44,303 bases of DNA from an uncultured Spirochaetaceae bacterium. Its GTDB lineage: Bacteria; Spirochaetota; Spirochaetia; Sphaerochaetales; Sphaerochaetaceae. The stretch covers positions 1-44,303 of the forward strand of contig CALXOH010000004.1 of assembly GCA_944389975.1 (NCBI GenBank), in the 5' to 3' direction. The notes under the pieces were generated by a model. The model saw nothing but the letters and a program-made list of their open reading frames with translations. It was not told the DNA's origin and ran no database searches. The position numbers and the translations under genes were made by a program. This document shows, piece after piece, positions 1 to 44,303 of the stretch (its first letter is position 1; each line of letters begins with the position of its first letter).

Positions 1-127
1 ACCCGTACGGGAGGGGAAGGCCATTATACATCTCGAGGTTCACGGACGAGGAGGGGTTCGTCACGGATGCGTCGGTGGTGCGGTACGAGGTGAACCTCTC
101 ATTCGAGGGTGAGTGTACAATCAGCGA
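1..127 (+). repeat. Terminal exact inverted repeat, left copy
   Basis: Positions 1-127 are the exact reverse complement of 44177-44303. The first difference is at 128 (C here, T in the other copy). Both copies lie inside Rpn-family genes, so this is the conserved part of a multicopy coding sequence and not a transposon terminal repeat. Confidence 0.95.
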
Positions 128-482
128 CATAATCCACGACATGAAGACTTCCGACGGGGAGAGTATGGAGAGTGAAGTACTGGGTGATATAATGAAATCG
201 ATCAAGGAGAGCAAGGAGATGGAGAGAAGGTACAAGAGCGACAGCCAGATGTGGATGGAGAGGGGAATTGCCAAGGGCAGGGAACAAGGTATGGCCCAAG
301 GTATGGAGAGAGGGATAGCCCAGGGTATGGAGAAGGGAATTGCCCAAGGTGTGGAGAAAGGAGTTGAGAAGAGCATAGAGATACTTCTGAGGAACGGGCT
401 TCTCTCTCCGGAAGAGATAGAGAGGAACTTCCATGTTCCACTTGAAGATGTGATGTCGATAAAGAACAGGCTTTCTGAATGA
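1..482 (+). CDS. Rpn-family recombination-promoting nuclease / PD-(D/E)XK transposase-like protein, C-terminal fragment (5' end off window)
   Basis: The open frame runs in from the window edge (first complete codon at position 3) and stops at 482. The visible part is the tail of an Rpn/PDDEXK_2-type protein: a segment reading RPLYISRFTDEEGFVTDAS, then a charged helical stretch, then a low-complexity tail of repeated G-M/I/V-x-x-G units (about residues 90-120) and a final helix with SPEEIERNF. The N-terminal PD-(D/E)XK nuclease core is not in the window. Known Rpn proteins (for example E. coli RpnA) are DNA endonucleases that stimulate RecA-independent recombination and usually occur in many diverging copies. 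A second copy lies inverted at the right end. The internal GTG/ATG codons near 75 are not needed as starts because the frame is open upstream. The family call comes from the repeat-rich tail and multicopy behaviour; nuclease activity cannot be judged. Confidence 0.72.
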   Translation, partial: PYGRGRPLYISRFTDEEGFVTDASVVRYEVNLSFEGECTISDIIHDMKTSDGESMESEVLGDIMKSIKESKEMERRYKSDSQMWMERGIAKGREQGMAQGMERGIAQGMEKGIAQGVEKGVEKSIEILLRNGLLSPEEIERNFHVPLEDVMSIKNRLSE

Positions 483-811
483 AATTTACAGGGCTTGAAA
501 TATAATTGCACGTTTTGAGCCCTCGCTTCATTGGTTCCCGACGTCGACATGGAGACTGAATTCACCGGGTGCAATAATGAAAGCAATCAAGTTAATGACA
601 CCAATTTATGCCCGGTGGCTACCAATATGTTTGTCTCGAAAATCATCCTCGCCTTATCCATGGGCAGCCGACTGTCTTCGATGTAGTTTAATTTGTACGC
701 AAAATCGATTTGCAAGCGATGAAGAAAGGATTTCAGCATTGACTTTCTGAAATAAATTGCCGACGCCCCGGCTTGTCTTTTGTTGCTCGAATCGGCATTC
801 TAGATGTAATC
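483..811. other. Gene-poor stretch between the Rpn fragment and the MATE gene; one uncertain 50-codon minus-strand ORF (587-739)
   Basis: No recognised gene. On the minus strand an ATG at 737-739 opens a 50-residue frame ending at 587. It begins MLKSFLHRLQ and contains IEDSRLPMDKARMIFE, and it has mixed charged and hydrophobic composition. The frame stays open some way upstream of the ATG, so it could be the 3' remnant of a degraded gene. I do not recognise the sequence and see no convincing ribosome-binding site. No clear promoter for the downstream MATE gene was found either. Confidence 0.3.
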
Positions 812-2143
812 ATGCACGATGAGAAAAGATTCTTCTTGGAAACAACCCCCGGAAAACTGTTTTTGAAGGCATCGATTCCCGGCGCGATCGGAATGATGGC
901 ATCAAACATATATTTTTCAGTCGAGATGCTCCTGGTGGGACGCCTTTGCGGAAGCGAAGCATTTGCAGCTGGAAACCTCGCACTTCCCTTGGTGTACATC
1001 AACTTTGCCCTGGCAGACATGGTCTCAGTAGGTTCATCCGTAAAGATCGCTATAAGGCTCGGAGAAGGAAAAAAGGATGAGGCGAACAGGCTATTCACGA
1101 CTGCAATACTTACCGCGATAGTACTCAGCACGCTCTCAAGCATACTTCTTGTCATCCTCTCCCCTATGCTTTTCCACCTCATGGGAGCCGGGGAACACCT
1201 TTTGGATGATGCTATGGCGTACCTCGTGGTATATGCAATCTTCTGCCCCATAACCTCACTTGCATTCGTCTTCGACAACTTCCTCAAGATATCCGGAAAG
1301 GTGCGCTTTTCGATGTTTGCAAACATCGCAATGTCTGTAATGTCGCTTCTATTCGATATCATATTCCTCTACGTATTGGACAAGGGAATAGGTTTTGCCG
1401 CCCTTGGAACGAGCCTCGGGATGGCTCTTACGGTGCTTTTTTCAGCACTTCCCTTCTTCAGCGGAAAACTTACGCTTCGTTTTACGAAGGTAAGGCTTTC
1501 GCTCAAGCCGTTGAAAGACATATTCGCACAAGGGGTTCCGAACTTCTTGAACAACATCTCGACAAAGCTCACATCCGTGATAATGAACAGCCTCCTATTG
1601 CGCCTTGGCGGTGAGATGGCGGTATCAGTATACGGTGTTTTCATGAACCTCGACGGGGTGATCGTACCCGGAATGTACGGTGTATTCGACTCCCTGCAGC
1701 CTGCGATAGGTTACAACTGGGGAGCCGGAAGGAAAGAAAGGGTGAGAAGGATCGCATTCTACTCCACGCTTGCAATCGCATTGATGTGCATCGCCTTCTC
1801 GATAGTGCTCAAACTCTTTCCGACGGAGATATTCTCGCTTTTCCTCGATGGCTCCGGAGAAATCATAAAAATGGCGGAAATCGGGATTTCAATCCTTGCC
1901 CTTACATACGTAACGCGATGGATAGGCTACGCATGCCAGTCCTTCTCCTCTGCAATCGGGGAGAACAGGATCGCAACGCTGATATCATTTCTCAGCGCAC
2001 TCTTTTTCCCCGTTCTCTCGATATTCCTCCTAAGACCGTTTGAACTTGACGGGTTATGGTTCGTACTTCCGCTTGCCGCATTATTGACTGCGCTCGTATC
2101 CCTCATCGTTTACCTTGGAAGGCTTGGAAAGCTCATCAGATAG
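812..2143 (+). CDS. MATE-family multidrug / organic-cation efflux transporter
   Basis: A hydrophobic protein of about 443 residues with roughly twelve membrane segments in two homologous halves. It begins with the MATE-type pattern ETTPGKLFLKASIPGA, with the early Pro of TM1, and contains a GxGxxAGNLALPLVY-like segment in TM2. MATE proteins export cationic drugs and dyes in exchange for Na+ or H+ across the inner membrane. The length is normal for the family. The frame also has an upstream TTG at 773, which would add 13 residues, but the ATG at 812 places the usual short charged N-terminus directly before TM1. Neither start has a strong Shine-Dalgarno sequence. The gene seems monocistronic, with 70 bases to gltA. 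Substrate and coupling ion cannot be told from sequence. Confidence 0.88.
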   Translation: MHDEKRFFLETTPGKLFLKASIPGAIGMMASNIYFSVEMLLVGRLCGSEAFAAGNLALPLVYINFALADMVSVGSSVKIAIRLGEGKKDEANRLFTTAILTAIVLSTLSSILLVILSPMLFHLMGAGEHLLDDAMAYLVVYAIFCPITSLAFVFDNFLKISGKVRFSMFANIAMSVMSLLFDIIFLYVLDKGIGFAALGTSLGMALTVLFSALPFFSGKLTLRFTKVRLSLKPLKDIFAQGVPNFLNNISTKLTSVIMNSLLLRLGGEMAVSVYGVFMNLDGVIVPGMYGVFDSLQPAIGYNWGAGRKERVRRIAFYSTLAIALMCIAFSIVLKLFPTEIFSLFLDGSGEIIKMAEIGISILALTYVTRWIGYACQSFSSAIGENRIATLISFLSALFFPVLSIFLLRPFELDGLWFVLPLAALLTALVSLIVYLGRLGKLIR

Positions 2144-2213
2144 GTTTTCCACTCCAATTCCAACAAATCACAATTGATGGTAAGCTACACGAAATCAAAT
2201 CATGGAGGAAACT

Positions 2214-3515
2214 ATGGTAAGAGATAAAGATGCTGCGTCGATAACACTTCCCGGGAAAGGCGAATACAAAGTCGATGTGATCACGGATACGATGGGTGAA
2301 AAGTCCATCGACATCACATCCCTCAGGAAAGACACCGGATACATCACATATGACCCCGGATACGTCAACACCGGTTCCTGTACATCCTCCATATGTTACA
2401 TAAACGGGGAGAAGGGAATACTCAGATACCGCGGATACGACATTGCAGACCTTGTAAAGAACTGCGATTTCATCGAAGTTGCATACCTCTTGATAAAAGG
2501 GCGTCTTCCGAACTCCAAGGAGAGGATCGAATACCAGCGGCTTTTAAACGAGAACTCGCTATTGCATTTCAACATGCGTAGTTTCTTCCGTGCATTCCCA
2601 CACGACGGACACCCGATGGGAATAATGGCTGCGATGGTGTCATCCCTATCTGCGTTTTACCCGGAACTTGAGGACAGGGACCCTGAGGAGAACCTCGACT
2701 TGACGGTAACGAGGCTTCTTTCGAAGATGCGAACCATAGCTGCGTTCACATACAGACAGATGAACGGCTTTGATTTCGTCGAGCCTTTGTATCACTACTC
2801 GTACTGCGCAAACTTTCTGAACATGATGTTCCATACATCAGTGAACAACTACACTCCACCGCTTACCCACGTCGATGCCTTGAACAAACTTCTGATCCTG
2901 CACGCAGACCATGAGCAGAACTGTTCCACAAGCGCTGTCAGACTCGTAGGATCGTCCGATGCGAATCTATATGCATCGGTCACTGCGGGAATATGCGCGC
3001 TCTGGGGTTCGAAGCACGGAGGGGCCAACCAAGCGGTGATGAACATGCTCCAGAGGATAAAGAACGAAGGATTGACGATAAACCAGGTGATGGAGAAAGC
3101 CAAGTCGAAGGAAGACCCGTTCAGGCTCTTCGGATTCGGGCACAGGGTTTACAAAACCTTCGATCCGAGGGCGAAGATCGCAAAAGAGCTCTCAAGGGAA
3201 GTACTTGCACAGTCAGGAAAGACCGACGAGCTGTTGGATATCGCGCTCGAGCTGGAAGAGAGGGCGTCAAACGACGAGTATTTCGTCTCGAGGAACCTCT
3301 ACCCGAACGTCGACTTCTACACTGGAATCACATTCCACATGATGGGAATACCAATCTCGATGTTCACAGTCCTGTTTGCGATGGGAAGACTCCCCGGATG
3401 GATCGCACACTACCTTGAATGGAAGCACGATCCGTACCAGAAGATCGGACGGCCGCGACAGATATATGCAGGGCCGGAGGAAAGGGAAGTCATCCCAATT
3501 TCAAAGAGAACGTGA
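2214..3515 (+). CDS. gltA: Citrate synthase (type II, hexameric-type with N-terminal domain)
   Basis: Condenses oxaloacetate and acetyl-CoA to citrate. The 433-residue protein keeps the catalytic triad in standard context: His268 in LWGSKHGGANQ, His310 in GFGHRVYK and Asp367 in NVDFYTG. The HADHEQN segment lies near 230. The first ~45 residues form the beta-rich extra domain of Gram-negative type II enzymes, which are often NADH-inhibited. An in-frame ATG at 2202 lies four codons earlier, but GGAGGA at 2204-2209 is correctly spaced for the ATG at 2214, so 2214 is preferred. The gene converges on the minus-strand acn-icd pair across a shared hairpin at 3525-3550. Together the three genes make 2-oxoglutarate from acetyl-CoA and oxaloacetate. 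Confidence 0.95.
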   Translation: MVRDKDAASITLPGKGEYKVDVITDTMGEKSIDITSLRKDTGYITYDPGYVNTGSCTSSICYINGEKGILRYRGYDIADLVKNCDFIEVAYLLIKGRLPNSKERIEYQRLLNENSLLHFNMRSFFRAFPHDGHPMGIMAAMVSSLSAFYPELEDRDPEENLDLTVTRLLSKMRTIAAFTYRQMNGFDFVEPLYHYSYCANFLNMMFHTSVNNYTPPLTHVDALNKLLILHADHEQNCSTSAVRLVGSSDANLYASVTAGICALWGSKHGGANQAVMNMLQRIKNEGLTINQVMEKAKSKEDPFRLFGFGHRVYKTFDPRAKIAKELSREVLAQSGKTDELLDIALELEERASNDEYFVSRNLYPNVDFYTGITFHMMGIPISMFTVLFAMGRLPGWIAHYLEWKHDPYQKIGRPRQIYAGPEEREVIPISKRT

Positions 3516-3524
3516 GAAGAGCAT

Positions 3525-3550
3525 AGGCCCACCTTGCTGTAGATGGGCCT
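3525..3550. terminator. Bidirectional hairpin between convergent gltA and icd
   Basis: AGGCCCA (3525-3531) pairs with TGGGCCT (3544-3550) around a 12-base loop, in the 41-base gap between the gltA stop and the icd stop. There is no strong T-run on either strand, so it may act as a weak terminator or mRNA 3'-end stabiliser. Confidence 0.55.
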
Positions 3551-3556
3551 TACAAA

Positions 3557-4774
3557 TCAAAGGGATGCGATGAGCTTTTTGGTAAACTCACTTGTGGAGA
3601 GAAGTTTTCCATTCCCCCTCTCTTTGACCAAGAGCGTGTAGAGATCTTTCGTCACGCTGCCTTCTTTTATCACTTTCCTTATTGCATTCCTGATCATGAC
3701 CGCACTCTCATTCCATCCGAGGTATTCGAGCATCATGACACCGGAAAGGATAATCGAAAGCGGGTTCACGATGTCTTTCCCAGCGATATCAGGGGCAGTG
3801 CCGTGCGTCGCTTCAAAAAGTGCTATCCCGCTCTGGTAGTTGATGTTCGCACCCGGTGCAATCCCGATGCCCCCTACTTCTGCTGCAAGCGCATCGGATA
3901 CGTAATCCCCGTTTAGATTCAATGTAGCGATGACATCATACTCTTCGGGCTTCAAAAGAATGTTTTGAAGGAACGCATCGCAGATTACGTCCTTTATGAC
4001 TATGTCTCCATCATCCCTTTTGATGACGACTTTCCCGTCCTCTTCAACGGCCCCGTACTCATCTTTTGCAACTTCATATCCCCAGGAACGGAATCCACCT
4101 TCAGTGAACTTCATGATGTTGCCTTTATGCACCAACGTCACTGAACGCCTGTTGTTCCTGATCGTATAATCGATTGCAGAGCGCACCAACCTCTTCGAGC
4201 CCTCGGGGGAGACTGGCTTTACTCCGATTGCACTCGTTTCCGGGAAGCGTATCTTATCGACATTCATCTCATTTTCAAGGAACGAAATTACTTTCTTCAC
4301 TTCCTCAGATCCGCTCTTCCATTCAATTCCAGCATAGATGTCTTCAGTGTTCTCCCTGAACACTACCATGTCCACTTTCTCAGGATGCCTTACGGGAGAA
4401 GGCACCCCTTCGAAGTACTCGACCGGGCGAAGGCATACGTACAAGTCGAGTTTCTGCCTGAGGGTGACGTTTATGGATCGCGCGCCCTTTCCAACCGGAG
4501 TCATCAAAGGCCCTTTGATCGCAATTTTATACTCCTTGATCGCATCCAACGTCTCGTCAGGGAGGTTCACCCCTGTTTCCTCGACTGCCTTTCCCCCTGC
4601 AAGCGCCTCATGCCAAATAAGTTTTCTATTGCCTTTGTATGCTTTCCTTACGCTCTCATCGAGGACGGAGATCATCTTCGCCGTGATCTCTTTCCCGACT
4701 CCATCACCTTCGATGTAGACCACATCAACTTCGTCAGGCACTTGGATCTGCCCGTTTGTCACTTCAACCTTCAT
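3557..4774 (-). CDS. icd: Isocitrate dehydrogenase, E. coli-Icd fold with NAD-type cofactor residues
   Basis: Oxidatively decarboxylates isocitrate to 2-oxoglutarate. The 405-residue protein aligns along its length with E. coli Icd: substrate loop [10 protein letters not shown] with Ser100 (the residue phosphorylated in E. coli), the [10 protein letters not shown] and [11 protein letters not shown] blocks, and GTAP near 325. The NADP-selecting Lys344-Tyr345 of E. coli are Asp329-Ile330 here, and Tyr391 and Arg395 are Lys376 and Thr380. These are the changes associated with NAD-specific prokaryotic enzymes, so I infer NAD dependence; many pipelines would label it NADP-dependent. Its start overlaps the upstream aconitase stop by 11 bases (4764-4774), so the two are translationally coupled. 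No kinase/phosphatase gene is nearby. Confidence 0.93.
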
Positions 4775-6689
4775 ATTTCACCTCGTTAAGCCTTCCTCCG
4801 AGAAGAAGCATCTTCTTCTGCTCTTCGGAAGCAAACAGCTTCAAACCGATCTTCTTTCCCTTGCTTTTGTCAAAGAGCGTGAAATTCCCGCTTGCAAGGG
4901 ACGAAACAGGATCAAGCAATTCAAGTTCATCACCTTGTTCGATCAACTCGTAATCATTCTCGTTTTCAAAAAGAAGTGGAAGAATTCCGAAGTTGCATAG
5001 GTTTGCCTGATGTATGCGCTCGATGGAAACGGCAACAACTACGCGGATGCCAAGATACATCGGACAGATTGCAGCGTGCTCTCTTGAAGAGCCCTGGCCG
5101 TAGGAAGAGCCTGCAATTATGAATCCGGACTCGCCTTTCTCCTTTGCTTCCAACGCTCTCTGCGGGAACGACGGATCAACAGACTCGAAGACAAACGACG
5201 CATAGCGCGGGATATTCGATCTGTACTTCAACCTTGCACCGGCTGGCATTATGTGGTCCGTAGTTATCTTGTCGCCGACTTTTATCACGGCATGCCCCTC
5301 GACCTTTTCAGGTAGAGCCGTGTTCATCGGAGGCTGACCGATATTCGGTCCGCGCTTGATATCCAAAGAGAACGTGGGATGGATGAACATCGAGTCGTCC
5401 ACCAAGAATTTATCAGGCATTCTGATCGATGAGATATCTGCATCGGATTTCCGGGGATCGGTGAATACCCCCGTGATTGCAGAGATCGCAGCAGTCTCCG
5501 GGGAGACCAGGTATAGATTTGCAGATTGAGTGCCGGATCGCGCATAGAAATTCCTGTTGCTCGTACGTAGCGATACGCTATCCGTACCGGGACTTTGATG
5601 GTTTCCTATGCAAAATCCGCAAGCTGACTCAAGTATCCTCGCACCGGCTTTTATAAGCGTCTCAAGCGTTCCGTCTTCTGTTATCATCATCAATACAGCC
5701 CGTGATCCGGGGGCAATGCCCAAAGAGACTGTGGGCGCAACGTGATGACCGGAGAGGATCGCTGCAGCTTTCTTCAAATCGGTGTAACTTGAATTGGTGC
5801 AGGACCCGATGAGAACCTGGTTTACCGCCATTCCCTCAAGCTCTTTGACGCTCTTGATGTTCCCCGGGCTATGTGGACATGCGGCAAGGGGTTCCAAAGT
5901 CGAAAGGTCTATCTCATAAGAGTCATCATACTCGGCATCCTCATCGGGGTATAAAGGCACGAACCCCTCTCCCCTGCCCTCTGCATCCAGGAACGCTTTC
6001 GTATTCTCATCCGATGGAAAGAGCGAAGTAGTCACCCCGCACTCTGCTCCCATGTTCGCTATCGTTGCGCGGTCGGGTACGGTCAAAGTCTTCACCCCGT
6101 CCCCGGTGTACTCGAACACCGAATTGACGTTGCCTTTCACGCCGAAGTGGGAAAGCACTTTCAAAATGACATCCTTCGGAGAGACAAATGGCCTGAGTTT
6201 CCCTTTAAGCCTTATTTCAATAACGCGCGGTGCGACTAGAGAGAATGGAACGCCGGCCATTGCAAGGGCTACATCAAGCCCGCCTGCACCGACTGCGAAA
6301 GAACACATCCCGCCTGCAGTCGGAGTATGTGAGTCCGATCCAAGCAACGTCTTTCCGGAAAGTGCGAACCTTTCAAGATGCACCTGATGGCATATTCCGT
6401 TTCCAGCGCGTGAATAGATTATACCTTTCTTGTCTGCAATAGTCCTCAGATATTCGTGGTCGTCCGCATTCTCAAACCCAACCTGCACCGTGTTGTGGTC
6501 GACGTAGCTGACGGCCAGTTCGTTTTTTACCCGGTCAACGCCAAGCGCCTCGAACTCAAGGTATGCCATAGTTCCCGTGGCATCCTGAGTGAGAGTCTGG
6601 TCTATTCTTATGGAAATCGACTTACCCTTTTCAAGTTTTCCTTCCACAAGGTGGGAGGAAAGGATCTTGTAGCATAGTGTTTGTCCCAT
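4764..6689 (-). CDS. acnA: Aconitate hydratase, single-chain short (about 640 aa) type
   Basis: Interconverts citrate and isocitrate using a [4Fe-4S] cluster. The 641-residue protein has the aconitase order: [11 protein letters not shown] (118-127), cluster ligands Cys297 in GSCTNSS and Cys357/Cys360 in CGFCIGNH, then the swivel domain with [13 protein letters not shown] (527-539). It is shorter than E. coli AcnA/AcnB (about 870-890 aa) and matches the compact bacterial type. An open frame continues 30 codons upstream to 6779, but AGGAG with five-base spacing precedes the ATG at 6689, and that residue begins the family's conserved MGQTL-type N-terminus. First gene of the acn-icd operon, divergent from cstA. 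The symbol is by family resemblance only. Confidence 0.93.
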
Positions 6690-6837
6690 ATTCACTCCTA
6701 TTCGCAATCTGTATTCATAATAGCCAACTGGAAGGAAATTGACCACGGGGAAAGAGTAATGATGGAAAGTTGCCGCCAATTGGATGGGCAGACAACTGGA
6801 AAATGAGGAAATATATTTAATATCATTCGTCTAACTC

Positions 6838-6866
6838 TTGACATCTAGTAGTTTTAAGGATTAAAA
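6838..6866 (+). promoter_or_regulatory. Candidate sigma-70 promoter for cstA
   Basis: TTGACA (6838-6843), a 17-base spacer and TTAAAA (6861-6866) lie about 50 bases upstream of the cstA start, in the AT-rich divergent gap with the aconitase gene. Good -35, imperfect -10; no experiment implied. Confidence 0.5.
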
Positions 6867-6916
6867 AAACTCAAACACTCATATCAAGGGATATGTTTTT
6901 TTCCAGAGGGGAAGGT

Positions 6917-8605
6917 ATGAATACTCTATTAATCGTACTTATCGCAGCCATCTGTCTCGTAGCAGGTTACACATTCTACGGACGCTGGCTTGCCAAAAAA
7001 TGGGGGATCGACCCGAAGGCCAAGACCCCGGCTGTAGTGCACAACGACGGACAGGACTACGTTCCGACAGATGGATGGACGGTCTTTGCACACCAGTTCT
7101 CATCAATCGCAGGGGCAGGCCCTGTCACCGGAGCAATACAGGCAGCTGTATTCGGCTGGGTACCTGTATTCCTATGGATCGTGCTTGGCGGTATCTTCTT
7201 CGGTGCAGTAACAGATTTCGGAGCTCTGTATGCGAGCGTAAAGAACGAAGGAAAGTCGATGGGACTTCTGATCGAGAAATACATCGGAAAGACAGGAAGG
7301 AAACTATTCCTGGGATTCTGCTGGCTTTTCTGCCTCATAGTCCTTGCCGCATTTGCAGACATGGTCGCAGGCACGTTCAATGCATTTACGACAGTTGACG
7401 GGGTCAGAACCGAAGTTCCGGGGGCAGTAGTAAACGGAGCTGCGGGAAGCATCTCGATATTCTTCATCATTTTTGCAATAGTCGTAGGCCTCATCCAGAA
7501 GAAATTCAAACTTACAGGCTGGAAGGAAGTCGTGCTCGGACTGGCATTCACTGTGCTTTCATTCGTATTCGGAATGAACTTCCCGGTACTCATGGGAAAG
7601 GATGGCTGGGTATACTTCGCATTCGGCTTCATATTCGTTGCAGCTGTTGTCCCGATGTGGCTTTTGATGCAGCCAAGGGATTATATGTCGACGTTCATGT
7701 TCATCGGCATGATCATCGGAGCTGCCGTAGGAGTGCTCTTTGCACACCCGACGATGAACCTCCCTGCGTTCACAGGTTTTACCAATCCACAACTCGGAAC
7801 GCTCTTCCCGATACTCTTCGTAACGGTTGCATGCGGCGCTGTCTCAGGCTTCCATAGCCTTGTCTCCTCGGGCACGTCATCAAAGACGATTGCAAACGAG
7901 AAAGACATGCTCAAGGTTGGATATGGCGCAATGGTTCTCGAAAGCCTTCTTGCGGTCATCGCACTTTGCGTAGCAGGAGCCGCAGCAAGCGCAGAAGGTG
8001 TTCCCGCATCAGGCACTCCATTCCAGATCTTCTCAGCGGGAGTTGCTGGATTTTTGGAGATGTTCGGAATCCCTGTGTATGTCGCACAGTGCTTCATGAC
8101 GATGTGCGTATCCGCACTTGCTTTCACTACACTCGATTCGGTAGCGCGCATCGGAAGGATGTCGTTCCAAGAGCTCTTCAGCGTCGATGACATGAAGAAT
8201 GCACCGTCTTGGAGAAAGGTTCTTTGCAACAAATACCTTGCAACGTTCATCACTCTCCTTTTCGGCTACATCCTCACGCAGGTCGGGTATTCGAACATCT
8301 GGCCCTTGTTCGGAAGCGCAAACCAGCTCTTGAGCGCACTCGTATTGATCACGCTATGCGTATTCTTGAAAGTCACGGGTAGAACACTCAAGACGCTCGT
8401 ACCGCCTTTCGTGATCATGATCGTAGTAACGTTCTCAGCACTCATCCAGCGCTTCATCGCCCTTGTCAAAGTATACCAGTCGGGAAACGGTTCATTCATG
8501 ATGGAAGGCTTGCAGCTTATCGTCGCAGTTCTTCTGATGGTGCTTGGCATCACGATCGTATATACATCTGGCAAAGAGTTGATCAAGAGTAAGAAATCTG
8601 TCTGA
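6917..8605 (+). CDS. cstA: CstA-family carrier (carbon starvation protein A; pyruvate/peptide transporter), short form
   Basis: An integral membrane protein of 562 residues with many transmembrane helices. It carries the CstA N-terminal block GQDYVPTDGWTVFAHQFSSI followed by GAGPVTGAIQ, and the conserved FHSLVSSGTSSKTI segment in the second half. Characterised relatives (E. coli CstA, BtsT) import pyruvate and have been linked to peptide use in starvation. This protein is about 140 residues shorter than E. coli CstA, the compact form seen in many anaerobes. The frame opens at 6893, but GGGGAAGG lies just before the ATG at 6917, which gives a sensible N-in first helix (MNTLLIVLIAAICL). Monocistronic, between its own promoter and a strong terminator. 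Pyruvate supply to acetyl-CoA would fit the neighbouring citrate synthase. Confidence 0.9.
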   Translation: MNTLLIVLIAAICLVAGYTFYGRWLAKKWGIDPKAKTPAVVHNDGQDYVPTDGWTVFAHQFSSIAGAGPVTGAIQAAVFGWVPVFLWIVLGGIFFGAVTDFGALYASVKNEGKSMGLLIEKYIGKTGRKLFLGFCWLFCLIVLAAFADMVAGTFNAFTTVDGVRTEVPGAVVNGAAGSISIFFIIFAIVVGLIQKKFKLTGWKEVVLGLAFTVLSFVFGMNFPVLMGKDGWVYFAFGFIFVAAVVPMWLLMQPRDYMSTFMFIGMIIGAAVGVLFAHPTMNLPAFTGFTNPQLGTLFPILFVTVACGAVSGFHSLVSSGTSSKTIANEKDMLKVGYGAMVLESLLAVIALCVAGAAASAEGVPASGTPFQIFSAGVAGFLEMFGIPVYVAQCFMTMCVSALAFTTLDSVARIGRMSFQELFSVDDMKNAPSWRKVLCNKYLATFITLLFGYILTQVGYSNIWPLFGSANQLLSALVLITLCVFLKVTGRTLKTLVPPFVIMIVVTFSALIQRFIALVKVYQSGNGSFMMEGLQLIVAVLLMVLGITIVYTSGKELIKSKKSV

Positions 8606-8627
8606 GAAAGTTCGGAGATATTCTTCA

Positions 8628-8656
8628 TCAGGGGCTTATGGCCCCTGAATTTTTTT
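8628..8656 (+). terminator. Rho-independent terminator of cstA
   Basis: TCAGGGGC (8628-8635) pairs perfectly with GCCCCTGA (8641-8648) around a five-base loop, followed by ATTTTTTT. A textbook intrinsic terminator 22 bases after the cstA stop. Confidence 0.92.
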
Positions 8657-8988
8657 ACGTCCGCGCTATCGAAGTTTGAATTGACTTCAGCGTTAGCCAA
8701 TGCGAAATTTGATGCAGAAATGAGGTCCGCTATTTCAAGCCGGACGCAAATTAAAGATGAATCCGCCCTTGATGCTTACCGGAGCCTGGGCTGTTGTTTT
8801 GCAGAGGAGAGTCGATGTAGCAAGGGAAAGAACATTCAAGGACAAATCCTCAAGGTACGGAATAATTTCCAAAACCACATCATGAAGAACCCATGAAGCC
8901 TATACAAGCCCAGTGTGAAAGCCCTGGAAGCCTACCGTTTATAGAGTGCCATATATTCATAGTTCGGAAACAATATTTTCTGTACACT
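8657..8988. other. 330-base stretch with no assignable gene
   Basis: Lies between the cstA terminator and the 3' end of the minus-strand DUF5131 gene. Short frames exist on both strands: a plus-strand 42-codon frame at 8757-8885 beginning MNPPLMLTGAW, a 71-codon plus-strand frame at 8681-8896, and an antisense frame containing LEIIPYLEDLSLNVLSL. None has a good ribosome-binding site or recognisable family, and they overlap each other. It may be decayed coding sequence. No clear terminator for the DUF5131 gene was found. Confidence 0.3.
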
Positions 8989-9861
8989 TCATTTTTTGCA
9001 CTTTCCGCATCGCGCACATCCATTGCAGATTATCCTCGATCCGCACTCAGCACACTCATCAGGATCGAAATACGGGATGTGCCAGCTACTTCCAAAGAGA
9101 TCTGGTTCCTTGACTTTCAAAGGAAAATGCAAAGGAAGACCTTCATTCTCCAAGCCCAAGCGGAAAGCTTCCCTCGATTGCTCCTTTTTGCTTTTGTAAT
9201 GAAGTACTTTTCCGTCCTTGATAAACGTATTTCCAGTCTCGATGAATGCAAATCGGACATTGTTCTCCTTACACTCGCTCGAGAGGGACTCGACCCATTC
9301 GTACTTCACCGGGCGCGCACCGTCATAGTTCTCCCCGCCTGCTACGACCTGTTCGATCTTTCCCTTTCCAAGGTACTTTCCCAGTTTGATCAGACCCAAA
9401 AGTGGTGCTGTCATCACACCTCTATGTGCTGCTGGAATCGAAAGTATTATAGGGATTCTTTCATCCGCCCTTCTCTGGTTTTCTGCAGTCACGTTCAGAA
9501 ACACGTTCGGATACCCCGTACCCCAGTCATCAGGAAGGCACGCCGGGATGCGCTCTGCACGCTTTGTAAGGAGAAAGAACACTACATCGCTTCTTTCTTT
9601 AATCATCCGCCACGCATCGCGTCGCCACTTGTCGGCATCTTCCAAGAAGAAATCCGAAGTCATCGAAACGCGGATCATCTCCCCGGGCTTTATCAAGAAC
9701 TCCCCGTTCGAGTTTCGAAAAAGAGGATATTCGAAATTCATCGTTCGATAGATCCTGCTTCCATCCTGATTTCTCACCTTGTCAAGGTAATACATGTAGC
9801 AATGGGCACACCCTTCGCTTATCTTCCTGCACCCGTGCCACGGGTTCCATATGTCATGCAT
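8989..9861 (-). CDS. Phage Gp37/Gp68-like (DUF5131 family) Cys-rich protein with C-terminal CxxC cluster
   Basis: A 290-residue protein. The N-terminus reads [18 protein letters not shown], the hallmark C-x6-C-x2-C of the Gp37/Gp68 (DUF5131) family, which resembles a radical-SAM cluster-binding loop. Internal segments [33 protein letters not shown] and QVVAGGEN match the family's TIM-barrel strands. Reaction and substrate are not established. The last ~25 residues hold six cysteines (C-x2-C-x5-C-x2-C-x2-C-x2-C), a possible zinc ribbon or extra Fe-S site. The ATG overlaps the end of the uridine phosphorylase gene by eight bases (9854-9861), implying coupled translation and perhaps a nucleoside-related role. 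A long plus-strand frame over the same region is an antisense shadow. Confidence 0.82.
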
Positions 9862-10642
9862 CGTTCTTGATCTTGTCCAGTACGATCAGATTCCGGACCC
9901 CCTCGACAGCCACCCTGATTGCGTTATCCGTATCATGTAGTTTGGGGTTGTCAAGTCCACGGGCCTCCCGCTCTTGGTTTCCGACGACAAAGAATACACT
10001 TCCTGCCCTTGCACCCAGGAACGATGCGACGGTGAAAAGCGCAGCGCTCTCCATCTCCGAGGCAAGAACGCCAAGTTTCTTCCATGCCTCCCACTTTGAA
10101 AGAAGTTCTCCAGAAACCGGCATTCTCTCCGGATCGTGCTGGCCGTAGAACGAGTCCTTGCATTGCACAACCCCCACGTGATACCGCATCGATAACTCTT
10201 CGGAAGCTTTCACCAGCGCGTTTACGACAGTGTAGTCAGCAACTGCGGGAAACTCGATCGGTGCATATTCCCTGCTCGTGCCTTCCATTCGCACAGCACC
10301 TGTAGCGATGACCACATCACCTCCGATCACGGGAAGTGCAATCCCTCCGCAAGTCCCCATCCGTACGAACGTATCGGCACCGCATTTATATAGCTCTTCC
10401 ATCGCGATTGCCGCCGATGGTCCTCCTATGCCCGTCGAAGTAACGGATACCATCTCCCCCGCAAGGTAACCTGTATACGTGCAAAACTCGCGGCTGTCTG
10501 CAACTTTCACAGGATCATCAAGGTATGTTGCTATCAGAGGTACACGCTTCGGATCCCCCGGGAGAATCACGTAACGCCCTACATCACCTCTTTTGATCCT
10601 CAAATGATACTGTATCCCCGTTCCTTCCATGTAATCGGACAT
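9854..10642 (-). CDS. udp: Uridine phosphorylase / nucleoside phosphorylase (NP-I family)
   Basis: Reversibly phosphorolyses uridine (perhaps other nucleosides) to base and ribose-1-phosphate in the cytoplasm. The 262-residue protein has the NP-I pattern of E. coli Udp: [10 protein letters not shown] near 25, SREFCTYTG near 50, the phosphate/ribose block [16 protein letters not shown] (about 69-84), RMGTCGGI near 95, [11 protein letters not shown] near 130 and [12 protein letters not shown] near 190. GGAGGG six bases before the ATG at 10642 supports that start over an ATG four codons inside. First gene of a two-gene unit with the overlapping DUF5131 gene. It complements the BMP nucleoside transporter elsewhere in the window. 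Confidence 0.9.
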
Positions 10643-10688
10643 AAGACCCTCCTGGAATCAGATTAACAGGAATTGCCCCGGTTACAAG

Positions 10689-10716
10689 AAAAAACTCCCT
10701 GCAGCCTGGCAGGGAG
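10689..10716 (-). terminator. Rho-independent terminator of the permuted-SBP ABC operon
   Basis: On the minus strand CTCCCTGC and GCAGGGAG (10709-10716 and 10695-10702) form a perfect eight-base stem around six bases, followed by TTTTTT (10694-10689). It lies 20 bases after the stop of the permease fusion and upstream of udp. Confidence 0.92.
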
Positions 10717-10736
10717 CCAAGGAGAAGATGGAGATC

Positions 10737-12242
10737 TTACTCCTCTTCCTGTATTCCTTTGAGGATTTTCTCCTTCTTTCTTCTCTTCGTATCGATTCCA
10801 TCCTCTACAAGCCTGACGATCCTCGTAAGGATTGCTGTAAGTACGAAGTACATGATTGCAGTGAGGATGAGCGGGAAGAACGCTTCATACGTTCTGCTAC
10901 GCACAAGGTCGCTTATCTTCGTCAGATCCAATACTGCAATGTAGCCGACGACCGAAGTTTCCTTTATGAGAGTCACCACCTCGTTGCGGTAAATCGGCAG
11001 GAAGTGCTGTGCCGCCTGAGGAAGTATGATCTTGAAGAAGCTTTGGTTCTCTGAATATCCGAGTGCGCGGGATGCTTCGAACTGCCCCTTTCCGATCGCA
11101 TTACAGCCTACGCGGAGCATGTCGATCATCGAACAGGCGAACATCAGCGAGAAGCCGACTACTGAGACCCAAGTACCGCTGAGGCTGGATGAACCGAATA
11201 CTATGTAGTAAAGGATCATCAGCAACAGGACCGTAGGCATTCCATGGATAAGCCAGAGGAAGAAATTCGTGATTTTGTTGATGATCACGTTCCCCTTTCT
11301 GCATAACATGTATACTACAAAGCCCAGAAGCGTTCCGACGATTATCGAAGTCACTGTGATAAGAAGCGTTATCCCGGCGCCTCCTACGAACAGTTTCCAC
11401 CTGTTCTCCCTGAAGAACGTCTTCTCAAAACTCTGTTCAAGCTGCTGGAAGAAAGTGAGATCGGACTCTTCGTCACCGAGTATTACAAGTCTGATCGGTG
11501 TCGTGTAATAGACATCGGAAAGCGTTCCTGTCTCGTTCCTCTCTGCGCTGACGACGATGTTCATTCCAATGTCGTACTTGCCGCTCTCAACGCCCGGGGC
11601 GATTGCCTCGAACGGAACTTCGAAAAACTCAGGGGTATAGCCGTATGCACGTGCAAAGCGGCATATGAAATCGACGTCGAATCCGGAGATGTGGCCGTTG
11701 CTGATGAATGAGAACGGCTCATAGCCGCCCTCGACAGCAACTGTGATGACGCCGTTTTCTCCAGTGAAATTACCTACGTCACAGGTATCGTTCACAGGAT
11801 CGAAGTCTGCTATCCAGTAATCATAAAGCTCATCCAACAGGCCGTTCTCCCAGCTGTCTGCAATAAACTGGTTGAGTTCGCTCAAAAGCCTGTCCTGCTT
11901 CTCGTTCTCTCCGATTATGCACGTTGCGTTGATATATCCGGCGGGCTCTTCGATGACTGTAAGCTCAGGATGGTTCTTCTTCTGCACTCCGAAGCTGACT
12001 TCCTCAATCAGGTAGGCATCAACCTTTCCCGAAGTGAGTGCAAGGATCATGTCGTTAGGCATCGTATAGTACTGGAACGTTGTATTCGGAACCCTGTCCA
12101 TTATAAGTTCTTCGTACAATACAGCCGTCTGCACCCCGATATCATGTCCATTGAGATCTTCGATAGTCGTGAATTCGGATGCAGAGAATACGGAAAGCGG
12201 AATGGCAAAAGCCACGATCAAAATCAAAAACAACTTTTTCAT
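10737..12242 (-). CDS. Polar amino-acid ABC transporter: circularly permuted substrate-binding domain fused to permease
   Basis: A 501-residue fusion. Signal peptide 1-21 (MKKLFLILIVAFAIPLSVFS). Residues ~24-146 match the second lobe and C-terminal helices of a bac_3-type binding protein (TIEDLNGHDIGVQTA through NGLLDELYDYWI). Residues ~164-257 match the first lobe (ITVAVEGGYEPFSF, GFDVDFICRFARAYGY, YDIGMNIVVSAERNETGTLS). Residues ~285-480 are a HisM/GlnP-type permease with the ATPase-docking EAA loop EASRALGYSENQSFFKIILP. The binding domain thus appears in swapped lobe order ahead of its membrane domain. GGAGGA spaced for the ATG at 12242 overrules the longer frame from 12260. That ATG overlaps the upstream ATPase stop as TGATG. 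The ligand is probably a polar amino acid. Confidence 0.88.
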   Translation of the reverse strand: MKKLFLILIVAFAIPLSVFSASEFTTIEDLNGHDIGVQTAVLYEELIMDRVPNTTFQYYTMPNDMILALTSGKVDAYLIEEVSFGVQKKNHPELTVIEEPAGYINATCIIGENEKQDRLLSELNQFIADSWENGLLDELYDYWIADFDPVNDTCDVGNFTGENGVITVAVEGGYEPFSFISNGHISGFDVDFICRFARAYGYTPEFFEVPFEAIAPGVESGKYDIGMNIVVSAERNETGTLSDVYYTTPIRLVILGDEESDLTFFQQLEQSFEKTFFRENRWKLFVGGAGITLLITVTSIIVGTLLGFVVYMLCRKGNVIINKITNFFLWLIHGMPTVLLLMILYYIVFGSSSLSGTWVSVVGFSLMFACSMIDMLRVGCNAIGKGQFEASRALGYSENQSFFKIILPQAAQHFLPIYRNEVVTLIKETSVVGYIAVLDLTKISDLVRSRTYEAFFPLILTAIMYFVLTAILTRIVRLVEDGIDTKRRKKEKILKGIQEEE

Positions 12243-13357
12243 CACGCTTCCTCCGCCCATTTGAACTTTATAGCTATCATATGCTCATACCCGAGCGCAT
12301 CACCCTCAAGCTCTTCAGCCTTGCATTCCGTCGTAGGCTCTGCAAGGAGATCCAAAAAGAGCGTGCTATCCGAGGAGTGCACGTCGAATACTTCACCTTT
12401 GTAATATACCATCATGGTCAGGATATCCATCTTCTCCGAATACTCGACCTTAACAAGCACGTCAGGCTCCCCTTCGGTATTCGGAACGATGTTGTTCATC
12501 ACTATCTCTTCAAATGCAAGGGAGAGCTTCGTAAGTCTGACAGCCTCGATCAAAAGCTTCTCGCCGTATGCCGAGAGCTCATCGTTCATTGCCTCCATGT
12601 CGAAGTCTGCCGATTTGATCCTGTATGTAAGCGAGGAAAGGCGTTGTATGAAACGCTTTGTGATCTCGTTCTTCGGGTGCTCGAATATCTCCTTCGGCGT
12701 TCCTTCTTCGAGGATATAACCGTCGTACATGAAAAGAACCCTGTTCGAAATCTTCCTTGCAAAATCCATCTCGTGCGTAACGATCATCATCGTTCGTCCA
12801 GACTTTGCAAGCATTTTGATAACTGACTGGACTTCCCCGATCATCGAAGGATCGAGCGCGCTCGTAGGTTCGTCGAAGAGAATGATGTCCGGATCCATCG
12901 CAAGTGTTCGTGCAATCGCAATTCTCTGCTGCTGTCCACCCGAAAGCTCCTCCGGATAAGCAAACACTTTGGATGCAAGACCGACCTGCTTCAACAGGTA
13001 CATCGCCTTGTCATATGCCTCCTGCCTACTTCTTCCAAGAAGGGTGATCTGGGGATTCATTATGTTCTCTATGATCGTCAGATGCCCGAAAAGGTTGAAT
13101 GACTGGAAGACCATCCCCATCTTTTTCCTGATTTCGTTTAGGTTACATCCCCTGGCTGTTATGTCCTGCCCGTCGACTATTATGCTGCCAGAGGTGGGCT
13201 CTGTAAGCATGTTGATACATCTGAGCAGTGTTGATTTTCCAGTTCCGGAAGGTCCGATTACAGCTATCACGTCGCCATCATTGATCGTGATATCGATGTC
13301 TTTCAGCGGAATAGTATCGTCGTCGAATACTTTCCTCAAGTGCCGTATTTCTATCAT
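12242..13357 (-). CDS. Polar amino-acid ABC transporter ATPase with C-terminal RsbW/HATPase-like domain
   Basis: A 371-residue protein. Residues 1-~240 are a GlnQ/HisP-type ATPase: Walker A GPSGTGKST (~35-43), Q-loop VFQSFNLFG, signature LSGGQQQR (~138), Walker [12 protein letters not shown] (~160) and H-loop VTHEMDF. About 130 extra residues follow. LSLAFEEIVMNNIVPN looks like the N-box helix of RsbW/SpoIIAB-type ATPases (E-x3-N), followed by alternating strands with a GEVFDV turn resembling the usual D-x-G-x-x-F-D-P. The tail is inferred to be a HATPase_c_2-like fold; its D-x-G motif is degraded, so it may bind without hydrolysing. AGGGAG upstream supports the ATG at 13357 rather than 13444. 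It is the first gene of the pair and is TGATG-coupled to the permease fusion. Confidence 0.88.
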   Translation of the reverse strand: MIEIRHLRKVFDDDTIPLKDIDITINDGDVIAVIGPSGTGKSTLLRCINMLTEPTSGSIIVDGQDITARGCNLNEIRKKMGMVFQSFNLFGHLTIIENIMNPQITLLGRSRQEAYDKAMYLLKQVGLASKVFAYPEELSGGQQQRIAIARTLAMDPDIILFDEPTSALDPSMIGEVQSVIKMLAKSGRTMMIVTHEMDFARKISNRVLFMYDGYILEEGTPKEIFEHPKNEITKRFIQRLSSLTYRIKSADFDMEAMNDELSAYGEKLLIEAVRLTKLSLAFEEIVMNNIVPNTEGEPDVLVKVEYSEKMDILTMMVYYKGEVFDVHSSDSTLFLDLLAEPTTECKAEELEGDALGYEHMIAIKFKWAEEA

Positions 13358-13380
13358 ATTGCACTCCCTAAAAACAAATT

Positions 13381-13402
13381 CAATTGCCCGAACCAGCAAT
13401 TG
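13381..13402 (-). promoter_or_regulatory. Inverted repeat upstream of the permuted-SBP ABC operon
   Basis: CAATTGC (13381-13387) and GCAATTG (13396-13402) are perfect inverted copies eight bases apart, 24 bases upstream of the ATPase start. Position and symmetry suit an operator; the cognate regulator is unknown. Confidence 0.45.
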
Positions 13403-13630
13403 TTCACCCTTAGGTCTTACTTTGGACTCACATAATAGCAACAATACATGGGGGATGCTAGCCTAAAAAGGCAATATATCTCTTTATTTTTCAATTATTT
13501 TCCTCCAACAAAGCCACGTAAGAGAAAAATATGGCGGCATGAGGTAAATCCAACTGGCTTGAAAGGCACGCACACGCATGCATATGTGTTTGGAAAATAC
13601 AAAATCCAAGAAACAAAACGGAAAGATAAA

Positions 13631-13740
13631 GAGATGAATTTCTCCCCCTGAGAGTGACAAATTTCTCCCTTTGATAAGTATAAATTTATCCCTCCAGCTA
13701 TACATTTTTCCTTGAATGATATAAACTTGACATATGAATG
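13631..13740. repeat. Imperfect 21-23-bp tandem repeats running into the DUF4143 start codon
   Basis: The core AATTTCTCCC (13637) recurs as AATTTCTCCC (13660) and AATTTATCCC (13683), exactly 23 bases apart each time. It then degrades to CATTTTTCCT (from 13703) and TAAACTTGACAT just before the ATG at 13734. Units share a TATA(A/C)A lead and a TGA(A/G)TGA-like end, so the start codon context itself looks like a repeat end. There is no ordinary Shine-Dalgarno sequence between the last repeat and the ATG. The rest of the 13403-13630 gap holds nothing I can assign. Confidence 0.65.
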
Positions 13741-15017
13741 AGAAACTTTATCTTCCCAGATTGATTGATAATGAAATTGAAGATCGGCTTCTTTGGAAAG
13801 GTGCAGTATGCGTTGAGGGTCCAAAGTGGTGTGGAAAAACTTGTTCGTGTACACAACACTCCAAAAGTTCTTTCTTCGTAGGCTCTCCTGAAGGTAACTT
13901 CAACAACCGTACTCTGGCAAAGGAAAACCCGATGCTTGCACTCTCTGGAAATCCACCTCACTTGATCGATGAATGGCAAGAGGTACCCGGGCTATGGGAC
14001 GCAGTGAGGATTGAAGTTGATAAAAGAGGGGGTAGCGGGTATTTCATCCTTACCGGTTCTTCTACGCCGAAAGCAAAGGGAATACTTCATAGCGGCACGG
14101 GGAGGATAACAAAACTCAAAATGAGGAGCATGAGCCTCTTTGAATCGAAAGAATCATCGGGAAGAGTATCTCTCCAAAGCCTATTTGATGGAACATTCTC
14201 TGATCAGATGACTGGAAACGTGGACATAATGGATGTTGCATTCTGGATTATCAGGGGCGGCTGGCCCGGAATGCTGGATTTCGGGGAAAAGGAAGCGATG
14301 CAGAATGCAAAAGATTACATCAGTAGCTTTCTTGAGGATGAACTTCCGCGCCTTGATGACGAAAGGACATACAGGGATGTACGCAAAGTTCGTTTCCTTC
14401 TTGAATCATTGGCACGAAATGAATCGACTACGGTAAAGATATCAAAACTTGCAAGCGACATCAGTTTTGCCACTGATATTTCCATCAAGGAAGAAACCGT
14501 CAACGAATACCTTGAAATACTGAAGCGGTGTTTCTTGGCGGAAGAACAAGAAGCGTTCTCATTCTCTGTCCGTTCGAAGACGAGATTGAAAAAAGCACCC
14601 AAAAGACACCTTGCTGATCCATCCCTTGCAGCCGGCCTTCTCTCGCTCAGCAGTAAAAAACTCATCAATGACCTTGAAACATTCGGTTTTCTATTCGAAG
14701 CCCTTGTCGAACGTGATCTGGACATATATGCAAGAACACTCGGAGGAACCCTCTTCCATTACCAAGATTATGGAAACAAGGAAATCGATGCCGTACTCGA
14801 ACTGGAAGACGGCAGATGGGGTGCATTTGAAATAAAACTCGGAACATCACAGATCGAAAAAGCTGCGGAGAACTTGTTGACAATAAATCAAAAGATCAGA
14901 GAAGACAACATCGATAACGCTCCCTCGTTCCTTGCCGTGATATCCGGACTGTCGAATGCTGCATACAAAAGAAAAGACGGGGTCTACGTACTCCCCATAT
15001 CATCTCTAAAGCCCTGA
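13734..15017 (+). CDS. AAA-type ATPase with C-terminal DUF4143 (archaeal-ATPase-like family)
   Basis: A 427-residue protein of the widespread AAA_14/DUF4143 family. Walker A is GPKWCGKT (near 30-37), Walker B HLIDEWQEVP (near 76-85) and sensor-like FILTGSS near 104. The DUF4143 region follows from about 190, containing YLEILKRCFLAEE and a nuclease-like tail with NKEIDAVLELEDGRWGAFEIKLG (E-I-D ... E-I-K, a PD-(D/E)XK-type pattern). The function of this family is not established; copies are often numerous and decay quickly. The start is preceded by tandem repeats instead of a clear ribosome-binding site. A broken relative lies 0.7 kb downstream on the other strand. Codon use looks like the neighbours'. 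Confidence 0.85.
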   Translation: MNEKLYLPRLIDNEIEDRLLWKGAVCVEGPKWCGKTCSCTQHSKSSFFVGSPEGNFNNRTLAKENPMLALSGNPPHLIDEWQEVPGLWDAVRIEVDKRGGSGYFILTGSSTPKAKGILHSGTGRITKLKMRSMSLFESKESSGRVSLQSLFDGTFSDQMTGNVDIMDVAFWIIRGGWPGMLDFGEKEAMQNAKDYISSFLEDELPRLDDERTYRDVRKVRFLLESLARNESTTVKISKLASDISFATDISIKEETVNEYLEILKRCFLAEEQEAFSFSVRSKTRLKKAPKRHLADPSLAAGLLSLSSKKLINDLETFGFLFEALVERDLDIYARTLGGTLFHYQDYGNKEIDAVLELEDGRWGAFEIKLGTSQIEKAAENLLTINQKIREDNIDNAPSFLAVISGLSNAAYKRKDGVYVLPISSLKP

Positions 15018-15097
15018 AATGGATGATGCGTGATTCATATTGATATCGTCATTGTCGCTTTCGAGTAGAGGACTTAAATTTAGGGCAGGAGGAAGAT

Positions 15098-15643
15098 ATG
15101 AACGTTTACGATTTCACTGTGAAAACAATGGATGGCAAGGACGTAGTTCTCTCGTCATACAAGGGAAAAGTACTTCTGATTGTCAATACAGCAACCGAAT
15201 GCGGCTTCACGCCTCAGTACGGCGATCTGGAAGCGATGTACAAGGAATTCAGGGAGAAGGGATTCGAGATACTTGATTTCCCGTCAAACCAGTTCCATGG
15301 GCAGGCTCCGGGAAGCGATGGGGAGATACACGCATTCTGCACCGGTCGATTCGGAGTTACATTCGAACAGTTCCACAAAATCGATGTGAACGGGGATGAT
15401 GCGATCCCTCTCTACAAATATCTTACTGAAAACACTTCATTCGGTGGCTTCAGCGAAAAAAGTGAGTTGACTCCAATACTCGAGCCGATAGTCCAGGAAA
15501 TGGATGAGAAGTACAAAGAGAACGGAAAGATAAAGTGGAACTTTACGAAATTCCTCATCTCCAGGGACGGAGAGATAATCAAGAGGTTCGAACCAACAGA
15601 CAGCATGACTGAAGTGAAGGAAGCGGTAAAAGCTGCGCTTTGA
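15098..15643 (+). CDS. Glutathione peroxidase-like thiol peroxidase (Cys form)
   Basis: A 181-residue protein reducing hydroperoxides, in bacteria usually with thioredoxin as reductant. The peroxidatic residue is Cys in NTATECGFTPQY (about residue 36, codon TGC, not a recoded TGA). FPSNQF near 65 supplies the catalytic Gln, and WNFTKFL near 148 the Trp and Asn of the family tetrad. GGAGGAA is well placed before the ATG. Although selenium genes are present in the window, this is a Cys homologue. Probably monocistronic; it gives some oxidative-stress protection. Confidence 0.93.
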   Translation: MNVYDFTVKTMDGKDVVLSSYKGKVLLIVNTATECGFTPQYGDLEAMYKEFREKGFEILDFPSNQFHGQAPGSDGEIHAFCTGRFGVTFEQFHKIDVNGDDAIPLYKYLTENTSFGGFSEKSELTPILEPIVQEMDEKYKENGKIKWNFTKFLISRDGEIIKRFEPTDSMTEVKEAVKAAL

Positions 15644-15647
15644 TTTC

Positions 15648-15675
15648 AGAGCCATGGATAAGTGTACTTGGCTCT
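15648..15675 (+). terminator. Weak hairpin after the glutathione peroxidase gene
   Basis: AGAGCCA (15648-15654) pairs with TGGCTCT (15669-15675) around 14 bases, directly after the stop codon. No T-run follows, so termination would be weak or Rho-assisted. Confidence 0.35.
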
Positions 15676-15701
15676 GCCTATTAGCTGTTAGTTGCGAGAA
15701 A

Positions 15702-15889
15702 TCATAAGAGAGATGCCATATAAAGGAGGAAGGCAATCGTTCTATCATCCTTGATCGTAAGGTTCCTGGGATGAAGGATGAACCTTTCCCCTATCCTACT
15801 CTCGTATTTTCCAAAAAACCTTGAAAGGGAAACGTACCTGTTTTCTTCCATTTAAGCAGTTTTTCATAGATTTTACGCTTCAGTATCAT
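15702..15889 (-). pseudogene. Relic of a DUF4143-type ATPase with most of the gene deleted
   Basis: On the minus strand GAGGTG precedes an ATG at 15889 that opens MILKRKIYEKLLKWKK, the typical N-terminus of AAA/DUF4143 ATPases, which should lead to a Walker A motif. After about 22 codons the match jumps, in another frame, to KYESRIGERFILHPRNL and TIKDDRTIAFLLYM, the typical C-terminus of the same family, ending at a TGA (15702-15704). Roughly 350-400 codons containing all catalytic motifs are missing, and the two ends are out of frame. This is a dead internal-deletion derivative. It belongs to a different subgroup from the intact gene at 13734, whose N-terminus differs. Confidence 0.75.
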
Positions 15890-15940
15890 TTGACACCTCA
15901 CATTGATAATAGCATGTTATGCCAGAAAGCGCAGATATGA

Positions 15941-15980
15941 AAAAACCTTCAAATCGATTTTATCCGATCTGAAGGTTTTT
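15941..15980. terminator. Bidirectional intrinsic terminator downstream of the P-type ATPase
   Basis: AAAAACCTTCA (15941-15951) pairs perfectly with TGAAGGTTTTT (15970-15980), with a further inner ATCG/CGAT pairing. T-runs flank the stem on both strands. It sits four bases past the stop of the minus-strand metal ATPase. Confidence 0.9.
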
Positions 15981-15983
15981 GGC

Positions 15984-17867
15984 TTACAGGTTCTTTACGA
16001 AGAGTGCCCTGATTGCGTTCAGTACAGCTATCACCATCACCCCGACATCAGCAAAGATCGCAAGCCACATACTTGCCATTCCAAGTGCACCAAGAATGAG
16101 ACAGATGAGTTTGACGCCTATTGCAAATACGATGTTCTGATAGACGATCGAGAGGCACTTTTTCGAGATCCTTATCGCTTTTGCTATCTTCATCGGGTCG
16201 TCATCCATCAGCACTATATCGGCAGCTTCGATCGCTGCGTCCGATCCCATCGCACCCATGGCTATCCCGATATCCGCACGGCTTAGGACCGGAGCATCAT
16301 TTATGCCATCGCCAACGAATGCAAGTTTGTCGTTCTTTCCCTCCATCAAGAGAAGCTTTTCGACTCTCTCGACTTTGTCTCCCGGAAGGAGCTCGCTGAA
16401 GACTTCATCCATTTTCAAAGTGGCTGCAACGTCATTTGCAACCTTCTTTGAGTCTCCGGTGAGCATAACGACCTTCTTCACACCTATTTCCTTCAGCCTT
16501 CTGACAGCATCCTTTGAATCAGCCTTCAAAACATCGGAAATCACGATGTGGCCTACATACGCGCCATCGACAGCGACGTGGATTATCGTGCCGACGCTGC
16601 GACATGGGATGTACTCGATTCCAAGAGTGTTCATCAGCTTGTCGTTTCCGACAGCGACAAAATGGCCGTCGACTTTCGCTACAACGCCGTTTCCGCTTTT
16701 TTCCTCTATATCCGAGACCCGGGATCTGTCGAGCTCTTTACCGTAGTAACGTTCGATACTCTTTGCAATCGGATGGGAAGATGCGCTCTCCGCGTAGGCT
16801 GCGTACTCGATTATCTTCTCCTCGTCGATCGCCTTATGATGGATTGCAACGACTTCAAATACACCCTGGGTAAGGGTTCCGGTCTTGTCGAATACGACTG
16901 TCTTCGTCTTTGAAAGCGTCTCAAGGTAATTCGATCCTTTCACAAGCACTCCGGCATTGCTTGCACCCCCGATTCCCGCAAAGAACGAGAGAGGGATCGA
17001 GATCACAAGTGCACACGGACACGAGATTACAAGGAACGTAAGTGCCCTGTACATCCAAGTTCCCCACATCGGATCTTGACCAAGAAGAAGGTTCAGGATT
17101 GCAGGTATCGTTGCAAGTGCCAGTGCTGCGATGCAGACTGCGGGAGTGTATATTCGTGCGAATTTGGAGATGAAGTCCTCGGACCTTGATTTCCTCGAGC
17201 TTGCGTTCTCAACCATATCCAGGATCTTCGAAACGGTGGACTCGCCGAACTCCTTTTCCGTCCTTGCCTTCAACACCCCCGTCATGTTCACCGATCCCGA
17301 TACGATCTCATCACCCTGATGCACCTCCCTGGGGAGGCTTTCCCCGGTGAGTGCGCTCGTATCAAGAGAGGACGAACCTTCGACGACTACAGAGTCGATG
17401 GGCACTTTCTCCCCGGGCTGGATGATTATTACGCTACCGATTTCAACATCATCCGGGGCAACCTTCTCGAGTTTCCCATTCTTTTCGATGTTCGCGTAAT
17501 CGGGGCGTATGTCCATAAGCTGGGTGATATTCTTCCTGCTTTTCCCGACGGCATAGCTTTGGAAAAGTTCCCCGATCTGGTAAAAGAGCATGACGGCTAT
17601 CGCTTCGGTGTAATCACCGCTCTTTGAGTAGATTGCCAGTACGATCGCACCGACTGTAGCGACTGCCATGAGGAAACACTCATCGAAAACCTGCCCGTTG
17701 ATTATCCCCCGTATCGCTTTCAAGAGAATGTCGTATCCAATTACAAGGTACACCGCCATGTAGAGGATGAATCGGGGAAGGCCCGAAACGCTTGAGAAGG
17801 AAAGTACGATCATGAAGAATGCGGAGATGAGGATACGTATGAGCATCACTTTCTGTTTCTTGTTCAT
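15984..17867 (-). CDS. Zinc/cadmium-exporting P1B-type ATPase
   Basis: Pumps soft divalent metals out across the inner membrane using ATP. The 627-residue protein has TGES (174-177), the metal-site CPC (283-285) in TM6, the phosphorylated Asp327 in DKTGTLT, SHPIAKS near 370 and GDGINDAPVL in the hinge. The last helices contain GVKL and FADVGVM, matching the Lys and Asp that define the P1B-2 Zn/Cd/Pb subgroup of ZntA/CadA. It lacks the fused N-terminal HMA domain of ZntA. Instead, a separate HMA protein is encoded 12 bases upstream, so the metal-delivery domain is supplied in trans. Second gene of the operon and ended by a strong terminator. Confidence 0.93.
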   Translation of the reverse strand: MNKKQKVMLIRILISAFFMIVLSFSSVSGLPRFILYMAVYLVIGYDILLKAIRGIINGQVFDECFLMAVATVGAIVLAIYSKSGDYTEAIAVMLFYQIGELFQSYAVGKSRKNITQLMDIRPDYANIEKNGKLEKVAPDDVEIGSVIIIQPGEKVPIDSVVVEGSSSLDTSALTGESLPREVHQGDEIVSGSVNMTGVLKARTEKEFGESTVSKILDMVENASSRKSRSEDFISKFARIYTPAVCIAALALATIPAILNLLLGQDPMWGTWMYRALTFLVISCPCALVISIPLSFFAGIGGASNAGVLVKGSNYLETLSKTKTVVFDKTGTLTQGVFEVVAIHHKAIDEEKIIEYAAYAESASSHPIAKSIERYYGKELDRSRVSDIEEKSGNGVVAKVDGHFVAVGNDKLMNTLGIEYIPCRSVGTIIHVAVDGAYVGHIVISDVLKADSKDAVRRLKEIGVKKVVMLTGDSKKVANDVAATLKMDEVFSELLPGDKVERVEKLLLMEGKNDKLAFVGDGINDAPVLSRADIGIAMGAMGSDAAIEAADIVLMDDDPMKIAKAIRISKKCLSIVYQNIVFAIGVKLICLILGALGMASMWLAIFADVGVMVIAVLNAIRALFVKNL

Positions 17868-17879
17868 TTCCGCCCCCGA

Positions 17880-18098
17880 TCAGATGAAAACCTCTGCATC
17901 GCTTTCAACCTTCTTACAGTTGGCCCTCACCTCTTCCATCACATGATTCCTATCCACTCCTTCATCGAACTCGACAGTCATCTTCTGCATCATGAAGTTC
18001 ACCGAAGCGTCCTTCACGCCGCTTGTATGCCTTGCGGCAGCTTCCATCTTGTTGGCGCAGTTTGCACAGTCCACTTCGATCCTGTAACTCTTTTTCAT
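17880..18098 (-). CDS. Small HMA-domain heavy-metal-binding protein
   Basis: A 72-residue soluble protein made of a single HMA ferredoxin-like fold with the metal motif VDCANCANKME (CxxC near residue 10-13). It probably binds Zn2+ or Cd2+ and hands it to, or regulates, the P-type ATPase encoded next. The frame is open to 18206, but GGAGG is spaced six bases from the ATG at 18098 and the extra sequence covers the promoter, so the short form is chosen. A stand-alone HMA subunit next to an HMA-less pump is known in other anaerobes. Confidence 0.9.
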   Translation of the reverse strand: MKKSYRIEVDCANCANKMEAAARHTSGVKDASVNFMMQKMTVEFDEGVDRNHVMEEVRANCKKVESDAEVFI

Positions 18099-18114
18099 AT
18101 TCATCCTCCACACA

Positions 18115-18132
18115 ATTAAACGATTGCTTAAT
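18115..18132. promoter_or_regulatory. Candidate ArsR/SmtB-type metal operator (ATTAA-N8-TTAAT)
   Basis: ATTAA (18115-18119) and TTAAT (18128-18132) flank ACGATTGC just downstream of the likely -10 of the HMA-ATPase operon. AT-rich arms with an eight-base centre resemble operators of metal-sensing ArsR-family repressors. No ArsR gene is in the window; the nearby TetR gene is an alternative. Confidence 0.45.
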
Positions 18133-18142
18133 CTTTGATTAG

Positions 18143-18171
18143 AAATTACACCTTCTTTCCATCTATTGCAA
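18143..18171 (-). promoter_or_regulatory. Candidate sigma-70 promoter of the metal-export operon
   Basis: On the minus strand TTGCAA (18171-18166), a 17-base spacer and TAATTT (18148-18143). The palindrome at 18115-18132 would cover the transcription start. Confidence 0.45.
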
Positions 18172-18213
18172 CCCTTTTCGAACGAAAAAAAGGAAATGGA
18201 ATGCAAAAATACA

Positions 18214-18227
18214 TTGACATTGTGTCA
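18214..18227 (+). promoter_or_regulatory. TTGACA element within a TGACA-N3-TGTCA dyad upstream of the tetR gene
   Basis: TGACA (18215-18219) and TGTCA (18223-18227) are perfect inverted copies separated by three bases and overlapping a TTGACA -35-like box. They lie 38 bases before the TetR start, consistent with an autoregulatory operator. No good -10 at 17 bases was found. Confidence 0.4.
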
Positions 18228-18265
18228 GTATCGTTGTAGTTCTTCTTATATCAAGGGGCACGGAA

Positions 18266-18910
18266 ATGCCGAAAGTTTCAAAAGAGATAGCCAGTAAAAG
18301 GCCGGAAGAGATAATGAACGCATGCGTTAAGCTCTATTCATCGATGAATTTCAGGGAGATCACGCTGAACGACATCAGCAGGGAGACGAGCTTTTCGCGC
18401 CCTTCGATCTACAACTATTTCTCTACGAAAGAGGAGATATTCCTCATGATTCTCCAGAATGAATACGAGAAATGGATCGAAGATCTTGAGAGGATCCGGG
18501 AGAAAGAAACCCTTTCTCCAAGCGAATTCGCCTCCCTTGTCGCATCATCGCTTGAGAAGAGGGTTCTGCTACTGAAGATACTTTGCATGAACCTCTTCGA
18601 GATCGAGGAGGAAAGCAGGGATGAAAGGTTGTTGGAGTTCAAGAACGTATATAAGAAATCCATTGAAGTGCTCTCAAAAGTCATTTCGAAGTTCTTTCCG
18701 GCGCTCGATGGGAGAAAGTATGATTTCCTCTTCAGTTTCTTTCCTTTCATGTACGGGCTGTATCCATACGTCTACCCTACCCGGAAGCAGATGGATGCGA
18801 TGGAGAAAGCGGAAGTGAAGCGGCCTGACGAGGGCATATACGAACTGACGAGAAGGTTTATTGAAAACCTTCTTGAAGGAATGCTAGCCAAAGAAGAAGA
18901 CACACTATGA
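18266..18910 (+). CDS. TetR/AcrR-family transcriptional regulator
   Basis: A 214-residue protein with an N-terminal TetR HTH: IMNACVKLYSSMNFREITLNDISRE leads into the recognition helix FSRPSIYNYFSTKEEIF (about residues 48-64). The C-terminal ligand domain ends with a region rich in aromatic residues (FSFFPFMYGLYPYVYP) similar to AcrR-type pockets. The ligand is unknown. It is divergent from the metal-export operon and followed after 18 bases by the DUF362 gene, so it may control itself, the DUF362 gene and possibly the divergent operon. AAGGGG precedes the ATG. Confidence 0.9.
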   Translation: MPKVSKEIASKRPEEIMNACVKLYSSMNFREITLNDISRETSFSRPSIYNYFSTKEEIFLMILQNEYEKWIEDLERIREKETLSPSEFASLVASSLEKRVLLLKILCMNLFEIEEESRDERLLEFKNVYKKSIEVLSKVISKFFPALDGRKYDFLFSFFPFMYGLYPYVYPTRKQMDAMEKAEVKRPDEGIYELTRRFIENLLEGMLAKEEDTL

Positions 18911-18928
18911 AAATCCAAAGGGGTCAAT

Positions 18929-19819
18929 ATGAAGTCGAAAGTTTATTTCACAAGAAAGATCACACCCGAGAAGGTGGTCGAAGCGTATGTGAAACTCGGG
19001 ATTACACTTCCTGGAAAGGTTGCAGTGAAGGTCCACTCTGGAGAAAAGGGCAACCAGAACTACCTTCACCCCGATTTCTGGAAGGATGTGGTTGGAAAAG
19101 TGAACGGCACGATCGTAGAGTGCAATACTGCATACGGGGATGCTGCAGGGGGAGTGAGGGACAACACCGAGTCCCACTGGAAGCTTTTGAAGGAGCATGA
19201 ATGGACGAAGTACTTTTCCGTCGATCTGATGGATGAGGAAGGTCCGGATGTGATTTGGCAGATTCCAAATGGAAAGATACTAAAGGAAAACCACGTTGGA
19301 AAGCACATCCTCAACTACGACTCGATGCTAGTACTTGCACACTTCAAGGGACACCCGATGGGTGGATACGGCGGAGCTTTGAAGCAGCTTTCAATCGGAT
19401 GTGCAAGCCGCGCAGGGAAAGCATTGATCCACTCTGCAGGCAAGACAGACGACAGGTTCGATACATGGAAGATGCACGCAAGCCCGGTAGAGTTTCCTGA
19501 AGCGATGGCAGATGCCGCGATGAGCGTCGTAGAACATTTCAACGGAAAGATAGCATTCGTCAACGTTATGAAGAACCTCTCTGTCGACTGCGATTGCTGC
19601 GAAGTTGCAGAAGATCCGTGCATGAAGGACATCGGAATCCTCTCATCCCTCGATCCCGTGGCGATCGACCAGGCATGCATAGACCTCGTGTGGAATTCGA
19701 ATGACCCGGGAAAGGAGCACTTCAAGGAAAGGGTCACAAGCAGGAACGGAATCCACACAATCGAAGCTGCTGCTGAACTCGGTTATGGTACAAGGGAATA
19801 CGAACTTATCGAATTTTGA
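18929..19819 (+). CDS. DUF362-family protein (putative Fe-S associated)
   Basis: A 296-residue protein of the DUF362 family. The N-terminal VAVKVHSGEKGNQNYLHP replaces the usual VxIKPN block, then VECNTAYGDAAGG, HFKGHPMGGYGGALKQLSIG (the family's most conserved block), and IGILSSLDPVAIDQACIDLV near the C-terminus. Family members often carry ferredoxin domains; this one has only a small Cys group (DCDCCEVAEDPC, near 225-236) that might hold a metal or cluster. Biochemical function is not established. It follows tetR by 18 bases with AGGGG before its ATG, so both are probably one transcript. Confidence 0.85.
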   Translation: MKSKVYFTRKITPEKVVEAYVKLGITLPGKVAVKVHSGEKGNQNYLHPDFWKDVVGKVNGTIVECNTAYGDAAGGVRDNTESHWKLLKEHEWTKYFSVDLMDEEGPDVIWQIPNGKILKENHVGKHILNYDSMLVLAHFKGHPMGGYGGALKQLSIGCASRAGKALIHSAGKTDDRFDTWKMHASPVEFPEAMADAAMSVVEHFNGKIAFVNVMKNLSVDCDCCEVAEDPCMKDIGILSSLDPVAIDQACIDLVWNSNDPGKEHFKERVTSRNGIHTIEAAAELGYGTREYELIEF

Positions 19820-19823
19820 CAAG

Positions 19824-19841
19824 AAGGGGGCAGCTACCCCC
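19824..19841. terminator. Hairpin between convergent DUF362 and aminotransferase genes
   Basis: An AGGGGG...CCCCCT stem around a six-base loop lies in the 14-base gap and overlaps the stop codon of the minus-strand aminotransferase. On the plus strand it is followed by ATTTAATTTC, a modest T-rich tail. Confidence 0.5.
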
Positions 19842-21030
19842 TATTTAATTTCTTCAAAAGAGAACCAAGCTTCTCAAGCCTCGATAGTGCCTCATCCAAA
19901 GTTTCCTTCGAGCGCGCGAAGTGAAGCCTGATGAGGTTGTTCACTTCCTCGCGGAAGAAGCTTGAGCCAGGAACTGCGGCAACACCGATGTTCTCGACCA
20001 TCCATTCGCAGAACTCCAGATCGCTCCATCCTGAGAACCGGGGAAGATCCAGGAAATCCTGAATGTCGACAAGAACGAAGTACGAACCCTCCGGGGTGTT
20101 GTGCTTCAAGCCGATCCTGTCAAGGCCGGATAAAAAGTAATCCCTTTTCTCCGTATACGTCTTTCCAAGTTCCTCGTAATAGCTCTCGGGAAGGGTAAGG
20201 CCCGCAACTGCAGCCTCCTGCAATGGAGCGGCAGCTCCGACAGTCAGAAAATCGTGCACTTTCTTCGCACCTTCTATCACATCTTCCGGTCCGATGAGGT
20301 ATCCAAGGCGCCAACCCGTGATCGAATAGGTCTTCGAAAGCGAATTGCACGTTATCGTGTGCTCGAACATCCCGGGAAGGGATGCCATCTGCACGTGCAC
20401 ATGTGGTTTGTAGACGATGTGCTCGTACACCTCATCGGTGACGACGAACGCGTCGTACTCCACTGCAAGCTTTCCGATCGATTCAAGCTCTTCTCTCGTA
20501 AATACTTTTCCACATGGGTTTGAAGGATTGCATACGATGATGGCCTTCGCACCCTCCTTGAACCCTTTTTCGATCAAGGAAAGGTCGAACGAATACGTTG
20601 GAGGAACAAGCGGGATGTACACAGGCTCAGCCCCGGACAGGATCGCATCCGCACCGTAGTTCTCATAGAACGGGGAGAATACCATCACTTTGTCTCCGGG
20701 ATTGCATATCGTCATCATCGCACACATCATCGCTTCAGTGCCGCCGCAGGTGACCACGATCTCCTTCTCCGGATCGATCTGCCTGTTCATCGTACGCTCG
20801 ACCTTTTTTGCAAGAGCCTCGCGGAAATTCTCTGCGCCGAATGTTACAGAGTACTGATGAGGTCCCTTATATGCAACCTCGGAAAGCGCATCCAAAAGCG
20901 GCTTCGGAGGATCGAAATCAGGGAATCCCTGGGAGAGGTTTATGCTCCCGGGACATGAGTCGCTTATCCTCGTCATCCTTCTTATTACCGAATCTGTAAA
21001 TGTTCCTACCCTATCACTCAACTTTGGCAT
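19834..21030 (-). CDS. Class I/II pyridoxal-phosphate aminotransferase (aspartate/aromatic/kynurenine-type)
   Basis: A 398-residue fold-type I transaminase. Typical blocks: INLSQGFPDFDPP near 30, VTCGGTEAMMCAM near 92, CNPSNPCGKVF near 170, VTDEVYEHIVY near 200, and the PLP lysine in SLSKTYSITGWRLGY near 233. The FARSKETLDEAL segment near the C-terminus carries the substrate-carboxylate Arg. The family moves amino groups between amino acids and 2-oxo acids, so it could use 2-oxoglutarate from the acn-icd arm. Exact substrate cannot be set from sequence. GAGGTG precedes the ATG. The upstream LarA-like gene ends 18 bases away on the same strand, suggesting co-transcription. Confidence 0.9.
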   Translation of the reverse strand: MPKLSDRVGTFTDSVIRRMTRISDSCPGSINLSQGFPDFDPPKPLLDALSEVAYKGPHQYSVTFGAENFREALAKKVERTMNRQIDPEKEIVVTCGGTEAMMCAMMTICNPGDKVMVFSPFYENYGADAILSGAEPVYIPLVPPTYSFDLSLIEKGFKEGAKAIIVCNPSNPCGKVFTREELESIGKLAVEYDAFVVTDEVYEHIVYKPHVHVQMASLPGMFEHTITCNSLSKTYSITGWRLGYLIGPEDVIEGAKKVHDFLTVGAAAPLQEAAVAGLTLPESYYEELGKTYTEKRDYFLSGLDRIGLKHNTPEGSYFVLVDIQDFLDLPRFSGWSDLEFCEWMVENIGVAAVPGSSFFREEVNNLIRLHFARSKETLDEALSRLEKLGSLLKKLNRG

Positions 21031-21048
21031 CTTTCACCTCTTTTCTAT

Positions 21049-22326
21049 TCACTTTGCAACTGCAGGAAGGACTGTCGAACCCGTTGGAATTACATAGATG
21101 CTCTTTCCTTCGAGGTTTGCATCAGACATCAATGCATCCAGATCGCTATACGCTTTGATGCCCATCGGGGCTACAGTCTCTGCGGGTATCGACGAATACA
21201 TCAGGATCCTGAAGCGCCTTGCCTGTTCGCAGTTGAGGAAGAATATGTACCCACCTACTGTGAAGTTCTCTCTCAATTCCTTTTCAAACGTACCTGAAAC
21301 AAGCGGCTTTATCCAATCGAAATAATCGGGGCTTCCACCGCCATTCCTTCCTTCAAGGAACAATATCAAGGTACCGCCATCCTCCAGTGCTGAAATGACG
21401 TTGTCGACAGCCTTCGTTCCTTGGTAAAGCGATTCGTCCTTCGGGAAACCTCCGCAGCTCGTGATGACGACATCCGCTTTCTTTTCTATGGGCACCGTAT
21501 AGATCTTACGAACTTCATCGCACGCTCTTTCCCATGACTTCTTCCAATGCCCCGAATAGATTCCGGTGAGCTTGAACTCTGTATCGGTGACGAGGTTTAT
21601 CATGAAAAGGTTTTTCACCATCGAAGCCGCTTCAAGCATATCCTCGTTGAGCGGGTTTCCCTCAAGTATCCCGTTTCCGATCTTCGGGTTCGTGACAAAC
21701 GCATTCTCCGAGAGGCTGTATGCATGGTTGTGTTTTATAGTCTCAAGACCCGCGACTCCGGGAAGGATGCTCTTCCTGCCCCCTCCGAAACCAGCCATCA
21801 CGTGGTATGTCGCCGCCCCGAGTGCGATCACCAGGTCAGCGTTTGCAACCTCCTTGTTGATCCAAACCGGCGTTTCGTAGCTTGTAGTGCCGAGGTAAAC
21901 AAGGTCACCAGCATGGCAGTCGTGGTTTACGACGCGAACTTTGTCGTAGACATCCTTCGTGACGAGTTTCTCCAAATCCTCTTTGCTTCCCCCTATGTGC
22001 GTGCCGTTTGCGATGACGATCACGATATCCTCATACTTTTTTCCCGCGCGGGTGACGAGGTACTCCACAAGGTGAGGGACGATGAGGTCCTGACGCATCC
22101 AGAAGCGCGTCATGTCGCTTACTATGATCGCAATGCTTTTTTCATTCCTTGCAAGTGCTTCAAGGCTTTCACTCCCTATTGGATTGTCAAGGGAATCGAT
22201 CAAGCTCCCCTTTATATCCCCTATGGGAGTGGTGTTGTTGCCTTCAAGTACGCCTATCACCTGGTCTTCCTCGACAGGAATCGAGAGAGAGGTGTCACCA
22301 TATCTGAATGTATAGTTCTTCTTCAT
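21049..22326 (-). CDS. larA: LarA-type nickel-pincer (NPN) lactate/2-hydroxyacid racemase
   Basis: A 425-residue protein of the LarA (DUF2088) family. Characterised LarA racemises lactate using a covalently bound nickel-pincer nucleotide. The residues of the L. plantarum enzyme are present at matching spacing: DMTR near 71-74, His110 in NGTH, His175 in TYHVMAGFGGGRK, Lys185 (cofactor attachment) and His201. Relatives act on other 2-hydroxyacids, so lactate is only the default. Cofactor synthesis genes larB, larC and larE are not in the window. The frame is open to 22434, but the ATG at 22326 begins the conserved domain and has GGAG ten bases upstream. Probably an operon with the downstream aminotransferase. 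Confidence 0.87.
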   Translation of the reverse strand: MKKNYTFRYGDTSLSIPVEEDQVIGVLEGNNTTPIGDIKGSLIDSLDNPIGSESLEALARNEKSIAIIVSDMTRFWMRQDLIVPHLVEYLVTRAGKKYEDIVIVIANGTHIGGSKEDLEKLVTKDVYDKVRVVNHDCHAGDLVYLGTTSYETPVWINKEVANADLVIALGAATYHVMAGFGGGRKSILPGVAGLETIKHNHAYSLSENAFVTNPKIGNGILEGNPLNEDMLEAASMVKNLFMINLVTDTEFKLTGIYSGHWKKSWERACDEVRKIYTVPIEKKADVVITSCGGFPKDESLYQGTKAVDNVISALEDGGTLILFLEGRNGGGSPDYFDWIKPLVSGTFEKELRENFTVGGYIFFLNCEQARRFRILMYSSIPAETVAPMGIKAYSDLDALMSDANLEGKSIYVIPTGSTVLPAVAK

Positions 22327-22350
22327 CGAAATTATTCTCCAAAACCCATA

Positions 22351-22403
22351 AAAACATCCGGAGTTTGTTTTCAACCTTTTATACAATTCTCCGGATTGTT
22401 TTT
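22351..22403 (-). terminator. Hairpin/terminator between the amino-acid ABC operon and larA
   Basis: ATCCGGAG (22356-22363) and CTCCGGAT (22389-22396) are perfect inverted copies. On the minus strand the second arm is followed by GTTTTT, and outer A/T runs can extend the stem past one bulge. The loop is long (25 bases), so strength is uncertain. Confidence 0.5.
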
Positions 22404-22430
22404 TCAAGCGTTGAATTCTGACTGGATTGA

Positions 22431-23168
22431 TCAAAGCACCTTGTTCAAGAAGCTTATCAACCTCGGGCTATGCGGATCGTTGAAGAAATCACTTGCGCTC
22501 CTATCTTCATCGATCAGACCGCCGTCGAGAAAGAGCACCCTGTCGCTCACTTCGCGGGCAAAACGCATCTCATGTGTGACGATGATCATCGTCATTCCGC
22601 TTTCAGCAAGGTCCTTCATTACGTCCAGCACCTCTCCGATCATCTCCGGATCGAGCGCGCTTGTCGGCTCATCAAAGAGCATGACCTCCGGGTCCATCAT
22701 CAGCGAACGCAATATCGCAATCCTCTGCTTCTGCCCGCCCGAAAGCTGGGACGGGAAAGAGTCCGCCTTATCATCCAGTCCGAGGCGTTTGAGTAGCTCT
22801 AATGCCTTCTCCATTGCCTCATCCTGAGTCATTCCCTTTATCTTTACAGGTGCAACCGTGAGGTTTTTAATCACGTTCATGTTATTAAAGAGATTGAAAT
22901 GCTGGAAGACCATTCCGATCTTTTGGCGCTGCACGTTGATATCGACATTCTTGGAACAGATGTCGACGTTATTGAAATATATGTGACCCGAAGATGGCAT
23001 TTCCAACAGGTTCAGACACCTTAGGAACGTACTCTTTCCACCACCCGAGGGTCCTATTATCGAAACAACCTTCTTTGCCTCGAACTCCGTCGATATCCCT
23101 TTCAAGACCTGGAGGTCTCCGAAATTCTTCTTCAGGTCCTTCACCCTGATGATGCTCTTACCTTCCAT
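22431..23168 (-). CDS. Polar amino-acid ABC transporter ATPase (GlnQ/ArtP type)
   Basis: A 245-residue ATPase energising the adjacent permease. Walker [10 protein letters not shown] (about 38-46), Q-loop [10 protein letters not shown], signature [11 protein letters not shown] near 145, Walker [14 protein letters not shown] near 166 and H-loop VTHEMRF. Normal length, without the RsbW-like tail found on the other amino-acid ATPase in this window. Its start overlaps the permease stop by 11 bases. Third and last gene of the binding protein-permease-ATPase operon. Confidence 0.95.
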
Positions 23169-23850
23169 GTCTCATCCTCTTTTCAAGTAATCCTATAAGC
23201 CTGCTGCTTATGAACGTAAGAATGAAGTAAATGCATGCCGCGATCGCAAGACAAGGCAGTGAGCGGTAAGTGAGTGCAATCACTCCTTGTGCGCCGTACA
23301 TGAGATCCGATATCCCGATTACGGATACGATCGAAGATTCCTTTATGACAGTCACGAATTCGTTCCCAAGTGCCGGAAGTATGTTCTTCACAGCCTGCGG
23401 GAGGATTACGAGTTTCATTGACTCGCCGTACTTGAAGCCAATGCTGCGGGCAGCTTCCATCTGCCCTTCATCCACAGCCTGGATACCGGACCTGATGACT
23501 TCAGCGATGTATGCGCAGCTATTCATGCTCATTGCGACTATCCCTGCCATGAAGCGCGAGAAGTTTGGAATGAACGACACGTCAGGGAATTCGATTCCCA
23601 CCATCGGAAGCCCGTAGAATATAAACATCAGCTGAACCATCAGCGGAGTTCCTCGTATGAATTCGATGTACGCTGTTGCAATCCACTTGAGCGGCTTTAT
23701 CCTGCACATCCTCATGATTGCCATCAAAGTGCCGAAAATCACCCCCAGCACGACGCTCATCGCGGCGATGATGAGGGTGTTTTTGACTCCATCGAGAAAA
23801 TACGGGTAATACTCTTGAAGGATTACTGCAAATTGCTCGAAAAAGTTCAT
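23158..23850 (-). CDS. Polar amino-acid ABC transporter permease (HisM/GlnP family)
   Basis: A 230-residue inner-membrane protein with about five helices. It has the family N-terminal [17 protein letters not shown] and the cytoplasmic coupling loop [24 protein letters not shown] that contacts the ATPase. The frame opens at 23898, but AAAGAGG fits the ATG at 23850, which gives the conserved NFFEQF start. Probably a homodimer, since only one permease is present. Separated from the binding-protein gene by a stem-loop. Confidence 0.94.
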
Positions 23851-23870
23851 GAAAAACCTCTTTGAGGAAA

Positions 23871-23890
23871 CTTGCAGGTTGCCCTGCAAG
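23871..23890 (-). promoter_or_regulatory. Stem-loop between the binding-protein and permease genes
   Basis: CTTGCAGG and CCTGCAAG form a perfect eight-base stem with a four-base loop, 21 bases before the permease ATG and with no T-run. Likely an attenuating or mRNA-stabilising hairpin that lets the binding protein be made in excess. Confidence 0.6.
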
Positions 23891-23976
23891 AAAGACAAGG
23901 ACTGTCATGGGGCCTGGGACCCAAGCCAGATACTATTACAATTACCGGATATTCTTATCCACAGCCTAAATGGCTA

Positions 23977-24795
23977 TCAGAGGCCAAGCTCCTTCTGAAG
24001 CGCCACAGCCTCGTCGTAAGCCTTCTGATACGAACCGTCTGCAACGATAGTCTCTACTACGGAGTTTACAACTTCCAAGAGGTCTGCATTACCTTTCTTC
24101 ACTACTACGGACTTACCAAACGTAGCTTCCTTCGAATCGAACGTGTAGTTGGCCTTTACGAGCTTGCCGTCACTGGATGCGATGATCGAATCGCCTACAG
24201 CAGCATCCACGACAAGACCTGCGATGTTCCCGTTCTGCACCTCAAGGGAAAGCTCTGGATACTTTGCAAGCTCAAAGAGCTCGGATTCCGGGAATACCTT
24301 CTTGATCAGCTGTGACTGGATCGTTCCCCTCTGGGCACCGACTTTCAAGCCCTTGAGTGCGTCAGCGGATGTGTATACGTCTTCATTTCCTGCCTGTACC
24401 ACCAGATACTGGAGGCTCTCTTCGTATATCGATGAGAAATCGATGACCTGGGCCCTTTCAGGTGTGTTTGTGAAAGCTGCGATGCCGACGTCAACCTGAC
24501 CCGACTGGACGGCAGGGATGATTCCATCGAATGCCATGTCAACGACCTCAAGTTCCACGCCCAATGCTTCAGCGATCTTCTCTGCAATATAGATATCGCA
24601 TCCGACGATGTTCGCATCCTTGTCCTTGAATTCGTACGGAGCGTACTGTGCTTCAGTTCCCATCACGAGCTTTCCCGCTTCCTGTATCTTCTGGACTGCA
24701 CCTGACTGGCCGTCAGTCTCTCCACCAGCAAAAAGAAATGCAGGAACTGCCATAAGAGCGATAAACAGAACACAAATCTTGAAAAGCTTTTTCAT
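23977..24795 (-). CDS. Polar amino-acid ABC transporter substrate-binding protein
   Basis: A 272-residue secreted protein. The signal peptide (KKLFKICVLFIALMAVPAFLFAGG) has the LFAGG ending common in spirochaete binding proteins and no lipobox Cys. The bac_3 fold follows: GKLVMGTEAQYAPYEF (lobe 1), GCDIYIAEKIAEALGVELEVVDMAFDGIIPAVQSGQVDV, then ALKGLKVGAQRGTIQ (lobe 2) and a C-terminal helix with ADGSYQKAYDEAV. Normal lobe order, unlike the fused domain at 10737-12242. The ligand is a polar amino acid; the Arg-box-like palindromes upstream hint at a basic amino acid. GGGAGAG precedes the ATG. First gene of the operon. Confidence 0.93.
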   Translation of the reverse strand: MKKLFKICVLFIALMAVPAFLFAGGETDGQSGAVQKIQEAGKLVMGTEAQYAPYEFKDKDANIVGCDIYIAEKIAEALGVELEVVDMAFDGIIPAVQSGQVDVGIAAFTNTPERAQVIDFSSIYEESLQYLVVQAGNEDVYTSADALKGLKVGAQRGTIQSQLIKKVFPESELFELAKYPELSLEVQNGNIAGLVVDAAVGDSIIASSDGKLVKANYTFDSKEATFGKSVVVKKGNADLLEVVNSVVETIVADGSYQKAYDEAVALQKELGL

Positions 24796-24835
24796 CTTCT
24801 TCTCTCCCTATCTTTAGAAATAGTTTTTCGTTTGA

Positions 24836-24853
24836 TGTGCATATTTATACACA
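24836..24853 (-). promoter_or_regulatory. Palindrome over the -10 box of the amino-acid ABC operon (ARG-box-like)
   Basis: TGTGCATATTTATACACA has eight-base arms with one mismatch and contains the TATAAA -10 of the minus-strand promoter. A near copy lies at 24901-24914. Spacing and AT centre resemble ArgR operators. Confidence 0.5.
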
Positions 24854-24872
24854 GATGCAATCGCATATGCAA
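24844..24872 (-). promoter_or_regulatory. Candidate sigma-70 promoter of the amino-acid ABC operon
   Basis: On the minus strand TTGCAT (24872-24867), a 17-base spacer and TATAAA (24849-24844), about 50 bases upstream of the binding-protein ATG. Confidence 0.55.
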
Positions 24873-24900
24873 TAGTTTTCGGGAAATATTTTTAAAATTC

Positions 24901-24914
24901 TGTATATTTATACA
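24901..24914 (-). promoter_or_regulatory. Second ARG-box-like palindrome
   Basis: TGTATATTTATACA has perfect six-base arms around TT. It lies upstream of the promoter of the amino-acid ABC operon and just past the end of the ABC exporter gene. Matches the first palindrome over the central 10 bases. Confidence 0.45.
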
Positions 24915-24928
24915 TATTTCTTATCTTT

Positions 24929-26737
24929 TCACCTACTGAAATCGGCAAGCCCGGTGTGAAGCCTGTAGTAAAAACCCCTTTCTGCCATCAGCTGTTCATG
25001 GTTTCCCCTCTCTATTATCCTTCCGTTTTCCAGTACCATTATCGCATCTGCATTCCTCACGGTGGAAAGGCGATGGGCAATTACGAATACAGTCCGCCCC
25101 TCCATCAGTCTGTCCATTCCCTTCTCAATGAGGTCTTCAGTCCTTGAATCAACGCTTGAGGTGGCCTCGTCCAGGATCAACACGGGAGGATCAGCCACCG
25201 CAGAACGCGCAATCGCAATCAACTGCCTTTGCCCCTCTGACAGTCCTGCTCCGTCATTCGTGATATAAGTTCCATACCCGTCCGGGAGCCTTCTGATGAA
25301 TGATTCTGCGTTTGCAATCCTCGCTGCCTCGTATACTTCCTCATCGGTGGCATCAAGCTTTCCGAACCTTATGTTCTCCATTATCGTTCCTGAAAAGAGG
25401 TGCGTCTCCTGAAGAACCATTCCCAATGATCTTCTCAGGGCACTCTTTCTTATCATTTTCACGTCGATCCCATCGTAAGTCACCTTTCCTTCCTCAACGT
25501 CGTAAAACCTGTTGATTAGGTTTGTAATCGTCGTTTTCCCTGCCCCCGTGGAACCGACGAATGCAATCATCTGCCCGGGGTGTGCGTAAAGTGATATGCC
25601 ATTGAGCACATTCTCACCCGGAGTGTAACCGAATGTGACGTTTTCAAATCTCACGTCCCCCTTCAATGGTGTTTTCCCTCCAGATGGAGAGACCCATGCC
25701 CATCCGGATGAAGTCTTCTCCAGATCAACCTTTCCTTCGTCCTCCTCGCTTTTCTCATCCATGAGCGAGAATATGCGTTCGGCTCCTGCAAGGGAAGAAA
25801 GAAGGAAATTCGCATGCTGGGTGAAGTGGTTTATCGGAGCAGCCGCCTGACGTACAAACACCAGGTAGCTTGCAAGACTTCCAGGATCGGTCCAGCCGTT
25901 TACAGCCATCAGCCCTCCGACGAATGCAACGACGGCATAATTGAAATAGGATATGCTGACTACTGCAGGAACCATCGTCAGTGCATAAGCCTGGGCGCTT
26001 GTACCGGATTTTCTCAGCATCTCGTTCTTCTCTTCGAAAATGCGCATGTTCTCCTTTTCCCGTGAAAAAACCTTCACGACCTTCGCTCCCGCCATCATCT
26101 CCTGAACGTATCCGTCAAGTTCCCCCAGGCTCTTCTGCTGTCTTGAGTAATACAGTTTGCTCCTTTTCCCGCTGTATCGGATGTATGAGAACATGGCGAA
26201 GTATGAGACAAGAACGATCAGGGAAAGACGCCAGTTCAGGATGAAAAGAAGCATGATGGTTCCAAAAACCTGGATGAAGTTCTTGATTACTGAGGCAAAA
26301 CTGTTGTTCATCGCATCTGAAATCGTGTCAACGTCGTTAGTGTACGTGCTCATCAGATCCCCGTGTTTCTTCTTGTCGAAGAACGACAGCGGGAGGCTTT
26401 CCATGTGGAAAAAGAGATCCTTTCTGATGTCGAACACGACTTTCTGGGCAGAGCGTGCCAATATCCGGGTGTAGAGGAATGCCATCGCTATTGCAGTCAG
26501 ATATATCGTTGCCGTAAGCACCACTCCCTTCAAAAGAAGGATCTTTCCACCGCCTTCAAGAAGGTTGTTCACAACAGGCTTGATCATGTATGTGCCGACC
26601 AGTTCCAGGGAAACGCTTGCAAACACCAGAAGTGCAATAAGAAGAAACGAAAACTTCTCGTGCCCAAGATATTCCAGAAGCCTTCCAAGCGTATACCTCA
26701 TGTCCTTTGGCTTCTTCGCACTGTAGGTTCTAGGCAT
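24929..26737 (-). CDS. ABC multidrug exporter half-transporter, catalytically competent subunit
   Basis: A 602-residue half-transporter: six-helix type IV exporter domain (about 30-320) and an ATPase domain. The ATPase has Walker A GSTGAGKTT, Walker B VLILDEATSSVD with the catalytic Glu, H-loop VIAHRLST and an altered signature LSEGQ. Paired with the 578-residue subunit encoded upstream (overlap eight bases, 26730-26737), it should form a heterodimer of the TM287/288, LmrCD or BmrCD kind. The consensus ATP site is made by this subunit's Walker motifs with the partner's VSGGQ. Exports drugs or lipids at the inner membrane; substrate unknown. Third gene of the marR operon. Confidence 0.93.
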   Translation of the reverse strand: MPRTYSAKKPKDMRYTLGRLLEYLGHEKFSFLLIALLVFASVSLELVGTYMIKPVVNNLLEGGGKILLLKGVVLTATIYLTAIAMAFLYTRILARSAQKVVFDIRKDLFFHMESLPLSFFDKKKHGDLMSTYTNDVDTISDAMNNSFASVIKNFIQVFGTIMLLFILNWRLSLIVLVSYFAMFSYIRYSGKRSKLYYSRQQKSLGELDGYVQEMMAGAKVVKVFSREKENMRIFEEKNEMLRKSGTSAQAYALTMVPAVVSISYFNYAVVAFVGGLMAVNGWTDPGSLASYLVFVRQAAAPINHFTQHANFLLSSLAGAERIFSLMDEKSEEDEGKVDLEKTSSGWAWVSPSGGKTPLKGDVRFENVTFGYTPGENVLNGISLYAHPGQMIAFVGSTGAGKTTITNLINRFYDVEEGKVTYDGIDVKMIRKSALRRSLGMVLQETHLFSGTIMENIRFGKLDATDEEVYEAARIANAESFIRRLPDGYGTYITNDGAGLSEGQRQLIAIARSAVADPPVLILDEATSSVDSRTEDLIEKGMDRLMEGRTVFVIAHRLSTVRNADAIMVLENGRIIERGNHEQLMAERGFYYRLHTGLADFSR

Positions 26738-28466
26738 TTCTTCCTCCTCCCTTTTCCTGAGCAGAATATATCTGCCTGAAAATCGTGCTCCTTGCCATCA
26801 GTTCTTTTCTGGTTCCCACCTCGTCGATCTTTCCATTATCAAGGACGATGATCTTGTCAACATCTCTTAATGATGAAAGGCGCTCTGCTATGATCACCTT
26901 CGTCGTACCTTCAAGGACAGACAGGTTCTTCCTTATCCTCCTTTCCGTCTCCATATCAACTGCACTCAGCGAATCATCGAAGATCAGTATCCTGGGCCGA
27001 GTTAGTATGGTACGTGCAATCGAAAGACGTTGCTTCTGTCCCCCGGAAACGTTCACACCTCCTTGTCCGAGATCGTAATCAAGACCCCCGGGGAAGGCTG
27101 AGACGAAGGAAACTGCCTCGGCAATGGCAAGGGCTTTCCAGATCTCCTCATCCGTCGCATCGGGATTGCCCCATTTCATGTTCTCCCGGATTGTTCCTGA
27201 AAAAAGCATGTTCTTCTGCAATACGATTCCTATGCCTTTTCTCAACGCAGAAAACGAATAACGCCTGACATCCAGCCCTCCGACCTTGAGTGTGCCGCCG
27301 CTTACGTCATAAAGCCTTGAAATGAGATTGACCAGCGTTGATTTCCCACTTCCGGTAGCACCGAGTATTCCCACGCTCTCCCCGCTCGATACGTGGAAAG
27401 TGATATCGGAAAGGGTATCCTCACTCGCCTTTGCAGAATACCTGAACGAAACAGAGGAAAAATCGATGTTCCCATCACGAACTGACTCAACGGGGTTTTC
27501 ATCTTCCAGAACCGAAGGGGTTACATACATCACCTGACACACCCTCCTTGCAGAAGCAAGCGATCTGGAAAGAAGTAGAAAGACGTTGCTGATCATCATC
27601 ATCGAATTCATCACCTGCATCACGTAGCTTAAAAATCCGGTAAGCTCCCCGACGAGAAGCCCTCCCGAAAGCATCTTTCTTCCCCCGAACCACATTATGG
27701 CAATGACAGCTGAGTACATTGCGATCATGAATGCAGGAAGGTTCAATAGCGCAATTCCGTTCGCCTTCACACCAAGTTTCATCAAATCATCGTTTGCCTT
27801 TGAAAAGCGCACCTCCTCATACTCTTCCCTTACGAAAGCCTTTACCGCCCTTATGGCCATGACGTTCTCCTCAACCGCATTATTGATCTTGTCTACGGCT
27901 TTCTGCATGTACGCAAATAGTGGTGCGATCCTATGCAGTATTGCAAAAAGGGAAATGCCAAGAAGCGGTGCTGTGACGAGAAAGACTACGGAAAGTTCCT
28001 TGTCCATATAAAAGGCCAGAAGAACGCCCATTACGAACAGAAGAGGGCTTCTCACCAAAGGCCTCAAGCCACCTATAATACCGTTTTGAAGTATTGTCAC
28101 GTCGCTTGTAAGCCTGGTGACAAGGGAAGAAGTTTCAAACGAATCGATGTCGGAAAATGAAAAACCCTGTATCTTCCTGTACTCTTCCCTTCGTATCCTG
28201 GCGCCCCAGCCGTAGGCGGCACGGGCTGCATAACGGGCATACAAAAGCCCCAGCGTGAGTGCAAGCAGAGCCAACAAGCCCATCTGCATCCCTTTTGCAA
28301 TCATGTATTCAACATTTCCAGTCATCACGCCGTAATCAACCAAATCCGCCATCAGGATGGGAATGAAAAGTTCAAGGGACGTTTCGACGATGACGAAAAA
28401 GGAGGAGAGAACGATATCCCTCTTGTAAGGACCTAAATAAGATAAAAGAAAACGTAGGTCATTCAT
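26730..28466 (-). CDS. ABC multidrug exporter half-transporter, degenerate-site subunit
   Basis: A 578-residue half-transporter with an N-terminal six-helix domain and an ATPase domain. Walker A GATGSGKST is intact, but the Walker B carboxylate is Asp (ILIFDDSLSAVD) and the H-loop His is Glu (VIIAERLSS), while the signature VSGGQ is normal. These are the marks of the degenerate half of heterodimeric exporters, where this subunit's ATP site binds but barely hydrolyses. Overlaps the marR stop by eight bases and the partner gene by eight bases, so the three genes are tightly coupled. Confidence 0.93.
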   Translation of the reverse strand: MNDLRFLLSYLGPYKRDIVLSSFFVIVETSLELFIPILMADLVDYGVMTGNVEYMIAKGMQMGLLALLALTLGLLYARYAARAAYGWGARIRREEYRKIQGFSFSDIDSFETSSLVTRLTSDVTILQNGIIGGLRPLVRSPLLFVMGVLLAFYMDKELSVVFLVTAPLLGISLFAILHRIAPLFAYMQKAVDKINNAVEENVMAIRAVKAFVREEYEEVRFSKANDDLMKLGVKANGIALLNLPAFMIAMYSAVIAIMWFGGRKMLSGGLLVGELTGFLSYVMQVMNSMMMISNVFLLLSRSLASARRVCQVMYVTPSVLEDENPVESVRDGNIDFSSVSFRYSAKASEDTLSDITFHVSSGESVGILGATGSGKSTLVNLISRLYDVSGGTLKVGGLDVRRYSFSALRKGIGIVLQKNMLFSGTIRENMKWGNPDATDEEIWKALAIAEAVSFVSAFPGGLDYDLGQGGVNVSGGQKQRLSIARTILTRPRILIFDDSLSAVDMETERRIRKNLSVLEGTTKVIIAERLSSLRDVDKIIVLDNGKIDEVGTRKELMARSTIFRQIYSAQEKGGGRNA

Positions 28467-28887
28467 CTGAACCGAACTCCCCGTTTTCTATCATCTTCCC
28501 CAATAATGAAAGAAGGATCTCTTCCTCCTCTTTTGAAAACCCCCTCATGAGCATACCCTCTGCCTTCTCCCCTGCCTTATCCCACCTTCTTGCAGCATCC
28601 AAACCCTTTTCAGTAAGGAATAATAGATTAACCCGCCTGTCAGTCGTGCTTTGCTTCAACTCGACAAACCCATTCCTCTCAAGTTGCTCTGCCATCCGGG
28701 AAACCGAAGCAGGATCAACTGAATAGAAGGAAGCAATGCTTCTTTGGGAAGACGGCCCCTCGGAAAGAAGATACAAGAGAATCTTTGGCTGCCCAGGCCC
28801 GAGCCCAAGCTCTTCCCTTACCGGCGCAAGGATTGCCCGCTGACCGAAGAATGCCCTGTAAAGTAGATAATGAAGCCGATTTCTCAC
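28459..28887 (-). CDS. MarR-family transcriptional regulator of the ABC exporter operon
   Basis: A 142-residue winged-helix regulator. GQPKILLYLLSEGPSSQRSIASFYSVDPASVSRMAEQLERNGFVEL is the HTH (about residues 33-78), followed by the wing with STDRRVNLLFLTEKG. It starts with GTG at 28887, preceded by a GGGGG ribosome-binding site. A near-perfect 29-bp palindrome directly upstream is its likely operator, so it should repress itself and the two exporter subunits until a drug-like ligand binds. Confidence 0.92.
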   Translation of the reverse strand: MRNRLHYLLYRAFFGQRAILAPVREELGLGPGQPKILLYLLSEGPSSQRSIASFYSVDPASVSRMAEQLERNGFVELKQSTTDRRVNLLFLTEKGLDAARRWDKAGEKAEGMLMRGFSKEEEEILLSLLGKMIENGEFGSDE

Positions 28888-28903
28888 TCAAAGCCCCCTG
28901 ATA

Positions 28904-28932
28904 GTTGATAGATCAATAATTGATATATCAAC
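28904..28932. promoter_or_regulatory. 29-bp MarR operator palindrome
   Basis: Left arm GTTGATAGATCAAT (28904-28917), one central base, right arm ATTGATATATCAAC (28919-28932). The arms are complementary at 13 of 14 positions. It lies 17 bases upstream of the marR start codon, where a bound repressor would block transcription. Confidence 0.75.
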
Positions 28933-28977
28933 GTTTATCTTGATTCGAATTCGCTGTCAACAACAAAAGCAAGACAA

Positions 28978-29028
28978 AATATGCACTCTGATGCATATTC
29001 TCCGCATAATCATACATGAATGCATTCA
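28978..29028 (+). promoter_or_regulatory. Two dyad elements upstream of the liv operon
   Basis: AATATGCA (28978-28985) and TGCATATT (28992-28999) form an inverted repeat with a six-base centre. TGAATGCATTCA (29017-29028) is a perfect 12-bp palindrome. Both lie in the 180-base leader between the marR operator and livK. No clear -35/-10 pair was identified; they may be operators for an amino-acid regulator. Confidence 0.4.
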
Positions 29029-29111
29029 CAAGGAAAGTCAAAAACTGTATCATTTACGCAATATTCAAGCTGACTTCAAGCAGCTTTACCTTTGAAATGG
29101 AGGAGAAAAAT

Positions 29112-30284
29112 ATGAAAAGAACGATGCTCTCTGTCCTGATTTTATCTCTTGCCGCGCTCACACTATTTGCCGGTGGCGGCAGTGATGCAGACTCCACGAT
29201 TGTGAAAATCGGGGTATTCGAACCAGCGTCGGGTGACAACGGAGCTGGAGGAAAGCAAGAGACCTTGGGAATCCAGTTTGCAAACTACGTAACACCGACA
29301 GTCCAGGTCGGAGATACGGAATACACGGTTGAACTCGTGATCGCCGACAACGAGAGTTCCAACGACAGGGCTGCGACAGCTGCAGCAACGCTCATCAATG
29401 CCGGCTCTTCCGTAGTCCTCGGCTCTTACGGTTCGGGCGTTTCGATCGCGGGAAGCGATACGTTCCGCGTCGGCGGGGTACCGGTGATCGGAATCACATG
29501 CACAAACCCACAGGTTACGGAGGGAAACAGCCACTATTTCAGAATCTGTTTCCTCGATCCATTCCAGGGTACTGTTCTTGCAAACTATGCATACCAGACA
29601 CTTGGGGCAAGAAAGGTATACTGCCTTGCAAAACTCGGCGATGACTACTCCGGAGGGCTCGTGAACTACTTTGTCGAGCGCTTTACTTCCCTTGGAGGCG
29701 AAGTTGTCTCAGAAACGTTCCCTGAAGGAAACAGCGATTTTACATCCTACATTGCAAATGCAAAGAACAGCGGATGCGAAGTATTCTTCTCCCCAGTCTC
29801 CACGGAAGCTGCACAGCTGATCATAAACCAGGCCTCAAGCCAGAACCTTGGAATGTCGATCCTCGCCGGTGATACGTGGGACTCGAACGTCATACTCCAG
29901 GCTGCAAAGGGAAAGAACGTGGATATCACTATCACTACATTCTATCCCGAGGGTGCAAACCCTGAGTTCGACAGCGCTTTCAAAGAATGGGTGAACGCTG
30001 ATGCGACGCGCCTTTCGAACAACGGCGGGGATGACACGATCTCTGCAGTCACAGCAATGGGATACGATGCGTACTACTTTGCGCTCCAGGCGATCAAGAA
30101 TGCAGCGTCCACCGACCCGGGCGACATCATGGAAGCACTCTGGTCGACTGAGATCGATGGAGTGACGGGCCACATCGCACTCGAACAAGTGAACGGCGAT
30201 GCGATCCGCAATACGGTATTTGTAAAGCATGCAAATACAACCACAGGTGGCTGGGATGCACTTCCGGCTGTCGTAGTTGACTGA
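29112..30284 (+). CDS. livK: Branched-chain amino-acid ABC transporter substrate-binding protein (LivK type)
   Basis: A 390-residue secreted binding protein of the Leu/Ile/Val (peripla_BP_6) family. Signal peptide KRTMLSVLILSLAALTLFAGG, again with the spirochaete-like LFAGG ending and no lipobox Cys. Then VKIGVFEPASGDNGAGGKQETLG, VVLGSYGSGVSIAGSD (ligand Ser/Thr region) and VYCLAKLGDDYSGGLVNYF. GGAGGAG precedes the ATG at 29112; the longer frame from 29016 would cover leader sequence. First gene of livKHMGF. Followed by a stem-loop before livH. Confidence 0.92.
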   Translation: MKRTMLSVLILSLAALTLFAGGGSDADSTIVKIGVFEPASGDNGAGGKQETLGIQFANYVTPTVQVGDTEYTVELVIADNESSNDRAATAAATLINAGSSVVLGSYGSGVSIAGSDTFRVGGVPVIGITCTNPQVTEGNSHYFRICFLDPFQGTVLANYAYQTLGARKVYCLAKLGDDYSGGLVNYFVERFTSLGGEVVSETFPEGNSDFTSYIANAKNSGCEVFFSPVSTEAAQLIINQASSQNLGMSILAGDTWDSNVILQAAKGKNVDITITTFYPEGANPEFDSAFKEWVNADATRLSNNGGDDTISAVTAMGYDAYYFALQAIKNAASTDPGDIMEALWSTEIDGVTGHIALEQVNGDAIRNTVFVKHANTTTGGWDALPAVVVD

Positions 30285-30306
30285 TTTTTTTTCAAAGACA
30301 AACGCT

Positions 30307-30329
30307 TGCGGCAGGGTAGACTTGCCGCA
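30307..30329 (+). promoter_or_regulatory. Stem-loop between livK and livH
   Basis: TGCGGCA (30307-30313) pairs with TGCCGCA (30323-30329) in the 71-base gap after livK; no T-run follows. Likely partial attenuation or 3' protection favouring binding-protein expression. Confidence 0.55.
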
Positions 30330-30355
30330 CTTCCATTTATTTTCCAGGAGGAACA

Positions 30356-31267
30356 ATGGAATTCTTCCACCAAAATCTATCTTATTTTCTATCGGGCATC
30401 TCGGTCGGAGGACAATACGCCCTGATTGCAATAGGCTACACGATGGTATATGGAATCCTCAGGCTGATAAACTTCGCGCACGGGGATGTTTTCATGTGCG
30501 CAGGGCTGATGATGGTGTATCTTTCATCCACTCTGCCTTTCACCATAACCATCCCTCTTGTACTTCTGCTGACCGTACTTTTAGGCTTCGTCATCGAACG
30601 AGTTGCATACATGCCGCTCAGGAGCGCACCCCGTATGTCCGTAATGATCAGCGCGATCGGAGTTTCATATCTTTTGCAGAATGCAGCACTATATTTCACC
30701 GGTGGGCTTGCGAAGGTCTATCCGGAGATCCCGTTCTTGTCGAATTCGATCGTGATATGGGATGCAACTACAAGGGTTGTCACAATAGTGACGCCATTTC
30801 TCACCGTAGTATTGGTGATACTTCTTACACTGCTTATCAAACACACAAAGATCGGAATGGCGATGAGGGCAGTCTCGAGGGATTTCGAGACAAGCCAGCT
30901 GATGGGAATAAAGATCAACAGGGTCATATCCACTACGTTCATGATCGGTTCGCTTCTTGCGTCCGTCGCTTCCCTTTTGTACTTCACAAACTACGCATCG
31001 GTCACACCTACAAGCGGCGCGATGCCCGGGCTCAAGGCGTTCGTAGCTGCGGTGTTCGGGGGGATCGGATCAATCCCGGGTGCTGTCATCGGAGCGTTCA
31101 TAATCGGAATATGCGAGAACATAATCAAAGGCGGGGCTTCAATATTCGGCATCCCCGGCTCGGGATGGACCACGTTCTCCGATGCATTCACCTTTGCATT
31201 CCTGATAGTAATACTCGTAGTAAAACCCACCGGGCTCTTCGGAGAGAAGGCTGTGGACAAGGTCTGA
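30356..31267 (+). CDS. livH: Branched-chain amino-acid ABC transporter permease LivH
   Basis: A 303-residue inner-membrane permease with about eight helices. Blocks: GGQYALIAIGYTMVYGILRLINFAHGD (about 18-44, the LivH hallmark) and the coupling loop AMRAVSRDFETSQLMGIKINRVI near 170-190. AGGAGG precedes the ATG. Ten bases separate it from livM. Forms the membrane channel with LivM. Confidence 0.95.
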   Translation: MEFFHQNLSYFLSGISVGGQYALIAIGYTMVYGILRLINFAHGDVFMCAGLMMVYLSSTLPFTITIPLVLLLTVLLGFVIERVAYMPLRSAPRMSVMISAIGVSYLLQNAALYFTGGLAKVYPEIPFLSNSIVIWDATTRVVTIVTPFLTVVLVILLTLLIKHTKIGMAMRAVSRDFETSQLMGIKINRVISTTFMIGSLLASVASLLYFTNYASVTPTSGAMPGLKAFVAAVFGGIGSIPGAVIGAFIIGICENIIKGGASIFGIPGSGWTTFSDAFTFAFLIVILVVKPTGLFGEKAVDKV

Positions 31268-31277
31268 GGAGGATGAT

Positions 31278-32390
31278 ATGGAGAAAGAGAAGCGAAACAA
31301 TCTCATAATGACGTTCATCGCCATAGCACTCGTATACCTTGTAGTATTCATACTTGAACTTACGCTTCGACCGACGAGCATAGTGTTCACAGTCCTCAGG
31401 AAGGGCGCGATATACTCCCTTGTCGCGGTATCGATGAACCTGTTGAACGGATTTACAGGGCTTTTCTCGCTGGGACAGGCCGGCTTCATGCTCCTCGGCG
31501 CATACACATACGCAATACTTACGATCCCTACCGAGGTAAAACAATCCGACAGGGTATACAGGTATTATGATGCAGTCATAAACTTCGACACGGGAGTGTT
31601 CGTCGCATTGATCGCGGCAGGACTTGTCGCAGCGTTTTTTGCTTTTCTCATCGGATTGCCCGTCCTGAGGCTCAAGTCCGATTACCTTGCAATCGCAACC
31701 TTGGGCTTTGCCGAGATAATCCGTGCAATCTTCCAATGGGACGTACTCGGGCCGTTGACCAACGGGGCGAACCTGCTGAGGGAATTCAAGGACTTATCGA
31801 GGATCACGCTCCCGTTTTCCGACATCCCGTTCCCTCCCACCCTCTTCGTGTTCATCGTAGCAGGAGTGTGCATACTCCTCGTGGTTTTGTTGATCAACTC
31901 CTCATACGGGAGGGCGTTCAAGGCAATCAGGGATGATGAAGTGGCAGCTGAAGCGATGGGGATAAACCTCTTCAAACACAAGGAGATGTCTTTTGTCATC
32001 TCATCGTTCTTTGCCGGGATATCAGGGGCACTTCTTGCAATGTTCCAGTACACGGTACAGGCCCAGCAGTTCCGTACGATGCTTACGTACGAGATATTGC
32101 TGATCGTCGTAATCGGAGGAATAGGATCGATCTCCGGATCGTGCATCGCATCGTTTTTGTACATCGCACTTTCCGAGTGGTGGCTGAGGGGATTGGACAT
32201 GGGAACGTTTTTGGGGATAAACGCACCGGAACTTTTCCGCTCGGGTTTCAGGCGACTGGTATTCTCAGTGATCATAATGATCATAGTCCTCTTCTTCTCC
32301 AAGGGCATCATGGGGGACAAGGAGATATCGTTTGAAAGGATGAAGCACTTATTCCGTAAAAAGCGTAAGGCAAAGGGGGCTGATGCATGA
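31278..32390 (+). CDS. livM: Branched-chain amino-acid ABC transporter permease LivM
   Basis: A 370-residue permease. Contains MNLLNGFTGLFSLGQAGFMLLGAYTYA (LivM hallmark), LRLKSDYLAIATLGFAEIIR near 130, and the coupling loop FKAIRDDEVAAEAMGINLFKHK near 215. GAGGAGG precedes its ATG. Its stop overlaps livG as ATGA (32387-32390). Confidence 0.95.
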   Translation: MEKEKRNNLIMTFIAIALVYLVVFILELTLRPTSIVFTVLRKGAIYSLVAVSMNLLNGFTGLFSLGQAGFMLLGAYTYAILTIPTEVKQSDRVYRYYDAVINFDTGVFVALIAAGLVAAFFAFLIGLPVLRLKSDYLAIATLGFAEIIRAIFQWDVLGPLTNGANLLREFKDLSRITLPFSDIPFPPTLFVFIVAGVCILLVVLLINSSYGRAFKAIRDDEVAAEAMGINLFKHKEMSFVISSFFAGISGALLAMFQYTVQAQQFRTMLTYEILLIVVIGGIGSISGSCIASFLYIALSEWWLRGLDMGTFLGINAPELFRSGFRRLVFSVIIMIIVLFFSKGIMGDKEISFERMKHLFRKKRKAKGADA

Positions 32391-33232
32391 AAAACCTTCT
32401 TGAATTGGAGCACGTAACGATGCAATTCGGGGGAGTTGTTGCAGTCAACGACCTCTCGATGCACGTGGATGAAAATGAGATCGTAGCACTAATCGGCCCG
32501 AACGGGGCGGGAAAAACGACCGCATTCAATTGCATCACGGGCGTATACGAGCCTTCAAACGGCAAGATCTCATACGACGGAAAATGCATTATAGCAAACC
32601 ATCCCTCGGGTAAGATGGCAAAGCTTTATGCCGGGAAAGAGCATGAGATGTACCTTGGCGGGAAGGTGCTTGCCCCTACCCCCGATGAGATTACGAAACT
32701 CGGGATTGCCCGCACTTTCCAGAACATAAGGCTCTTCAAGAGCATGAACGTCTTCGACAACGTACTTACGGCAATGCACGTAAGGGCGAAGGCAAACCTC
32801 TTCTCATCCGTATTCCGTCTGAGCTGGAAGGAGGAGAAAGAGATGAGGGATGCGACTGAGAAGCTTTTGAAGGAACAGAATCTATGGGAGATGAGGGCCG
32901 AGGAAGCAACCAGCCTCCCGTACGGACTTCAGCGAAGGCTTGAGATAGCGCGCGCACTGGCAACAAGACCGAAGCTTCTGCTGCTGGACGAGCCTGCTGC
33001 GGGAATGAACCCCCAGGAGACCCAGGAGCTTGCATCTTTTATAAAAGAGATAAAAGAGAGGTACGGGCTGACTGTACTGATGATCGAGCACCACATGGAT
33101 TTGGTCATGAACATCTCCGACAGGATATACGTACTCGACTTCGGCTCATTGATCGCAGAGGGAACCCCTGAGGAGGTTCAAAGCAACCAAAGGGTCATAG
33201 ATGCATATCTGGGGGTGGCTGAGAATGTTTGA
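32387..33232 (+). CDS. livG: Branched-chain amino-acid ABC transporter ATPase LivG
   Basis: A 281-residue ATPase with Walker A GPNGAGKTT, the long LivG insert (about 60-90, ending before the Q-loop ARTFQNIRLF), signature LPYGLQRRLEIARAL in the divergent form usual for LivG, Walker B LLLLDEPAAGMNPQE and H-loop IEHHMD. Starts within the livM stop and overlaps livF by eight bases. Confidence 0.95.
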   Translation: MKNLLELEHVTMQFGGVVAVNDLSMHVDENEIVALIGPNGAGKTTAFNCITGVYEPSNGKISYDGKCIIANHPSGKMAKLYAGKEHEMYLGGKVLAPTPDEITKLGIARTFQNIRLFKSMNVFDNVLTAMHVRAKANLFSSVFRLSWKEEKEMRDATEKLLKEQNLWEMRAEEATSLPYGLQRRLEIARALATRPKLLLLDEPAAGMNPQETQELASFIKEIKERYGLTVLMIEHHMDLVMNISDRIYVLDFGSLIAEGTPEEVQSNQRVIDAYLGVAENV

Positions 33233-33923
33233 AATAAAAAACCTCTTTGTAAACTACGGTGGAATAGAAGCGGTACGCGACATCTCGTTTTCAGTTGAAG
33301 AGGGAAAAATCGTGACGCTCATAGGGGCAAACGGCGCGGGGAAATCGACGACGCTACGAACTATCGCGGGGCTCGTGAAGGCAAAATCGGGGACGATAGA
33401 GTTCATGGGCGAAAAGATAACGGGAAAAGACCCGGCATCGATCGTCGGAAAAGGGATAACTCTCGTTCCCGAAGGGCGCAAGATATTCCCCGACCTGACC
33501 GTGCTTGAGAACCTCAAGATCGGGGCATACCTACGTAGCGACGACATATCAAAGGACCTCGAATGGGTCTACTCGCTCTTTCCAAGGTTGAAGGAGAGAA
33601 GCTGGCAATACGGCGGAACGCTTTCCGGAGGGGAGCAGCAGATGCTTGCAGTCGGAAGAGCGTTGATGTCTCGGCCGAAGATGATAATGATGGACGAGCC
33701 GTCGCTTGGGCTCGCTCCCCTCATTGTCCGCGATATCTTCTCGATCATAAAGGAGATCAACAAGGAAGGCGTCACGATACTTTTGGTTGAGCAGAACGCG
33801 AACATGGCACTCCAGGTTGCAGACATGGCATACGTGATGGAGACCGGACGGATCACGCTCTCAGGAAAAGGAAGCGAGTTGATCGACAACGAAGATATAA
33901 AGAAGGCATATCTGGGGAAATGA
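33225..33923 (+). CDS. livF: Branched-chain amino-acid ABC transporter ATPase LivF
   Basis: A 232-residue ATPase: Walker A GANGAGKST, Q-loop LVPEGRKIFPDLTV, signature LSGGEQQMLAVGRAL, Walker B MMDEPSLGLAP, H-loop VEQNA. The frame opens at 33201, but the ATG at 33225 starts the conserved MFEIKNL, so eight upstream codons inside livG are dropped. Last gene of the liv operon, followed by a terminator. Confidence 0.94.
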   Translation: MFEIKNLFVNYGGIEAVRDISFSVEEGKIVTLIGANGAGKSTTLRTIAGLVKAKSGTIEFMGEKITGKDPASIVGKGITLVPEGRKIFPDLTVLENLKIGAYLRSDDISKDLEWVYSLFPRLKERSWQYGGTLSGGEQQMLAVGRALMSRPKMIMMDEPSLGLAPLIVRDIFSIIKEINKEGVTILLVEQNANMALQVADMAYVMETGRITLSGKGSELIDNEDIKKAYLGK

Positions 33924-33938
33924 AATATTTCCCAAGTG

Positions 33939-33978
33939 AAAGCACCCGTTGCCAATCTGCTTCCGGGTGCTTTTCTTT
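33939..33978. terminator. Terminator after the liv operon, shared with the convergent BMP operon
   Basis: AAAGCACCCG (33939-33948) pairs with CGGGTGCTTT (33964-33973) around 15 bases, followed by TCTTT on the plus strand. The A-rich foot on the other side lets it work for the minus-strand nucleoside permease gene as well. Confidence 0.85.
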
Positions 33979-33996
33979 AGCGGACGAAACTTTCCG

Positions 33997-34911
33997 TCAG
34001 CTCTCCTTGAGATAAGGAACGCCGAGTTTTGCAGGAACGTTGAAACTCCTCTTGGCTATCGTGAGTGCGATTGTAAGGATGTAAGGAAGTGCGATCACGA
34101 ACTCATTCGGCATGATTGCAATACCGCCGGTGGACTGGAGGTATATCGAAATTGCTTCGGCAAGTCCGAATACGAGGGTGCCGAACACAGCCCCCTTGGG
34201 GTTCCAGTTTCCCAAGAAGCATATTGCAAATGCAATCCATCCCCTTCCCCCGATGATGCCTGTCGTGAACATTCCAAGGTATCCGACTGTGTAGAACGAC
34301 CCGGCAAGCCCTCCGAATGCGCCTGCAACAAGAACAGTGGAGAATCGGATCCTGTTTACGTTTATTCCAGACACGTCGGCCGCTTCGGGGTTCTCCCCCA
34401 CCGACCTTATTGCAAGGCCGAGCGATGTCTTGAAAAGGATTATATAAGAAACAGGAATCACAAGGTATGCAATGTACGTGAGTATGTTCTGCTCGAAAAA
34501 GATTTCGCCGAGAACAGGGATATCCGAAAGGATAGGGATCGGAATCTTTTCAAGCACGCTTATCTGCAAAGGCGTCGTCGGAATACCGAACAGAACGCGC
34601 TGGAAGTATGCGCATATGCCTCCTGCAAGGATGTTCATCGCAGTTCCCACGACGATCTGCTGCTGCCTCAGATAAACGGTGATGAAGGCATAGAGCAAAG
34701 CCATCAGGAAACCCATCAACACGGCAGTCAGTAGTCCGACTACTATGCTTCCAGAGATGAACGTCCCTATAAAGCCTCCCCATGCGCCCATCAGGAAGAT
34801 GCCCTCTATCGCGGTGACCATCATTCCGGTGCGCTCTGCAAACACCTCTGCAATCGAACCCAGAAGAAGCGGAGTACTCATCATAACCGCCCGTGTAAGG
34901 ATACTTATCAT
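33997..34911 (-). CDS. BMP-type nucleoside ABC transporter permease 2 (YufQ/NupQ type)
   Basis: A 304-residue RbsC-like permease with about nine helices. Blocks: TPLLLGSIAEVFAERTGMMVTAIEGIFLMGA (about 13-43), then YVIPVSYIILFKTSLGLAIRSVGENPEAADVSGINVNRIR (coupling region near 170-200). Its ATG overlaps the first permease stop by four bases. Last gene of the operon. Works with its paralogue as the channel for nucleosides delivered by the BMP protein. Confidence 0.92.
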   Translation of the reverse strand: MISILTRAVMMSTPLLLGSIAEVFAERTGMMVTAIEGIFLMGAWGGFIGTFISGSIVVGLLTAVLMGFLMALLYAFITVYLRQQQIVVGTAMNILAGGICAYFQRVLFGIPTTPLQISVLEKIPIPILSDIPVLGEIFFEQNILTYIAYLVIPVSYIILFKTSLGLAIRSVGENPEAADVSGINVNRIRFSTVLVAGAFGGLAGSFYTVGYLGMFTTGIIGGRGWIAFAICFLGNWNPKGAVFGTLVFGLAEAISIYLQSTGGIAIMPNEFVIALPYILTIALTIAKRSFNVPAKLGVPYLKES

Positions 34912-36008
34912 GCTTCCACCTCCCCGCTTTTCAGCATTCTCTTCTCCCTTCTTCTTCCTACGCTTTCACGGATGAAGTAGGAGATGATGACAGACGTCAT
35001 CACTATTCCCTGTATGAGGTCGATTATGCTTGCAGGTATGTTCAGCCCGGGGATCCTGCCCATCGTAGTTCCGATGACATTCAGAAAGCCAAAGAGGATC
35101 GATGAGAATATGATTCCTATCGGATGTCCGTTTGCAAGGATCGCAATTCCGATTCCAAAGGAACCGATGGAGGAATTGAAGTTTTGCAAGAGCATGTGCT
35201 GTACACCGTTTATCTCGGTAAGCCCAGCCATTCCCGCAAGTCCTCCGCTGATTAGAAACGCAACTACGAATATGAGTTTCGAGTTTATGCCGGAGTGTTC
35301 GGATGCATCGCTGTTGCGCCCGACAGCGCGGATTCTGAAGCCCAAGGATGTCTTATACAAAAGAACCCAGATTGCTATTGCAGATAAGATTGCGATAAGC
35401 GTTCCGAGGTGTATCCTAGTTCCGGGAACGATTCCGGGAAGAAAAGCTTCCCTTACGATCGGGTCCGTCTGGATGTACTCCGCCTTCGTCTCCCTGAGTA
35501 CGGTTCTGAGGAGAAAATCCATGACCGCCTGCACGACGTATGTCGACATCATGCTCACAAGGAATTCATTTGCTCCGAACTTCGCTTTCGCTATTCCTAT
35601 AAGCGCTCCCACCAGTGCTCCGGAGAGAAACGATGCGACGAGAACGATGACAATGAGAAGTGCCGTCGGTACCTTCCCCCCGAGTGCAAGGGATATCGAG
35701 ACAGCGGATATGCACCCCGCGTAGAACTGCCCCTGCGCTCCGATATTGAAGAGGTTCGCTTTGTACGTGAATGCAAACGCCAGGGAAGTGAATACCAAAG
35801 GAGTGGCTTTCACCAGGACTTCACCCAAAGTGTACTTGTCGGAGAATATACGTCCGAGGGCTGTAGAGAAGACTGTAATCGGACTTTGCTTTAGGAAAAG
35901 TATCATCATCGCGCTTATCAAAAGGCCTATGATGATAGCTCCGATGTTGAAAAGGAGTGCATCAAGATAACCTCTCTTGACAGAGGAAGGTATTTCACGC
36001 TTTCCCAT
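34908..36008 (-). CDS. BMP-type nucleoside ABC transporter permease 1 (YufP/NupP type)
   Basis: A 366-residue RbsC-like permease. The N-terminal cytoplasmic stretch is followed by several helices; ALGRIFSDKYTLGEVLVKATPLVFTSLAFAF (about 49-79) is typical. The coupling region ILLYKTSLGFRIRAVGRNSDASEHSGINSK lies near 220-250. Overlaps the ATPase stop by 14 bases, indicating coupled translation. Confidence 0.92.
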   Translation of the reverse strand: MGKREIPSSVKRGYLDALLFNIGAIIIGLLISAMMILFLKQSPITVFSTALGRIFSDKYTLGEVLVKATPLVFTSLAFAFTYKANLFNIGAQGQFYAGCISAVSISLALGGKVPTALLIVIVLVASFLSGALVGALIGIAKAKFGANEFLVSMMSTYVVQAVMDFLLRTVLRETKAEYIQTDPIVREAFLPGIVPGTRIHLGTLIAILSAIAIWVLLYKTSLGFRIRAVGRNSDASEHSGINSKLIFVVAFLISGGLAGMAGLTEINGVQHMLLQNFNSSIGSFGIGIAILANGHPIGIIFSSILFGFLNVIGTTMGRIPGLNIPASIIDLIQGIVMTSVIISYFIRESVGRRREKRMLKSGEVEA

Positions 36009-37512
36009 CTTCCACCCCCGCCATCAAGAGGCCGATTCTTCCAGTCGTGAGTTCGCCCCTGTTGTATATTCCCATTATCTTTCCCCTGTACATGACGCAA
36101 ATCCTATCCGAAAGCTCGAAAATCTCCGTTAGTTCGGTGGAAACGACTACGACTGCCTTTCCTTTCCTCTTTTCACCTTTGATCGCCCTGTGGATCCTGT
36201 CCACCGCCCCGATATCGAGTCCCCGGGTAGGCTGGTTGAAGATTATCGCATGCCTTCCTGCATCGATCTCCCTGGCGAGTACCACCTTCTGCTGGTTTCC
36301 CCCCGAGAGGTTGTGTGCTATATCCGAGTGGCCCGTGGCCTTCACTTGATAGTCCCTGATCACTTCATCGGTGTATTCATCGATCCCTTTCTTGTCGATG
36401 AAACCATTCTTCACCCACTTCTCCGAATAACTTGACTTGAGCATCATGTTCTCGGAGAGCGTCATCTCCATCACCATTCCATCCTTGTATCGGTCAACAG
36501 GAACATAACCGATACCTTCCTCGATACGCTTTCTCACGCTCTCGTTCGTGATGTCTTTCCCTTCGAATATGATCTTTCCTCCGTCGAGTTTCATATTCCC
36601 GGATATCGCTTCGCATATCTCGTCCTGGCCGTTTCCGCTTACCCCGGCAATTCCGAATATCTCACCCTTGTGTACCGAGAACGAAACACCGTCAAGGACA
36701 GCTATGCCATCCCTGTTTTTCTTCCTTGCGTCCACGACTTCGATGGATACGGGAAGTTTTGATACATCAATAGGTTCCTCTTCGCTCTCGACTTCAAGCT
36801 CTTCGCCCATCATCATCCGGGCCAATTCCCTCTCGTTCGTCTCACTTTTGAGTACGTTTCCGGTGATGCGTCCGTTACGCATGACTATGATGCGGTCCGC
36901 ACTCTCCATGACTTCCTTCATCTTGTGCGTTATGAACACAACCGAGTTCCCGTCAGCTGCATACGACCTGATGAACGATACAAGGCTCTCAGCCTCCTGA
37001 GGGGTAAGCACTGCAGTGGGTTCATCCATTATCAGAATCCGCGCATCAAGGTAGAGAGCTTTCAATATCTCGACTTTCTGCTGTACACCGACGGCAAGGT
37101 CCCCTACCCTCGCATCCAAGGGAACGGGGAAACCATACTTTTTCGCAAGCATCCCGACCTTCTCCTTCGCCTCTTTTAGATCGAGCCATCCGTGTACGTT
37201 GCCAAGAACTATGTTTTCAGTGACTGTATGTGGGAATACGAGGGAGAAGTGCTGCTGTATCATGGCGATCCCATGCGATATCGCATCCTTTGGGGATTTG
37301 ATCCTGACTTCCTTTCCGTCTATCACAATCCTTCCTTCGTCCATCGAATAGAGACCGTAGAGTATCTTCATTATCGTACTCTTTCCAGCTCCGTTCTCAC
37401 CCAGGAGGGCGACGACTTCCCCTTTTCCTATCTCCAACGAAACGTCATCGTTGGCTATTACTTTGGAAAAACACTTTGTAACGTTATGCAGTTCGACTGC
37501 ATTTTCCGCCAT
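35995..37512 (-). CDS. BMP-type nucleoside ABC transporter ATPase (duplicated, YufO/NupO type)
   Basis: A 505-residue protein with two fused ATPase domains. Domain 1 has Walker A GENGAGKST near 39 and Walker B ILIMDEPTAVL. Domain 2 has an altered Walker A (GVSGNGQDE), signature LSGGNQQKVVLAREI and FNQPTRGLDIG, the RbsA/MglA pattern. The upstream frame reaches 37569, but AAGGAG fits the ATG at 37512 and the extra sequence would run through the hairpin at 37532-37551. Second gene of the nucleoside operon. Confidence 0.93.
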   Translation of the reverse strand: MAENAVELHNVTKCFSKVIANDDVSLEIGKGEVVALLGENGAGKSTIMKILYGLYSMDEGRIVIDGKEVRIKSPKDAISHGIAMIQQHFSLVFPHTVTENIVLGNVHGWLDLKEAKEKVGMLAKKYGFPVPLDARVGDLAVGVQQKVEILKALYLDARILIMDEPTAVLTPQEAESLVSFIRSYAADGNSVVFITHKMKEVMESADRIIVMRNGRITGNVLKSETNERELARMMMGEELEVESEEEPIDVSKLPVSIEVVDARKKNRDGIAVLDGVSFSVHKGEIFGIAGVSGNGQDEICEAISGNMKLDGGKIIFEGKDITNESVRKRIEEGIGYVPVDRYKDGMVMEMTLSENMMLKSSYSEKWVKNGFIDKKGIDEYTDEVIRDYQVKATGHSDIAHNLSGGNQQKVVLAREIDAGRHAIIFNQPTRGLDIGAVDRIHRAIKGEKRKGKAVVVVSTELTEIFELSDRICVMYRGKIMGIYNRGELTTGRIGLLMAGVEDGKA

Positions 37513-37531
37513 AGGCACTCCTTGAAAGAAA

Positions 37532-37551
37532 GAGCTGCCCGAGGGCAGCTC
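37532..37551 (-). promoter_or_regulatory. Stem-loop between the BMP binding-protein and ATPase genes
   Basis: GAGCTGCC and GGCAGCTC form a perfect eight-base stem with a four-base loop, in the 59-base gap after the binding-protein stop. No T-run, so partial attenuation or mRNA protection is likelier than full termination. Confidence 0.6.
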
Positions 37552-37571
37552 CCTACAGGAAGAAATCAAGA

Positions 37572-38582
37572 TCAGAACAGTGCCTTGAGATCCTTTCCCC
37601 CTGCCTTGTACTCATCGATTGCAGCAGATACTGCATCCTTTATCTCCTGGGAGATGTTGTCCGTATAGATCGGAACGAAGATATCTTCGGTGATTCCTAC
37701 TTCATAAAGCTTGCCGCCGGGAAGTTCGCCGTTCACGAACGACTCGATCGCCCATTTGTACATGTTGGCAAACTGGAAATCAACCGATGCGACTACGACC
37801 TCGGGATCGATTGTCGTCTGATCTGATGAGTAGCCTACGAAGTACTTCCCGTTCTCTATCGCAGCGTTGATCGTGCCGAGTCCGAGTTCGTTCGCGTATG
37901 CAAAAAGAACATCAGCTCCGTCGTCGATCATGACTTCGCCCATCTGCTTTCCAAGAGCGATGTTGCTCCAGCTGTTTGCGTATGCGAGGTTGTATTCAGC
38001 ATCAGCAAATCCGCGTTCCTTCGCAATCTCCACAGCCGTCTTTCCATAGACTGCCATGAGGTTCACCATAGCTTGGTTCGCCTCCCCGCCGACCATGCCG
38101 AACTTACCTGTCTGGGTGATGTTTCCTGCGATGATTCCAGCGATGTAACTTGCTTCATACTCCTTCGGGAAGAGAGGAGAAAGGTTGTCCAGTGAAGCAT
38201 TCGTACCGTTTACGATCATGTACCTTGTATCCGGATAGGATGATGCAACGCGTGCAGCAGCTTCATCGAACTGGGAGCCTGCAGCCATTACGATGTCGTA
38301 TCCACGTTCGCCATATTCACGGAATGTCGACTCGAAATCCGCGGGCTGTACATTCTCTACGAACTCCATGTTCGTTCCAAGCTCTGTATTGCAAGTAACT
38401 ACTCCGGCGTAGTTCGATGCATTCCAGCCCTGGTCGTTCACCTGCCCTGGAAGAATCAAGACTATCTTGTAGTCTCCTATCTCTTTCTCACCACTATCGG
38501 CCGCACTTGAATCACTATTTGCCCCAGCAAACAGGAACATGCCCAGAATGAGCACGAGAAAAACCGTAATCAGCTTTTTCAA
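37572..38582 (-). CDS. BMP/PnrA-family nucleoside-binding protein
   Basis: A 336-residue secreted binding protein of the basic membrane protein family, which binds purine nucleosides in Treponema (PnrA) and other bacteria. Signal peptide KKLITVFLVLILGMFLFAGA followed by a Ser/Asp/Glu-rich linker and no lipobox Cys. Then VILPGQVNDQGWNASNYAG, AAGSQFDEAAARVASSYPDTRYMIVNGTN, FGMVGGEANQAMVNLMAVYGKTA and FVGYSSDQTTIDPEVVVASV. It starts with TTG at 38582: GGAGG is eight bases upstream, and no ATG in frame gives a signal peptide. First gene of the nucleoside operon, with a consensus promoter. Confidence 0.92.
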   Translation of the reverse strand: MKKLITVFLVLILGMFLFAGANSDSSAADSGEKEIGDYKIVLILPGQVNDQGWNASNYAGVVTCNTELGTNMEFVENVQPADFESTFREYGERGYDIVMAAGSQFDEAAARVASSYPDTRYMIVNGTNASLDNLSPLFPKEYEASYIAGIIAGNITQTGKFGMVGGEANQAMVNLMAVYGKTAVEIAKERGFADAEYNLAYANSWSNIALGKQMGEVMIDDGADVLFAYANELGLGTINAAIENGKYFVGYSSDQTTIDPEVVVASVDFQFANMYKWAIESFVNGELPGGKLYEVGITEDIFVPIYTDNISQEIKDAVSAAIDEYKAGGKDLKALF

Positions 38583-38615
38583 ATCTTCATCCTCCTTATG
38601 GATAATCGTTATTTA

Positions 38616-38644
38616 ATTATAGATCGCCTCTCTTATACTGTCAA
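38616..38644 (-). promoter_or_regulatory. Consensus sigma-70 promoter of the nucleoside ABC operon
   Basis: On the minus strand TTGACA (38644-38639), exactly 17 bases, then TATAAT (38621-38616). Both boxes match the consensus at every base, about 34 bases before the TTG start. Expression should be strong unless repressed. Confidence 0.88.
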
Positions 38645-38659
38645 AAATTGATCACGAAA

Positions 38660-39322
38660 TCACCAATATATCGGGCTTTCCCCGATCGATTTCAAAAACT
38701 CGTTGCACGCCCTGAAGTGGCCGTTGCCGAAAAACCCGTGCGATGCACTCAGCGGACTCGGATGCGGAGACTCGAGGACAAGGTGGATGCCGGAGTCTAT
38801 CAGATATTTCTTGCTTCTGGCGTAGTTTCCCCAAAGCATGAAGACACGCCTCTTCTTGTCACGCCCCAGCTTTGCAATCGCACCATCCGTGAGAGTTTCC
38901 CAACCCTTTCCCGCGTGGGATGCAGCCCTGTGCTCGACAACAGTAAGCGTGCTGTTGAGTAAAAGCACACCCTGACGGGCCCATCTGGAGAGGTCTGAAG
39001 ACCAATGGTCATCCTTCTCCGTATCCTCTGAAAGGATCTCCTTATGTATGTTTTTAAGCGACGGAGGTTCCTGAACGCCCTCGCGGACAGAAAACGAAAG
39101 CCCCATTGCCTGCCCCTTCTCATGGTACGGGTCCTGGCCCACTATCACGACCTTTGTGTCGGCAAAGCTTGTCAGGTGGAAGCACTGGAAGATCTCATCC
39201 ATCGGGGGAAATACGCTTTTATGCCTGTATTCATCCTTTAAAAACGAACGGAGCGCAAGATAGTATGGCTTGACTTGCTCCGTGTCGAAAAAATCCTGCC
39301 AATCGTTATCGATCCTTATCAT
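38660..39322 (-). CDS. ung: Uracil-DNA glycosylase (family 1)
   Basis: Excises uracil from DNA in base-excision repair. The ~220-residue protein has the water-activating loop VGQDPYH (near residue 62), LSFSVREG, the Leu-rich LLLNSTLTV, and the Leu-intercalation loop HPSPLSA (near 185). An in-frame GTG at 39328 is possible, but AGGTGA suits the ATG at 39322. The upstream phosphatase gene ends at 39329, so the genes are abutted. Third gene of the csd-like/phosphatase/ung group. Confidence 0.95.
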   Translation of the reverse strand: MIRIDNDWQDFFDTEQVKPYYLALRSFLKDEYRHKSVFPPMDEIFQCFHLTSFADTKVVIVGQDPYHEKGQAMGLSFSVREGVQEPPSLKNIHKEILSEDTEKDDHWSSDLSRWARQGVLLLNSTLTVVEHRAASHAGKGWETLTDGAIAKLGRDKKRRVFMLWGNYARSKKYLIDSGIHLVLESPHPSPLSASHGFFGNGHFRACNEFLKSIGESPIYW

Positions 39323-39328
39323 CTTCAC

Positions 39329-40066
39329 TCACCTGTTGCTTTGAACATACTCCAACGTATCCATATCCATCAGCGTCAGCCTCTCATCGTGCCCCGCTCC
39401 GGTATCAAGTGCCACCAAGTGGTACTCCTCGCTTATGAATGGAACGGCAGTGGGGATCGGAGTGTGCCCTACGAATATCCTCTTTCCAGTATCCAACGGG
39501 GGAACGACCGAATACGTTCCTTTCCTGAACGACGGGTCTGTCTTGGAGTACGCTGATAGGAAATATGAACGATCCACCAAAGGTGTAATATCCGGGTATA
39601 TCCCGTTTTTATCATACACTTCGGGCCTGACGACCTTTGAATAGAGCCTCATGTCAGCCTCATTCCTCCCCTCGGGAGGACCAGAGTGCACCACTATGTA
39701 TTTCTCCTCGAACAGAGCGATCGGAAGGCGCTTCAAAAAGAGCGCGATCTTCCTTTTCTCCTTCTTTTTCGTCTTGTCGAATTCCTTCTCTGTCTTCTTC
39801 CCGTCGTACTCGTCAAGCCACTCATCGTCGGCCGTTTCCGAATAAAGCCAGGACTCGAGGAATATGTCGTGGTTCCCTATCACCCCCTTGAAATGAGGAA
39901 GGGAAGAGAGGTAACGGAGGACCGAGAGGGAGGACTCTCCCCTGTCTATGTAGTCACCGACGGCGTAAAGCGTATCCTCTTCCGGATTGAAATCCATCTT
40001 GCCAAGGACATCGGAAAGCGCTTTGATCCGTCCGTGAACATCTCCCAATATCAGATTTCGTCCCAT
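39329..40066 (-). CDS. Calcineurin-like metallophosphatase (PPP/ApaH-like)
   Basis: A 245-residue phosphoesterase. The bimetal motifs are all present: GDVHGR (near 8-13), GDYIDRG (near 37-43), GNHD (near 65-68), VVHSGPPEG and VGHTPIP. It resembles bacterial PPP protein phosphatases and diadenosine tetraphosphatases; the substrate could be phosphoproteins or Ap4A. There is an unusual charged Lys/Glu-rich insert near 85-110 (EKEFDKTKKKEKRK). The frame opens at a TTG at 40087, but the ATG at 40066 begins right at the first motif strand. Neither start has a good Shine-Dalgarno sequence. Thirty bases after the csd-like gene. Confidence 0.88.
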   Translation of the reverse strand: MGRNLILGDVHGRIKALSDVLGKMDFNPEEDTLYAVGDYIDRGESSLSVLRYLSSLPHFKGVIGNHDIFLESWLYSETADDEWLDEYDGKKTEKEFDKTKKKEKRKIALFLKRLPIALFEEKYIVVHSGPPEGRNEADMRLYSKVVRPEVYDKNGIYPDITPLVDRSYFLSAYSKTDPSFRKGTYSVVPPLDTGKRIFVGHTPIPTAVPFISEEYHLVALDTGAGHDERLTLMDMDTLEYVQSNR

Positions 40067-40096
40067 ACTAGGTGTATGAAAACACAAGAGAGGGAA

Positions 40097-41239
40097 TCAC
40101 ATCAACGCCTCTTTCAATAGTTCAATCGTGTAATCTATCTCATCCGGCGTGGTATACGGCCCCGGGGAGAACCTCAAGGTACCTTTCGGGAATGTTCCGA
40201 GCGCTTTGTGCGCAGAAGGCGCACAGTGCAATCCGACCCTCGTCTCTATCCCTCCTTTCTCGTACAGAAAGTATGCAACGTCCGCTTCGTCTTTCCCTTC
40301 CGTCGTCACAGAGAGTATATGAACGCGTTTTTCATCCAGGAGAGGGCCTACGATCGACACCCCGTCGATGCTTTCAATGCCCGTATATAAGCGCTCGAAG
40401 GCACCCTTCTCCATCTCCAGTAGTTCATCCTTGTGCTTTAGCGAGAACGACACAGAGTGGGCAAGTCCAACTAGACCAGGCGTGTTCTCAGTCCCCGCAG
40501 AAAGCCTGTCGGGAAGGAGTGTGGGAACGCTCTCAAGATCACTCTGGCTGCCGCTTCCTCCGCTGACCAAGGGATCGATCGAGTATGCAATATCCTCCCT
40601 GAGGAGAAAACCGCCGGTTCCTTCAGGCCCCAGAAGCCCCTTGTGTCCGGTGAACGCAAGAGCAGAAACGGATAGATCATTGAAGTCGATATCGACGTAC
40701 GGAGTTGCCTGGGATGTGTCCAGGATAAATAGTAAGGAGTGCTTACGGGAGAACTCCGAAAGCTCTTCCAGCGGCCAAATTGCACCCGACACGTTACCTG
40801 CGACATTGATTATTACAGCTTTTGTATTCCTTCTTAACAAAGTCTCGAGGGATGAGTAATCGGGAAAGCCTTTCCCGTCGGAGGGGATCTTCGAATACTC
40901 AAGCCCTATCTGGCTTAGCGGGCGCATTACTGCGTTGTGCTCCTGACTGGAGATGATGACGTGGTCGCCGGCTTTCAAAAGCCCTTTCAATATGAAATTC
41001 AGTGCATGGGTTGCATTCAGCGTGAAACCTATGCACTCCGGATGATCGTAGTTGTAAAGGTTTGCGATATCGCACCTCAGTGCGTCCAGCAGGGAAAAGT
41101 AATCCTCCTCCTTGCCGCTTGTGGTCCTGAACGGGTTTACGTCGTCTTTCTCCAGGAAGCAATGGATGGCTTCAGCCATCCCCTCTGCCTTTGGAAAGGA
41201 TGTGGATGCGTTATCAAGGTATATCCGTTGGTTTGCCAT
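40097..41239 (-). CDS. Cysteine desulfurase-like PLP enzyme of the selenium-associated class V aminotransferase family
   Basis: A 380-residue fold-type I enzyme. YLDNASTSFPKAEG at the N-terminus, the EHNAV block near 101, the PLP lysine Lys200 in FTGHKGLLGPEG, and the active-site Cys339 in RVGLHCAPSAHKALGT. That Cys block is typical of the desulfurase family (TIGR01977-like) found beside orphan selD genes. Likely releases S or Se from (seleno)cysteine for the divergent selenium operon. The frame opens at 41320, but the ATG at 41239 starts the conserved MANQRIYLDN. Head of a minus-strand group with the phosphatase and ung genes; 53 bases separate it from the divergent yedE-like gene, so both may share a control region. 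Confidence 0.88.
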   Translation of the reverse strand: MANQRIYLDNASTSFPKAEGMAEAIHCFLEKDDVNPFRTTSGKEEDYFSLLDALRCDIANLYNYDHPECIGFTLNATHALNFILKGLLKAGDHVIISSQEHNAVMRPLSQIGLEYSKIPSDGKGFPDYSSLETLLRRNTKAVIINVAGNVSGAIWPLEELSEFSRKHSLLFILDTSQATPYVDIDFNDLSVSALAFTGHKGLLGPEGTGGFLLREDIAYSIDPLVSGGSGSQSDLESVPTLLPDRLSAGTENTPGLVGLAHSVSFSLKHKDELLEMEKGAFERLYTGIESIDGVSIVGPLLDEKRVHILSVTTEGKDEADVAYFLYEKGGIETRVGLHCAPSAHKALGTFPKGTLRFSPGPYTTPDEIDYTIELLKEALM

Positions 41240-41292
41240 AATTTGGATTTTCGTCCATTGCAGATAGAAAAACAAGATGGTAGGATTTTGCC

Positions 41293-42363
41293 ATGACATT
41301 TGGAAAAAGTGAAAGAACAAGGCTTGCTCTCACCGGTGCTTTGATCGGAGTGCTTGCAGTAATCCTCGTAGTATCCGGAAACCCAAGGAACATGGGGTTT
41401 TGCATCGCATGTTTTGTAAGGGATATCGCAGGAGGACTGCACCTCCACACCGCCCCGATAGTAGAGTACATAAGACCCGAGATAATCGGCATCGTATTCG
41501 GATCGTTTGCGATAAGCATCATAAAAGGGGATTTCAAGCCCAAGTCGGGATCATCCCCCCTCCTACGCTTTTTGATAGGTGCGTTGGTAATGATCGGTGC
41601 ACTGGTATTCCTGGGATGCCCGCTGAGGATGGTACTGCGCCTTGCCGGCGGGGATTTGAACGGCATTCCAGCACTTTTGGGATTCATTTCGGGGATTGCG
41701 GCAGGCTGTTATTTCCTTTCAAAGGGTTTCACCCTCGGAAGGAACAAGAACCAGAGCGCACTGGAGGGCGCGGCATTTCCACTTCTAAACGTATTTTTGT
41801 TCGTTCTCTTCATCGCGTTTCCCGCGCTTTTTCTATTCTCTGAGTCCGGGCCCGGCTCGATGCACGCACCTGTTGCTCTCTCGCTTCTTGCAGGCCTTTT
41901 GGTAGGCGCATTCGCCGAACGCACGAGGCTGTGCATGGCAGGAGGAATAAGGGACATCATACTTTTAAGGGATTTCACCCTCATCACCGGATTTGCAGCG
42001 ATCTTCATTGCCGCCTTGATCGGCAACCTGATCACAGGAAACTTCAACCTCGGCTTTTCAAATCAACCCGTATCGCACGAAGCACACATCTGGTCGTTCC
42101 TGGGAATGGCTGTCGTTGGGCTTGGCTCGGTAATGCTCGGGGGGTGTCCGCTGAGGCAGCTTGTGCTGGCCGGGGAAGGGAATGCAGATAGCGCATCGGC
42201 ATCCCTTGGAATGCTTGTCGGGGCGGCGTTTGCACATAACTTCTCACTTGCATCAAGTGCGAACGTGGGACCGGGGACCAACGGAAAGGTATTCACGGTC
42301 TTCTCCTTGGTCATTCTGATCGCAATTGCAGCAATCATCACGAAAAAGGAGAGTGGAAAATGA
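41293..42363 (+). CDS. yedE: YedE-family putative selenium transporter
   Basis: A 356-residue membrane protein of the YeeE/YedE family with two homologous halves. Conserved thiol motifs are GFCIACFVRDI and FLGCPLRMVLRLAGGDLNG in half one, and RTRLCMAGGIRDI and LGGCPLRQLVLAGEGN in half two. YeeE relatives import thiosulfate; the YedE subgroup is tied to selenium-trait genes by context. First gene of yedE-tusA/yedF-DUF3343-selD, overlapping the next gene by ATGA. The function as selenium importer is inference from family and neighbourhood. Confidence 0.9.
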   Translation: MTFGKSERTRLALTGALIGVLAVILVVSGNPRNMGFCIACFVRDIAGGLHLHTAPIVEYIRPEIIGIVFGSFAISIIKGDFKPKSGSSPLLRFLIGALVMIGALVFLGCPLRMVLRLAGGDLNGIPALLGFISGIAAGCYFLSKGFTLGRNKNQSALEGAAFPLLNVFLFVLFIAFPALFLFSESGPGSMHAPVALSLLAGLLVGAFAERTRLCMAGGIRDIILLRDFTLITGFAAIFIAALIGNLITGNFNLGFSNQPVSHEAHIWSFLGMAVVGLGSVMLGGCPLRQLVLAGEGNADSASASLGMLVGAAFAHNFSLASSANVGPGTNGKVFTVFSLVILIAIAAIITKKESGK

Positions 42364-42566
42364 AAGAAGTCGATGCACGGGGTCTGAATTGCCCGGAACC
42401 GATAATGATGGCAAAAAGAGCGCTCATACAGAGTCCAGAGGGAATCGACATCACTGTCGATGACAGGGCTGCATTGGAGAACGTAACGCGATTTGCAAAG
42501 AGCAAGGGATACTCTGTCGAGAAAAAGGAAAGCGGAAGGGAATGGAGACTGGTAATCAGAAAGTGA
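42360..42566 (+). CDS. TusA/YedF-like sulfur/selenium carrier, short form
   Basis: A 68-residue SirA/TusA-fold protein with the carrier motif DARGLNCPEPIMMAKRAL (Cys near residue 11). It resembles the N-terminal domain of YedF, a selenium-trait protein of about 200 residues, but the DsrE-like C-terminal domain is absent. It could pass persulfide or perselenide from the desulfurase to SelD. Overlaps yedE by ATGA and the DUF3343 gene by TGATG. Confidence 0.9.
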   Translation: MKEVDARGLNCPEPIMMAKRALIQSPEGIDITVDDRAALENVTRFAKSKGYSVEKKESGREWRLVIRK

Positions 42567-42778
42567 TGACTTTCTTCAGTCATTACCAGACTCTTCAATT
42601 CAAAAAGAAAGTCAAGGGAGAGGCTTACGTCAGGCCTACCCCCCGCGCAATATCATCATCGTGTTCGAGCGCTCTATACTTCTATGGCGATATCGATCCG
42701 GATTCAATCGACGACACAGTGGAGGGAATCTGGGAGGAGGTTGATGGAAAATGGAAAAGGATATACGCATCAAGCTGA
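42566..42778 (+). CDS. DUF3343 (putative Se/S carrier-like) protein
   Basis: A 70-residue protein matching DUF3343: MTFFSHYQTLQFKKKVKG, then RPTPRAISSSCSSALYF, where the family's conserved Cys follows a PTPR segment. A role as a selenium or sulfur carrier has been proposed from its constant company with selD. An upstream in-frame ATG at 42542 exists, but TGATG coupling to the previous stop at 42566 gives the standard N-terminus. Overlaps the selD start (42751) by 28 bases. Confidence 0.85.
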   Translation: MTFFSHYQTLQFKKKVKGEAYVRPTPRAISSSCSSALYFYGDIDPDSIDDTVEGIWEEVDGKWKRIYASS

Positions 42779-43785
42779 AGGACATGGTTCACTCATCGGG
42801 ATGCAATGCAAAGCTCCCCCCGGGGGATCTGAGGGCGGTACTTGAGAACATCCCCCACTACAGTGACGAGAAACTCATCGGAGGATATGAGAAGAACGAT
42901 GATGCGCTGGTGTACGACCTCGGGGATGGAAGCGTGCTTTTGGAGACAGTCGACTTCTTTCCCCCGATGGTTGACGACGGATATACGTTCGGTGAGATCG
43001 CTGCGGCAAATGCGATATCAGACATATACGCAATGGGCGCAGAGCCGATGGTTGCAATGTCTTTGATGTGCTTCCCCTCATGCCTGCCTTTATCAGTGAT
43101 GGAAGAGATAATGCGCGGTGCGATCGAAAAAGCAAAGGAAGCTGGCATAAGGATCGCGGGAGGACATACGATCTCAGACAGGGAACCGAAGTTCGGGCTA
43201 TCTGTCACGGCACGGATTGAAAAAGAGAAGGTATGGACCAATGGCGGATGCGAGGAAAATGACGCTTTGGTCCTTACGAAGAAACTCGGAGTCGGCGTGC
43301 TGATGACATCTTTCAAAGCAGGGGAAGCTGGAGAAGAGGATGTTGGGAAAGCGATCGGATCCATGCGTACGCTGAATAAGAAAGCGATGGAGAGTGCAAG
43401 GGATTTAAACGTACATGCCGCAACCGACGTCACCGGATTTTCCCTCCTCGGACATTCTTCGGAGATGGCGGAGGCATCAGGAAAGAGCATCGTGATCGAT
43501 TCATCAGCTCTCCAATTCATTGATGGCGCATACGAGCTTGCATCAGAAGGCTTTCTCCCGGAGGGAAGGTACACGAACGAAGACTACATTGGGGAAAAGG
43601 TTTCTTTTTCAGAGAACATTCCACTACCTTTGAAAGATCTTCTCTTCTCCCCGGAGACATCAGGAGGGCTGTTGTTATCGCTTTCAGAGAGCGATGCGAA
43701 GAAGTATATTGAAAGGATGGAAGGAAAAGCGTTCATCATCGGAAAAGTTGTCGGGAAAATGGAAAAGGACATACTCGTCATCTGA
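42751..43785 (+). CDS. selD: Selenide, water dikinase (selenophosphate synthetase)
   Basis: Makes selenophosphate from selenide and ATP. The 344-residue protein has the N-terminal catalytic loop SSGCNAKLPPGDL with Cys near 18 and the essential Lys near 21, an ATP/Mg block VYDLGDGSVLLETVDFFPPMVDD, GGHTISDREPKFGLSVT near 143, and TDVTGFSLLGHSSEMAEAS near 230. The catalytic residue is Cys (TGC), not selenocysteine. GGAGG is ten bases before the ATG. Last gene of the selenium operon. No selA, selB, selC or ybbB gene is in the window, so selenophosphate use is open; neighbours point to the orphan-selD labile cofactor trait. Confidence 0.95.
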   Translation: MEKDIRIKLKDMVHSSGCNAKLPPGDLRAVLENIPHYSDEKLIGGYEKNDDALVYDLGDGSVLLETVDFFPPMVDDGYTFGEIAAANAISDIYAMGAEPMVAMSLMCFPSCLPLSVMEEIMRGAIEKAKEAGIRIAGGHTISDREPKFGLSVTARIEKEKVWTNGGCEENDALVLTKKLGVGVLMTSFKAGEAGEEDVGKAIGSMRTLNKKAMESARDLNVHAATDVTGFSLLGHSSEMAEASGKSIVIDSSALQFIDGAYELASEGFLPEGRYTNEDYIGEKVSFSENIPLPLKDLLFSPETSGGLLLSLSESDAKKYIERMEGKAFIIGKVVGKMEKDILVI

Positions 43786-43845
43786 TGACAACAATCCTTT
43801 CATTCAGCCTTATCTCCATATATATCCATGACTTATTGTATCGTA

Positions 43846-44303
43846 TTACCCTGAAAATCTGTTTTTTATCGACAGGACCTCATCAAGTGGAACATGGAAA
43901 TTTCTAGATATCTCCTCAGGGGAAAGCAACTCGTTTCTTAAAAGTATTTCCATACTTTTCTCAACTCCCTTCTCCATTCCTTGGGCTATACCTTTCTCCA
44001 TTCCTTGGGCTATCCCTTGTTCCCTGCCCTTGGCAATTCCCCTCTCCATCCACATCTGGCTGTCTCTCTTGTACCTTCTCTCCATCTCCTTGCTCTCCTT
44101 GATCGATTTCATTATATCACCCAGTACCTCACTCTCCATACTCTCCCCGTCGGAGGTCTTCATGTCGTGGATTATATCGCTGATTGTACACTCACCCTCG
44201 AATGAGAGGTTCACCTCGTACCGCACCACCGACGCATCCGTGACGAACCCCTCCTCGTCCGTGAACCTCGAGATGTATAATGGCCTTCCCCTCCCGTACG
44301 GGT
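43846..44303 (-). CDS. Rpn-family nuclease / transposase-like protein, C-terminal fragment (5' end off window)
   Basis: Second, inverted copy of the family seen at the left end; the reading frame is open to the window edge. It shares the first 127 bases exactly, then a few point changes up to about 280 bases, after which the Gly-rich tail differs in unit number (about eight residues shorter) and the terminal helix diverges (SPEEISRNFHVPLDEV). The N-terminal nuclease domain is outside the window. Follows selD convergently after 60 bases with no clear terminator. Confidence 0.72.
   Translation of the reverse strand, partial: PYGRGRPLYISRFTDEEGFVTDASVVRYEVNLSFEGECTISDIIHDMKTSDGESMESEVLGDIMKSIKESKEMERRYKRDSQMWMERGIAKGREQGIAQGMEKGIAQGMEKGVEKSMEILLRNELLSPEEISRNFHVPLDEVLSIKNRFSG
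44177..44303 (-). repeat. Terminal exact inverted repeat, right copy
   Basis: Exact reverse complement of positions 1-127; coding sequence of the right Rpn-family copy. Confidence 0.95.

Follow-up and report, generated by a model that had tools for sequence, protein, structure and literature searches.

A DUF4143-type ATPase gene of an uncultured Spirochaetaceae bacterium is preceded by an array of tandem 23-bp repeats, and arrays of the same form lie upstream of related genes in bacteria and archaea. The array sequence diversifies along with the encoded protein and, among close relatives, chiefly with the first residues of its recognition helix. From these sequence comparisons, we consider it probable that the arrays are operators, each bound by the protein of the gene behind it, and that the proteins thereby autoregulate, probably by repression. 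The gene lies in a stretch of 44,303 nucleotides (contig CALXOH010000004.1 of assembly GCA_944389975.1), which we call the window.

Repeat arrays upstream of DUF4143 genes

The cores AATTTCTCCC, AATTTCTCCC and AATTTATCCC occur in the window at 13637, 13660 and 13683, exactly 23 bases apart, as a sequence-only reading had described. Tandem Repeats Finder reports the array at 13637–13694 (period 23, 2.5 copies, score 65), and the upstream region matches itself at offset 23 with a score of 19, a value reached by 0 of 2,000 dinucleotide shuffles. The repeat is real and far from chance. Two decaying units had been placed behind these cores; a fourth unit is present at 13701 (9/12 matches, displaced to 20 bp), but the consensus core fits at 13724 and 13727 in only 3/12 and 4/12 positions, so neither a fifth unit nor the claim that the end of the last unit forms the start context is supported. 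The unit spacing of 23, 23 and 20 bp departs from a strict 23-bp period, which counts against an operator reading. The period had also been called close to two helical turns; 23 bp stands, and as this is about 2.2 turns the wording was loose. The upstream features are as follows.

13635..13657, + strand: repeat unit 1, core TGAATTTCTCCC, 11/12 against the unit consensus
13658..13680, + strand: repeat unit 2, core CAAATTTCTCCC, 11/12 against the unit consensus
13681..13700, + strand: repeat unit 3, core TAAATTTATCCC, 11/12 against the consensus; the next unit is only 20 bp on
13701..13719, + strand: degenerate repeat unit 4, core TACATTTTTCCT, 9/12 against the unit consensus
13717..13725, + strand: putative extended −10 element TGATATAAA, predicted from sequence

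Other tandem repeats lie within open reading frames near both ends of the window (255–362, 24/48-bp; 43949–44019, 12/24-bp).

The sequence-only reading had proposed a search for the same repeat upstream of orthologues, and most homologues scored carry an array. Of 34 close homologues, 24 have self-match scores of at least 17, with an offset of 23 in 20 cases and of 24 in the other 4; of 112 control regions, which were taken upstream of other genes in the same genome and five relatives in the genus, 1 does (Mann–Whitney p = 1.5e-15 for close homologues against controls, with loci treated as independent). The close homologues comprise 4 loci from the same genome, 29 from the same genus and 1 from the same class. 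The sole high-scoring control, the only one above 16, is a 32-bp direct repeat with a score of 26 before a reverse-complement open reading frame at 14799 (L100, genome G016), an alcohol-dehydrogenase-like gene; with a period like that of the L006 subfamily described below, it could be an orphan array. Another control gene, L104, itself resembles a DUF4143-type ATPase, and scores 14.

Of 86 loci taken from public genomes and viral contigs, 73 score at least 17, each of them at offset 23; counting lower scores too, 83 loci have exactly 23 bp as their best offset. The genome loci were the 80 best among 583 confirmed relatives, so this sample leans to close relatives. By record title, the listed loci come from spirochaetes, Clostridia, other Firmicutes, Bacteroidetes, Gardnerella and Verrucomicrobia, and from archaea (Methanomassiliicoccales and others). 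Four plasmid homologues from Collinsella and Bacteroides have 23-bp repeats as well. One locus with 51 bp upstream (L204) was left out of the 86; L225 (= L222) and L173 (= L054) were counted there and removed from a pooled set of 118 loci. In the pooled set, 106 loci have an array (score of at least 14), with a period of 23 in 102, 24 in 4 and 22 in none, a median of 3.4 copies (range, 1.6 to 10.9) and a median of 40 bp between array end and start codon.

The window's own genome has 22 DUF4143 loci, a set that includes fragments and the four close homologues mentioned above. Twelve of them score at least 17, at offsets of 22–23 or 31–33 and with repeats that are unlike one another by eye, and the weakest AT-rich cases may be chance. 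The L006 subfamily has its best offset at 32 or 33 in 27 of 30 loci, and only 14 of the 30 score at least 17. Only 4 of 29 phylum-wide loci picked by best DUF4143 score reach 17, so direct arrays mark some subfamilies and not the whole family. Scores below 17 were also found for 10 of the 34 close and 13 of the 86 public homologues, some of which perhaps reflect mis-set starts or truncation. An association of the arrays with tRNA genes was considered and rejected (tRNA within 400 bp upstream in 4 of 106 arrays versus 3 of 112 control genes).

In other subfamilies, DUF4143 genes frequently have gene-specific inverted repeats upstream of the start (L117, L118, L120, L122, L127–L129, L136 and L137). 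Nine of the 29 phylum-wide loci score at least 13 for inverted repeats; the 112 controls have a 95th percentile of 12 and a maximum of 15. Site symmetry may therefore differ by subfamily.

Repeat sequences vary from gene to gene, and a common anatomy emerges when 99 units are aligned by rotation: an (A/C)A(A/T) box at positions 2–4 and a core near CSGAAT at 9–14. With rotations fitted jointly, the alignment holds 8.99 bits of information, against 3.3–3.6 in ten column-shuffled controls. Copies within an array agree best at positions 2–4 and 8–13 (0.92–0.98) and least at 15–22 (0.78–0.85), a box-centred pattern that appears consistent with selection on the boxes. The units stand on the same strand at a fixed period upstream of the gene: at a threshold of at least 13/14 matches, 251 copies fall in array regions, 250 of them on the gene strand, and none in the genes or in the 300 bp downstream of the 99 genes. 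Five other copies all lie upstream of the array of one locus (L203), at 23-bp steps. Two units were searched for in the window's genome, that of locus L003 (up to 3 mismatches) and the window unit pair, and both were found only at their own arrays.

The encoded protein and its covariation with the array

The gene and the regions of its product, as predicted from the structure model and sequence motifs, are as follows.

13734..15017, + strand: DUF4143/AAA_14 ATPase, 427 amino acids, PADLOC PDC-S01
13734..14273, + strand: AAA+ ATPase core, residues ~1–180; Walker A G29–K35, Walker B LIDEWQ 77–82
14376..14558, + strand: winged-helix domain, residues 215–275, limits taken from the model; proposed array reader
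14487..14528, + strand: recognition helix region, residues 252–265; helix 253–265 in the model
14493..14495, + strand: codon of residue 254, which covaries with core base 10 of the repeat
14634..15014, + strand: PD-(D/E)XK nuclease-fold domain, residues ~301–427; D352, E366, K368

The protein matches the Pfam families DUF4143 (PF13635; 102.3 bits, gathering threshold 28.1) and AAA_14 (43.1 against 27). It also matches the PADLOC PDC-S01 model PDLC04790 over residues 6–425 (E = 1.5e-57, with no curated cut-off shown), as four other DUF4143 proteins tested match PDC-S01 models. Searches of PHROGs, of NCBIfam and, by sequence, of the PDB returned no match for it. The family had been described as multicopy and of unknown role, rightly so. 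The genome (1.95 Mb, 51 contigs) has 22 DUF4143 matches, 21 of them above the Pfam cut-off. The listing of the family as PDC-S01 makes it a candidate for phage defence. The nearest named homologue among the matches listed is from Candidatus Ornithospirochaeta (65%). A locus of another genome (L259, 5007–13104, G113) packs three L006-type DUF4143 genes into about 8 kb, two of them separated by a Fic-domain gene.

An AlphaFold model of the protein has a mean pLDDT of 90 and a pTM of 0.90. Residues 1–304 match the STAND-type ATPases SSO1545 (2fna, Z 14.7) and PABY2304 (2qen, Z 14.5) best, followed by NLR proteins and CED-4. As in these matches, an AAA+ core is followed by helical and winged-helix domains, and we read the model as placing a winged helix with recognition helix 253–265 within this region. 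The likeness to SSO1545 and PABY2304 in AAA+ plus winged-helix fold comes with an identity of 16–17%, and the aligned range stops before the C-terminal domain. Modelled alone (residues 285–427, pLDDT 89), the C-terminal domain adopts a restriction-endonuclease fold by structure comparison: the listed matches include McrBC chains (Z 9.4 and 9.0), EndoMS (8.5) and Can2 (8.2), with the TBP-interacting protein Tk-TIP26 in second rank (Z 9.3). Foldseek gave no match under E = 0.001 for the same residues (best, 1.6e-3). The catalytic D...(D/E)xK residues are kept among 30 homologues, D352 being invariant and E366 and K368 present in at least 90%, and we predict a PD-(D/E)XK nuclease fold.

Across 99 arrays (7 of the 106, with a period of 24 or a protein shorter than 390 amino acids, were left out), protein identity correlates modestly with unit similarity (Spearman 0.31, reached in 0 of 499 permutations). 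By region, the correlation is highest for residues 215–275 (0.33), with 0.30 for the nuclease part and 0.25 for the AAA part. Once overall identity is removed, columns 254, 404 and 252 rank at the top and the partial correlation is 0.12 for residues 215–275, 0.14 for 276–300, −0.03 for the AAA part and 0.05 for the nuclease part; none of 60 permutations reached the margin by which the winged-helix mean exceeds the rest.

Among 119 pairs of proteins at 70–90% identity, residue 254 with base 10 ranks first of 4,085 combinations (phi 0.73), followed by 348 with base 18 and 253 with base 8. The same residue at 254 goes with the same base 10 in 60 of 69 pairs, and a different residue with a different base in 43 of 50. 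In those 50 pairs, bases 9, 11 and 12 are unchanged in 43, 48 and 44, and base 8, which also shifts with residue 254, in 14. Fourteen of the 16 members of one cluster obey a code in which D at residue 254 goes with C (7/8), E with G (4/4) and N with T (3/4).

Homologue pairs are not independent; edge-disjoint contrasts were also drawn, from a tree for which the helix was masked. Where residue 254 differs, base 10 does so in 7 of 9 contrasts, and where the residue is the same, in 5 of 23; within those 9, bases 9 and 11 change 3 times each and base 12 twice. Under a looser distance limit, base 10 differs in 17 of 21 versus 8 of 30 contrasts and bases 9 and 11 in 13 of 21, and the lead of base 10 thus shrinks in the wider contrasts; the mean distance of pairs differing at 254 is 0.37, against 0.23 for the others. 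In the 55–70% identity band, 254 is still the best residue for base 10 but weak (0.33), and other pairs exceed it (residue 335 with base 9, 0.65). Columns outside the winged helix (404, 374 and 393) also rank high once overall identity is removed, so phylogeny still contributes. The code at residue 254 appears to be visible only among closer relatives: for 58 cluster representatives, the split of D/E against C/G is not significant (10:3 versus 6:3, p = 0.66). A further candidate, residue 275 with unit base 2 (among cluster representatives, W with 18 C and 11 A, and F or Y with 0 and 28), was dropped. Pairs differing at 275 rarely differ at base 2 (1 of 36 at 55–70% and 0 of 9 at 70–90% identity), so this signal follows a clade split.

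Promoter register, transfer and competing explanations

A strong −10 match is found in 84% of leaders and in 59% of shuffled ones. Among the 83 of 99 arrays that have such a match (those without were dropped), the last unit's core base 10 precedes the −10 box by 9 bp in 15 arrays and by 32 bp in another 15. The −10 lies at phase 8–10 of 23 in 41 of 83 arrays (shuffled mean 0.15, maximum 0.31 in 200 runs) and in 20 of 48 cluster representatives (shuffled maximum 0.36). The arrays thus keep a fixed register with the promoter as a tendency and not a rule, and 42 of the 83 lie outside the favoured phase. In the window, core base 10 is 29 bp from the −10 in the third unit and 9 bp in the displaced fourth (base 10 at 13711), 9 bp and 32 bp being the spacings most often seen in the family.

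A protein bound in the promoter spacer is expected to block polymerase. The last core falls inside the spacer, 8–11 bp before the −10, in 23 arrays, and the 9-bp class favours repression. In 22 of the 83 arrays, the last core lies 31–33 bp upstream of the −10, near or above the −35, and 13 of these 22 have TTGA in the −35 area; the 32-bp class is compatible with repression or activation.

Array and gene were transferred together in several comparisons. Among 11 homologue pairs with at least 78% DNA identity over the gene (leaving aside two duplicate records and two flank-only matches), nine have alignments that terminate no more than 4 bp from the stop codon, and eight of these nine alignments start at most 131 bp before the start codon. 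The start of the alignment is in or at the array region in 6 of these 8, at −13 in L177/L183 and at or inside the start codon in L168/L170. Exceptions are L151/L154, which have an upstream flank in common, and the orthologous pairs L178/L185 and L070/L071. The archaeal orthologues L178 and L185, 94% identical, differ by exactly one 23-bp unit, which we take as sequence evidence of unit gain or loss. Slippage, suggested earlier as a way of varying the promoter or leader, is thus indicated in one pair but is unlikely to be the purpose of the array, because copy agreement is concentrated in the two boxes.

In two Collinsella aerofaciens plasmids (L272, 3852–5294; L273, 3796–8751), natural exchange has put different array-plus-DUF4143 units downstream of one shared HTH gene. 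Across the region of this gene the plasmids are 95% identical; beyond it their arrays differ, and so do their DUF4143 proteins, which agree at 234 of 422 aligned positions. The common backbone resumes 34 bp past the stop codon in one plasmid and after further genes in the other. A Bacteroides plasmid used as a query matched its own record only. The ABC-transporter flank of the window gene is matched in all 40 genus genomes (its own included), in many at full length, and the right flank is not syntenic; a clean empty site was not found among the eleven orthologous loci inspected. In one genome (L256, 5115–6419, G015), another DUF4143 gene with another, 24-bp array sits beside this ABC-transporter gene in the opposite orientation.

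Under the autoregulation that we propose, one winged helix of an oligomerizing STAND-type AAA+ ATPase would contact each unit, and several protomers would consequently line up on the DNA. The bound protein may, with less certainty, cover the promoter and repress the gene; of the two frequent geometries, one would place the last unit between the −35 and the −10. Repression would keep a potentially toxic ATPase-nuclease low until saturation, a ligand or an invader brought about release. Because paralogues have their own unit sequences, many copies could coexist in one genome without cross-talk. Cooperative protein binding, which the sequence-only reading had thought the period to suit, fits well: the units share one strand and a near-invariant period, each has two conserved boxes, and the arrays show phase lock to the promoter and covary with the helix. 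These sequence patterns thus support it.

The same binding could instead serve activation. In this alternative, the protein would act on its own gene as MalT does, as a signal-switched STAND ATPase that oligomerizes on sites near the −35. We judge this unlikely yet worth weighing: the best PDB fold matches are of STAND type, the 32-bp class with its TTGA motifs suits it, and IniR, with an ATPase domain likened to that of SSO1545, binds its target promoter and induces it according to the available passages of PMC5760070, whereas the 23 arrays with a site inside the promoter spacer speak for a block. Somewhat more doubtful is a role beyond regulation, in which the array would be a self-label where the STAND ATPase-nuclease assembles and stays inactive on its own gene, the repeat–helix code separates paralogues and incoming relatives, and the same protein attacks DNA that carries or titrates its units.

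The congruent alignment ends near start and stop codons, together with a multicopy, widely transferred family whose proteins combine AAA+ and nuclease parts and have the MuB filament among their fold matches (Z 10.0), would also suit a single-gene mobile element, the array being an end that the ATPase-nuclease recognizes for cutting or transposition. This is improbable, as units do not recur in the 300 bp downstream of the 99 genes, elsewhere in the loci (except in the extension of one array) or as solitary copies of the two units tested in the window's genome; phase lock to the promoter and the missing clean empty site argue in the same direction. We give even less weight to the idea that another host protein reads the array, or that it acts in the transcript, with the gene's own protein not the binder. 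An HTH regulator gene does lie just upstream in the two Collinsella plasmids, but the arrays differ behind an HTH gene region that is 95% identical, the repeats covary with the recognition helix encoded by the gene that they precede, and the array form is kept across bacteria and archaea, for which no common host regulator is expected. Chance or neutral slippage in AT-rich DNA, to which the one-unit difference between archaeal orthologues might be credited, is refuted as chance by the prevalence data and is scarcely credible overall given the shuffles, the common offset in 83 of 86 homologues (genome loci being the best 80 of 583) and the box-centred agreement between copies.

Known systems and implications

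In the available passages of PMC12988326, PDC-S01 is the fourth most common defence across all prokaryotes and an ATPase fused to PD-(D/E)XK, with cross-domain transfer; the window protein has the same two parts and matches the PDC-S01 models. In a word search of that paper, 'promoter' does not occur and neither 'repeat' nor 'upstream' occurs in a relevant sense, and the PDC-S01 passages of PMC13356809 make no mention of promoter, repeat or upstream arrays. COG1373 is among the transferred genes in the passages available from PMC10782964. The literature searched, with bioRxiv preprints outside its scope, holds no description of arrays at DUF4143 or PDC-S01 genes, nor of the target and regulation of PDC-S01.

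By analogy, and going by the parts of the sources available, MalT or IniR may be the nearest precedents for STAND ATPases as regulators, and RptR for operator repeats. Plasmid iterons are tandem units, all on one strand and about 20 bp long, next to the gene for their winged-helix Rep reader, with system-specific unit sequences; in contrast, no origin or replication function is indicated here, the contigs are mostly chromosomal and the period is 23 or 32–33 bp. MalT has repeated sites near the promoter, a LuxR-type C-terminal domain and a regulon. The likeness lies in a STAND ATPase acting in transcription from such sites; unlike this activator of the E. coli maltose system (PMC10427625), the window protein combines a winged helix with a nuclease domain, and only its own gene is indicated for the two units tested. 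In the passages available from PMC12255303, RptR is a separate 9-kDa regulator of a defence island; its repeats are 9 bp long, with a conserved TAGCTA. The likeness is that a defence promoter carries three operator repeats; here, in contrast, the ATPase-nuclease itself would regulate, through 23-bp units whose sequences diverge from one gene to the next.

For each protein, its array supplies a candidate DNA ligand and with it a first direct approach to function, so that what PDC-S01 proteins bind and how their genes stay quiet becomes directly testable. The arrays also provide a residue-to-base prediction at residue 254 (C for D, G for E and T for N) and, presumably, orthogonal protein–array pairs. 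If the self-label reading were true, the family would constitute an iteron-keyed defence or competition system across bacteria and archaea. The array alone could help to recognize family members and their true start codons.
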